The notes beneath the pieces are model-generated. The model ran no database searches, was not told the DNA's origin, and worked only from the letters and a program-made list of their open reading frames with translations. Shown piece by piece: positions 1 to 64,000 of a stretch of DNA of 64,000 bases. The stretch's first letter is position 1, and every line of letters starts with the position of its first letter. Position numbers and translations under genes: made by a program. The DNA lies in the NCBI RefSeq assembly GCF_949987535.1, contig NC_080074.1, positions 41,585,641-41,649,640 on the forward strand, given 5' to 3'. Origin of the DNA: Balaenoptera acutorostrata. Its lineage: Eukaryota; Chordata; Mammalia; Artiodactyla; Balaenopteridae.

Positions 1-1429
1 CCTTTCCCATTTACTTCATGACATTCCTTCTTGAATGAGAAAGAAATCCAAGATTAAACATCTTCATTCACTGCTTTGTCTTTTGAGCCTTTTTTGTCCC
101 TTTAATCACTAAAACATACTTTAAAAAATTGGGAACAGACAGTTAACTTTGTGATTCAATTTTTTTCATGAATTGTAACACAGACTTTTCTATGCCCCTT
201 TTCCTTAAAGAAAACATCAAATTGAAGTTCCCCTGGGATATCTTCCTATCTTTTAACTTTAGGCTGACAAATCGGGCTGCATCTTACTGATGTTGACAAT
301 GGTACACTACATACGCTGGTGAGCAATGAGGAAGTACAGCACATCCTGGGTGTCCTCCCCATAAACCCCCAGCCACCCTTGAGCTGAGACCAGTGACACT
401 GCCTGCTGACCACGTCTAGTCACGCTCCATCCAGGGGACAGAACTCTGAGTCATTCTTTAAATTTCAGTGTCCTGTACTCTACCATGGGAAAGAGAACAT
501 GTATAAGGCCAAGCAGGTAAACACCATCAGAGGAAGTTTTCAAATAGGATTTGTGTTATTTTTACTTAGTTTTTTTTTCTTCTTCTTCTTCTACTTTAGA
601 CACTGAGTATGAATGACTCAACACAAAGCGTGCAGACCACTAATGCGTTCTTACATGGACTCATTTGTGGGACTATTCAAGACTTCCTCTGAAAGGCCAA
701 CAGGGAACAAAACTGGAGAACAGACGTGAGAATCAGGTTTCCAGTGAGGCAGGAAACAAGTAGGAAGGACAAAGAACAGTATCTTAAAAATTTCTCATTA
801 GTTCTGCAGAGACTAGCCAGCTCTCATCAAACCAATTTCCTCTTCCTCCTGGGCACAAAGATGAACGTTGGTTCCTGGCCTCGCTGTCAGTGAGATGGGG
901 CTGCAGCAGTTCTGGATAAGGAAATGTGGGTAGAAGTCATAACCCCCACTTCCAGACCTGGTACATATGAACTATTCTTACACCATCGTTCTTCCTCTCT
1001 TTTGTCATCTGTCTGTTGAAATCAACACCCAGGGTGACGTCGGCAGTCTGGTTGGATAATAGCAGAGTTACCTACCATCCATCTTAGTCCCCAACTGATG
1101 ATCAGAAACACCAGGAGGGGTTTTATGTGAAGGAAGAATTAACTTCTTTGTGTTAAGTTACTGAGATTTTGAGATTTCTCTGTTACAGAAGTTAGTTGCC
1201 TAATACCGCTAGAGTCCTGGAAAATACAAAATGCTCCTGACTATAGGTATACTGGTAAAATACACTACTATAAGCAGAACTCAGTTTTTTAAAAAATGAC
1301 TTTCAAAAACCTCTTATCTAAGAATGTATATACATACACACGTACATACATATGTACACATATTACTATTCATTTATTGAATAAATGAGCAACTATAAAA
1401 ATATAAAAACACTAACATGTGAGTATACG

Positions 1430-1525
1430 TGGGCCGGTACTATGTCTATATTGTTCACCACTGAACACACAGTGCCTAGAATGTTGCTTGGCACATAGGA
1501 AGAATGCAACAAATATTTTTGAACA
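1430..1525 (+). mobile_element. L2 3'-end fragment
   Basis: The words TATTGTTCACCACTGAACAC, CAGTGCCTAGAATGTTGCTT and GGCACATAGGAAGAATGCAA followed by CAAATATTTTTGAACA match the conserved 3' end of L2. Confidence 0.75.
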
Positions 1526-1709
1526 CATACATACATACATACATAATTCAGCTCACGATCTCTCTTCTCTATTCTTTTCCCAGGATTCTTCACACCTCTC
1601 ACAATTTCTACTCTCTCCTATATAAGATCATATCCTATGATTATTAGGTTGTTAATCATTAGATTAATAATTATTACTGATAAAAAATGTAATTGTGATG
1701 ATGATGATA

Positions 1710-1900
1710 ATTTACTGAACACATATTGTGACAGGCTTTGTGCTAAGTACAATTTTGTGGGTTATTTTCTTCATTCCTAACAATTTCATGAAGATTTTGC
1801 AATTTTATCCTTATTACAGAAAGGAATTTGGATACGTTAAGCTCCCAAGGAGTTGGCAGATAGCAAATGGTAGAAAGAGACTTAATTTAGACACTCCAAC
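1710..1900 (-). repeat. MIR SINE
   Basis: Reverse MIR order: TTACTGAACACATATTGTGA, CAGGCTTTGTGCTAAGTACA, a decayed TTTACAGA-like core and CTCCCAAGGAGTTGGCAGAT. Old and diverged. Confidence 0.65.
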
Positions 1901-2244
1901 TCCAGTGGCAACTCAACTGCTTCCTACCCTAATTAACAATAACCTGTCTCCCTAGTTCTAGACCTTTAGAAATTCAGAGAAGGTGGCCACCAGGAATGAA
2001 CTGGTGGGTATCAGGATATCAAAGCAGAGCTGTTAAGTCTGATCAAAAGCTCTTTTGTACTTTTTAAGGTCTTGTTCCCATTCAAACAAGCTTTTCATGA
2101 CTGAAGTCAGGAAAGGTTACTTGTACAGAAGAACGATTTCTGAGACCAGTCCTCTCAGATGCATAAGGACAAAGAAGAGGTAAAAACCTGGACTCACATG
2201 GAAAATATAGATAAAGTTAATTGGGAAGCTTTTCCTTTTATTAT

Positions 2245-2450
2245 AGAGCCTAGGTTTTGAAGTCAGATGTATCTGAGTCCTAATGCAAGTCTAGTCTTTG
2301 CTTAGCTTTAATACAGTTGGGGCCAAGTGGGATCAGTTTCCTTATCTGTAAAACAGGTATAAAAATACTTACCTCATAAGGGTTGGTGGTGGGGAGGGGG
2401 TTAAATGAATTAATGTCCTTAAAGCACTTAAAAACAGTGAAGTAGGTAAC
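2245..2450 (+). repeat. MIR SINE
   Basis: CTAGGTTTTGAAGTCAGATG, CAGTTTCCTTATCTGTAAAA and CTTACCTCATAAGGGTTGGT are in MIR consensus order. Confidence 0.85.
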
Positions 2451-3158
2451 AAATTTTCAACGTGTCAACTACAGTTATTAATAGAAGTAGTGTTAATAGA
2501 ATATCCTATTTCCTCCTTTGGGGCTCATCCTCAGATTGAACTAAATATTCCAAATTGCCAAAATGCTTTTGAGAGTTTTATAATCACAACTCTTTTTTGG
2601 AATGTAATAGAAAACAGAAGGAAAACAGGGGTTAACATAAAAAAAATCTGATGCCATCAAAAGAGAATAAATAGACTGAAATTTTCAAATCTAAAATGAT
2701 TTTTCTCTCAAGTTAGATCGGAGGTGTATAATTGAAGAATGCTAGAAAATCTGTGTTCCTCAAAGCAGTTACAGGCAGCTTTGACAAGCCAAAAAAAAAA
2801 ATCAAGCAGCTCAGCAAAACTCCTCCTGTCTCCTTCCCACGTCCTTCACTACAAAATCTGTTATTTAAGAAGCATGTGAAAATCACTCTGAAAAACACAG
2901 GGCACATGTGTTTCTCTGAACTAACAACAGAAAAAGTTAATGGGTTATAATGAAAAGACTTTATAGAAATTTTGGACATTTTACTGTTCATGAATAATTA
3001 GAAGAGAAGGCTGAAGTACCCCCAAATAACCTTAGATTTCTCACATTTTCTAATGACTTTATTAACTAACCTATACCCCCTTCCTACAGCTACTGCATTG
3101 TAGTAGACCACCTCTCTTTACACAATTCTGTTAGAGACTGGGGCCCAGGGCCACTCAC

Positions 3159-3542
3159 CCACTGTTGATGTCATCAGCCCTGAGACTTTTCCCAAGGATA
3201 TCACCATCACTCATATATCCACCAACATCGACTTCAGAAGACATGTCCAGGTCACTGCTTGCTTTCTCACTCATGTCAATCTGTGACATGTTTCCCAGCC
3301 GAGAGACAGCAGCTCGACGGAGAGGCGTAGTGTACATGAACCTTGAGGGGTCTGTGTGGATGAAACGACTGGTACTGCTGCGAGGGTAGCCAGCACCCAG
3401 GGAGGGAGCATCTCCAGCCTGAAGTCTAGGACATGCCTGGCCCAACCTCCAGGTCATGGGAGTGGGTCGACCTGTCAAGTTGGGTATGGTCCTGCCATTC
3501 ACTTCTGTCGTCACAGTGCTGTCAAATGTTGTCTCCAGGGTG
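3159..3542 (-). CDS. NAV3: NAV3 internal exon (TLETTFDST...DDINS), 384 nt
   Basis: The acceptor TTTTATTTGACAG precedes C, which completes the split Ser; then 127 codons and GG at the donor GG|GTGAGT. The protein begins TLETTFDSTVTTEVNGRTIP, includes the family block WRLGQACPRLQAGDAPSLG (shared, as recalled, with NAV1 and NAV2), a region RFIHTDPSRFMYTTPLRR, and ends in an acidic segment with YMSDGDILGKSLRADDINS. The next exon should start by completing Gly and continue YMTDGG, but I could not find it between 1 and 3158, so it probably lies outside the window. The frame stays open upstream of the acceptor (through MHSGSMAPGEPEYSDF), but that part is intronic because the phase and family match begin at 3542. 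Confidence 0.95.
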
Positions 3543-4516
3543 CTGTCAAATAAAATAGAGAAATCACTATATTCTGGTTCACCTGGGGCCATGGACCCAG
3601 AATGCATGAAGACAGGAACACCTACAGTTGAGAGTCATTTCTTAGAAGTATGTCCATTTTCATGAAAGTCAAATTATACATTCATTTTGAGATTCTAAAC
3701 ACCTCTGCAGGTATCAAAATGTAGGAAGGGGCATTCATCACAGATTGTTTGCTTTCAAAGGAAACGCCATCATTACATTTTAGAGAAAACAAAATATTGT
3801 TTCACATTCTCAACCAACCCTTAATTTAACCCATTGTAGCCTTCCCAGAACTTTTCTGGAAGTTAACTACAATTATGTTTGAAAGACTCTCTACCACCTC
3901 TCCTCAGATGCATTTTAATTACAACTTCCACCATTGTTATTTGAGGCAGGCGTGAAAATCCACTGAGCAGTGATGGTGGTAGTTTTAGTAGCTAATTCAG
4001 TTTAAATGGGAAATTATATTGAAGAAGAGATGGATAGGAGAAAAACATCACTGGGTAGGGCTGAGAAGTCACCAGTTGACTGTCATATAAAATTTAAGTG
4101 GGGCTTCCCTGGTGGTGCAGTGGTTGAGAATCTGCCTGCCAATGCAGGGCACACGGGTTCGAGCCCTGGTCTGGGAAGATCCCACATGCCGCGGAGCAAC
4201 TAGGCCTGTGCGCCACAACTACTGAGCCTGCGCATCTGGAGCCTGTCCTCTGCAACAAGAGAGGCCGCGATAATGAGAGGCCCGCGCACCGCGATGAAGA
4301 GTGGCCCCCACTTGCCGCAACTAGAGAAAGCCCTCACACAGAAAAGAAGACCCAACACAGCCATAAATAAATAAATAAATAAAAATTAAAAAAAAAAATT
4401 TAAGTGAGAAAATAGTAAAGGAAAACTAAAATTCCGTGTTTATCATTATAAGAAGTTAAATGCTTAATTGTAATTTTTTCTTTATTGGCCCCAAAATAGG
4501 CAGAATTGAAGAAGAC
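3543..4516 (-). other. NAV3: NAV3 intron of 974 bp containing a SINE
   Basis: This is the shortest intron in the window, from the weak donor GTCTTC (4516) to acceptor TTTGACAG (3543). About a third of it is the CHR SINE at 4101-4396, inserted antisense to the gene roughly 110 nt downstream of the donor. Pyrimidine-rich sequence (ATTTCTCTATTTTATTTGACAG) forms the acceptor. Confidence 0.9.
4101..4396 (+). mobile_element. CHR-type tRNA-derived SINE, full length
   Basis: The head GGGCTTCCCTGGTGGTGCAG resembles a tRNA A-box region, the B-box GGGTTCGAGCCC lies at 4155-4166, and the tail is TAAATAAATAAATAAAAATT followed by As. It is flanked by a perfect 10-bp target duplication AATTTAAGTG at 4091-4100 and 4397-4406. 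This SINE family is characteristic of cetaceans and their close relatives. It sits antisense in the short 974-bp NAV3 intron. Confidence 0.95.
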
Positions 4517-4625
4517 CTGTGACTTATCTGGGTCCCACGAAGACTGGACATAGTCTCTTCTAAATTCTGCCTCAAATCTGCTATGTTTTTAACTGTTCTC
4601 ATTCTTCTTGTTTCAGGGTCTTCAC
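4517..4625 (-). CDS. NAV3: NAV3 internal exon (EDPETRR...NLEETMSSLRG), 109 nt
   Basis: The acceptor TTTTCTAG is followed by two bases completing Gly, then 35 codons from EDPETRRMRTVKNIADLRQN through LEETMSSLRGTQISH, then AG of a Ser codon. The LRQNLEETMSSLRG block is shared by NAV1, NAV2 and NAV3 (from memory) and looks helical. The exon can be joined by two upstream exons with the same phase, 20631 (long form) and 10736 (proposed short form), making it the merge point of the two forms. The donor is AG|GTCTTC, which departs from GTRAGT at +3, +4 and +5, so this is a weak 5' splice site. It is supported by the protein continuing correctly into the next exon (ISH-S-TLETT). Confidence 0.94.
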
Positions 4626-5509
4626 CTAGAAAAGTAACATAATAATAAATTTGTTATTCATGCCATTTTACTGTCCTGTGAATAATTTGAATAATTATTT
4701 ATAGATATAGATATGAGTTCCTTTTCACAAAGGTAAAATAATAGGTAGAAAATTCCAAATGACTATTATTATCTGAAATTATAATTTTTTTCTACAAATA
4801 AAAATGTGAATAGAAACAAATATAATGTTACAAGTAATAATTTGAAGTGGCGATAATACAACAGTATTCCGTAGGTCTATGACCTTAATCATTGCAAAAT
4901 GAGAGAGTCATTTGGAAATATACTGTACAGTGCTCCACGCTTCTAAGCTTAATTTAAAAATCTGAAACTATTTGGATCCTAATTACTTTCATAATCACCT
5001 ATTTCAAAGTGTGCTCAGAATAGCTGAGATAAACTTGACTTATGTAGCAAGTATACATTTATACTCTGGGGAATCAGACAGAGGCCTTTTCTCATAGAAG
5101 CAATATCTTTTTAAGTCTTTTATTTTATTAGACTCAAGAACCAAGATCCAAGAATTGGATAGCTTTATTTTTAATTATTTCTCCACTTTCTACAGGGAAC
5201 CAAAATATCCACATGTGACACCAGAGTGCCGGTAAAGTCTTAGGCATCTAATCCAGTAATACGTCTACACATAAAATAAACAGCTCTGCCAGGGTGACAA
5301 CTGTTGGCCTTGTTCAACCTCTATCTGTCATTTGGGGGCAGAGGTGCCATTAAACCATTTTGTTCACGGCCATGTAATAATTCCCAGGCCAGTGGCCATT
5401 GAAATTGGTGAATCTGGATAATAAGGACAATATGCAAAGGAAGGAGAGGAAACATAGTCTTAATTCTGTTCAATTTGGACTCAGGAGGATGTCCAGTGAT
5501 GAGGAATTT

Positions 5510-5690
5510 TAAATAAAAAGAAAGAAGGAATAAAACAAGGGAAGGAAGGAAGGGGAATGAATGGATTAAGGGGCGAGAAGGTATAGGAAAGAAAGAAAGG
5601 AAGAGGATGGCAAAGGAGGGGATGGTAGGGAAGGGAAAGGAATGCAGAAGGGATGGAAGGAAAAGAAAAAAAGAAGGAAAAGTGAAGGTA
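5510..5690 (+). repeat. Purine-rich (GGAA)-type tract
   Basis: About 180 bp composed almost only of A and G with GGAAGGAAGG and GAAAGAAAGG motifs. The minus-strand open frame here (Phe/Pro/Ser-rich) is a by-product of this composition. Confidence 0.8.
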
Positions 5691-5874
5691 GAAAATGGCA
5701 TGTATTCAATTCCAGTATGAAAACTGTCACATAGACAAGTCAAGATGCATATCTACCATCGGTTTTAAGAATACAGGTAGATATTCAACCTGTTCATTTT
5801 TCTTCCACAGTATTCATGCCAGGTTAAAAAAAACACACACAACAAATGCACACATTTAACATCTATAATAGAAT

Positions 5875-6150
5875 CTTAGAGTTGGTGGGGACTTCAGAGA
5901 TTGTCTTGGCTCACCTCTCAGCCAATGAGGGAAAACTCTTTGTGTCACTAGCGAGGTGGCCATGGGTCTCTGCCTAAAACCTCCAAGATCGGAAAGGCTT
6001 CCTCCTCTCCAGTAAGAGGTGACTCTTTCCAATATTAGGCCAGTTAGGTCTCATTATAAAAACAATTTTGAGGACGAGTAATGATTTGCCCCCATTTAAC
6101 TTCCACCCAGGGGTCTCAATGTCTCTGAAACCAAATGAATAATTTTATAT
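5875..6150 (+). mobile_element. L3/CR1-like LINE fragment
   Basis: TAGAATCTTAGAGTTGGTGG, CTTCCTCCTCTCCAGTAAGA and CCATTTAACTTCCACCCAGG follow the order of the old mammalian L3 (CR1) 3' region. Diverged. Confidence 0.45.
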
Positions 6151-6383
6151 CACTTTACCATGGCAGCCACTCAGAAAGACAAATGCTAATTTCTTCTTCA
6201 GCCAAACATTACTACACTGTTCATTATCCTTCATCCTGAATGGTTGCCAAAACAACCACCACTCTGCTGCCAGTCTGCAAATCTCTTCCTTTTAATTTAC
6301 CAATTATTTGAATGATTGAAATATGCTTAATAACTGTATTATTATTTCAGATTTAGAAAGTACTGAAAAACTTCCTTAACTTC

Positions 6384-6890
6384 CCTGTGTGTACACACAC
6401 ACACACACACACACACACGGAATATTACTCAGCCATAAAAAAGAATGAAATAATGCCATCTGTAGCAACATGGATGGACCTAGAGATTATCATACTAAGT
6501 GAAGTAGGTCAGACAGAGAAAGACAAATATCATATGCTATCACTTATAGGTGGAATCTAAAAAAATGATACAAATGAACTTATTTACATAACAGAAACAG
6601 ACTCACAGACAGAGAAAACAAACTTATGGTCACCAAAGGGGAAAGGTGGCAGAGGAGGGAGTAATATAAACACATTACTATATATAAAATAGATAAACAA
6701 GGACTTACTGTATAGCACAGGGAACTATACTCAATATTTACTAATAACCTATAATGGGAAAATGATCTGGAAAGAATATATATGTGTGTGTGTGTGTGTG
6801 TATAACTGAATCACTTTGCTGTACACCTGAAATTAACACAACATTGTAAATCAACTATACTTCAATAAAAAAAAAATTAAAAAAAAGAAA
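6384..6890 (+). mobile_element. L1 LINE 3' end
   Basis: After a (CA)n stretch the copy has the L1 3' signature: GGAATATTACTCAGCCATAA, GCAACATGGATGGACCTAGA, and near the end ACTTTGCTGTACACCTGAAA and CAACTATACTTCAATAAAAA, then an A-rich tail. It is non-coding and 5'-truncated, with an internal (TG)n at about 6781-6802. Confidence 0.9.
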
Positions 6891-9800
6891 TAAGAGTATG
6901 TTGTACCCTCACGCACATGGCATAAACTTTTCTAACCCTAATTCAAGTCATACAATTTATAACCTCATAGATTAACATTATTTTAAAATTCAGAACTGTT
7001 AATAACCCTTAAGACTCTAATTATATTTTCTCTGGAAATTCTTCCCATCCTTCTCCTCATAAATATAACAGAGCGTATTTGAGAAATGGCTAGAAAGAAG
7101 TCTACCTCTTATTTCCAAACAATCTGGCAGTATGCTGAAAGAAAAAGAAGGCTTTGTAAGGAAAATCTTGAAGGGCAGAAAAAAATATCATTACAGTCAA
7201 AGGAAAGGCAGGGGTGAAGAAGAGATTTTACTTAAAAAGGGCAAAAGTAACAGTGAAGGATGAGACCAAACTGGAGACACATTAAAGCTAATATTCAGTA
7301 GTTTATCTAAGATTTCACACAGTAGAGAAGCCTAAGATTCTAAGTGATGGTAAGAGAAAAGTCTTAAAGGAGAAAGTGCTGAGATGACTTTTATTGGAGG
7401 GAGTAAGGAAGGCAAGTCATTGCCCTTACACAAGTGTCAAAAATACACCATTACAAGTTCCCTATCTCCCATCTCCTAGCCCCTTCCCTTGGGGAGAACT
7501 TTGACTTGTAATCAAGCTGCACCTCAACTACTTCCTAATTGCATAATATTAGTAACACTGATATTTGAATTACTTTCAATATCTTTTTTACGTAAACTTT
7601 AAGAACAGACATTCCATTTCACTCAGTATTTTTTAACACCTTCTTTATCTCCTTTTAAATTTCCTTCTTCCAATCCAACAGGCATCTTAGATCCTTGGAT
7701 TCTTCCAGTTGAATCCATTGTTTATACAGCTTCCCTCATATTTCAGAACCATTACCTCTCTCTCTCTCCATTGCTTTTTCTCCTCATGACATCTACTCAT
7801 GACACTGCACCACTCATGACAATCAGACAAATGGACCTTTTCCTCCCAACACTTACTGAGCAAAACATAATTGCTGCCTCATTCATGTCAGGAAAGATAA
7901 TAACCAAATCAAAATTTCTTGCAGCAAATGTTCTCAATGACCCATGAAAGGCAAGATAAAGTTAAATGCACTTACAACCCCCCTAAGTATTGCACAAGCC
8001 TGAAATATCCTGTAAATTTGTATCCAAATGATGTCTAGAGAAATGGGGGCAGGGAGGGAATCACAACTGTGAAAAAGCCAAATGTAAAAGCGCAAATACC
8101 ATTAAATATTTAGGAACAAATAAAAGTTAGCAGAAAAATGCACATGAGAAATTTAGTCACAAAAATGTATCCCCTTTCACTTTTATAATCTCAAAGCCAG
8201 CTATTATTCCTGAAAGAAGCCTCCTGTCAGACAAAATAGTAAGGGCTTACACACATTTTCCAGAATGGCATATTCTGCAATTTGCTTTGAGTTTTTAACA
8301 TTAGTGCAAACTACTTTCTCTTTGCTTGTAACATCTCTTCTATTAGGACAGAGTAACAGGGTCAGTTCGGTGCTTTTGCGTTTTTACTTAATAGCAGACG
8401 GACCATTTAATCTGTGTGGTCCTGCCCTTACTTTTCAAGCTTTAATTACACACATTGTAATGAACACTGCCAGCCTTTGTCATCTTTTAGGAGGAAATCA
8501 AATTACATATGAATGAACCTGATTCACAGAGAATTATGTCCTCTATACCAGCTATATTACAAATGTTATTTTTTAGAGTACAGTTGCCTGATTTATTTGG
8601 AGAAATCACCCTAATTTTGTGGATGACCCCAAAGGTGAGCTGGATAGAAAATTTTTCAACTCATCAGGTTAAACCAGACACTTTGGGGGAAAAATAGCAA
8701 AATATGGCTAACAGCTTTACCACTACCTTTTAAATATTCTCCTCTATAGTTATAGCACAGACCCTAGTGTGTCTGATTTATTTAGGATATCCAAGAATAA
8801 AGAGTTGAACTCGGGGAACTCTGCCTAAAAACTAACTTGGAAGAAGCCATTTTGAGTCAGAAGCAGAACCTAGTCAAGCACGTAGCAGAAATCCTGCAAT
8901 TCTTGTGTGCTGTGGGCTTGGATATATTTACCAACTTAACATGCATCATTATTTAGGGAATTGCATTGCAATGCTTCATTATCCTGATATGATTATTCAT
9001 ATCAGAGCTATTTGAATAAACTCTTCCTCTGACTTTCTCATTTGCATCTTTGAATACTGGCATATGCTGGGGGAGAAAAAAGCCTTAAGGAGAATAATCC
9101 CATAAATAAATTAGCAGATGCTCAGTTTAAAAACCATGGAATACACAGACACCTACTGAGAGATGACCCTCTGACAGTAATGCTCCAAGTTATTTATGTA
9201 CAAAAAGGCATATGTCATATACACACCCAGCCACAGCATGCTATAATTTAACAGAACAACCAACACATGCTTTCAGGGGACTTTACTTTGGTCATATCTT
9301 TGAAAATACTTACATAAGAGGTACTTAGAACAAGATAAATGCTACCATTTTCAAGGCAAAAGACAAATATTATTTGATTCTACCGTTTCAGAGGATCAAG
9401 AAACGAAAAAAGATTCTTAAGGATTAAGACTCCCCCTCTTGCCTTTGTACTGCATGCAGGGTTTTTTTTTTTTGTTTTGTTTTTTATGAGAAGCAGTTCA
9501 TCATGGAAATCACACAATGGTGAAGAAGTAAATCTTCAGTGTCTGAGCACTTGGTGTATTCAGATTCAGAAATCACTATTCCCGCAACTGTGGAAACATT
9601 ACTCTTTTAAAGCTAAACTAACAAGAAAAATTGAGCGATATTCACCTCTGCTGTCTCTCTAAGCTTTCTTCTTCTAAAGCTGGTTCACTAAGATTCCAGA
9701 AAATCTCATAAAACCTCTTGTAACAGGAGAGTCTACATAGAGAATAAAAACAAACCTATATTTGGCTTCAGTTGTATGAATCAGAAACAAAGGGATCACT

Positions 9801-10735
9801 GGTCTGGTTTAATTCTTTCGAATTTAATGAGTCCTATATGAAGTCCTTTGTGGAAATACACACTGACATAAAAGAGGATGTGGTCAATGGTTTAATGCTT
9901 ATGACTTTTTGAAGAAGGCACCATATGATATAAATATGCTACAGTAGAGCGCTGAACTTAGATATAACAATTAAAACGTATACAGTTTAGCTATTCAGGC
10001 AGGTGGCAAAACTGAAGAATTACTTCAGACATTGTCCTATCTAATTAATTAAAGATTATTATCAGAAGTTACTCCTAAGAATCATGTCATCAAACAGGCC
10101 TACTTTGTAAAGTATCAGAACAGTTCACACTCATCTACATAGTAATTTAAATAGTTATAATGTACACACTCAGAAGTATTTTTTGCCAAACACTTCAAAA
10201 AAAAGTGAGTAAAGCTGTTAGAAGAGGCCTCTGCATTTCCAGCATAACTAGAAAGTATGGTACTTGTCACCGAGGTACAAACAAGGCCATCTATTCAGAC
10301 ACCACTGAGGCAGCAGAAGAAACTTGACTATACCAAAAATTTACCCACGAGGTCCTTCATTCTTCATTCCAAATCTGTGGTGAGGTCACCTTGAGGGAAG
10401 TTGAATAAACAGGCCCCATTAATGACTAAGTAAAAAACAAATTTGGAGTTTTAAAATGTTAACACTTATTTATGGATGTCTAGAGTGTACTAGACTCCAG
10501 GCCAATAATGCCCAGGGCGGGTGGTTGGTATTTACTTTCTCCATATACACTTTACAACGAGTTCTCACAGTTCAGCTTTCTGAAGACAATCATTTCAAGA
10601 GACAAGGAATTTAAAATTGTTTTGAGTAACTACGGTTTCGAAAACATCAGTCAGAAGAACAGAAGCTATTTGGCTTAGGCAAAGAGGCAGCTTCTGAAAA
10701 TTCCATCCTCCTTTTTAGGAGCAGACCCGACTTAC

Positions 10736-11252
10736 CTAACAAGTCAGTGTAAAGGGCCTGTTCCAGGTCGCCCAGCATTGTCAGGATCACATCCTCGTCC
10801 AGAAGAGCTGTGCCTTCCCGCAGGCAGCTTTCTCCCTCCTCTTCGGCCCAGCCCCTGCCGGTGCTGCCAGGCCTGGGGGACACATTTTCATCTTCGGACC
10901 GGCTGTCTTCATCACTCTCACCTTCCAAGAATTTTCTGGAAGACCACTCTTCTAAGCTCTCCGTGCCTGCACGGTTGGCGGGCAGCAGGTTCCAGGCCCC
11001 CGGGCCACTGGTGTGGTACAGGGACTGCACGGACCTTGACAAGAATCTAGACAGCGAGCGCCTCTCTGCGTAGCTGGATTCCCTCTGGCTGGCCTTGGCG
11101 GCATTTCCAAACCAGTTGGAAATGCGCACAGTGGGTCGCCTCTCCCCCTCACTGGTGAGGGACAGATTGGTCAGAGACTTTTGCTTCTGAAGGCCAGCTC
11201 CCTTTGGCCTTACTTTGCTCTGAAACACAGAGAGTTCAGCCGGCCGCTGCAT
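10736..11252 (-). CDS. NAV3: Alternative first coding exon of NAV3, NAV1-like N-terminus, 172 codons
   Basis: An open frame on the minus strand starts at the ATG at 11252 and runs 172 codons to LL plus one G at a consensus donor, TTAG|GTAAGT. That phase is exactly what the 4625 exon needs (G + GT = Gly, then EDPETRR). An in-frame TGA lies upstream at 11369-11367 and no other ATG lies between, which fixes the start; position -3 is G, a fair Kozak context. The protein begins MQRPAELSVFQSK, then KQKSLTNLSLTSE (about residues 23-35), a basic RRSLSRFLSRSVQS (64-77), an acidic ESDEDSRSEDE (112-122) and LDEDVILTMLGDLEQALY (151-168). NAV1, as recalled, opens similarly: AELKVF, KQKSLTNLSF, and a LGDLEQLL motif directly before the NLEETMSSLRG region. 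I infer an alternative promoter making a short, CH-domain-less, NAV1-like NAV3. Transcript support cannot be checked here. Confidence 0.85.
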
Positions 11253-11486
11253 GACTCTCCTTACCGGCTTCTTCTCTTTCAATTGGACTTCATATATTGT
11301 CTTTTCTGCACTGAGATGCCAACTGGCCCTTTTGGTTTTAATTAACACTTGCACTTCAATAAAAGCTCAGGCAAGGCTCAAACATCCACGTTAGATCCTA
11401 GAGCTATAGTACAATCAATGAGTTGCCCACAATTCAGCTTGCCATGTCATGCCCCTCATCAGCAGTACTTACAAACATTTTGCTTG

Positions 11487-11586
11487 TATATATCGGAAGC
11501 AGAAAAGAGTTCATCAAAGACACTGCTCCAGCTGAAAAGTAGCACAGGAAGCCAACTACGTTTTCCAGTCTTTATCCAATCACGTG
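11487..11586 (-). promoter_or_regulatory. Candidate promoter of the alternative first exon (CCAAT/E-box and TATA-like)
   Basis: Upstream of the alternative ATG, the 11 bases at 11576-11586 read CCAATCACGTG on the plus strand, a CCAAT box abutting a palindromic CACGTG E-box. About 85 bp nearer the gene, 11487-11493 reads TATATAT (minus strand GATATATACAAG), which could place a start site near 11460 and give a roughly 210-nt 5' leader. The order and spacing are promoter-like, but each motif alone is common; there is no CpG island. The start site is inference only. Confidence 0.3.
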
Positions 11587-12063
11587 TCTCAGCAGGGCGA
11601 TGGGTCCACATTTCCCTCTATCGCTTCTGTATTCCCAAACGCGAGGTAGTGAAGCACCAGCGATGTCTCTGGCTTTGCTTTTTTTCCCTGCCTCTCACCA
11701 GCCCTTCACGGATCTATCTGGGTCTGCAGCCCTTTACTCTAGAGGAACTGACAAGGTGCAGCAATGTAGAGCCTCCACATCAGAGCCCCGTAAGAGCAGA
11801 TTAAGCACTGAAGCCAGCCCTGCACGCGCCTCTCGTGTTTTAGTATTCCACCTGCATTCTCAGATCTATGGCTCTTCCTTGCTGCAGTGGCTGTTGCTGG
11901 CTGCCATGGCAGCAAACATCCTGCTAAATTAAAACAGAGGCACAGAAGCGGCTGTCCAGCCTAGCATGCCACAGGTTTCAAAGCCAAGCCTGAATGAGAT
12001 GCTACACGATTAACCCTATGCATGTTTAAATCACTCTCGGCTACCCCGCCTCAGATACGGAGA

Positions 12064-12064
<1 letters not shown>

Positions 12065-12104
<40 letters not shown>
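12065..12104 (+). repeat. (AC)20 microsatellite
   Basis: Twenty uninterrupted AC units, about 0.8 kb upstream (with respect to the minus strand) of the alternative first exon. Confidence 0.97.
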
Positions 12105-12106
<2 letters not shown>

Positions 12107-13612
12107 CATACACACTCACTCACATACATAACACACACTCCACGACACTGAGAATGACAGACTAATTCTCTAGAGCTGCAGGCAGCTGAAGCAGGCAGAT
12201 CTGTCTTCTGAATGTTGGGATTTGTGCTGTAAAAGCACAAATCAAATTCAAGAGTGTAAAGGACCTAAAAAACGGAGCATGGCACTCTCCACCGGCAGAC
12301 AGATAATGTTTTAAAGGGAAAGACTACACCTCCTCTTTTAAAGAACAAATCCAAGGGCTTTTTATTCTGAAGATATTTAGTACAATCCTAATCTGACAAT
12401 AAAAATCAAGATTTATTCCTATACAAAAATAGCACCAAAAAACACCTCAAAAGGTTTTTTTTCTTTTTTCTTTTTGAGAAAGAATATTTTCACCAAAGCG
12501 TATAATTGAAAGTTGATGGCCAAGTGTGTTGAAGATAATGATGTGACAAAAACCATAAAATGTATATTATGTTTTCTGACATAGAGCATTTTTCTTAGTC
12601 TATTCCATAAACCTATTACTGTATAATCAGCTCTTTAATATTTTGATAAAAAGCAGAAAACTTAAAGGGTAAATTTCTTATATTTATCTTGTACTGGTTA
12701 TAATTACCATCCTGAAATTTTGATTTTAGGAAAACTTTTAAAACACTTATCAGGTACAGTAGAGACCATGAACCACTGAGAGCTAATGAGAAGAGCATCG
12801 AGGAAAAGCTTTTCAGATTTTTCTGCCCATAAACATTCCTCACTAAAAGGGGGGCAGCATGGAGAAATAGATGGAAATATTTGTGTCATTCAAATTGATA
12901 TAATTCCCTAGCATTTTCTGAGCTAATATCATCAAATTAATTCTGATTTTTCACCTCCTGTTGCTAACTTCAGCTAAGGGGGAATGCTCAGTCTCTTAAC
13001 TATGTAAATTAGCATTATAATGTACACTGCCTATACCTTTACACATGGTAACAACTTACTTTGCAAAGTTAATTATTCCTTATGCTCAAGCTCAAGGGTG
13101 TATGTAAAAGGGAATTAGATGGAAAGAAGGGCAATCATTTGTGATAAAAATTTTTGCAATTAAACAAACCTGTGAATTATGAATACTGATTCTCAGTTCT
13201 TCATTCTTCAAAAATAAATTATGTTTATATAAAATGTGCTTAAATAAAACGAGGGTACAATGGCTGAATCACAGAAACTGACAATTATCCTTCTAAAAAC
13301 ATCATTTTATAAAGTGTTTTTCAAAAGATCAAAATGCTACCCCACTTTGGATTTTTTCTTCATTTGGAGTTACTGTGATCCAGTAAATCAGCAGATTAGA
13401 AGACTAGAGTAAATTTGTTAAGGTTATGAAACTTTCATGTGTTTGATATGTATTACACTAAAGGACACATGCAGCATCCTCTAAAGTCTTACAGATTCAC
13501 AAAGAATGGAATTCTTATGCTTTAGGCATCAAAAGTTAAACTTGAGCATTATAAGTGAAAGCAATAATGATGCCCTCTCCTTATACAAGGATACTTGTGT
13601 ACCAGTCAGCTT

Positions 13613-13799
13613 AGACCACTGGTTCTCAAACTTGAATGTTCAGAACCTCTCCGAGGGTTTAATACAACGTAGCCTGCTGGGCCCCAGCCCCACCTCTACT
13701 CATTCAGTCGGCCTGAAAGGAGCTTGAGACTCTGCATCTCTAACACATTCCCAGGTGATATAGATACTGCTAGCTCTCGAACCCCACTTTGAGAACTTC
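13613..13799 (+). mobile_element. MER5A (hAT-Charlie) DNA transposon
   Basis: The ends CCACTGGTTCTCAAACTT and CACTTTGAGAACTTCT are imperfect terminal inverted repeats. Internal words GCTGGGCCCCAGCCCC and CTCTAACACATTCCCAGGTG are diagnostic of MER5A. It is non-autonomous and lies directly beside a MER20. Confidence 0.88.
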
Positions 13800-13819
13800 T
13801 AGGGTGAGACTAGAGACTA

Positions 13820-14035
13820 GTGGTTTTCAACTGGGTCCTCCCGAGGGGACATTCAGCAGTATCAGGAGATAGTTTTGGTTGTCACAAAGGGGGGGTGTGG
13901 TGCCTCTGACATCTGAGAGTAGAAGCCAATGATACTGCTATACACTCTAGAATGATAGGAACCCCACTCCCCAAACAAAGAATCATGCAAACTACATGTT
14001 GATAGCTACAAGGTTGAGAAATTCTGGCTTGGACT
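13820..14035 (+). mobile_element. MER20 (hAT-Charlie) DNA transposon
   Basis: The copy reads AGTGGTTTTCAACTGGGTCC, AGATAGTTTTGGTTGTCACA, CAAACAAAGAATCATGCAAA and ends CAAGGTTGAGAAATTCTGG, matching the MER20 layout and inverted ends. MER20 copies elsewhere have become mammalian regulatory elements; nothing here shows that this copy has. Confidence 0.85.
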
Positions 14036-14648
14036 ACATTATATTGTATTTACAAATGATTTAGAAATTTCAGCGGCTTACAGAAACAAAGATGCACTTT
14101 GCTCACATTAATGTCTACTCTATGTTGGCTGCAGCTCTGGTCCAGGTACCCTTTATACAAAGACCCATATTGAAAGAGCAACTTCAGTCTAGGATATGCT
14201 GATATCATGATAGAGGGAAAAAGGGACAAGAAATCTAAGCTTCTGCTCAAGAATGGCCCATGTCATTTTTCCACTCACATGTCATTGGTCAAATGAAATC
14301 ACATGGTCCATTCTGATTCAGTGGGGCAAAATGTATAACACACCTGCAGGGGTGAATTTAGGAAGGGACTAAGTCCAGTGGACACAGCAGCGAGGGGCTG
14401 GCTATTTTGAAGATACAACCCGAACAGAGAAAAGCACCAAAAGGGCATTTTTGCTTGTTTCTTTGTTTAAAGATATTGTCAACTTGTAGTTATAGTAGTT
14501 TTTCCCCTGGGAACAACTACATGGGTCCTTAAGTTTACCTTGAACAACAGCAGGGAACCCAATTATTGCTCCTCTAGAGGCAGTTATCTCTGCTTGCTTT
14601 TGAGTGTACATTCATACATGGGTGTATTTATACTTACTTGTATTCAAT

Positions 14649-14875
14649 CGTTTATTTATTTATTTATTTAAAATAGATTATTTATTTATTTTATTTTTGG
14701 CTGTGTTGGGTCTTTGTTGCTGCGCGCGGGCTTTCTCTAGTTGCGGTGAGCAGGGGCTACTCTTCGTTGTGGTGCGCGGGCTTCTCATTGCAGTGGCTTC
14801 TCTTGCTGTGGAGCACAGGCTCTAGGCGCGCGGGCTTCAGCACTTGTGGCTCGCGGGCTCCAGAGCGCAGGCTCA
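14649..14875 (-). mobile_element. CHR-type SINE, 5'-truncated, with expanded A/T tail
   Basis: In reverse orientation the copy reads from a TTTATTTATTTATTTA tail through GGCTGTGTTGGGTCTTTGTTG and the CG-rich SINE body, stopping at GCGCAGGCTCAG. The A-box/B-box head is missing. The sense orientation matches NAV3. No clear target duplication was seen. Confidence 0.85.
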
Positions 14876-17800
14876 GAAATGTATGTTACACAAGGCGGAG
14901 GAGGAAGCCTCGGTGTACGAGACAAACACGCCCAATCAATACTGAAAATGTGAATCGCTCTAATTTAGCCAAGACCTCACATAAAGTAGAGCTACTATAA
15001 TGTTCTGAAAAGGAATGCTTTTGAGCTCTTTAGTAAACATAATTACAAAGTAGCTATTTAAGTAAAAGATCTAAACTGATTTAAAATGACCTGAGCTTGA
15101 TCATCTTAATCTTTATAAACATCCGAGAAAAAGGCAAAATAAGTGATCATTTACAAATGTCTTAAATACCAAATATTTCCCATTATTCAATACAAAGTCT
15201 GGGAAGTCAGAAAAAAACACATGTAACCATTAGTTTATCTCTCTGTTCAATTTAAATTCTTACTTCTAAAATGATTTCCTGAATTCATCCAATTATTTAA
15301 TTACTTTATTACAAATGACATATTGGCTTCACTGATTCTGATTCAGTCTGGTATCTACCACCATTTTTCAGTGTTGAAAAGGTTAAAGGTTAAAAAGTGG
15401 ATTAAATAAATGTTATACATGTTGGTAGACAGTCTTATGCAAAACAAGGGGCATGTGTGAACCTCTGTATTAAAAAAACATCTAAAAACTTTCTGAATGA
15501 TTCCAATGGAATGATAAACAAAGCTCACTTTGCATTTGGCAGGATCTCTTGGCACTTGATGAAAGGGATGGTCTCTGAAGCCAAATTCTTTTTGTCAATG
15601 AATGAGAGAATAAAACCCAAGCCAAAGCAGTAAAATCTAAACCATCAATTCAGCTGGACTTGTAATATTGAGGTCATGGCATGAGTCTTAAGGATAGGCT
15701 GGAAGCAAGAAGCTCACTTGATCTTTGTCACAAATTATATAATGCATATCACCTGACTGTAATAATTAATAGAACCACCATCATCAGATTGGGTAAATAT
15801 CACAGTTTCCTCCCTAAGAACATGACAAATAACGGGAAACTTGAGAGAGATACATAAAGACTTTGGAGGGATAAAAGGTCTCCAAATTGTAAAAGTCTTG
15901 AGTTTTCTCCAGCATATGCCATTTTATTGTGTAACTCATTTCTGATACTTATCTTCACACCACAATTTAACTACATTTTTAACTTCTGCTACCATTTAGT
16001 CATGAAGACACTGTTCTTATAAATTCAAATGAGTTACTGCAGAGAGGAAATGTAAAGAGCTAAGCCTCCCAACAAATCTGCTTTTCAATGTGAACTATTC
16101 AAGTTTGCTCCTTAACAGTATCATAGAACTTTACATGTCATGCATCTCACAGGTCATGCGATAGGGATGCTTTTCACATTTGTTTAAGTACAAAAAGGGA
16201 TTTCCCTGGGTAACATAACAGAAAGGTGCAGGGAAGGAGGGAGACAGAGTCTCTGATGTGGCTTGTTCAGGGGCTCAGACATTTTCTGCAAAGACCTTGA
16301 GCTAATATTCTTCTGCTTTAGGTTCTGTTTTCCCTATGTTTGTTTCACTCGAGGGTGAAGGTAACTGCCAGCAGCTCCAAGCTTTCTTCTGATTAGCTTC
16401 AGGTCTAGTGGAAAAACGGAGTGCCTCTTTCCTAACAGCCAGGAAAAGTTCTGAGACTGATTCTCATTGGTTCTGATTGAACTGAATTGGGTCAGTTGTC
16501 CACTCCTGAAAGAGTCACTGTGGTCAATGGATTGGGTTGTTCTGATTGGATCTGCTTGGGTCAATTTCATTTGAACTACCTGAACAGAGACTGATGGGGC
16601 TATGGTTCCCCAAAAGAAAATCAAGGGGCTGTTACTAGCAGATGCAGCAATGGATGCTGGTCAGGCAAAACTATACCAGGACATCAAGGTACGTCAACTG
16701 TGAAGCCAGTGGTGTTTAATACACAGCGCTTCTAACTTGGTTGAGCCAATGTAACTTTGTATTTTTAAAATTATTTCCAGGCTCCTCCAAATTGTATAGG
16801 CTTCAAACATTCACAAAACCTGGATCTTATCCAGCCAAGACTAACTCCATCAGAGTTCTCTATTATTTAGGCTACTTCACTTGGGGAACAGGACAGATTT
16901 ACTCCCCACTGAGGTCCCCACAGCAACCTTTAACAATAAGGCTTCAACAGTAGCACTGGCATTGAAAATCATTGAGCTACCAAAATCCCAAATGTACCCG
17001 GTTTTACAATAAGAAACAGACAAAAATAACAAGTAAAACTTCTTTTCAAATTACTTCCATTGAAGTTGTTTCTTCCTGAAATATTATATCCTGATTTCTT
17101 TACCCATTAGAATTCTACTATACACATGCGTGATCTTCTTTTAAGCCCTGTATAAATCTTTACAGTTAAGTTAGTTGTTCCCATAAATCTAGTAATTCAA
17201 TTATTTGTGGTGTTAAAGTTTATTTGTCTCTTATTCCCCCATAGGAGAACTCATGTCTTAGTCATGTTTGTTTTCCCAATCCTTGGCATGCTTGGCATTT
17301 ATAACGTACCTGGCGATGATTACTGAAAAGGTGGATGGAAGAATAAAACCGTATCTCACAATAATCCGGAGTTTACTAAGCATCACTATAGTCACCTCAC
17401 AAAAAAGGGAACTAAGGGACAATGCAAACAACAACATAATGGCAGTGCAGAGGCCAGGATTAATTTTTTCTACTTCCTAGAACACTTACCTGCTCATATC
17501 TCATGCTGTCTTTGAAGAAATATTCTAAGGGCTAGTCTAAGGCGTGGCATTAAATTCAAGTGTGTATGTGGTTTGTGGTTTCCCTAGCAGCCAGAATATA
17601 GTAGCAACAAGAGAAATTAGAAAGAGAAAGAAAGCTGTGGAAGGGGTCAAGGAAAGTTGTTTTGTTTTGTTTTAAATTAAGATTGCAGAGATGGCAGCAT
17701 CCTGTGGGCTAAAGAGAGTGGTTTGGTATAGAGGGAGATAAGGTAGAAAAGAAAGTAATCCAAGGAAAAGTAAAGTAAATAGGTATAAAATGCTGTACAT

Positions 17801-19003
17801 GGGTAGATATAGTGGCAGGGATTTGTGAAATTCTTTTCGTTCTGCTTAAATTTTTTTTAGTGACATCAACATCAAGGTCATCCTTTAAGAGAAAGGCTGG
17901 GAGAAGTGGCACTGTAGCTTTGAAAAGAAGAGATAAGGTATAAAATTGTCATCTAAGAACAATCTCAAGGGCTTAGATGACAAAAAAAGAGTAAATGCAC
18001 CAGAGAAATACAGAATGATTGCCGGGCAGCATTAACTACTCACTTGAAGTTGGTGGTCATGAATGTAAAGCGAATCACATCAACACGTGATGTGTTTTTC
18101 TCCAGGTTCATTCATTGCTGGTATGGACTAGGCGGAGACCTGAATGTTACCAGGTCTGTGGTTTCATCCAATGAGAACAATGAAGTGAAAGAGGTGTAAG
18201 GGAGTAAAGGGTATATGTAAAAGTAAAATCACATTCAGTCACTACAGGAATTCATCTGATTAAGGAAGGAAGAAAGGATATGTAGAGTTTGGTGAGGGTA
18301 AGTAAATGGTGGTAGGAATCAATAAATTGGAAATCTTAGTAGAACCAGTGTCAGAGTCAGAGAATGAAAGGAAGGGCATTGAAAGGATAGGAGGATGTCA
18401 TCAGCAAGAGTGGGGTGCATGGAAGTGAGATTATAGAGAAGCTGCAGATTCCGACGGTGCCCAGATGTAGGGTACGAACAGGAGAATAAGTAGCTCAAGG
18501 ACGGATTAGAAGGCAAGATCCTTAGAAGAAAGGCCAGGGTATGCCAGTTCTGCTCTTGTTACTGGCCTACTTCCCTATGACTGCCATCCTCTCATCACTG
18601 GTCTACCAGTATACTCTCATCTACATTTCTCCAATTATGGTACTCAATTTATAGCTTTCTAATCATAAATGTCTTTCTTTCATGAAATCTCAAGTTTGCA
18701 TTGAGAGAAATTTTCAGTACTCCACTATAGACTCATTTTAAGCAAATGATCGTAGGAATGACATAATCAGATAAGCCTGATTTCAGCACTTATGTGCTGT
18801 TTTCTTTCTTTTATTCCTATCTAAATCATAGATTCAAATCTATGATTCTATATCAATACTTATTGACATAAATTAATATTATACCTTCTAATAAATCCAT
18901 CAGACTATTATATTATGTTAAAGTCTAGTTTATTTTTCACTTTCAAATATTCTATTAAAAATCAGAACAAAAAAAAATCAGAACATTAAATGGGAATTAA
19001 AAA

Positions 19004-19085
19004 TGTTTTTTTCCAGTTTTATTGAGATATAATTGGCATGTAGCAGTGTATTAGTTTAAGGTGTATAACATAATGATGTGACTTA
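19004..19085 (-). mobile_element. L1 3'-end fragment
   Basis: The motif CAGTTTTATTGAGATATAAT followed by TAGTTTAAGGTGTATAACAT is the reverse complement of an L1 3' untranslated end. Only about 80 bp remain. Confidence 0.75.
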
Positions 19086-20630
19086 CATAAATGGAAATAT
19101 TAACTGGAAGTATAAAAAATGATTAAATGGTCAAAAGAATAAGAAACTGGAGGAAAAAAGATCAAACATGGGTTACCGATTCAATCAGAGATACTAAGCG
19201 ATATACTAATTTCAGAAAAATAAGGTTTCTTTGTGAAAATCACATAAAAATTAGAATTCAAAGTGTACTTAAACGCATTTTCTCCTACAGATTTGAGCTC
19301 TAGTATTTTGTAGGCATATTGATACTAATTGAAGACATGCATGAGTAAAGAAATGTGTGAAACGTTCCACACTATGTTTAAATAATATCTAGTCACAATA
19401 CAGATACATATCATCATTCACCAAGGGGCTATCTGGAGCTATGGAAAACCAACACCTTCTCCAAGTGCTTGAAAGATCTACAAGTATCCCTATAGCTATG
19501 CCTTGGCATTACCATTTCTGCCCTTACCCTGAACTGGCCCACTGTAATCTCCACATGAAAACTCTGAAGCCTATGATACCACTGATGTTAATTCCAAAAG
19601 GAACCCTTGGGATGTTGTGCTGTCATTGTTGTCAATATCCATTGATGGATACTGCAGTGACTGCTAATGCTCGCCAAAGTGTTTCAAGTCTGCTGAAGTG
19701 AGGAAGTTTCTTAACCTCCAAATTTGTGATATGGCTACACACATGAGCTTCAGAGCAATACTTTGAGTTCTAGGAGTACTACAGTAACTTTTAAAATTGA
19801 AATAGTCCTTTTAGTTTTTTCCTTAGGAATATACAAGGGCTGAGCCAGAGATTTATTGGACCAAAAGACATACCTCTACTGCCATGCATTCTTATACTTG
19901 GAAACACATAAAATGTTCTTAAACTGTCTTTCCCTTTAGAAGCAGTATATCACGTTAAGAGCCTACTTAGTTCCTATATTACATATTATATAGGTCCATA
20001 TGGACCTATATATAATAAAATTATACCAAAGGCCTTCCATATGTGCCTAGGCTTATCCAAATCCTAGGAAAAATAGTGGACTAAAGCTGAGAATCTGACA
20101 AATTGGGTCTGGAGCATGTATATGTCATTTTTCTTACATTATTATATATATAATGAAATATTTCCATAACTACATTTTTCCCAGAACACACATTTGGAGC
20201 CACTGTGTAGAAATGTTCAAAATAACACAGAATTGTAGACAGAGCAGGGTTGGAGGCCTTGGAAATTTTACCTTGCCATCTGATCATTAATATTTTTTTA
20301 AATCTCTAGATATATTCAAGAACTGCCTTATTAACAATAGAAGATTCTCCAGGTCTTCTCTGATAGTATTCAACTAGACTGAGGGCAACCATGACTTAAA
20401 ATCTCAGCCTCCGAGAGCACTACCATTCTTTACAGAATTCATTACAGAGCAACAAAGAGACCATTCTAAGCAGAATAGTCAAATACCTAAGCATCTCTGA
20501 AGCATGAAATGTACACAGTCCATTTATGCCTAAGGGAAAACAGTATAGCATAAATATGATTCAATAAAAAGACTTATGGAGAGATTATAAAAATTCTGAG
20601 TTTGACCTACCCACCAATCAGGTCACTTAC

Positions 20631-20746
20631 CGGATATCTCCTCTAGGCACTGCTTAGCTGTCTTACTGTATGATAAATCCATCTTAGTAGGACTGGTACA
20701 GGAATCGGCAGATGGTAAAGAGGTACCTTCATTTTCTGAATGTGCT
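20631..20746 (-). CDS. NAV3: NAV3 internal exon (AHSENEG...EEIS), 116 nt
   Basis: This coding exon is bounded by acceptor AATTTCAG and a strong donor G|GTAAGT. The first base completes the Arg codon left open by the 35419 exon. Then come 38 codons beginning AHSENEGTSLPSADSCTSPT, continuing through KMDLSYSKTAKQCLEEIS, and one base of a Gly codon completed by the exon at 4625. It matches NAV3 from memory with only a small change near the start. The stretch KTAKQCLEEIS could be helical. In the proposed short isoform from 11252 this exon would be skipped altogether, because transcription would start downstream of it. Confidence 0.95.
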
Positions 20747-22189
20747 CTGAAATTAACCAAGAAGACAGAAATACCAATTGCTGTCACCAGCGACTCATCA
20801 AAGTTCTCTAGTACAAGAAGAAATCAATGTATTAAAAGTTTTCTATGAAGGTAAGTGAGCATTTCTTTATGTCTGGGACATTCCAAAGCTGTCTATCTAC
20901 AGGAGAATTTCCTTACTTTTCATATACAACCCAAGTTGTAGTGAGGTATTAAATCAAATTTCTTAGACTTTTGTAAGTTTGAAAGCTTGTAATTACCAAT
21001 AATTGACTGCACTTTTTTGGGCAAAAGACTTGAAAAGATTCTTTTTTTTTTGCTGTCTTAGAGGAAGTCTGGCTAAACTGTGTTCTTCTGAGAATAATAA
21101 AAGCACTGAAAACACCCCTAAAATTATTTTTTCCACGCACATTCTATAAAATATATCCTAAAACACAAAGTATAAGTAAAATAAATATTGATTTTGCTAT
21201 GGGCAATAAATGTCACTATGATGTCTTGATTTCAGAAAAATTAAAGTCAATCAAAAACAAATTCTCATTCTGACAACCCCCTTTTATAATATGTTTTATA
21301 GTTGTGTATATATGTTCATGGGTATGTATTTGTGATTAACATGTAAAGAGTAGGTCTAATCAAATAAAAAGCACTCCACAGAGGGACTGCATACGTTTTG
21401 ATATTCCAATCTTCATGCATTGCTTCTTCCTTTTATGCACAGGCAAACGTTTTAAGAGGCACTATCTTTCCTTATGCAGCTTCAAAATCTACATATATTT
21501 GGTCAAAAACACCACATCTTTAGAAAGTCCACAGTGTGAACGACAAGAGAAAGAAGGAGACAAGACAATACAGCATTGTACACTGGACTTTGTTCTTTAT
21601 AGTTATCTCATTTGCTCGGAGTCCCATTCCTAGTACTGAGTCTGGACCATGGCAAGTGATCACTAAACATTTCTTACTTTAAAAAAATCTAAAGAGAATA
21701 TTTATATGTGAAAGAAAAGTTCAGTATATCTTTAAATCAATTTTCGCTTAATATGTTACTTTTATTCTAAATCCTGGTTTTGTTTGAGAGAAAATAAAGT
21801 GCAATCATTGATGCCAGAAATATTTTCTATTTATCTGATGGGTCTAAAAACTCTGAAATGCTCATTAGGATTTTAATAAATCATGGAAAATTATATGCTG
21901 TATGTATGTATGTATATAGGAATTGACATATTAAAAGAAAGATAGAGCCATGCAAGAATTCATACAAAGCTGTTCCTTGACCTCCAGTGATTTCTGGCAG
22001 ACATTCCTAGCTTATTGTAACTTAAAACTAAATATAAGGAGCACAGCAAAATTCAGAAGAGGACATGCTGTTCAAATGACAGGATATACCATTAAGGCCA
22101 GTAAAAATTTCAATGTTGTGAAAATCAACAGACATTTTTAGTCTTCACCTTCCTTGATATCTTGATAGCATTTAGAATAGCAGACCATT

Positions 22190-23100
22190 CCTCCCTTCAT
22201 GAAACTCTCCTTCCTTGGCTTCTATAATAAAAAATTTCCAGTTTGTTCCCCATTCTCTCTGGATGCTACTTTTTTTCTCTTTGTTCTCTTTTACCCAATC
22301 ATTAAATGTCATGGTTGTCGGTAGTAAAAAAGAAGGGCAAAAGTTGGGGGTTCCTCAAAGCAATATCCTAAGCTTCTTCCAGTTTACATCGTACAGTCTC
22401 TCCAGACGATCTCAAACATACCCATTGTATTAGTGATGGCCTATCCACACATGAAGTCCAAATTCAAACTCTAACCCAGAACTTTTCTCTGAATTCCAGA
22501 TGTGAATCATAACTGTCTAATTGACATTGCCTCTTGATTATCACAGAGATAACTCAAACCCATCTTGTACAGAACTGAACTTGTGATATTTTCTCAACAA
22601 ACCTGGTCCTTGTTCATAGCGCCCCTGGGTGAAACCTTCAGGGAGCCTGAGAGGCTTTGCATGGTCTGATCTCTGTCTGCCTCTCCAGTATCATCTTGCA
22701 CTGGACTCCCCTTATCTCTCTCCCCTGTGGTCACAAGAATCTTCTACCCACATCCTATAGCTCCTGGCCTCAACAGGTCCTTTCTACTTGAATATTTTCC
22801 TTCCCATGACATCCAATTAAATTTCTCCCTTCAAGTCTCAGCTCAAGTGACTCTTTCTTAAAGAACCATCCCAAATTTTCAGGTGAAGTCCCAAGTTACA
22901 AATACTTATTTCTCCCTGTACCTATCTTGAGCACTTCATACTCTCGTAACATGACATTTGTGTAATTATTTGATAAATGTCATCTTCCAAACTAGAGTCC
23001 ATTCTCCATGTTTAAGCTCATCATTGCACCCCAATGCCTAGCCACATGTCTAGCAGATATGCTGCACTCTGCAAATATTTGATAACTGAATGAATAAATC
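22190..23100 (+). mobile_element. L2 LINE, about 910 bp including reverse-transcriptase remnant
   Basis: From CTTGGCTTCTATAATAAA through the decayed reverse-transcriptase C-terminal part (a frame still reads KLGVPQSNILSFF near 22350, like the L2 GVPQGS motif) to the 3' end GAATGAATAA at 23100. Typical inner words are CAAGTCTCAGCTCAAGTGAC and CACCCCAATGCCTAGC. It is coding-dead, with many stops. Confidence 0.8.
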
Positions 23101-23146
23101 TTATCAGTAGTGATCATAAAATAGTGTCATTGGTGGGTAAAGCATA

Positions 23147-23330
23147 CAGAAGGAAGCATGGTATAATGGTGCATGCTTTGCATTTGGTTGTAAAACTTAG
23201 CTCTCTCACTAAACAGTTATTAACTCATGTGACCTTGCTAAGTGACTTAGCCTCTCTGAACCTCAATTTGCTTATGTGTAAAAGGCAAAGAAAAATATGT
23301 TCCTCGCAAAATAATTGTGAGCTCAAGTGT
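23147..23330 (+). repeat. MIR SINE
   Basis: ACTCATGTGACCTTGCTAAG, CTCTCTGAACCTCAATTTGC and TTATGTGTAAAAGGCAAAG match the MIR core. It lies just after the L2 that ends at 23100. Confidence 0.8.
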
Positions 23331-25029
23331 TATTAGTACTAAAGGCCCGGAAAGGCATTCTCCTGAGGCATGTGGGATTCCGGTCAACGTTAAAATGTGG
23401 GGAATATATCCGGCTCTCTGGGCTATTTCTTTTCTTCTCTGGCCCCCAGGGTCTCTTATGTCCCCTGTCTATTGCCCCTCCCCACTCACTTCTAAAGTTC
23501 ATTATCATCTATTCTTCCACTTGGGCTCTTTTCTCGTGAGCCACTGTACCTCCCTGGCTTATTCCTTAGCCTAATGTCCATGAACGAGGGGAAAGAATTC
23601 CTCTGAAGTTTTCTAAGGATTGTTATTACTTGCTGAAGCCGTTTAAATGGAGAGTATGTAGTGAGATAGGACACCCCAGGGGAAGCTTACTGGCTGCTTG
23701 CCAAGAAGCCTCAGAGAGGCATGGTGCCTGGGTGACCTGGCTGGGAGCCAGGGTTGGCCAACAGTCATACAGGCTCAATTCACAGACCAGTTTCTCAGAT
23801 GCAGAGTCACATAAAGTAGTTCACTGGGATGGCTGTCTAAAGCCCAATGCCAACTGATTTTTACTAGAACAAGACCAGAGCAATTACAGCAACCAGAATA
23901 CTTGTAGCCATGTTAGTTATAAAGATGCAGAGCATCTCCCTCTAGGAAAATCTCTATGGAGCAAAAGAATATTCAGAATGTGTTTTGGGAGTAGAGTTTT
24001 TTCTTTGCTGCAAATATACAGATCTTAAAAAATATTTCTCAGTGTATGGCTATCTTTCTCAATGTATGAAACCTAGTACTCAATTCCATTGGCTAAGTCC
24101 CCACCCTCTGATAAAAAAGTATTCAAACTTTGGTCTTAGAAACCTTTGTTTTACTTTATTTTTTAATGTGGCAGTGAACGTTTCTGGCTGATTTATTCTT
24201 TATTTATTTATTTTTTTTTTTAGCTTAGGTCACAAGAGAAAATCTTATTTATACCATATTTTCAAGTTCTTTGGTATATGTTTCACAGTGTTCCCTATCT
24301 GAGTTACCTACATTAGAAATGATAGGGCAACAGATTGATCAAGGGAAGGAACATGGTGAAGTTAAACTTCAAATAATTATAAAAAGATCTCAGAAATTAT
24401 CTTTGGTTTGTATTCACATGTAAATGGATCCAGATCCCCTGCTCTATATATGTTACAAGACATTGATTTCTCCAGGATTTCTACCTCATTATTTGTTAAA
24501 GTGGAATCAGAGTTTAACTCCAGTCTCCAGAGGGACAATCAAAGGCAACTGGTAAAGATTTAACTTTTATACAAATGATCAAAGAAGTTCACTTTAATCT
24601 CTGAAGTCTCTAAGCATGTCCTCTATTTTTGTGCATGCTTCATTCCAGTAAAATAACAGGTTTTGGTGTTGATTCATAAAACAATTTACGAAGACTTCAG
24701 AATCAACAGTGTTCCCTAACCAAAAGGTAGATATTGCAGTGGCATCATTCACTGTTCTCATGTAAACCGATATTGCATTCCTCTCATATTGACTGGGAAA
24801 AGGAAAAAATGATTCAAAATATTTAGAAGACATCATCCTGTGCAGACTATCTTACTGTGCATTTACAACATGGTCAACATGTTATAAGCACTTACTGAAA
24901 CTGTAAGATAGGGCATTGAAAAAACGCCATTTAATTTATTTAGAGTTCTAATAAGCTAGTGCTAGTGTCTGTTACTAAGAGTCCTAGTAGTTAAAGGTCT
25001 AGGTTTCACCAATAATTAACATAAAAGCT

Positions 25030-25630
25030 AGTTCCTGTTTATGTGCACTTACTATATGCCAAGTACTATGCCTAGTGTTTTATCTAGGGCATATCACTCA
25101 AACTTCGCAACAATTGTGTTGCTATGGACTGAATATCTGTTTCCTCCCAAAATTCATGTGTTGAAACCTAACCCCCACTGTAATGATACTAGGAGGTGGA
25201 GCCTTTGGGAGGTGATTAGGTCATGAGGATAGAGCCCTCATGCATGGGATTAGTGCCATTACAAAACAGACCTTGGAGAGTTCCCTTGCCCCTTCTGCCA
25301 TGTGAGGACAGAGTGAAAAGATGGTCATCTGTGAACCGGGAAGCAGGAGCTCACCAGATACCAAATCTACTGGCACTTCGATCTTGGACTTCCCAGCCTC
25401 CAGCACTATGAGAAATAAATGTTTGTTGCTTCAGCCACCTAGTCTACGGTGTTCCTGTTAGAGCAGCTGGAACAGACTAAGACACCTGTAATTTAGGTGC
25501 TGTGGATAAACTGAGGCTTCTAGAGCTGTAATAATTTGCCCTGTGTAACAAACTGGGAGATACTTAACCTGTACTTAAACCTGGACGCTTCTAAATATTG
25601 TTTTATTAACCACTACCCTACAATTTAATT
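25030..25630 (-). repeat. MIR SINE split by the MaLR LTR
   Basis: The left part, about 25030-25116, reads CTTACTATATGCCAAGTACT and ATGCCTAGTG. The right part, about 25490-25630, reads GTGGATAAACTGAGGCTTCT and TAATTTGCCCTGTGTAACAA. Together they form one reversed MIR interrupted by the LTR at 25117-25484. Confidence 0.7.
25117..25484 (+). mobile_element. Ancient MaLR-type solo LTR (MLT1/MST-like)
   Basis: The copy begins near TGTTGCTATGGACTGAATAT, continues AAATTCATGTGTTGAAACCT, CCATGTGAGGACAGAGTGAA, and ends TATGAGAAATAAATGTTTGT with AGTCTACGGT and GGAACAGACTAAGACA. This is the layout of mammalian ERVL-MaLR LTRs. The AATAAA is the LTR polyadenylation signal. No internal retroviral genes are present. 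It interrupts a MIR. Confidence 0.8.
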
Positions 25631-26400
25631 CCATCCAAATGTCTCTGGACATTGAGCATGTTAATGTATGTGATCTCTCCTTAGCTGACAGATAGCTTAG
25701 TCACTAAGTTATTAACAGACAGTACTTGAATGTGACAATACCCAATGGCCTAACCTTAATTTTACTCTTTACTACCTTAAATTTTTACTCCTAAGAAAAG
25801 GAAGCTATTATACATGCCATTTAAAGGAATTCAGCAATACATCTAGATACTATCAATCTTCAGATTTCCAATTTCATAAATAGGGGTGTTGCATATTGGT
25901 TTATATTAAAAATACACCCATATGAATTCATCTTGATATGGATATACTAGTCACAAATGTGGACACAGACAAAGCTGGTTTGAGTCAGCAACATTAACTA
26001 ATGGTCTTATAGTTCCTGCTTTATAAACCGAACCTAAAAGAAAGAAAAACAAATACCTTTCCCAAACCAGCTCTCTCTTTCTTGGTGGGAAGGCAGACAG
26101 GTGACAGACAGGGCCAAGGCCAGGAATCTGTCAGAGTGAAGAGTAGCCCAGTGTGGATGGGAGATTTGTTAGATTTGTATGCTGGGAGTCGGGGGGCTGA
26201 GCAAATAAGAAAACATATTGAGTATAATGGGAGCCAGGTTTCTCAGCTGACAAAGGAAGGTGCAAGTATGGAAAGGAGAAAGCAAGCATAAACTCTGTGA
26301 GTTGATTTGGAATTGGAGGCGCTGTGAATTTACGGTTATATACCCATCTATCTCTCTCTCTAATAGATAGCTCATTGATATTGAGATAAATACGTATGTA

Positions 26401-26754
26401 GGGACTTCTCTGGTGGCGCAGTGGTTAAGAATCCACCTGCCAATGCAGGGGACACGGGTTCGAGCCCTGGTCCGGGAAGGTCCCACATGCCGCGGAGTAA
26501 CTAAGCCCGTGAGCCACAGCTACTGAGCCTGTGCTCTAGAGTCCGTGAGCCACAACTACTGAGCCTGCGTGCTGCAACTACTGAAGCCTGCGCGCCTAGA
26601 GCCCATGCTCCGCAACAAGAGAAGCCACCGCAATGAGAAGCCCGCGCACCGCAATGAAGAGTAGTCCCCACTCTACGCAACTAGAGAAGGCCTGCGCACA
26701 GCAATGATGACCCAATGCAGCTGGAAATAAATAAATAAATAAATTTTTAAAAAA
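26401..26754 (+). mobile_element. CHR-type SINE, full length
   Basis: The copy begins GGGACTTCTCTGGTGGCGCAG, carries the B-box GGGTTCGAGCCC around 26456-26467, and has a body with repeated GAGCCACAACTACTGAGCCT-type units and an AATAAATAAATAAATAAAT tail. An extra internal copy of the CCGTGAGCCACARCTACTGAGCCT module makes the body longer than in the 4101 copy. Its target duplication is not obvious. Confidence 0.93.
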
Positions 26755-27109
26755 GGAAATAGGTTTAAAAAAATATGTGTGTGTCTGTATGAGTGTGTGT
26801 GTACCTACATATATTTTACTATTTAGGAAAGCTAGGAGCGGTGAGATCTGGTTCCTAAATATTACTCTTCACAAAAGAAATCAGGGCACCTTAGATAAAA
26901 GCTAAAGCCAAGGCAGTGAGAGAACAAGATGAACCTAGATTACCTTGAGCCAAAAAGAAACAAAGTTCTCAAAGAATAATGGGGCAGAAGCCAGCTTGAA
27001 GGGGATCCCAGTAGCCAAAACTGGGGAATTCTAAACATCAAAATAAATAGTCATATTGATGGATTATAATCCACTGAAGACAATAGGAATCCATTAGTCC
27101 ACAAAATTC

Positions 27110-27210
27110 AAAGAGAGGGAGAGGGAAAGAGTACAGGAGAAGGAAAAGGAGGAGGGGGGAGGGGGGAAGGAGAGGGAGGAAGAGGGGGAGGAGGAGAAAA
27201 ATAAGAAAGG
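27110..27210 (+). repeat. G/A-rich tract
   Basis: A roughly 100-bp nearly pure purine run with GAGGGAG, GGAGGGGGGAGG and GGGGGAGGAGG motifs. Confidence 0.8.
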
Positions 27211-27518
27211 GACATCATTTTCTTAAAGTTGAATGGCAAGGCATAAATGCAGAAGGAATAATGGAATTAGAAATCACATGACATTCATTGGAGTAAACTA
27301 TTAATTTAGGCAAGAAACCTCAATGGATGCTAAAACCTATGGGTGAAAGCAGATCAACTGTGGCAAACATCATCCCAATCAAGCAATCAAATTCAACACC
27401 ACCAAAATGCGGAATATCAATAATGTTGATACCTGATAGGAAGGCAATGGAAAAAACACAGTATCATTTCTGTGACATTATATATCTATAAATATATATA
27501 CATTTATATATATTTATA

Positions 27519-27522
<4 letters not shown>

Positions 27523-27573
<51 letters not shown>
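27523..27573 (+). repeat. (TA)n microsatellite
   Basis: About 25 perfect TA units, preceded by imperfect TATATTTATA repeats from 27480. The open reading frame rich in Tyr and Ile across it is an artefact of the repeat. Confidence 0.97.
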
Positions 27574-27575
<2 letters not shown>

Positions 27576-28528
27576 GCAATCACGAGAAAATATCAGACAA
27601 ACCCACATTAAGAATCATTCTATAAAATGCTTGCCTTCAACATATCAATGTCACGGAAGTCAAGGAAAGATTAAAGCACTGTTCCAGATCGAGGGATGTT
27701 AGGAAGACATGACGACTGGGTACAAAGTTCATCCTGAATCGCTACAAGTGCTATCTCTGGGACAATTTGTGAAACTTGAAAAAGGTCTCTGGGTGCTCTG
27801 AGTTAAATGTATATGGGAGTTCTTTGTACGATTCTTGCAAATTTTCTGTAACGTTAACAGCTTTTCCAAGAGAAGATAAAATACAGAAAAAAGAAACAGT
27901 TGTGGTTTGGTTGGGCAATCTGGCGCTGAACCTCGTAAGCTAAATACAGAAAGGGCAGTTTATCAAGCTTCTCTGTGGGGAGAATGCCAGCTCATAGCAG
28001 TCTTCTACACAACAGACCCTCTTCCAGCATTGGCTCTGCATTCCAGCTTAAAAATACTGCTGTGTGAGGGAGGTTAAACTGCTACCCAATGCACAGATAT
28101 ATATCAAACCCAGCAAAAGACAAGTTTGCAAGACAAGCATTCAGTAAGCTTTAGTTTGTGCTGATAACCAAGTATGCCCAGTTCACATAAAACCACAATT
28201 GCAGTATAATCTGTAATAATAGCTGCAGGGCTTACAAAAGCTTTATCTGCAAGATGGTTATATGCTCCATGTTTCAAACTTCATAGACTCGCAGCTCCTC
28301 CTACTCAATCTACTGGTTCAACAAATAAGCCAAACTTAAAACCATGTGAGTAAGCATTTTCAAAACTAATGTTTTGTATTCTTTGCCTTTCAGAATATAA
28401 TATATTCAAGGGCCAATTTTCCATGTCACTTTCTAGGTAAATCTGAAATCTCACAAAAACTGTTACAACAAAAATCTTTCCTGAGAACCCTTGATGCTGT
28501 TATATAAGACAAATCATATTATACCAAT

Positions 28529-28562
28529 TATATATATACATATACATATACATATACATATA
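28529..28562 (+). repeat. (TATACA)n short tandem repeat
   Basis: TATATATACA followed by repeats of TATACA/CATATA. Confidence 0.85.
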
Positions 28563-29453
28563 GAGTAACAAAAGGAAACCTCTAAATTCAGACTTTCTTG
28601 ACCTAGTTTTACAAATCAAGTGTGTACAGAGGGTTTCTGCTTATGTTCAATTAATGGGTTTAAGAAGCACAATGATTTTCTTCTCTGCTTAACAATGTTT
28701 TGCCTTATCTAAAGGTTGGGTTCCTTCTTTTTTCTTCTGTGAACTGTCCTCACCCTGATTCTCTCCCTTTGCCTTTTAGATGTTTGCGTTATGTCCAATG
28801 CACTGATTTCTTGACATTTACTACATACAAATGGTCAGAAAATAACAAAGAGCATGTAGACCTCAAACTAGCAAGTTATGAATCTGGTTAATAGCTATTT
28901 TGAAATTTATTGGGGTCTGTTAAAAATACTGAGGTTTAGAGAAAATGTGCACGTCTTTCTTTCCTCCTTGACTAAGGAATCACGTCACAACTTTACTTCA
29001 CATACCTCTGCAAGCACAAGAAATATAGCTGTGAAGTAATGAAAGTAAAAACAATGGAAGAAAAAAACTGGCACATTCAAAGAGGGGAGGCAATCTTGAA
29101 GGTCCAGAGGAGCTGAGGTAACAATTTTTGAACTCCAGGCAAGGAAAGCAAGTTTGAAGAATATAGCATAAAGGGCAGACACCAAGAAGGAAGAGGAACA
29201 AGGAAAAGTAGGCTTTTCCTTCTTAACTATGCTCTCCTCTCCTTGCTATAATTGGTACCTCTAATTCAAGTCTTAACAAATCTAACTCTGAAAGTCTGTA
29301 AATTTCTCCTTCATCCAGCCATTGAACTCGGTGTATCCTACCCTGACCTCTCCCACTAACAATTCATTTACACAATAAAGACATAGTAATTTTCCAGCTT
29401 GTGCTGCACACACACACGAAGTCCAAGTTCTTGACATTCAAGAATTTCTACTA

Positions 29454-29507
29454 ACACACCACTGTAAAGCAATTATACTCCAATAAAGATGTTAAAAAAA
29501 AAAAAAA
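29454..29507 (+). mobile_element. Very short L1 3'-end insertion with target duplication
   Basis: About 40 bp of L1 3' end (GTAAAGCAATTATACTCCAA then TAAAGATGTT) plus a run of As are bounded by the direct repeat AAGAATTTCTACTA, found just before (about 29440-29453) and just after the A tail. It is a severely 5'-truncated, probably young insertion. Confidence 0.88.
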
Positions 29508-29529
29508 AAGAATTTCTACTACAATCAGG

Positions 29530-29935
29530 CTCCAGTCAATCTTCATTTTCCAGGAAAGCTGATCTCCTTGCCAACCACCTCATACATCTTGTGTTTACCC
29601 TATTTATTTGGTTCCTTTAGTCTTACATTTCCTTTCCTGTCCCCCTCATCTCCGAATGCCCAAATCCCACTTCTCTTTCAGAATTCAGCTTAAGTGCCAC
29701 TTTCTCTGATTCCAACAACTAGCGGTAATTTTCCATTTTTTGAAGTCTCGGTGTACCAAATCTGGTTCACTGCTGGGGGGGCGGTTTACATTTCCTGCTT
29801 CATTCTGTACTTATGTTTCAGTCAGTCTCTTGCCTACTACATTGTGGACCACGGAAGGGAAATAACATATGGGATGTGTGATGTTTCACTCTAACCGTGA
29901 TACCTGACACAGTAAATGTATTTAGTAGGTAGTCG
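29530..29935 (+). mobile_element. L2 3' fragment
   Basis: The words CAGAATTCAGCTTAAGTGCC, ACTTTCTCTGATTCCAACAA and the closing GATACCTGACACAGTAAATG track the L2 3' consensus. A G-run (GCTGGGGGGGCGG) at about 29773 is a local oddity. Confidence 0.65.
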
Positions 29936-30124
29936 AAAGAGGAAAAGAGTAAGTGAATGAAGGTCCTGAAGAGAAGACATGGTTTCATTCTATAAACATT
30001 TTAAAGCTGTTTATATTTCAACTAAACCCTACCATTTATAGGAATAAAAGACTTCTGAATTTTTCTTATTCCATTGTACACTTTTGGTAGTGTTTCTATT
30101 CTTCTATAGCAGATGAGTCTAACC

Positions 30125-30760
30125 CATGATGATGGTGTTTCATTCAACAATTTTTATTTGGTTCCTATTGTAGGTAGGCTCTGTCCCGGGCAATTATGCT
30201 ACTAAATAAAAAAAGACAAGATGCTTGTTTTTCAATGAGTTTATGTTATAGTCAGAGGTGGCTGAAATCACACTTGTTAATAAGTAAACAAAAAGCCAGT
30301 GGATGGTGATAAACTCTACGAATAAAATACAAGAGGACAATGGCGTATAATTCTGGCAAGAGGCATTGTGAGTGTTCCTTCAGACTAGATGTTTGGAAAC
30401 AGCTTGTGTGAAGAAGTAGCATGTAAGCAGAGTTCTGATGAGAAGGAAGCTGCTTTGATCCAGAAGAGAGTCCTTATACGCAGAGAGAACATCTATGACA
30501 AAGTCCCCAAAGCAGGACAGGTTAGTTTGTTAAGAAACAGAATGAAGGCAGGGAGGCAGTGAGCGTAGTTTAAGGGCTAGATAGAGGGCCGGATTATGTA
30601 GGAACTTGTAGGACTTGGTAAGATGCTTAGGTTTTACTTTTCAAGTGTAATGTAAATCCAGTAGATGGTCTCATGAATTTAAATGACACGCAGTTTATAC
30701 TTTTAGAAGATTAGAGCCCCTGCTGTGTGAAGGATGCTACTGGAAAGGACCACAAGTGAA
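30125..30760 (-). mobile_element. L2 fragment in antisense orientation
   Basis: TTTCATTCAACAATTTTTAT and CTATTGTAGGTAGGCTCTGT give the reversed L2 3' end, followed by GGATGGTGATAAACTCTACG, AGGGCCGGATTATGTAGGAA and CTTGTAGGACTTGGTAAGAT, in consensus order on the reverse strand. Confidence 0.75.
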
Positions 30761-31109
30761 TGCTGGAAGACTCGTTGGAAACGAGGTGAAAATTGGCGGT
30801 GCCATGATCAGGGGAAGGCAGGGTGGAAATGGAAAGAAATGCCCAACTGAGGGTATGTTTTGGAGCAGGAGCCAATAGGACTAGCTGAAAACAAGATGTG
30901 TTGGGAGGGAGTGAGCGAGAGAGAAGAGCAAAGTATGGATTCATTCCAAATTTTCTTCCTAGTCTCCCATTCAAGTAATCATGAATTCTAACCTCTAGTC
31001 TTTAGCAGTTTTGGTTACTAGCATTTTGCATAGCACTTCGTAATTTGCCTGTTATTTTTTCCAACATGCTTGGATTGTAAAATTGTAGAATGTCAAATTT
31101 GGATGATGC

Positions 31110-31400
31110 CATAACATTCCTCCTTCCACCTGACAAATTCTAACTCATCCTTTAAGTCTCATCTCCTCTCTTACCTCTTCTGTAATGCATACACTGACTC
31201 CACCCTCATGTAAGATTCAGGACAACTCTTCTACCTTATTTGTTGCATAACTTCCATGACAGCAATGATGTTTTAAGTTCTTGATTAAATTCTTTTCATT
31301 ATCACCAATAAAACTGAGCTCCCAGAGAGCAGAGAATTTTTTTTTTAATCTTTGTAACTCTTATTACATAGTATTTGCAGAATGAGTGACGAGTACATAA
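31110..31400 (+). mobile_element. L2 3' fragment
   Basis: Words such as CTTTAAGTCTCATCTCCTCT, CACTGACTCCACCCTCATGT and AAACTGAGCTCCCAGAGAGC follow the L2 3' end. The final CACATAGTAGG box is degraded. Confidence 0.6.
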
Positions 31401-32144
31401 AAGAAAAAAAAATATTTGGTGAATTCCCTTAACTTAAACTATGGCAACTGGTCACTGTATCGCTTCTTAAAAATCTCCGGTAGCCACCTGCAGCACTTGA
31501 AAAAGGCAGGCTATTCCATTCACACGGTCTACTTATTGGGAACTTCTTTGACTGAGTTAAAATCTTCTTAAAGTTTTCACATTTGATTTTAGTTATATCC
31601 ACTCATTAAATGGATAAAGATATGCCCAACTCAAAACTACTTTTATCACATAGTAGTGATAAATGAGTTACAAAAACTTAATATAGAATATCCTTGCACT
31701 GTGCAGGAAGTAGGACTAAAATGAAATTCATTAACTTCCAGAACTCAACATTATATTTATAGGCCTCTGAACATTCAATTTGCAAGAAAGAGTATTATGA
31801 AGCATATATTAAGGCCCCAGAAGGAATAATTAATAACCAGCATGACCTAGAAGTGGGCTGAGAACCGGGGAAAAATATCACCATCACCCATGGATCTTCC
31901 CATTATATAGAGGTTATTTAATTTTCTTTAAATATCAAACATATGTATGTTTATACATATACATACATATATATGTATTTTAAAGTTATTCTACTTAAAA
32001 GCAATTAAGTATTTCCCAATATAAATGAATTCTGATTGCGATATCTGCAAATCTGCTATTGACATTTTCCCAGCCAGAATTTTCCTAGTAACAATACCTC
32101 TTATTTCTACACATACAGCAAGAACTGCTAAGCAAAGGAAGGCA

Positions 32145-32370
32145 CACTACAGACTCAGGCATATATGGATTCAAAGGCAAACCCCTGCCAGGCCTGTGAC
32201 TTTAAGAGATTATCGTTATTCTGCCTTGAAATCGCTGCTTCTTCATCTCTGTAAAATGGGGTAACATTCCCTTGTCATGGGTTTATGACACAGTTTAAAT
32301 TAAAAAAATGAACATAAATTTTGTAATACAGACTTGTACTAAGTAAGCATTCAACAAATACCATTATAAA
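32145..32370 (+). repeat. MIR SINE
   Basis: CTGCCAGGCCTGTGACTTTA, TTCTTCATCTCTGTAAAATG and ATTCAACAAATACCATTAT are in MIR order. Confidence 0.8.
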
Positions 32371-32724
32371 ATAGCAAATAATTACTATGATTGTATCAAA
32401 TGATTAGCAACTCCAGAAAAGTCTGTCAGGGATTTTGCAAGAGAAATTCTTAAATGGTGTTGGAGTAGTCAGAGTTGAAAGGACATCAGGGGTCACATAA
32501 GCCAGATGACATGACTCTATGATATCTCTTTCACTGACAGTTAAGAAACTTGAATATTGACTACTCAACCTTAAGAGGATTTATATTATCATTTACAGAA
32601 TTATTCTGTATTCATAAAAGACTTCAAGCACCCTTTTCCTCATATGTAGACTATGATGTGACATTTCTTATTAGATGGTTTTATTTATTTTCAACTACTT
32701 TATATTATTGATAATAAAACAAAT

Positions 32725-33300
32725 AAATACTGACATTTATAAGCAATTTATTCTGAATCTGGCTCTGTGCTGAAGACTTTACACAAGATTGCCTTATTTA
32801 ATCTTTAAAACAACCAAATGAGGTAGATATTCTTTTACCACACTTTACAGAAATAGAAACTGAAGTCTGGGAAGGTCATTTACTGTGTGGCAGGTACTGT
32901 TCTGAACCCTGTATAAGTATCAACTCATTTAATCTTCAAAACAGCCTTATGAGGAAGCTTCTATTATTATCATGTCCATTTTACAGATTATAAAAATTGA
33001 GTCTCAAGAGTCTTTAAATGCATTACACAAAGTCACATGACTAATAAATGGTGTCATCAAGATTCCAACCCAGGCAACCTGGCTCTTGGGGCCATTGTCT
33101 CAATAATACAAGGTGCAGTTTCTGAACCATGGTAGAGCAAACGGACTCTACAGCCTGTAATCCTAGCTACTTGGCTGTATTACCTCACTTTTACAATCTC
33201 CGTTTTAAAGAGGGCAAAAAGAAACTCAAAGAGGCTGGAGAATCTGGCAGTCACACGGTAGAGTCACACTTTAACCTCTAAACTGTGCTGCTTCCTCTTT
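32725..33300 (-). repeat. Cluster of two to three MIR copies in the same orientation
   Basis: A first copy (about 32725-32880: GGCTCTGTGCTGAAGACTTT, GAAATAGAAACTGAAGTCTG) is followed at once by a second (32880-33110: CTGTGTGGCAGGTACTGTTC, TCATGTCCATTTTACAGATT, CCCAGGCAACCTGGCTCTTG). A third partial copy follows (33180-33300: GGCAAAAAGAAACTCAAAGA, TTAACCTCTAAACTGTGCTG). Confidence 0.75.
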
Positions 33301-33654
33301 CGTACAGCAAAGGTTACACTGTCAAATGAAAATCACTAAATCTGTACCCACTGGATATGTTACTGCAAACAACCAAAGAAGTTTGCTGCTACTTATAGAA
33401 AGAAGCTTGCTAAACTGGTAGATATGTTCTTTTTGCTTAGATTTAGACTTTCCTGTGAAATTCACCCGTGGTGATTTGAAATGACTGATGTTCTTACAGA
33501 ATACATTTGAGAGTGACAAGTGTGCTGGGTATGACATATTTTAAACTTTATAATTTTTTCTTATATTTTTGAAACGTGAATTATGATTTTGACATCTGAA
33601 ATTCTCCTTTGTCAGATAGGGTCTCTGGAGCTAGAAGGATCTGCAGACTTCCAC

Positions 33655-34111
33655 TGTAATACAGGTGGGACAGGCGCGACCTATAGCAGTCCCCCTCAGC
33701 CATTGGTCGGCGTCGCACTGGGCCTCTCCCCCAAGCGAGCGACCGTTAGTGAGCAACTGTCAATGAGCAACTGACTGTTAGTGGTCCCACTCAGCCATTG
33801 GCTGGCACCGCAGTGGGCCCCTCCCCCAAGTGAGCGACCGTTAGTGAGCAACTGTCAATGAGCAACTGACTGTTAGTGGTCCCACTCAGCCATTGGCTGG
33901 CACTACAGCAGGCTCCCTCCCCCTCCCCCTTCTCCGTAGAAAAAGAGCCCAGAGAATGCGGACTGAGGGAAAATGTTTTTTTGCGACTAGGGTGCCATCT
34001 TCTCCGTCTGCTGGCTTTCTGATTAAAGTCGTCATTCCTGGCCCCAACAACTCATCTCCCGATTTATTGGCCTGTCACGTGGCAAGCAGAGCAAGCTTGG
34101 GCTCGGTAACA
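33655..34111 (+). mobile_element. Solo LTR of a class-I-like endogenous retrovirus, with 95-bp U3 repeats
   Basis: This roughly 457-bp unit starts TGTAATACAGGTGGGACAGG and ends GGGCTCGGTAACA (TG...CA). It is far GC-richer than its surroundings. The first half carries CCATTGG-containing tandem repeats. The second half has CTGATTAAAGTCGTCATTCC (ATTAAA-type poly(A) signal) followed by a U5-like segment. Possible 4-bp flanks CCAC/CCAT match at three of four positions. No gag, pol or env is present. Boundaries and class are inferred from layout. Confidence 0.7.
33697..33981 (+). repeat. 95-bp tandem repeat inside the LTR, about 2.5 copies
   Basis: CAGCCATTGG recurs at 33697, 33792 and 33887, an exact 95-bp period. 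Each full unit contains GAGCGACCGTTAGTGAGCAA, then CTGTCAATGAGCAACTGACT and GTTAGTGGTCCCACT. The third copy diverges after about 30 bp, so the last partial unit ends before the 3' limit given. Repeated U3 blocks with inverted CCAAT boxes are a known form of retroviral enhancer. Confidence 0.85.
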
Positions 34112-34769
34112 CCATGTGATGCAGATACAAAGGTTTTAAATGAATTTTTGCTATTAAAGTCAGAATAGCAGCCTTAAATGAGGTAGCCTAAGACCTGAAA
34201 TTCAATAATTATGCATTTGTTTGGATGAGTACATAAAGCCCCAGAAAAAAAATCACTTAAAGCACTTAGGTTTTTCACCGAGGGGAAACAAATCATTATA
34301 ATTATCTTTACTTAAAAACTCACATATTTAATAAATTTAATAAAATTTGAAACTATATAATCTTGACCTTTTCCTATTTGCGCAGATCCTACATCCTGTT
34401 TTTCCTGTTGATGAACTGTACACCTACCAAAGTCGCAGGCATTATTCCTCCCTAGCCACCTCTTCACTGAAAGGACAGTGGATAAAAACGGAGACAGAGC
34501 AGCACTGACATAGTCCTAATCGAGTAAAACTTACCACAAGACAATAGGCAAAATGTGTTCTTTTTACAACTGTCTAGTAGGATATATATTTTAAAATATA
34601 GCATGTGCTATGTATTTTAATAAATGAAAAATAATATAAATATATAACAAAAATTTAATAAAGTTAAATGTAATAATTATATAGATTATTATTTTTGCCT
34701 GGAAACAACAGGCCTAGCTGTGGAAATTAATATAAATTTTATGTTGGGAAAGCAACGCCGTATAAACAA

Positions 34770-35008
34770 CATTTAACAAACATGTACAATGTGCCAGAAT
34801 ATATAATAAGCATCTTATATGCATTATGCCTGTTATTCTTCCCAACTCTACAAGGTAGATACTATTATTTCTATTTGACAGCTGCAAATGAGACTAAGAG
34901 ATGTTAAATTCTTTGTCCAAAGGCACATAGCTGGTAAGTGGCAGAGCAGGGCATTAAGTCTTTATCTGCCCGATCCCAGAGCGTGCCCCCTTAACCATTA
35001 TGGTTTAC
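34770..35008 (-). repeat. MIR SINE
   Basis: ATGTACAATGTGCCAGAATA, CAACTCTACAAGGTAGATAC, GGCACATAGCTGGTAAGTGG and GCCCCCTTAACCATTATGG are a well-preserved reversed MIR. Confidence 0.88.
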
Positions 35009-35191
35009 TTTTTCTCATGGGTGAAAACAAAAATATCTCTCCACTCTATAAAAATGAGAATTATTTTAAAAGACTAATAATAGAAATAATAGTAGTAAAA
35101 GTAATAGACACAGGGAAAAGTCATGACATCTGGGTTCTATTTTGCCTTTGACGACAAGTAGGTTAACTTTCAAAGGCCTCGGTTCTTGAGT

Positions 35192-35218
35192 GGGGGGGGG
35201 AGGGGAGGGGGGAGGGGA
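35192..35218 (+). repeat. G-tract, potential G-quadruplex
   Basis: Runs of 9, 4, 6 and 4 G separated by single A bases. It lies about 200 nt downstream of the donor of the large NAV3 exon; on the transcript strand it is C-rich. Confidence 0.85.
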
Positions 35219-35418
35219 AGGAGATGAGGACTAACAGATTGGAGGATATGGGAGGCTTTCTTTTAAAAATTTGAATTCTAGGCCTCTCTCTCCAGCATGA
35301 AACACTGTTCCCACAATGACTATGTGAAATAGGACTCCGCAACCTTCCTTAGTATGTATACTCTGAGAATGCAGACCTGTCAGTGTTTACGGCTGCGGAC
35401 CCACGGAGCCCGCCTTAC

Positions 35419-36445
35419 CTATAAATGAACGGAGCCACGGTGGCAGTATTTGGGTGGCTGTGTTGCTGCTGCTGCGGGAGCTGGACGGCACCATTTCCCA
35501 CGCTCTGCGCACTGCCTTGCGCCGCTGACCCAGCACAGGAACCCGCCGCAGAAGCGTGGCTAGCTTCCCTTCCTTCCAAAGGAGCAGGGCAGTTGGATGT
35601 GCTTGCTTTCTCAGTCGTTACGGGCTTAGGGAAGGACTGGGAAGGGCTTCCCTTGGTAGTCCTGAATTTTTCAGACTCTTTGTTTGTTGAGCCTCCCGGT
35701 GAAACAGTCTGCTTTGCTGTTGGCACCTTTGAGCCCGGTTTTGGAATCCCACTGGAAGAGGGGATTAAGCTTTCCTTCTTGGCTGCTGTCGTCTTGCTGC
35801 CCTTTGGGATTAAGCTTGCAATTTTAGAAGTCTTTTTTGGAGCCGTCTCCGCCACCTGATCTTTCTCGTCCTTGACTGGTTTTTCAGTGCAAACTTTATT
35901 CTTGTCCCTGTTCTTTTCCTCTTTTTCCTTTGGCTGTAGCAAAGACTTTTTATTGCTGAGATTTTTGCTTCCAGCTTTTGGAGGGGCTAATTTCGGTGAC
36001 ACTTTGGGGCTGCTATTGGTTGAGCCGCCACTATTCAGACCACTGTTAAAGCCTTCCATTTCACCAGATTCAGATAAGGCATCGTCCTCTTTCCCACCTT
36101 CACTGGGTCCTGAACTGGGAGGCTGCAGGGGGCGTAAAGCAGTCCGGGTATTGACCAGCTTGAATTTCTCAAGCATGGATTTCTGTCCCGAGGGAGCTGC
36201 TTTGCCCCCGTCTGAGGCAGGGGGCTTCAGTCTGTCTGCAGATGGTGTGGGAGAGGTGGCTGGGCTCGACTGCTTCACGGTCAGCATGGTGGAGGTGGCG
36301 CTGTGCTTGGCATTCATGGACTTGCTGCGCCACGGCTTGCTGGTGCTCGGAGAAGGGATGGCAGAGGCCGGGGGCTGCCCAGCGGTGCCGGGGGGCTGCG
36401 TGCTACCACTCACACCTGAAGATGTTTGAGGTCCTTTGGAGGAAT
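35419..36445 (-). CDS. NAV3: NAV3 large internal exon, 1027 nt, Ser/Pro/Lys-rich with SxIP motifs
   Basis: This is the largest NAV3 exon here. The acceptor ACGTCCAG is followed by two bases completing Asp, then 341 codons, then two bases of Arg at the donor AG|GTAAGG. The product is an intrinsically disordered, basic, Ser/Pro/Lys-rich region of neuron navigator 3, a protein that binds microtubules and tracks their plus ends. Visible segments (exon residues): KPWRSKSMN at about 36; KSMLEKFKLVNTRTALRP near 88-104; an acidic SESGEMEGFNSGLNSGG stretch near 124-140; a Lys/Glu-rich run near 160-190 (PKEKEEKNRDKNK); and near the end LPQQQQHSHP. Four S-x-I-P sequences are present at exon residues 27-30, 210-213, 225-228 and 231-234, the form recognised by EB1-family plus-end proteins. 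The exon is GC-richer than its introns. Long plus-strand frames across it are antisense shadows. Confidence 0.97.
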
Positions 36446-36974
36446 CTGGACGTGGTTAAGAAGAAACATTGTTAAAAAGGCTGATTAGTTTTTGATCACT
36501 TATGTCACACCACTGAGTATTTCTAACTATAGGCACAAGGAAGTTTCTTTCCTCTGAACTGGAAACGGACATGCTATGTGGCATCAATCACTTCTGTAAT
36601 GTGGTGGTTTTTGTACCATATATCAAACATTCAGTGTCTGAGGGACAGTGATTTTGGGGGAAAAAAAACCACAACACTTTTTTTCCCTTCTAAAATTATT
36701 CTTAGCCAAATGAATTTTGCTGGTCACAGAGGTCTAAAGATGAATAAAACACTCTCCCTCCCCTAAGCAATTCTCTGTATTCTTCCAGCTACTACTGTAG
36801 CCCCTAGCAGTGAATGGATACTCCACCTTGCCCTATAAAAATAATGAATACTGAGAAATTGCTTTAACCTACAGGGAGCCTAGCTTATTCTTATCTGATT
36901 AAATATGCTTTTGAATCATAATTTAGCTTTTTGTTAATATTGTTTTTATTTGTACAAAATAAATATTGAAAGGG

Positions 36975-37250
36975 ATGTTTATATGGGTCAGATAATCTAC
37001 TAAGAAATATATAAAATATGTAATACAAATATGTAATACTACAAAATGTGTAATATATAATATGTAATACATAATATGTATAATCCTTATAACAACCCTA
37101 CAAGGTATGTATTGATATTTTACAAATAATTCTTACAAATAATAATTTTATAAATAATTTTTAAAAATTCTACATAACTTGTCTGAAGTCACCCAGCCTG
37201 GACCTGAACTGATTTCAAAGCCTGTGCTCTTAACTAGCACACCTGCAGGT
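36975..37250 (-). repeat. MIR SINE with AT-rich internal expansion
   Basis: CTTATAACAACCCTACAAGG and CTGTGCTCTTAACTAGCACA bracket an internal run of ATATGTAATAC-like repeats that lengthens the copy. Confidence 0.7.
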
Positions 37251-38224
37251 TCCTGTAGTGATTTGAACAAACTTTAAATTCTAATAAAAAAAATCAAGCT
37301 ACTTTTTGGGGGCTATAAGAAAATAAGGCCAATTGTCATATAAGTACTTATAATGCACTAGTGTTTACTTACTTTCCACTTAGAAATCTCATTATGATAT
37401 GAATTTCTATACGACTGTTATAGCACTGATTAATGCTTGATTACAAGTCTTATTTTTAAGCATGAAAAACTAAACCAAAAAGAGATTTTACAACAATGTA
37501 TAGAATAAAAACAAAATTGAGCTTGGAGTTAAGAGATCTCAGTATAAATGTTAACACTGGAGAACTATATAATTCTGGTCATGTCATTTACCTTAAATTT
37601 CATCTATCATAAATACCTCCCTCTTCCATCCTCTTTTTCTTTTTTTTCTGAGAAATGGAGTGACAAATGATTAAATTAGATATTTATGTAAAAGAGGCAA
37701 TGTTGATACTGTTAACATACTAGATATTGTCAAATAAATGCTAAGCTGTTTTTGATGAAATGTCCAAAGGAAATATTTTATTAATAAATCCTTTCATAAT
37801 ATTCAGGAAATGGAGACCATTAAATTCCATTAAATATTCATAGATCTAAAACTACAATGCTTTCACTTTTAAATGTTTCTTCCAACAGTATCAAAATGCA
37901 GGATAAACATTAGGTAATTAAGCCAATTGGTATAGAATACTTGTCTTTCCCATTTTTCAGAAGAAGAAATTTACATTAAAAAGTTAATAAAGAAAATTAG
38001 AGATAGGAAAAGAGGTTAAATTCTTCATTAAATATTTGTGTGAGTTAGGTTTTTTTTTTTAAAAAAAAGTGTGCCTAAAATAATACAATAATTTGTGAAG
38101 TTTATATTAACAATGCCAATAGTATAGACAAACGTAGATAACTTCACTGTGATTGCCTGTTTCCTCTACTGCACTGTTGATACAGTCCAGGAAAGCAAAG
38201 ACCACACCTGTAATGCATAGTTCT

Positions 38225-38440
38225 ACATTACACACATAACACCTTCTGTGTGACAGGCACTAAACTAAGTTTTTGAAATACATTAACTCACTCCTTCCAA
38301 CAACTGCATAAAATTTTCATTATTACCCTCATTTTGCACATGAAGAAACTGAAGCACAAAGAGGTAAAAGAACTTGGCCAAAGTTACACAATTTGTAAGT
38401 GACAAGTCTGAGAACAGAACTTAGCTTGGGATTCTAAGTT
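38225..38440 (-). repeat. MIR SINE
   Basis: TTCTGTGTGACAGGCACTAA, CTCATTTTGCACATGAAGAA and ACTGAAGCACAAAGAGGTAA are in reversed MIR order. Confidence 0.85.
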
Positions 38441-39309
38441 AATTCTGTCAAACACTATGTTATATTATTTTTCAAATGTACAAGAAGTTCAATGGCTTAT
38501 CAGTTATAACATTATTCCTTGACTCTAGAAATACAAAAAATAGTGAATGTCAAATTCATGCCTTTAATAGAATTGTCAAGTAAACTTTATTTCTCGATTA
38601 CCTAGATTCAACTGGAAACTAAGAACATCTCCAAACAAGATGCATTTTTCTCAAGTTCAGTGAATTGTGTACACGCCTGTGCATTTCACACAGTGACCTT
38701 ACTGTTTTGCAGATTTCTGTCCAACATATATGCCTCTATTTTTCTACTATTTCCAGAAATATTAATCAATGCTATTCAGTTCCTACAATCTCTAGGACTT
38801 GAATCTAGGCATAACATCTGTTAATATTCACTGAGTGGCTATTCTGTGCAAGACTCCCCAAGACACCTTACAATCAAGTCAGAGGAAAGAAATCAGACTC
38901 ACAAAAGATGAATGGAATATATTAAACGTTAAACGAGTAGGAGGTGGGAAAGAAAATGCTAGAGATCAGAAGTGCACAAAGGGCTGTACAACATTAAATA
39001 AGATCAAGACAAATGAGCTAAGGGAGACATGCAGGCATTCAAGGCAGGAGTAATATAGAATTTTTATATGAAACTATGTGAAAATTTATTCTATTTATTT
39101 ACATTTTAAAAATATGTACATACGTATATTGGGACACAGAGTTAGAGAGAAATAAAGTACCCCCAAAATGAAATCGTAGTCTGTTGTAATATTGCTAAGA
39201 GGAACATAATGGCCTCATATTGAATTTATCTTCACTTTCTTACATTGATCTCAAAAGTTATTTGCGATATTTCTTATTCTATAATGAAAATAATATTAAT
39301 AATTATTAC

Positions 39310-39620
39310 AAATATAATAATGACGACTGGCATTTTACTGAAGATTCTTTAACTATATTATCTCATATTAGTGTTCACGACAACCTGATGAGATGGGAAG
39401 GGCTCCTATTTTTTTTTTTTTTTTTTTTTGACAATTTCATAATCACTTTGCCTATCTATTTTTGGAAGGGCTCCTATTTCTAATTCACACTTGTGTAAAC
39501 CCAAGCTTTGAGGGTCTAAACAACTCATTCAGTGGTGCACAGCTAGTGAGGAATGTGTGGTGTGGCTAGGATTTGATCCCACATGTGTGATTCTAGAGCC
39601 CAAGCTCTATAATTATTGTA
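39310..39620 (-). repeat. MIR SINE interrupted by a short retro-insertion
   Basis: The sides CAACCTGATGAGATGGGAAG and CACAGCTAGTGAGGAATGTG with GTGTGGCTAGGATTTGATCC are parts of one reversed MIR, parted by the poly(T) insertion at 39412-39463. Confidence 0.75.
39412..39463 (-). mobile_element. 52-bp retro-insertion of unknown source with 16-bp target duplication
   Basis: A run of about 18 T and then GACAATTTCATAATCACTTT and GCCTATCTATTTTT are flanked by a perfect 16-bp direct repeat GGAAGGGCTCCTATTT (39396-39411 and 39464-39479). Read on the minus strand this is a short cargo with a poly(A) tail, as L1 machinery makes. The cargo is too short to identify. Confidence 0.85.
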
Positions 39621-39651
39621 GAATGTCTGATATTTTAAGTGTTTAACATAA

Positions 39652-39805
39652 CGGTCTCAGACTTGAATGTGTGCTTAAGTCACTGGGGATCCTACTGAAT
39701 GTACATCACATTGTGCTTCAGCAGATCTGCAGGAGGCCCCGAGATTCTGCATTTCTAACAACCTTCCACATGATACCAACGCTGCTGGTCACAGACCATG
39801 TTCGG
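39652..39805 (+). mobile_element. MER5A fragment
   Basis: The words GGTCTCAGACTTGAATGTGT, CACTGGGGATCCTACTGAAT, GAGATTCTGCATTTCTAACA and CCAACGCTGCTGGTCACAGA follow the MER5A consensus in the plus orientation. Confidence 0.8.
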
Positions 39806-40859
39806 CTTTAAAGAGTTATTTCTTATGACAGTGTCCAAATTGGCTAAATTCATTAAATGTTCCATAGCTCTGCAGCATTAATATTCTTCGCTCTGTGGAC
39901 TTCTGGAACCTTGGTCAGTTCTGCATTCCCCCCAGATGCTTGGCAATCTGTGGTGAGAGACCACTAAAAACAAAAGAGGTTTTCCTAATGTCCTTTATTT
40001 CATCATTTTCGCCACATACTTAGCGTATATCTTCTGTGTTTCTGTAACTAGGTTAAGAAGCCAGGGGACTCCTACCCCTGTATGCCTGGGAGCTTTGGTG
40101 AGGATGAGAGAAGAGGGCAGAAAAGGACGAGTCAGGATGCTCTGTAAGCGTGCCGACATTAGCTAGATAGACTGCTATCACAGTTCAAGTACAGAGGAAA
40201 TTCAACATCATCACACCCAAAAATGAGACAGGAGGGACTCCAAATTATGACATCGACATCCAGCCTACCGTAACGGTCACAGCAAAAGCTATAAAATCGT
40301 TCTCAGATGAGTACACACATAGAAGACACTTCTCTGAACTCAACTCTCAATCTGTGCCCAGCTCCTCTCTATAATCAGCAATGAGGTGCTTCAGGTTTCA
40401 TGAAGAGTGAAAATCATAAGTCACTGTGCATCAGGAGAGCATTAGAATAATGAGTGTCTCTCTGGACACCTCACAAGAAAGGGTGCAGAACAACAGCTGC
40501 TGAAATGGCAGCCTCTGCAGCTCTGACAGATCGGGGGTGGGCACAAATTCTAGTCTCTGTGTGATTTACATATTCAATAGTAAGTAGCCTGGTCTCACTG
40601 ACACATTGCTGACTGTTGTTAACTCAGCTTCTGACTATAAATGAACTGTTAGCTGGGTATGGCGGAAAAGCACAGGTATCTAATGCACATATTTAAGGGC
40701 ATTCCTACAACAGACTTGTATCTTGCGTTTGCAGGGCCTCTCTGCCTATAGCTGTTCCTTGTCTCTGGCGTCCAAAGAGAAAGTTTCTTCCACTCCCTCT
40801 CCTTTTCCTCCCCTTCTTCTTCCACCTCGCATCCACCACCACCAATTCCATTACAACCA

Positions 40860-41120
40860 AATAATATTATTTATCAACTGCTTACTTTTCCCAAGTACTT
40901 TGATACATGGTATCACATGTGGAGCTTCTACCCATATGCCTCTTATTTAAACTCATAATAATCTACAATATACTTATTGTTTCTCTTGTTATAAATGAGA
41001 AAACTGAAGCTTAGAGAAAGTAACTTGCTCCAAATCATGCATAGAGTAAAATTTAGAAAAGACAAAGCCAAAACTGGAACCCAGGTTTATGTGACTACAG
41101 AATTTGGAGGCTTTTGACTC
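40860..41120 (-). repeat. MIR SINE
   Basis: ATAAATGAGAAAACTGAAGC, TTAGAGAAAGTAACTTGCTC and CAAAACTGGAACCCAGGTTT are in reversed MIR order. Confidence 0.78.
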
Positions 41121-41430
41121 TCCCTTCTTTCCATATGTTTGCTTGCCCACCCAAAAATTCTGCCGGTTCGGTTCTCCAGAAAGTCACATGTTTGTCACAA
41201 CAGTGAAGGCAACTGGGTAACTCCCCGAAATATGGGTTTCTTCTTCCTCAATGAGCAGAATATAAATGGGGAGAACATGATACAAGATACTCACTATTCA
41301 GTTAGCTATATACTATCTCCTGGGGCATCCTACTGGCACTATCCTTTTGAGTTGATGTAAGAATAGATTTTAATTCCTGCTTAGAAAACATCTAAATTCA
41401 GAGAGTTAATTTTTAGTTATTTCATATTGC

Positions 41431-41450
41431 AAAAAAAAAAAAAAAAAAAA
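41431..41450 (+). repeat. A20 homopolymer
   Basis: Twenty uninterrupted A bases. No recognisable cargo or duplication flanks it. Confidence 0.95.
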
Positions 41451-42086
41451 CAACTTTGATGACCTGGGAAAAATGCCAATCTAGTTCTAAAATTAATACA
41501 CGGAGGTAAATGTGGCAGTCACAACAGGCATATGGGAAGTTTAGATAAAGACGATTCTCCATGGAAATTTGGCAGGTTAGCTTCAGAGCTTAGTGCTATG
41601 TTGCCAATGGGTGCTACTAGCCTGAGAAAGGACCAGGGAACATCCTCAGTTGTTTACTTCTTCCTCCTCACTGACTAGTATGCTGTTTGGATGGAAGCAA
41701 ACCAGCTTTCAATTCACAAAGTAACAACACAGAAAGTAGCAACAACAATAAAAACGACAACGGCACCACTTTTTACAGTATTCACTGTACAGCAGGCATC
41801 GTGCTCAGTGATATGCATGGTCCCTGCTAATTATAGAACAACTTCAGCATCACAGATCATTATGGAAGGAAGGAAGTGACTGATCAACGTGGTGATGGCA
41901 ATTAGTTTGGTAAATAATTAACTTAGACTCTCATTTTACAATAATACACCAAAATACATTTAACATTTTGAAAGTTAAAAAAAGTAGCATTCAAACTTAT
42001 ATATGTTTTTTTTTTTTGAAGATAACCCACTACTGTTTATTTTTTTTTTTATTTTTTTGGCTGTACCACATGTTCTTTTTTATTTT

Positions 42087-42265
42087 TTTTTAACATCTTT
42101 ATTGAAGTTTAATTGCCTTACAATAGTGTGTTAGCTTCTGCTTTATAACAAAGTGAATCAGTTATACATATACAATATGTTCCCATTTCTCTCCCCTCTT
42201 GCATCTCCCTCCCTCCCACCCTCCCCATCCCACCCCTCTAGGTGGTCACAAAGCACCGAGCTGTT
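42087..42265 (-). mobile_element. L1 3'-end fragment
   Basis: A T-rich run leads into TAACATCTTTATTGAAGTTT, GCTTCTGCTTTATAACAAAG, and CCACCCCTCTAGGTGGTCAC, the reverse complement of a cetartiodactyl L1 3' end. It is truncated after GCACCGAGCTG. The neighbouring T-rich segment 42005-42085 may hold a second short tail, including the SINE-like word TTTTTGGCTGT. Confidence 0.85.
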
Positions 42266-44520
42266 TTGTTACCAACTGGCCCCTTGTTTACCTCACCACA
42301 CTGTCTCCCATAAATGACGGCTTGCGAAATGCCTCAATCATCAATTTTATGATGAACAGAAACATGGAATGCTATTACGGGGATTGTAGGGGCACTGTCC
42401 ATTCTGCACATGTATATATTGTACCGTTTGTAATGTGAGAGTGCCACTTTGTGGACTATTGAAAAATTTAGGGAAGCTTTAATTCACCAGCCAGATTTTT
42501 TAAAAGTATGTAATTTATGCACAGGCATATAAAATACGTGTACACCTCAATATGTAAGCATGTATACATAAGTAAACAACATATATGCCCAAGTCTATTT
42601 AGTCATATCACTTGATCTATGTACTTAATTATGTTACCTCATAAAAATCCTCAAGATTAACTTGAAATTATGTCATTATAGGTTTATATAATTATTAAGG
42701 AAATAAAGCAAAAAGTCATGGTGGAACACATAATGAAATCACCAGTAAAGAGATATAATGAGTAAAACATATTTGCATTGCATTGAAAAGGAAATAAACA
42801 GTTCAGTTCTTTGGTCTTAAGAGTAATTTCAGAGTAATTAAAAAAGTACCTAAGAACTAGATAACTACGTTTTAGCTGTCAAAACTCCACGACTAATGTA
42901 ACATTCACATTAAACCTATAGTTTTAAAAAGTTCAATTTCAATTTTGCTCAATTCTCCATATCAATCATACTAAATCTATGTTGAGTGTAAATGAAAGAA
43001 AACACTTTCACACCAGAAGATACTTCATTAGAACCTAGGAGAACAGAAAGGAAATCTCCTCTTCCACAGATGTACAGGTACCATGTAAGAATCACATGGG
43101 AGAAACAATAAAGAGATGGGAGCATGCCCTCTGGTACTGTGGCATGTTTCTTAGCAACATAGAAAAACATCTCTCTGTTGAGGAACTCTGTCAATAAGTG
43201 TTTACAGATCATAATTCAGAAAGTGAATTCCAAATAGAGCTAGGGACATTTACATTCCTAATAATACTGAACTGTTAAGCCTTTTTCATATTTATCACGT
43301 CGATTTTATAAAACAAGAATTATTTCTTAAGATAATTTGCTTCAGGCATATAAAATATGTGCCCAAATGAACCAGGGCATTTTTTTTTTTTCACAAGATC
43401 CCTGATTTCCACTGAAAAGATATTTGATTTTTCTTTAAAGCATACATCTGTCTAGAGTAATCTCATAGGGTGCATGGGCAAATTGATAAATGCTAGTGTC
43501 AGAACATATTATTCGTTGTGAGTCTCTGCATGTCAGGTCACCAAGGGAAGAAACTTGGACTCCCCAAAGAAATGCTTTTCTACAAACAATATACTATCTT
43601 CATTTCACCATTTGTTCTGAGAAATTTGTTCCTACATTCCATTTCAACAGAATGGTGGGGTGGCATTGCTTTCTATTTTAACATTTCTATTTCAGCCTTC
43701 TCTGCAAGTGATAATCTATGGCCATGTTCACCGATATTTTAATCCATTTGGTGAAATGAGCACACTATTTTTTGGATTGTATTATTATTAAAATGGTATT
43801 AGATGTATCTTTTGAAGTGCAGTTCGTGATTCTCTACTGATTTCCCTTTATTAGATAAGTCACACAATTCACAAATAAGCTATTTTTACCATCCCATATA
43901 TGTGAGAAGCTACTGTGCTTTCAACAGTATGTTTTTTAATAAGGAAGTGAAATTGTTTTAATTGTGAATAAACTTTTACTATCTATACAAGTTCTAGAGA
44001 TTCCCCAATTGATTCATATAACTCATCATTTAAGACTTCTTAAAGAAAGTAGAAAGTACATATTCACTTAGAAGCATTCAGGGAGCACATTACAGATAGT
44101 GTGATTATTTCTTTTGAGTAAAAATATCTTAATTTATTAAATTTAACTGTTATACTTTCTAATAACTAAAAAGGAATGGCAATTAGAATACTCAAGTTAG
44201 TAATTTCTGAATTCTGTCATTATAATATTGTAACCTTTGAAAATTCTTCTTTAATTTTCACCTTATTTGGCCATGCCTAGCATATGTATGAACTATATTG
44301 TCACAGAGATCAACCTGTCATCAGATGGAATCTTATATTTTTATATGCTATGCTAACGTGAAAAATCTCCATGTCAAAGGTTAAATAAAACATTCTTATC
44401 GAAAAAGATGTACCATTCGAATAGTCTAAAGAATAAATTATAAACTATTTCATATGTAATGTTTATATTTGTTTTGTTTGCTCTATAATTTAAGCTAATA
44501 TTTTGGAAATATAAAATAGC

Positions 44521-44620
44521 ATGGCCATGCAATATCATGGCCATATACTGCATATGCATATACTGATATTGCATATACTGATATGCATATCAGTATATTG
44601 CATATACTGATATGAAGTTG
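44521..44620 (+). repeat. AT-rich palindromic cluster built from ATACTGATAT/CATATGCATA units
   Basis: GCATATACTGATAT recurs at roughly 14-28-bp steps. At 44573-44598 lies a perfect 26-bp palindrome centred on ATATGCATAT, with arms ATATACTG and CAGTATAT. Confidence 0.9.
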
Positions 44621-46655
44621 TAACTCCACATTAATAGAAAATGCCATATAGCATGTAAAACAAATTCCAGAAGGCTGTATTATATAATACAATTTATGCT
44701 TTAATTATTATTGACAGTTTGCAGACATTTAATGCCAACATTTGATATATAATATTATAAATATTTGTGAATGTGAGATCATACACTTTAAATGTTTTGG
44801 AATTTTACTTTGTTGGAATTAAAAGTAATGGCTAATTCACCATGAAAACTTTTGCTCTACCTAAGGAAACCTGCTTATGGTCAAAAACCTCGTAATGTAT
44901 GTTATCTGTCTCCACCTTGTGGTTATTATAAATATTGCTACTTTCTAATTTTGCACTACTTCCTAGACATACATAAGAGAGGCTGAATGGCTACGGAAAG
45001 ATATGAGTACTTGGCTACCTCTGGATTTTTACTTTTAAACACCAGCAATACAAAAAGTATTTCACATGATCAAAAAATGCATTATGATATCAAAGCGTTG
45101 GGTCATCTAAAGCATTTCTAGGTTTCTTTGCCAACGTTATTAGTCATTTTTTGCAAAACTCTTATACAACTGTAGTATCACGTAGCTAAAATCAGATACT
45201 TGAGCAGTCCACTCAGCATATCTTTATGTCTAAACATGTTTATTTTCCCTTAGAATTTCATAGCACATATAGGCCTTTGTATGATGCTTTCTAGGAAAGT
45301 CACAAAATGAGGGAGATGTTTTTCTGATAAGAAATTCTTGTCCCCTTTCTCTCCAGGAGAAGTGTAAGTCTTCAGTAACATTTCTTAGGTCCTCAATTCA
45401 AAGGTTTTATTCTTTATTTTAAAGACAAAATCCTAACTTCCAAACACATACTATTGTCTTCTTTTTTCCATTCAACTCAAGAACTGGGGATGTTACAGGG
45501 ATCAAGATACACTGCTTTGCTTACAGGGATTTACGGTCTGCCCAATTTTGTTTTAATGGGTAGGAAATTTTCAAGGAAGTGTATAATTCATAGATCACCC
45601 CTGTCAATTCATGTCTGAGTAAGAGAAGTCTAATCAGATCATCCATATGAAACAATTGGAAATGATCTAATCTGAGCCAAAAAGTTTCTACCTGGTTCAA
45701 TTAGTCAAACCAAATTTGCCAGCTGTTCTACTAAGTGTATTTGTCACTTTTGAATTTCATGTCTTGTTGCATGGAGACTTAAATACTACACAGAGAAGTT
45801 AAAGTTTTATTGATTAGAAAATACTACCTCACAATCCCACAACGTGCCCTAGTCCCTCACAGGGTCACACTGCTCCCAACAGCAGAGGTTCTTGATTTTC
45901 TCATGGTTTAGATGTAAATTACACATCCTCCCGTTTGGATGCAGACTCCACAGGGATATGCATCAAGCCAGCACCTCTTTAAATACGCACTGTGCACATT
46001 AGAGAGAACTGTGCATCATACAGTAGTTAATATATAATCTGCCATTAACACACACTTCCACTGTGTCCTTTCTTCCTGATCAATGTGTGATTGGATATTT
46101 CTATCATACACTCGTTCAAGAAAATAAAACAAACATGAATAATTTGTCTCTTATAGGAAAAACTAAGGTCATAATATTTATCTGTCCTGCTGCTTTCAAA
46201 GACTAAATACCCTTCATAATTATGTCTTAAATTTTAATGCTCCAACCTTAACTTCCTCAAACACGTATGGCACTTAATGTTAACTAAAACCAAGGATTTG
46301 AAAACATTTCATATAGGTTTGTGATTTCAAGATAAGTGTTCACAGAACATGAGAAAACAAAAGAAAATGCTATTTACATGCATCCAGGAGGAACTTTTTT
46401 TTGAGAAACAGATTTTATACTTGGGGATAATCACTAACCACTTTAATATAAATGACTATATTTCCTTAAAGTGTTCTTCAGATAGGAAAGGTCCTGAAGA
46501 AAGCTGGAATTCAAGAGGAGGCACTTAGACAATATAAGAAAGTCCACTGATAACATTTCCATTCCAAACACTGCTTAAATACTAGATTTAGCATGTAATT
46601 TATGAGGCTCATATGTTACACTTGTGCCTTAATGATGTAACGGGCGAACTCTTAC

Positions 46656-46795
46656 CTTTTTCACTGCCATTTGCATAATTTGGAGGCTTGTTTTTATCAA
46701 TGCTGTTAAAGCTCTGACTTCTCCTATTTAAATTGGAGGCTCCCTGGACCTTGCTGCTGCTGCCTGCAGCCGGCACCCTAGAGGGACCTGGAAGC
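46656..46795 (-). CDS. NAV3: NAV3 internal exon (LPGPSRVP...NGSEK), 140 nt
   Basis: This coding exon has an acceptor (ATTTCAG) and a good donor (G|GTAAGAG). Its first base completes the Arg codon from the 49952 exon. It then encodes 46 residues, starting LPGPSRVPAAGSSSKVQGAS and continuing with a NRRSQSFNSIDKNKPPNYAN segment, and ends with one base of an Asp codon finished by the next exon at 36445. The sequence is nearly identical to human NAV3 as I recall it. The composition is Ser/Asn/Lys-rich and low complexity, with no folded domain. The RRSQSF motif looks like a basophilic-kinase or 14-3-3-type site, but that is inference. The reading frame can be followed beyond both splice sites for a few codons; those flanks are intronic. 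Confidence 0.95.
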
Positions 46796-49700
46796 CTGAA
46801 ATAGTACAAGAAAAATTACATCATTATTGCACATTACAAAAAGATAGGGAACAGGAGGTTCTGAGCAGGGAAGGGTTAATGGGAAAATCATAATTTACGA
46901 CGTTCAGCAGAAAATGTTGGTTTAAGTGACAAATAGCTAAACACAAGGTCTGAAAATCTTCAGAAAAATCTTGGTTCATATGATATAATTTGCCTCCAAA
47001 GTATATTAATAATGCAGGACAATTAGAAATAAAGTAATTTTAACTAAAAAAGTCATGCCTATACGCACCTGATGAATAAAACTTTGATTTAAATGTAACA
47101 ACTACATGAAAAGCAAGGGAAATAATACTACTTAACTAGAATCTATTATATTCTCAGGGTATTAACCAGCTGCCTGCAGTTGTTGTTAAGTTGTTCTTTT
47201 CAATATACGGGACATTTGTTTTTATCTTAGGTGGCTGTATCTTAAATGAACTTGTACATTAATAACAAGAAGAATAAAGTTACATACAAATTGCAAATAG
47301 CAAATGCTTACTGAGTATCTAAGCTAGTTAATTACTCAAAAACACGGTGTGGAGACCAAGGTCATGAGTTTGTTCATATTTGACTGATCTGTCTCACAAA
47401 AAAACTTTCACTCTCTTGCCAAAAGTAAGCACCTAGGCTCTAGCTGGTTGTCTCACAAGTGTGGCCAACTGATCACACAGGTCATGCGGCAAGGATGCAG
47501 GTCTCAGAAGAAGAAAATCTATGCTAGTAGAATGACAATTTAAAATACACCTACAGTGATAGTAGCTTTAGCTGCTCGTTGTGTATGAAGGACAAGACAT
47601 GAGGAAATGTAGGTAGACTGTATTAGAATTAGGGGAAGTTTGATGGGAGGTAATCATCTGCAGTTATTTTATTTGAACTATAATTAAACATCACTTTGGA
47701 TCATTTATTTCACTGTTTAAACAGTTCCCATATTAAAATTTCAGGTATCAATTATTTCAAGAATTGTGCGTAAAATATGCAATTACTATATTTTATTTTA
47801 TACTAATACTAATGTATATTGTGTATGTATAATAAACTCAATCTGCATAAATGAAAAACTAGAAATTAAGAATTAATATTGGCATCTTAAGACATATTTA
47901 AAAACATGATATTAAGGGTCGCCAGCATCTTTGCTAGCATTTGCTGCCACCATGTGAATGCCACTGTGTACTGCTCTAATAAGTTCTATTTTAAAAGAAA
48001 AATAACAAAAACAATCCATAACTTATAAATGTAGCAATTAATTTTTTCTTGTCATACAAAATATTCAAAATAAAAGAATGTTTACATCTATTATATTGGT
48101 ACCCGATATATCACAATTTCACAATCAGTTGCTACAATATTCAAATTTTAACTCACCTTATTATACTACTTGACACATTATTTCCATAGATTATCAGGAA
48201 ATCAAACTCTTAAATGTATACTATAAATATTTTATAATAGTAACAGGTATTGCGAAATGGAATGAACATCAGGAAAACACACACGCCAGCTTAAGACCAG
48301 AAATGTTGATATCTTGGAATAGTTAATAGTTTCAAAATGTTGACTGTATTTTGGAGTTTAAATACATATGGCTAATAAATAGTTCCTTCAGCTATTTTGC
48401 TAATTAGAGGTTGTGTCATGCACAAGATTGGAATCTTTTCCAAATGACTCCAGCATTTAACTTTTACTCAAATGGATCTACAGGGTTTGTAAGACTAGCA
48501 CAATAACCACAGACACCAGCAATTTTGAGTACCAGTGATTGCACTATGTAGAAGGAACTCAACTAATTAATTTGGCCAAATGTCCCATCATAATAAATCT
48601 GAGAACTAGTACTGTAGACACAGCCATAGGCTTAGAAAGTTCATTCCAAACTCACATTTATAAACAAATTTTGTCACAAAATTTGCCCTACTTGCAATGA
48701 AACTTGACCTGTTTCTAGAAAGCAATTAAAATGCATTTTGATCTTGACTGTGACCCATGAAGCCAAGTGATCTTTAGTTCTCAGAAGAACAAATTAAAAC
48801 AAATTAAAAAATCCATTTGCTCTTCTCATTACCCTAATTTGACAGTCAGCCAGAGCTCCAGATCATTCATCAAAGTAATAAAAAGAGAAATGAGAATGAA
48901 GCCAGAAAAAGAGATGTTCTATTAAATCAAAGAAGTACTTAAAATATACTTTATATTCATTAAGTCTTAGAAGTAGTAATAAAAAATGCTTACTGAACAT
49001 GGCAGGTCACTGTTCTTTGCGCATCCTAGTTTATATCATTTCTTTTGATTTTTAATTAAATACCCTTTTAATTTGCCTTTCCAGAATCAGTTTAATTACT
49101 ATGGAAATGAACATAACTTAGGAAACCAAGGCAAGGGGGAAAGCACATAACCTCAAGTCAAGGCATCATAAGTAGTTCTTGTGGTCAAACACTGCATAAT
49201 ATGATTCATTATTAGGGTAGTGACTAGTAAACCACCACTGAGATACTTCCCCAGTAAGTGAGATGGCACATATAACCACATAATAATCAGGGGGGCAAAA
49301 CACATTCGCTGTGGCTTCACTTAGCTGTAGCATCATGCCTCCAGTAACTTAACATTAAAAAAAATCACTTTCCACACATTTTTCTATACCAGTATTTTCC
49401 AAACAGTATATAATGCACTGTCATTTATTATAACAGATTGCCTTTAAAATACATATGTCATAAAGAAGCAAAAATTTAAATGATTAAAGATAAAAGAATG
49501 GTTCAGGCTGACCTGGTGCTAACTTTCTCACAAAAATCTGCCAATGTTTCTCACTTCTGCTTCAAAATGTGCAGTAGTTAATGCATACCCATTTCAAAAA
49601 GCAATTACAATCTTGTTTTCCTTCCAGATTTGTGGCCTGGAAAGAATGGGGTCTTCAAAGTAATTTTTTTCCTTGACTTTCTCTAAGCCTAGAACCTAGA

Positions 49701-49951
49701 CCTCAGCCCAGTCATAGCACTATGTATAACAAAACTGAATTAGAAGAACCCAAGACCCATTTCATCATCTAACACAAACATGTTCACGCCCAAGAAGGCG
49801 TATGGAAATCTACTTGGAAGAGTTCGGTACTCTAACCTTTACATCCAGAAGTATGTCAGTTTTTGAAAAACTTTAGAATGGTAGGACAAAATATCCCTGG
49901 GCATTTACTTTATTATCACTAACAAGCAATAAATTAGAGATATTAACTGAC
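46796..49951 (-). other. NAV3: NAV3 intron of 3156 bp
   Basis: The intron runs from donor GTCAGT (49951) to acceptor ATTTCAG. It is AT-rich, and I recognise no repeat family or additional exon in it. Confidence 0.85.
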
Positions 49952-50020
49952 CTAGTAGGCTTTTTTTGACTGGTTGCAATTCCACTGTGATTAGACTGAG
50001 TTGCATATCTGGCTGCCAGA
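49952..50020 (-). CDS. NAV3: NAV3 internal exon (LAARYATQ... exon), 69 nt
   Basis: This short internal coding exon is the most upstream NAV3 exon in the window. On the minus strand an acceptor (TCCTCATACAG) precedes one base that completes a codon. Then come 22 codons beginning LAARYATQSNHSGIATSQKK and ending PT, two bases of an Arg codon, and the donor AG|GTCAGT. The peptide matches, from memory, the NAV3 segment just after the calponin-homology domain linker. The split Arg codon is completed by the first base of the exon at 46795, so phase is preserved. No membrane or catalytic feature is present; this is flexible linker sequence. The exon is too short to stand out as an open reading frame and was found by following the splice phase. 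Confidence 0.93.
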
Positions 50021-52560
50021 CTGTATGAGGAGAAACAGAGAAATTGAATTAAAGAGATTCTTTGAACATGGAAAGAAAGTACAAACTTACAAGAAAACTA
50101 TGAGTTAATGAAATGCAATTAGAACATGTATAAACATGTATAAAGAACAAATTAGAAAATTATGATAATGCAACACATATACCATGACCTTTGATTATGA
50201 ACATATTATGAAATAAATAATGCTGTGGACCCCTTAAGTGTGTCATCAACGAATTTTAAAAAATGGTTGTGTGACAATATTAATATTTTTAAAGTAATAT
50301 TATTCCATCTTAGAAAAAATTCAACCTTTGTAAATGACAGTGAAAACTTCAGGAAAGCTAAAGCTTGACTTAACACCATAGCAAGATCTCTTTCTCAAAA
50401 AGATTCAAATGGAAAAAAGAGTATGAAATGAGAGTCATTATTTTCTTCTATAAACCCTTCTAGTTTGTTGTTTTAACTTAAATACTATTTTGAAGGACAA
50501 AAGATTAAAATATCTGGTTTCTGTGTAGTAAGTTATTGTTGATCTCTAGTCCTGGATAGAACATTTTATGGAAGTGATTAATACAAGATGTTTTTCTAGA
50601 GAAAGATCTATGCAAAAAATTGAGATTAAAATGGAGTCAAATTCTTCAAAAACGGACTGAACAACTGCTGATGACAATTTCTGGGCATTCTTGAATTACA
50701 ATTCTTAATGATTTTTTAAATCACAATCTTTGGTTGAAAACACACCAAAAAGCATTATGGAAACCAAGTTTTGAAGAGCAGTGGATACTTTATAAACAAA
50801 ATGAACATTTGTGCTTTAATTTGAACTGATTTCTGAATTACCTAATGGTTCTGAAATTAGTGTTCTGAAGGATATAGTAAGACTCAGTGGGCCTAAACAT
50901 GTTCACACGTGGTCATGGGTTGACGTGTGAGTGGAGAATCGCTCTGCTGGTGAATTGTGATGACTCTACATGAACACGTTTGTTGTACACGCAGAGTTTC
51001 CAAGGCCTCCAAGGAAACAGGAACAACGTGGGGTTGTTGGAATCAGGGTGGAAGGGTCATGTGGAGCCCTGCTGTTAATCCAGTTGCTTTGCTGCTAAGT
51101 AGAGGGTATTTAACCAAGGGAAGGATCCCTTAAGATGGTGACATGTTTCCTAAGTAAACTCTTACTCCATGCAGCCAGTCTGTGGTGGGAGTATGCAGGC
51201 CTTCGAACTGCCTGGCTAGAGAGAAATAAAGAATTCCTCATATCTAGACAGCTTTTCAGAGCACTTGTTTTTCAAGTGGATATGTGATATATTCTTATTC
51301 GCAGAGAGTGCATTCTGTATTCTAACTGTACTGGACACTGAGACAACTGGCTACAACTGGCCACACTACCTCAGCAACAATAATATCAGAGGACAACTTA
51401 AAAGTAAAAACCAAAGCACTCCAATGAAATATTAATTCAAAAATTAAAAGTAAAAGTAAAAGTACCCAAAGTGAAAAAAAAGAATCTTCTGTGAACATAT
51501 CAGTCTGCTTTGTCAACCCAAGAATAAGAGAACTACCTACAGGTTCACCATGATGTCTTCTATCCTGTACCCTCCAAATTGAATACAAATATTAGCAGGA
51601 GAGATGCCAATAAAACAATGTACTTTCCCTCAGGGAACTGAAGCCACCTCATTGATTTTTTTCCTCCATGATTTTAAAGATGTATCATAATTTCTAGTAT
51701 AGAAGTGGAAAACCAACAACAAAATCTAGAGGTTAATCGACTTGGCCAAAATCAATCTGATTTTATTGCCCACTTGCGTTTTCTGATTATTATGAGAATA
51801 CTCTACTAGTTGCCTATATTTTTGCACCAAGCCATCCTACTTTAATTCTTTGAAACTGGGCTTCTGCTCTATACTATCCTTATAAATGTGAAACTGTTAT
51901 TTGAAGAAGAGTTTGATTCAACTCTTACCATATTCTAATATTTTTATATTTGACCATATTTTTCCCTCTGCCTTTTTAAATTTCTCTCTTTCATAGACTG
52001 TCATACGAATAAACTCACTTCATCTGCCCACCATCATTCTTGTCCATTTTCTCTTTCTTTCACCAGGCCTTCTTCCATTACCCATCTCTTAAAAGCATGC
52101 TTTTTCATATGTCATCTTTCCTCAAACACTTGTATGCATTCTTTCATTTGATTCTTACCTAAGATTTCAGGTGAAATCTACTAGAAACTAGAGTTAATAT
52201 CTGCATCATACTCCCAGGCATCAATATCAACTGAATAAAAGACATCCATTTCCATGACCTTCAAAATCAATTACCACATCAAACTCACCATTTTCCTTTT
52301 TTTAATCCCCCCAAGTTCTAATCAGATCCTTCCTTTCATTTCATGATTTCTGTACACAGGATCACCATTTTCTTTATGTCTTTGGGCTTGAAACCTCAAT
52401 AGTCAACTCTTCCCTTTTTCCTTCCTTTTAATTATTGTAGATGTGCAATCAATATCCTGCCACGCTGATTCGACCGCTACAAATTTATCTATGTTCTCCT
52501 TCAATTTTCATGTTTACCACCTAACTCAAGCCCCAACACTTCTCACAATGCCTCTAGCTC

Positions 52561-52715
52561 CCTTTCTTTCTTTTTCTTTCTTTCTTTCTTTCTTTCTTTT
52601 CTTCCTTCCTCCCTCCCTCCTTCCCTCTCCTCCCTCCCTCCCTCCCTCCCCTCCCCTCCCCTCCTCTCCCTCCCTCCCTCCCTCCTTCCTTCCTTCCTTC
52701 CTTCCTTCCTTTTTT
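52561..52715 (+). repeat. 155-bp uninterrupted pyrimidine tract
   Basis: Blocks run (CTTT)n, then (CCTT/CCCT)n, (CCCCT)n and (CCTT)n with no purine. Open frames on either strand (Pro/Ser/Leu or Gly/Arg/Glu/Lys) are artefacts of the repeat. Confidence 0.97.
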
Positions 52716-53369
52716 ACCTGGCCCTGGCTCTCTATGCAGCAGAAACAAATTTTTTCCCCTGCAGTGCTTGTGATACCATGTCCCTAATTTCAGATTTACA
52801 AATGGGTTAGTAACAAAGCAGGTGAGTAGGTACAGCCAAAGCAGTTTATTAGTGAAATAGACACAAGGGACATGTAGACACAGCTCTGAGGCAAGTGGGG
52901 GTAGATAAATAGAGTCAGAACACCACTAAACTAAGGATTTGCAGACATCTGGTTAGAAGATTATGTATTCTTTTCCTGAAATGTTGTCAAATGAAAGTCC
53001 TTCTAGCTAATGGGTGGCAAAAAGTATCAGAAACAAAAGCACAAAAAAATAAATATTTTGAGACACACTGTGGGTTCTACTAAAGGAAGTATCTTCTCAT
53101 CTATCTTGTACAGTAGAATATCAAGGGAAAGCTTTTTATTTCCCCTAACATGGAAGGGAAGAGGAGGAGATTAGAGACAGTCAATTAAAAAAAAGGATGA
53201 AACTCAATCTGGTGTTCAATACACAGAAGGATCCAAACTGCCAGAACTATCCAATACAGCTTCAGTGCAAATCCCCATGTAGAACAGTAATATCCATTTA
53301 TTATAAGGAAAGAAAGCTTCTCAAAGTAAACCGATCCTGAATTGCAATCACCTATTTTTATTAACCACC

Positions 53370-53523
53370 AGAGCCTCACTACTCATGGTATTGTCCACAG
53401 ACGAACAAAATGGCATCACCTGGGCCTTGTTAGAAATACTGAATATTAGGTCTCATCCCAAATCTACTGAATCAGAATCTGCATTTTAACAGGATTCCTA
53501 TGCATAATAAAAGCTGTGCTCTA
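53370..53523 (+). mobile_element. MER5-family fragment
   Basis: The words AAAATGGCATCACCTGGGCC, TTGTTAGAAATACTGAATAT, CTACTGAATCAGAATCTGCA and TTTTAACAGGATTCCTATGC fit a MER5-like hAT element. Confidence 0.7.
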
Positions 53524-53859
53524 CAGAACATCCACAGATGTCCAAGCTTGGAAGAAAAACACTTGTTTCCAAAGTCAAAGAGCATAATCTAAACATCTCA
53601 AGCCATGCCTCATTTTCTGTTCTGCTGCGGCTGCTTTAGACAGTGCTGACACCCTCCTTCCTCTAGAAATCCTCAACTCACTTAGCTTTCTTAACACGAC
53701 CGCTGTCTCTTGAGCTACTCCTCCTCCTCCTTCCAAGACACAGGTCCACTCACCATCACCCCTTCTAAATTTTGTACTATGCCCATGAATATTTTCAAAA
53801 CCATAATCCTAGGTATCAGCTAGTATATCCCTCCATTCTTTTTATATCAAATCTGTATT

Positions 53860-54790
53860 TTACACTCCAATCTCAATTCTAAACTCAGAGCCTCTTTTCT
53901 AAGTATCTCATTATCTCCTACATATTCTACCTGGATCTATCAGCTATATTTCTCCCAGATATCCCCAAAATGTTCAAACCTTAACACATTATTCTTTCAA
54001 ATCATCTCTCTCTCTTTGACTTTGCTATTTAAATTTAGTGTCACCAACTTTTTTTTTTCCATTGAACAAAGAAGAGTTGTCTTCCTTGACATGACCCACT
54101 CCATTTTTACCTCTGTGTCATTTCTCTCATGGACTCTAATAATGCCCCTCCACTAATCCCTTTATTATCATCCCTTTTTTATTGCCAACCAAATCCAATC
54201 ATTCTTCTCACAGTCAACAGAACTAACAGAACTTTCTTTCCCAAGAAAGTATAGATGTCAATCTCTTTCTTTGAAATTGCTGTTGACTCCCCATTGTCTG
54301 TAAGATATAATCCAAGCTCTGTGATCTGGTTTACTGAGTGTTTCCGTGTGTCTCCTCAGACTCTCTTACAGCTTCATCTCCTCTACACATCTTCCATCCC
54401 ATGTTCTCCACTGTCATCACACCTCTGCTTCTGGCCTGAGGCCTCTTCTCTCCCGGCTCCATGGCTTTTCTCATGAGGTTTCCTTCATCTGAAACACCAT
54501 GGCTTCTCTTCCCCACATTATGAAATCTTACTTCTGCTTTAAGATCCTGCTCAAGTGTCACCTCCTTCTTGAGGCATTTCTCAAGTCTTGTAGAGTTAGT
54601 TTTGTCTTCCATTAGTCCCCAGGTCTTTATTCATCTCTAAGGATTAGGTTAACATGGAAATTTATCAGGGTAAATGCTTATCTCCTGAACAGACTGCATT
54701 GTTCACCAGGACAGGAATTACGGTATGTTCATTTCTTCATTCTCAGTTCCTATCATGGGTTGGTATGTGTTCAGTAATTAACTATTGATT
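53860..54790 (+). mobile_element. L2 LINE, about 900 bp
   Basis: The order CTCCCCATTGTCTGTAAGAT, CAAGCTCTGTGATCTGGTTT, CTTCATCTCCTCTACACATC, GATCCTGCTCAAGTGTCACC and CAGGACAGGAATTACGGTAT follows the L2 reverse-transcriptase tail and 3' end. A decayed word TATGGGTTGGTATGTGTTCA-like end closes it. Heavily mutated. Confidence 0.75.
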
Positions 54791-54934
54791 GCTATTTACT
54801 GGGTAGTATTATCAAAAAATGGTATGTTATATCACCATCTTTTAACCAAGGGAAATTGTTTTAAGAATGGAATTATCAGAAGTATATTAAAGGAAGACAC
54901 TTGTCTTCATTGTGTCCTTATCAAGTGACAGTTT

Positions 54935-55115
54935 ACATTTATTTGCTCATTTATTCCTCACAATAGTCCTGCAAAGGTGATCCTCTATTCCTGACTGAAA
55001 AATATGAAACTGCCTTTAAACATTAAGTAACTTGTACAAGTTATACATCTTATAAATAATAGTACTGAAATTTAAACTTTCTTCTGTTGGATTCTATAAG
55101 CTGTGCTAGGTTCTA
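54935..55115 (-). repeat. MIR SINE
   Basis: CATTTATTCCTCACAATAGT, CCTGCAAAGGTGATCCTCTA and AAGTAACTTGTACAAGTTAT are in reversed MIR order. Confidence 0.65.
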
Positions 55116-56159
55116 CTATATCATATCATTTTCTTGCAAAGCACAACTTGTGATACTTTAATGCTTCTTTTGCTATTAATTCATTTCCCTTTGGATTTGT
55201 ATCTCCAAGACATTATGATAATAACTTTATATTGCCTTCAGAGTATCATCTCTTCCAGTGTCAAATAAATCTACTTTCAATAGATACTCTTCAGCATTTA
55301 GATAGGGAATTTTAAATAATTTCATTCCACAGATGACTTTACGTAGAAATCGGAAATAAACAGTAACACAAATTTTAAATGGTCTGATGTTTTTAGTGTC
55401 CAAGCAATTCTCAAAAATCTTCCAAGTAAACACTATCTTTTAAATGTTTAAGCCACATTTTAGTAAGAGCTAGAAAATTATGGCATACTATTTATAACTT
55501 GCCACTCCCATGTTCATTGCACACATGACTAATTAATCAATCACAGAACTTTTTTCTGCTGAGTCCTGTGGTAGCCTCAAAATCCTTGGCTAGGATTCCA
55601 GCAACCCTTATTAATTAGAACACTTAGAATGAGAGTAAAAACTTACTCATCTCTTCCTTATGCTCTCATCAAATGTTGTTAAGATTTTGAGTGGCTCGGT
55701 GCAAGATTTTCGTAGAAGGTTCTATTTCTATTGTAGTTATTCTAACAGTGGACTTCCATGCAGAAGTAAAAATTATATAATCTTATTCCTTAGCTTTCAT
55801 CTTCAAAAATCAAATTGGACCCAGATATAAAGACATGTGCGTCATTAAAAGTCACCAAAACATAATATCTGAGCCTCACATGTCTATCATTCTTTACCTC
55901 CATTGGCTACGATCAAGGTTCCTTCAAAAGAAAAAAAAACTCAGTTGAGGCAGTTAATATTTGAATTGCCTTAACTGGTTTTTAATTCCTATGATAGTTA
56001 AAATATTCTTTTAACAACTACTAATTGCCCAAGTAAAAAGTTGGAGAGCCACAGTAACTTCCTAAGAAATTGAGCCTTTGTCATGACCGCAGCAGAGAAT
56101 ACCAAAAGGTTTAAATTGCAGAGTAAATAATAAATTCCCAGATTAGTGAGATCCTTTTC

Positions 56160-56470
56160 TTTGATATGTAAAGAAGAAATTGGGGGGACAAAGAGGTTGG
56201 GATATTTAGCAAGCCTGGAACCAGGAGACCACATAGGAAATCACTGCTACAATTCAGGAAAGATTTGATGAGGGCCTCAATGGAGGCAGAGGCACAGGAA
56301 ATGAGTAAATGATTAATGAGAGAAGTTATAATCATGGACATAGGACTTGAAGGGAAAAGTCTAAGATGGCTCTGGGGCCTCTGGCTTGGGTTGCACAGTA
56401 CAGTTACATGGGAGCAGAGGGCAGGAAAAAGAGATTTAACATCCCTGATAGAGTGTAAAAAGAGAAAAAA
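56160..56470 (-). mobile_element. L2 fragment, antisense
   Basis: GGACTTGAAGGGAAAAGTCT, AAGATGGCTCTGGGGCCTCT and GGCTTGGGTTGCACAGTACA match the reversed L2 segment that encodes the end of the reverse transcriptase (AAGGATGACTCCAAGGTTTT in the consensus). Weak but in order. Confidence 0.5.
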
Positions 56471-57116
56471 AAATCAAGACTCCACTTTTAAGTTATGTCA
56501 TTAGTCAAAGGGTGAATAAAGTAACAGGAAATACTAGGAAGATGGATATTCACAGGTGAATAAATTCATTTTCACAGCAGAGATAAAGTAAAGATCACTT
56601 TATGGTCTTACTATAATAGCGCTTTTATAAAGCACATAATAGTTTTGGATATTGAATAAATTAATAAATAAGAAATTGACTTCACACCCCTAAGGTATTT
56701 AAAGTGGCAGACAGACATAGATATTGAGAAATTTGATTTAGTTTTGTGTTCCACTTATTCTAATAAGCATATATTGATCGACATTATCTACCAATTAATA
56801 AACCATTTAAAAGGTTTTTATTGACCACTGGCATGTATCAGCAATGTGCTAGAATGATTTAATTTGGGAAAATTAGGTTTAAGAATGCAGGGATGACTGT
56901 TTCACTCTGAGAAGTATAACCCTTAAGACCATGTATTCCAACTCAAAACCCTTCCTAAAAAATACAATTTGGTATTTAATGGAAACTGAACTGACTTCAA
57001 CCTTGGACGGAGAAACACAACAATATTAGGCAAGTGTGCAAAAAGTGGTACATTCAAATATCTATTTTCTGTGAATTATTAAGTTGAAATGCCAGTAGTA
57101 AAGATCTAACATATTG

Positions 57117-57290
57117 ATTAATAGCACAGACCTTAAAGCCTGAATACTCTACCTGAATCCCAGCTCAACTGTTCTCTGTGCCTGTGTCCTCAGGGGTTAA
57201 ATAAGGATGACAATATTATCTATCTCAAGGTTTTTATAAGGATTAAATTGTAGATCACTTAGAAGGGTGTCTGGTAGAAATAAGTGCTGG
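57117..57290 (+). repeat. MIR SINE
   Basis: AGCACAGACCTTAAAGCCTG, ACCTGAATCCCAGCTCAACT and TATAAGGATTAAATTGTAGA are in MIR order. Confidence 0.78.
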
Positions 57291-58349
57291 AACAGTTAAA
57301 AAGAAAATTCAGTGGGATTCAGATGTACGTTTGGGAGTCCCTGGGTTCACTAAGCCCCCATGTGAGGCTCTATAAATAGTCTGGTGAATTCATTACAACA
57401 TAACTTCCTATGTTCCTACAACTACCCTGCCCTCCTGTGCTTGGCTGTCTTCTCAACACCACATTCTTTGGTCCCACCTATCACTTTTGATGCTACTACA
57501 TTCTTACTCTAAGACCCACAAGCCCGGACAAATCAGGACAGTGCCTGAGCTTTTAACTCTGGCTCTCAGTCTCCTGGTTCATAATTACTTTGAGACCCGA
57601 TTTTGTGCAAGCAAATACAATTGTCTTATTCTCCCGCAAACCTCTCTGGATACTACTCACACTTCTTGTTTTCTAAACTCAACAATATCAAGCCCTATAG
57701 GTACTAATCTTATAAAGAATCATCAGAAAATTGCCCCAATAGGACATCCAAGAGCCACCATTCCCAAAACAACACGCACAGGATGAGCCTTCCAGAACCT
57801 ACAATTCTCAACATTGTACATAATCCCCAAACCAAAGTATCTCAAATACAGAATTTCATAAATGTTCTGTTCTGTGATACAGTCATTAGATGAAAATATA
57901 ATTTTGATATGCTTAATGCTAGAGTATATTTGCTTTAATATTTCAACCACAGTTTTGTGTTAGATTTGCACTCTAAATGTCACAAAACTAATTTGAAAGA
58001 CAGGGGTAAAGTGTGTCAGAAATTGAGGCAGTCCTCGATAACAACAACAAAAACAATTTGCCTTTAAGAAGGTAGCAAACAGGCCTCCATAATTCTGAAT
58101 ATATTGCAAAACAACAAAAGGAATTCTCTTGTTTGCTTACTTGACCCATAAATGTTTGTAGTCTCCAGAGTTTTGTTCCGAGCCCTCCTTTTCTTCCCTA
58201 GCTTTATACTCTCTTCCTGAGTAATCTCTTCCATTTCTATAGTTTCAATCAACAAAACATTGCTAAGCCGATGTTCCCAGGTCCATATATCTGGCCCTGA
58301 CCACTCTTCTGGGCTCCAGAGTCTCATATTAGATATCACCATCTAGAAG

Positions 58350-58850
58350 TCCCACTGAAATGTCAAGTTCATGAAGGCCAAAGCTGAACTTCCTTCTCTG
58401 CATCTCCTGCTCATCTGTTTCCACCACAGCATTACTATTTTTTCCCTTGTTGAAATACATCATCACCAGTGAGTCAACAAAACTAGAAACGTGATGATTT
58501 CTTTGGCCCTTACCTCCAAACAGTCCCCAAATCCATCTTCCTCAGTCCCACCCTCACGCCTATTAACATGAAATTGTTCAAACTCTTGCCTCTATAGCTA
58601 TAATGTATGACAAACCTGCATCCTCTCACATTTCTCCCCAAAGCACATTTTTCTCCACCCTGTCACCAAGGTCACGTTCCTAAGTTATAAGCAGCCTCAT
58701 TTTCCTTCTGCTAAGAAAATTCCTGAAGCAACTTCCTTTACCTTCAAGAAAGAACTGGAGCATCCAGAGCCCCCATGAATTGGCCTCTGCCTACCTTTCT
58801 AGCCTCCCTCTCATCATGCCCTGTGGCAATTTAAACCCAGAGCTATAATC
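58350..58850 (+). mobile_element. L2 fragment
   Basis: CATTTTCCTTCTGCTAAGAA, GAATTGGCCTCTGCCTACCT and TCTAGCCTCCCTCTCATCAT resemble the L2 segment before its 3' end. It runs into an LTR-like fragment at about 58850. Confidence 0.55.
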
Positions 58851-59255
58851 AGTTATTTGATGCTCCTGTCATTAAAAGGTGAGATCTCTGTCCCACCCAC
58901 CCTCCCTTTGAAGCTGGGTGGAATTGTCAGTCCTTCAACTATTGGGTCAGAATACAGTTGGGCCACAGTACAATGTCCCTGAGACAGCCATGCTGGTGAG
59001 GCCACATGTAGTCGCTGTTCCAGACACGTGAGTGAGGAAGTCACCTCGGAAGTGGATTCTCCAACCACAGGTGCTTTGCCTTGGGGCAGCCTGTGACACT
59101 CCAGCTATTCCACCCTTCCCTGTGAAGGTTCCAGAAAGAGTGGAGTAGAGACAAGCCATTCCTGCTGTGCCCTGACTCCTAAGCTCACAAAATCCATGAG
59201 TATAATAAAATCGTTATTGTTTTGTGCCAATATATTTTAAACAGCAAGAGATACC
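58850..59255 (+). mobile_element. Old LTR-like repeat fragment
   Basis: The segments GCTGGGTGGAATTGTCAG, TCCAGACACGTGAGTGAGGA, GAAGTCACCTCGGAAGTGGA and a terminal CATGAGTATAATAAAATCGTTATTG resemble an ancient mammalian MaLR or related LTR consensus. Similarity is loose, and the family assignment is uncertain. Confidence 0.45.
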
Positions 59256-59459
59256 CAGAACACATTTCCACTTTCACTTTCTGCTCGGCCGAAAGGTGGC
59301 AGTTTCCTGAAAGTGAAATGGCATTTTCCTCATCAGTGCCTTTGTATGGGCTTTGGTACTCTGTTGGAGTAGCTAGCACACCTCACTGAACCACCTGTTT
59401 GAACATCTAGGTCCTCTATTAGATGATGCGCGAAATAAAAGGTTAAAGCATCACCAGAT

Positions 59460-59525
59460 CTCAGCTGCACATCTAGCATAATTCCTGGCACACAGTGGGG
59501 GCTGAATCTTTATTTGTTGAAAGGT
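59460..59525 (+). mobile_element. L2 3'-end scrap
   Basis: ATCTAGCATAATTCCTGGCA and CACAGTGGGGGCTGAATCTT followed by TATTTGTTGAAAGG match the last bases of L2. Confidence 0.65.
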
Positions 59526-61219
59526 CACATCTGAACTTTCGAACCACCGATAAGAAAGAACCCTGTGCTCTAAGGTAATATATGAAAGATCACTAGAACA
59601 ATATTGTTTTTCATTAAGCCACATGGTATTCACGGACTACACACAGTGACTGGTTCATCAAAACATAAAAATAAGCACAAAACAGTAATTTTTAAAATGG
59701 ATGTACTTACTATAAATATGATAATACACTGTTTATCAGAGCAGTCTCTCATATTATGTAGGTTTTTATAACTCCTCATCTATATTAAGAGATTTTACAG
59801 AAAATTGTTTTAGAATCAACCATCTTTCCTCCCTTCAGTCTACTTAACTTTAGCCTTGGAGTCACACAAATACGAGTGGAAATCCCTATACAGAATCCCT
59901 CTACAGTCACACCTTTAGTACTCTAGATTCCCAAAGAAAGAGAAAAAAATGCTTAATCATAAAATCACATTTGTTCTACTAACAACACTATTCCCAAGGA
60001 ACCAAGGAGGAATACAAAGAAGCAAATTACACAATATGAGGTAAGAAATTTCTTGGGCATAAATTTTGGTGGAAGTTTTTTACCTCCCAATCTTACTTTT
60101 CTTTTGTAAGATGGTATCATGTGAAGAAGACAGGAATCATTTCCTTTCAAATTTACTAAAAATGGCTTGAGAGAAAATTAGGGATAAATTACCCAAGATG
60201 TATTATAATGAAGTACATTGGAAGAAAGTCTTAAACTAAGGATTTTATATAAAATAACAAACACTGAAGATAGTAGAACACATTCACTAAAATTTTTAAG
60301 GCTGAGATAGATTGAAATACATTTCCTTATATATCCTATGATTGCTAGAAATGAAACTGTACCTTCAGAATTAATATTTAAAGAATTCTTTAAACCAAAT
60401 TCTTCCTTTAGTATATACAGTTTCCCTTCTGTAGGTTGTTCAATGTTATAAAATGATAACTGATAAGCTAATAGCTCCAAAAAAGAGGAAAGTGTTCGGC
60501 CACTTCTGCAAAATATCTTTTGTACCTTAAAACCATATACACTCCTTTAAAAATATTTAAGACATTTTGTAACAACTATACTCACATCAGAGTATGTGAT
60601 AAAAATATGTTGTCCCTATACATAAATTTTGCTGAGACTTCACTAAAAACAGTTACTGCCTAATCCATAAATGAGTCAGAAGCTTAGCCTTCATCCACAT
60701 GTGTTTCTTTTTAGCAGCTGGGTGGCTGAAATATCATCCTGATTACATGTGAGACAGGTTACTGTGATAACTTATCCCATTAGTGAAATATGGCATGTAA
60801 ATCTATTATAACCTCTGTCTTATCTTAAATTTCAACTGACAGTTAATAAGGCCACCTGCATGGTCTGCTTTTGTGGGATCTCAAAACAGTAACTAAAGAG
60901 GGAGATGCCTGGCTAGGATATTACTGCATCAAAGTCTCACGCTCTTTTAGGAATGGAGAACTTCAAGATAAAGAACTCAGGAAACCAGGCTCACATTTCT
61001 CTCACAATGTTACCATAAATTAGATTTTCACACTGCTTTTACTTACATGTAGCCCAAAACACTATGCTGATGCATGGATCTTTTCCATTTACAACTTTCA
61101 GTGTGGAGTAAAATTATACCGCAATGCAGTCAGTGCTCCATTCTAAAAGCCCATTTTAATGCAACCACCTTAAAAAAAACTGGACCCTGAATACCGCTAC
61201 ACAAAACTATTTTTTTAAG

Positions 61220-61346
61220 TTAACTTTTATTTTATATTGGGATATAGTTGACTTCAATGTTGTGTTAGTTTCAGGTGTACAGCAAAGTGATTTAGATATA
61301 CATATATATATCCATTCTCTCTGATTCTTTTCCCATATAGGTTATT
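61220..61346 (-). mobile_element. L1 3'-end insertion with 14-bp target duplication
   Basis: The copy reads TTGGGATATAGTTGACTTCA, TTTCAGGTGTACAGCAAAGT and CTTTTCCCATATAGGTTATT, the reverse complement of an L1 3' end. It is enclosed by the perfect duplication ACTATTTTTTTAAG (61206-61219 and 61347-61360). Confidence 0.9.
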
Positions 61347-61449
61347 ACTATTTTTTTAAGCTAAAAATGTAAACAAACTTTGGCAAAGACTACCCTGATG
61401 AGTGAAAAAATATGGATTATTTAATACTTCTGAAGATTTTAAAAGTAAG

Positions 61450-61757
61450 GGGACACGGGTTCGAGCCCCGGTCCGGGAAGATCCCACATGCCGCGGAGCA
61501 ACTAAGTCCGTGCACCACAACTACTGAGCCTGCGCTCTAGAGGCCACGAGCCACAACTACCGAGCCCGTGTGCCCCAACTACTGAAGCCTGCGTGCCTAG
61601 AGCCCGTGCTCCGCAACAAGAGAAGCCACCGCAATGAGAAGCCCGCGCACCACAACGAAGAATAGCCCCCGTTTGCCACAACTAGAGAAATCCCACGCAC
61701 AGCAATGAAGACCCAATGCAGCCAAAAATAAAATAAATAAATAAGTAAATAAATAAA
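61450..61757 (+). mobile_element. CHR-type SINE, 5'-truncated at the B-box
   Basis: The copy starts at GGGGACACGGGTTCGAGCC, just before the B-box, so the A-box is absent. It runs to an AAATAAATAAATAAGTAAAT tail. A 7-bp direct repeat AAAAGTA (61441-61447 and 61755-61761) may be its target duplication. It is inserted near an L1 3' end. Confidence 0.92.
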
Positions 61758-62734
61758 AGTATTGTAGGAAGCACAAACTGTTAAACTATTTCCTAGTACA
61801 CACATTCATGAAAATGAACTTAATTATTATACTTATAAAATAATTATATAAATGTTTGAAGATCTATAAGAAAGTCCGTTTTAGAGAGTCCTTATAATTG
61901 GGCTCCTCTCAATTTACTGCAAAGCAAATGTAATCATTAATACAGTCAGTTTCATATCATTTAGGGGTAACTGGGGTCTCAAAACATCTCTGATGGTGGA
62001 CTCTGGTCTAGAGTCTGCCCCCACTTGTGAGGAGAGAAAGCTGATTTTATTTACACATCTTTTGAGACTGAGAAGTCAATTAGAAAGGGGTGGGGGCTAT
62101 GAGGGTGGTCAGAAGCAGAAGCACAGGAAATGGAGTGTAAAGAGGCAAATGTTGACAGTGCGCTTTGTAATGAAGAAGGACTCAACCAATGGCAAGACTA
62201 TCTCAGCTGCAGAAACATGCAAGTCCCCCAAATTCAATTCTATGCTCACCCAGTCATCCCCTGATTACAATTTGTCTTTCTCTGTAGACCTGATGACAGG
62301 AAAATATTCAATGGTCATACTGACACAATTATACTGACACAGTTTTTGTGACAGGTGCATTTCTCCATTGTAAGACAATAAGTTGAACCTTTAAGACAGA
62401 TTTTAGTGGAAAACAGATTAATACATAATAATTTCATATGGTATAAAATTGCAGATATAATAATCAACTCTACATTATCAGTGCTCTATTTGAGAAGACA
62501 GTGCCCCAGAAATAGTAAAGATCAAATAGAACCAAACAATTTCTAGTGTTTGGGAGACAACGTTCATGCAATATATAAACAGGATATCAAAATGTCTCAG
62601 TCTCAAAAGATGTGTAAATAAAATCAGCTTTCTGAGACTGACTGGGAGTTTGGGATTGATATGTACACACTGCTATATTTATTTAAAACAGATAACTAAT
62701 AAATTAGAATTGCTTTCTAAAACAAATAAATTGA

Positions 62735-63357
62735 AGTGTGTAGTTGATACACAATAAGTTTCAAGTGTACAACACAGTGATTCATAATTTTTAAAGGTTA
62801 TATTCCAATTATAGTTATTATAAAATACTGGCTATAGTCCCTGTGTTATACAATATATCCTTGTAGCTTATTTATTTTATACATGGTAGCTTGTACCTCT
62901 TAATCCCCTACCCTTATCTTGCCCCTTCACTCTGCCCACTGGTAGCCACTAGTTTGTTCTCTGCATTGTGGATCTGTTTCTTTTTCTTTATATTCACTAG
63001 TTTGTTTTGTTTTTTTAGATTCCACACATAAGTGATATTATGCAGTATTTGTGTTTCTCTGCCTTACTTACTTCACTTAGCATAATACCCTCCAAGTCCA
63101 TCCATGTTGTTGGAAATGGCATTATTTCATTCTTTTTTATGGCTGAGTAATATTCCACTGTGTGTGTGTGGGTACACATATATACACACACAATATCTTC
63201 TTTACCCTTTCATCTGTTGATGGACACTTAGGTTACCTCCATATCTTGGCAATTACAAACAATGCTACTATGAACACTGGGGTGCATGTATCTTTTCGAA
63301 TAAGTGTTTTTGGGTTTTTTTGGATAGATACCCAGGAGTGGAATTGCTGGTTCTATG
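62735..63357 (-). mobile_element. L1 3' fragment, about 620 bp
   Basis: The motifs AACACAGTGATTCATAATTT, CACTTAGCATAATACCCTCC, CATCCATGTTGTTGGAAATG, ATGGCTGAGTAATATTCCAC and GAGTGGAATTGCTGGTTCTA are the usual antisense L1 3' series. A (TG)n/(CA)n patch lies near 63159-63192. Confidence 0.9.
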
Positions 63358-63364
63358 ACCCCCT

Positions 63365-63642
63365 TTGCTCAGTATCATCTGAGTGAGGACTTTCCCAGAA
63401 GCCTGTTGAAATGTGCAGAAATATGGCTCCTACACATCTTATTTCTCCTTTTCTGATTTATGCCTCTCTACCATCAGCTGTCCAATTACTAGTACATACT
63501 TAATTTTTTAATTGTTTGTCTATCACTAAATGTAAGCTTCAAAAGGGCAAGGATTCTTCGATTTTGTCCTCTGCTGTATCTCCAATGCTTAGAAGAGTGC
63601 CTGGAACACACAAAGTGCTGAATAAACATTTGTTGAATATAT
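63365..63642 (+). mobile_element. L2 3' end
   Basis: GGGCAAGGATTCTTCGATTT, CTCTGCTGTATCTCCAATGC, GAAGAGTGCCTGGAACACAC and GTGCTGAATAAACATTTGTT form the canonical L2 3' end. Confidence 0.8.
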
Positions 63643-64000
63643 TAATGGGGGATGGGAGAGATGGGAGAGTGTGTACATCAAAAGATAATGATCAAATTAA
63701 TGAATAAAAATTAGTGGCAGTAGTATTTTATTTAGCTATAAGGGAGTAATTACTAAAGGAAATACCTAAAATAATTAATGGGGTTACCTCTCTGTAGCTA
63801 GACCAGGCTTGGGAAGGTCTGAGCATTGGGCCGTTATTTTTAAATCATAAGGATATTATTACTTTGAATTACATTTATGTATTTAATAGAAGTTAGAAGT
63901 GTAATGGACAGAATTGATCAGAGAAAGTGAGAGAGGAAGGAACAGTGATGAGGGTGACTGGAGGTTTTTTAATGTGGGTCAATATATTTCATTATATATG

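Follow-up and report, generated by a model that had tools for sequence, protein, structure and literature searches.

A NAV1-like alternative first exon within an intron of the Balaenoptera acutorostrata NAV3 gene

Introduction

The stretch of Balaenoptera acutorostrata DNA analysed here (64,000 nucleotides of contig NC_080074.1, positions 41,585,641 to 41,649,640; the window hereafter) carries exons of NAV3 on its minus strand, and one of the introns between them holds a long open frame with a NAV1-like product. Does this frame begin a NAV3 transcript of its own, and if so, how did NAV3 come to possess a NAV1-like beginning? Our answer to the first question is that it is almost certainly the first coding exon of a short NAV3 isoform lacking the calponin homology (CH) domain, expressed from an internal promoter and spliced in phase 1 to the exon at 4625. 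This reading draws on the exon itself, its donor and phase, its conservation, its homology to NAV1, its annotation and one transcript-length assembly. The short isoform is already known, and the interesting remainder is the ancestry of the two promoters.

Results

The frame and its immediate surroundings comprise the following elements.

10736..11252, minus strand: NAV1-like alternative NAV3 first exon, coding part (from its open frame, donor and phase; its ATG is the start in 87 of 92 long homologues)
10730..10735, minus strand: splice donor GTAAGT (from the sequence; 53 of 55 frames have K or E immediately past the boundary)
11253..11700, minus strand: presumed 5′ UTR and promoter side, approximate extent (in-frame TGA at 11369; GC-richer stretch)

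The ATG-started frame (11252 to 10736) is 517 nt long, 172 codons and one further base, and ends in phase 1. The nearest in-frame stop upstream is the TGA at 11369, and the frame read without splicing runs to a stop at 10649. The donor reads ACTTGTTAG/GTAAGTCGG, with TTAG/GTAAGT matching the consensus, and the acceptor at 4625, at a genomic distance of 6.1 kb, reads TTTTCTAG/GTGAA. Splicing the two yields the stop-free junction ...DLLGEDPETRRMRTVKNIADLRQNLEETMSSLRGTQISH, which continues in phase 1 from 10736 to 4625 into GEDPETRRMRTVKNIADLRQNLEETMSSLRGTQISH; the exon joined in this way is the NAV3-type common exon (RRMRTVKNIADLRQ...TQISHS), with phase 1 on both sides. The frame, the upstream stop, the donor and the matching phase, all proposed in a first-pass annotation made from the letters alone, are thus all seen in the sequence. 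In a simulation from local dinucleotides, a given 172-codon frame was stop-free in 5 of 20,000 trials. Across the window, the string AGGTAAGT is found at three places on the minus strand. The exon had no Pfam match at E ≤ 1, and no Rfam family reached its gathering score anywhere in the window.

The exon lies in a stretch of raised GC content (0.45–0.59 in 500-base windows between 10501 and 12250, 0.29–0.40 just outside), with CpG observed/expected ratios of about 0.35–0.48 and no CpG island. A putative transcription start of its own would be placed just upstream of the exon. Eight upstream ATGs with short frames of 3 to 50 codons (11293–11611, minus strand) fall within the 450 bases preceding the main ATG, whose own context is middling (AGAGTC/ATGC); they could offer a means of regulating short-form translation. 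On the opposite strand, a 128-codon ATG frame (11418–11804, plus strand) occupies the same GC-richer stretch just upstream of the exon and is probably due to chance.

Further NAV3 exons, all on the minus strand, were located on both sides.

4517..4625, minus strand: common NAV3 exon, the splice partner of both first parts (EDPETRRMRTVKNIADLRQNLEETMSSLRGTQISH; 89 of 92 homologues have the junction)
3158..3544, minus strand: next common NAV3 exon, matched range, not exact ends (tblastn with blue whale NAV3 isoform X5, 100% identity)
20631..20746, minus strand: long-form exon competing for the 4625 acceptor (ends ...AKQCLEEIS, phase 1; ends placed by eye from the sequence)
35418..36446, minus strand: long-form-only upstream NAV3 exon or exons, matched range (tblastn with a CH-containing cat-family NAV3 model, 90% identity)
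46648..46797, minus strand: long-form-only upstream NAV3 exon, matched range (same model, 92% identity)

The first exon is flanked by the NAV3 exons at 20746–20631 and 4625 and therefore sits, as had been proposed, within a 16-kb NAV3 intron. The upstream neighbour ends CCG/GTAAGT in the same phase as the first exon.

The first protein search was confined to sequences no longer than about 300 residues, which left full-length forms out of its reach. Among 159 candidates of that size, 107 matched the first exon at E ≤ 10; P0002 and P0003 are translations of the window itself, and six carry names (koala, loggerhead turtle, a gecko and three fishes). In rows P0002–P0057, the window's own two included, the boundary motif is present in 55 of 56 sequences. 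Of these, 53 have K or E as the next residue (the exceptions are P0019 and P0033), as a GGTAAG or GGTGAG donor would give; past the boundary, the sequences diverge. The P0019 frame (200 aa, on a contig of 7977 bases) continues past the boundary, where the usual K or E is absent, with an unrelated tail, DLLEFAGDPLQ..., that matches the window at chance level only (E 17); this frame is perhaps spliced to another exon.

The search was repeated with a 1500-residue carrier in which only the first exon was scored, and 92 of 874 candidates matched it at E ≤ 10, the weakest at 1.5e-4. The best of these long homologues, 98% identical in the exon, carries the name "neuron navigator 3 isoform X5 [Balaenoptera musculus]"; human X28/X29, a 1842-aa human entry (P0146), narwhal and bottlenose dolphin are also present, and the taxa range over mammals, turtles, birds, squamates and fish. 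The first exon is joined to the NAV3-type common exon in all but three (P0139, P0192 and P0200), and the first-exon ATG is the protein start in all but five (P0155, P0162, P0192, P0196 and P0198). Most of the names look like automated predictions. The blue whale X5, human X28/X29 and 1842-aa human isoforms share the exon, the junction and the downstream NAV3 sequence with the window, and no difference was found other than a few residues in the exon. The suggestion that this isoform might be missing from annotations hence fails: 92 long proteins carry the exon, named blue whale and human NAV3 isoforms among them.

One homologue, P0142, is a 1693-aa protein from a 6663-nt contig with source "lgn", which we take to denote assembled public reads. 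It spans the junction between the first and the common exon and is identical to human NAV3 P0146 over the first 400 and last 50 residues. Since 6.1 kb already separates the two exons in the window, this contig is not genomic and is either spliced RNA or a processed copy. A profile search aimed at NAV1 (7986 candidates) did not find NAV1 among the best 120 of 178 matches; the same 120 included 15 new rows (P0202–P0216), of which P0202, P0203, P0206 and P0207 continue into the NAV3-type common exon and the other 11 are frames resembling the fish NAV3 exon.

By Pfam (E ≤ 0.001), the database short forms P0110 and P0146 contain the ubiquitin-like domain, the AAA domain and the NAV1-type lid and no CH domain, and a CH match is found in the CH-containing model P0162; that the locus yields a form without this domain, another of the initial proposals, is thus borne out by database entries. 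The first exon evolves faster than the remaining protein: human and blue whale share 83.6% of aligned residues within the exon and 97.5% outside it, and sea bream and blue whale share 47.5% and 72.9%, respectively. Conservation within the exon concentrates in its last 28 residues (92.9% in human, 77.8% in sea bream) and in the AELSV and KSLTN motifs. A check of conservation had been called for, and the start, the frame and the last 28 residues prove to be kept from sea bream to human.

A structure model of the pangolin form P0203, built from 17 sequences, has low confidence over most of its length (mean pLDDT 52.1, pTM 0.28). Residues 151–200 have ten-residue pLDDT means of 79 to 95 and include a helix at 153–172, the end of the first exon, followed by a helix at 176–202 from the common exon; the two helices are predicted to be adjacent in sequence. 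A weaker helix is modelled at 360–375. Blue whale NAV3 had no match at E ≤ 0.01 among the solved structures searched.

A search of the 2.77-Gb genome with the first exon gave two matches at E ≤ 0.001, namely the exon itself and C1:197385194 (33% identity, E 2.4e-5). Given its close agreement with human NAV1, we take the latter to be the NAV1 first coding exon. It ends AGTGCTGG/GTGAGT in phase 1, and a common exon (DPESQRKRTVQNVLDLRQNLEETMSSLRG) follows 44 kb downstream on the same strand (C1:197429502). The NAV1 and NAV3 first exons have motifs and motif order in common, the NAV1 exon ending ...LGDLEQ.L.....L; both carry a phase 1 donor before homologous common exons, G/GTGAGT in NAV1, and they are 28% identical in pairwise alignment. 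They differ in composition, the NAV1 exon lying in a GC-rich region (GC 0.69, CpG observed/expected 0.72) and the NAV3 exon having values of 0.50 and 0.44. NAV1 is not known to have any other start.

In profile alignment with hhalign, the first exon matched the NAV1 locus of the same genome with 99.4% probability (E 1.5e-21, score 137.5), against a maximum score of 19.5 across 100 shuffles, and the match persisted at 96% (E 3.5e-9) when the three motifs named in the first-pass annotation were masked. Further controls came from a run against a human NAV1 sequence, in which 60 shuffles scored at most 19.5, the reversed sequence reached 0.2% probability, and a long-form exon and six other NAV3 stretches, set against the same profile, reached at most 0.24%. 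Together, the genome match and the alignment scores support, at the sequence level, homology of the NAV3 alternative first exon to the NAV1 first exon, and the description of this stretch as NAV1-like holds. Two more copies of the NAV1-type common exon (L007, C1:163754557; L008, C1:162554958) lie about 34–35 Mb from C1:197429502; they are alike over the roughly 100 residues compared and represent either a duplication or an assembly artefact.

A third common-exon locus, C15:38061236, is presumably NAV2. We scanned ten stretches, about 95 kb at and upstream of C15:38061236, which include about 500 bases of N and contain an upstream coding exon (38072037–38073035). The exon profile gave nothing above 8.0 bits (E 0.54) among the 3418 frames of these 95 kb. 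The NAV1 locus, itself outside the profile, served as control and reached 90.8 bits (E 1.2e-27 among 190 frames). The exon could possibly have been missed within the N bases. The shorter transcript of NAV2 differs from that of NAV3 in having no detected homologue of the NAV3 first exon in the 95 kb scanned at this presumed NAV2 locus.

Three other explanations of the frame deserve consideration. It would be very surprising if the stretch were a cassette exon internal to the long form, included between 20631 and 4625, although five of the 92 long homologues do combine long-form sequence with the first exon, in four cases (P0198 being the exception) sequence of the CH region, and in-phase AG sites are available upstream (11366 and 11354, each after a stretch with 11 pyrimidines of 17, and an AG two bases before the ATG). 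The AG beside the ATG, however, is preceded mostly by purines (3 of 17 bases are pyrimidines), and the exon's ATG is the very start of the other 87 proteins. The point of entry into the exon differs among the five mixed models, P0155, P0196 and P0198 holding the whole of it and P0162 and P0192 only part, as would be expected of merged predictions, and we read them as such. Judged by the upstream AG sites in the sequence, the cassette reading is disfavoured.

That a separate NAV1-like gene or gene fragment lies inside NAV3 seems exceedingly improbable, and much the same low probability attaches to a chance open frame or an unexpressed relic. The former idea could appeal to koala P0033 and wolf-eel P0101, which carry the NAV3 short-form exon under the name "neuron navigator 1-like", and to the lack of a continuation into NAV3 in P0033. 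P0101, however, runs directly into the NAV3-type exon EDPETRRMRTVKN, and the name given to both is probably a misannotation; 89 of the 92 long homologues continue into NAV3, which refutes a separate gene for those species. The common exon in the window is, moreover, of the NAV3 type, whereas the one taken to be of the NAV1 type (DPESQRKRTVQNVLDLRQ) is at C1:197429502, and the locus read as NAV1 is on a different contig of the genome. In favour of a relic, the exon diverges faster than the remaining protein; the maintenance of the start, the frame and the last 28 residues across the distance from sea bream to human, and the transcript-length contig P0142, nevertheless speak against both chance and decay. 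A first coding exon of the short NAV3 form is accordingly the reading adopted below.

Discussion

We propose that a promoter inside the long gene, its existence and position in this species being putative, would produce a transcript starting with the first exon, which would be spliced in phase 1 to 4625, the exon that the long form reaches from 20631. A NAV1-like head would thereby be substituted for the CH domain and a long linker. The resulting protein would be without the N-terminal long-form part, which spans about 610 residues in model P0162 and contains the CH domain, and would begin with a mostly disordered NAV1-like segment leading to a conserved helix that adjoins the common-exon helix; the ubiquitin-like domain, the AAA+ ATPase and the lid would follow the common exon unchanged. 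Promoter choice might then set the ratio of CH-containing to CH-less NAV3, and the short form may do NAV1-like microtubule work without CH-domain contacts.

The available part of the review PMC9877351, citing Maes et al., describes NAV2 and NAV3 as the closer pair. On that basis the simplest history, drawn for NAV1 and NAV2 from one genome, is that the exon predates the split between NAV1 and NAV3 and was lost or became unrecognisable in NAV2. Ancestral retention, as suggested at the outset, likewise accounts most simply for the occurrence of the exon in NAV1 and, from fish to mammals, in NAV3. We consider it somewhat more probable than its converse that an ancestral vertebrate NAV already possessed separate promoters for a long form with the CH domain and a short form without it, that NAV1 lost the upstream half and lives from the internal promoter, that NAV3 runs both, and that NAV2 lost the short-form exon. 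With the same modest preference, as part of this joint reading, the absence of a CH domain from NAV1 would reflect loss of the whole upstream half and not piecemeal loss.

Human NAV3 presumably runs in the plus direction at its chr12 locus. A published human NAV3 promoter, for ENST00000552895, is placed at chr12:78511404-78513618 (GRCh37), and the available part of the source puts this start 178 kb from rs1842126, a risk variant at a locus called intronic to NAV3. The transcript is named in no other paper of the openly accessible literature searched. Given the direction of the gene and the intronic locus, its start would be internal, like that of the short form, and from its position we infer that ENST00000552895 begins with the first exon. 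We counted this promoter, along with a GTEx remark, in favour of the short-form reading. A 2002 paper by Coy et al. reportedly states in its title that POMFIL1 (NAV3) "encodes different protein isoforms" and may well describe the short one. In the parts available of each source, the short isoform is not described in the 2023 review PMC9877351, nor the first exon in PMC7005187, PMC4364947, PMC11231287, PMC7430845, PMC10580830 or PMC12162837, and NAV3 is not named in PMC3855657.

The finding bears on the history of the NAV family and on the reading of clinical variants upstream of the first exon. Studies of NAV3 that take the long transcript as their reference may be looking at only a portion of the gene. 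In the available part of PMC11754320, NAV3 variants are named on NM_001024383.2 and include a homozygous change of the exon-1 donor, c.243+1G>T; if the short form starts at the first exon, this change leaves it intact. If the two-promoter ancestry is true, truncating variants upstream of the first exon would more generally spare the short form, which may be the main NAV3 product in most tissues.
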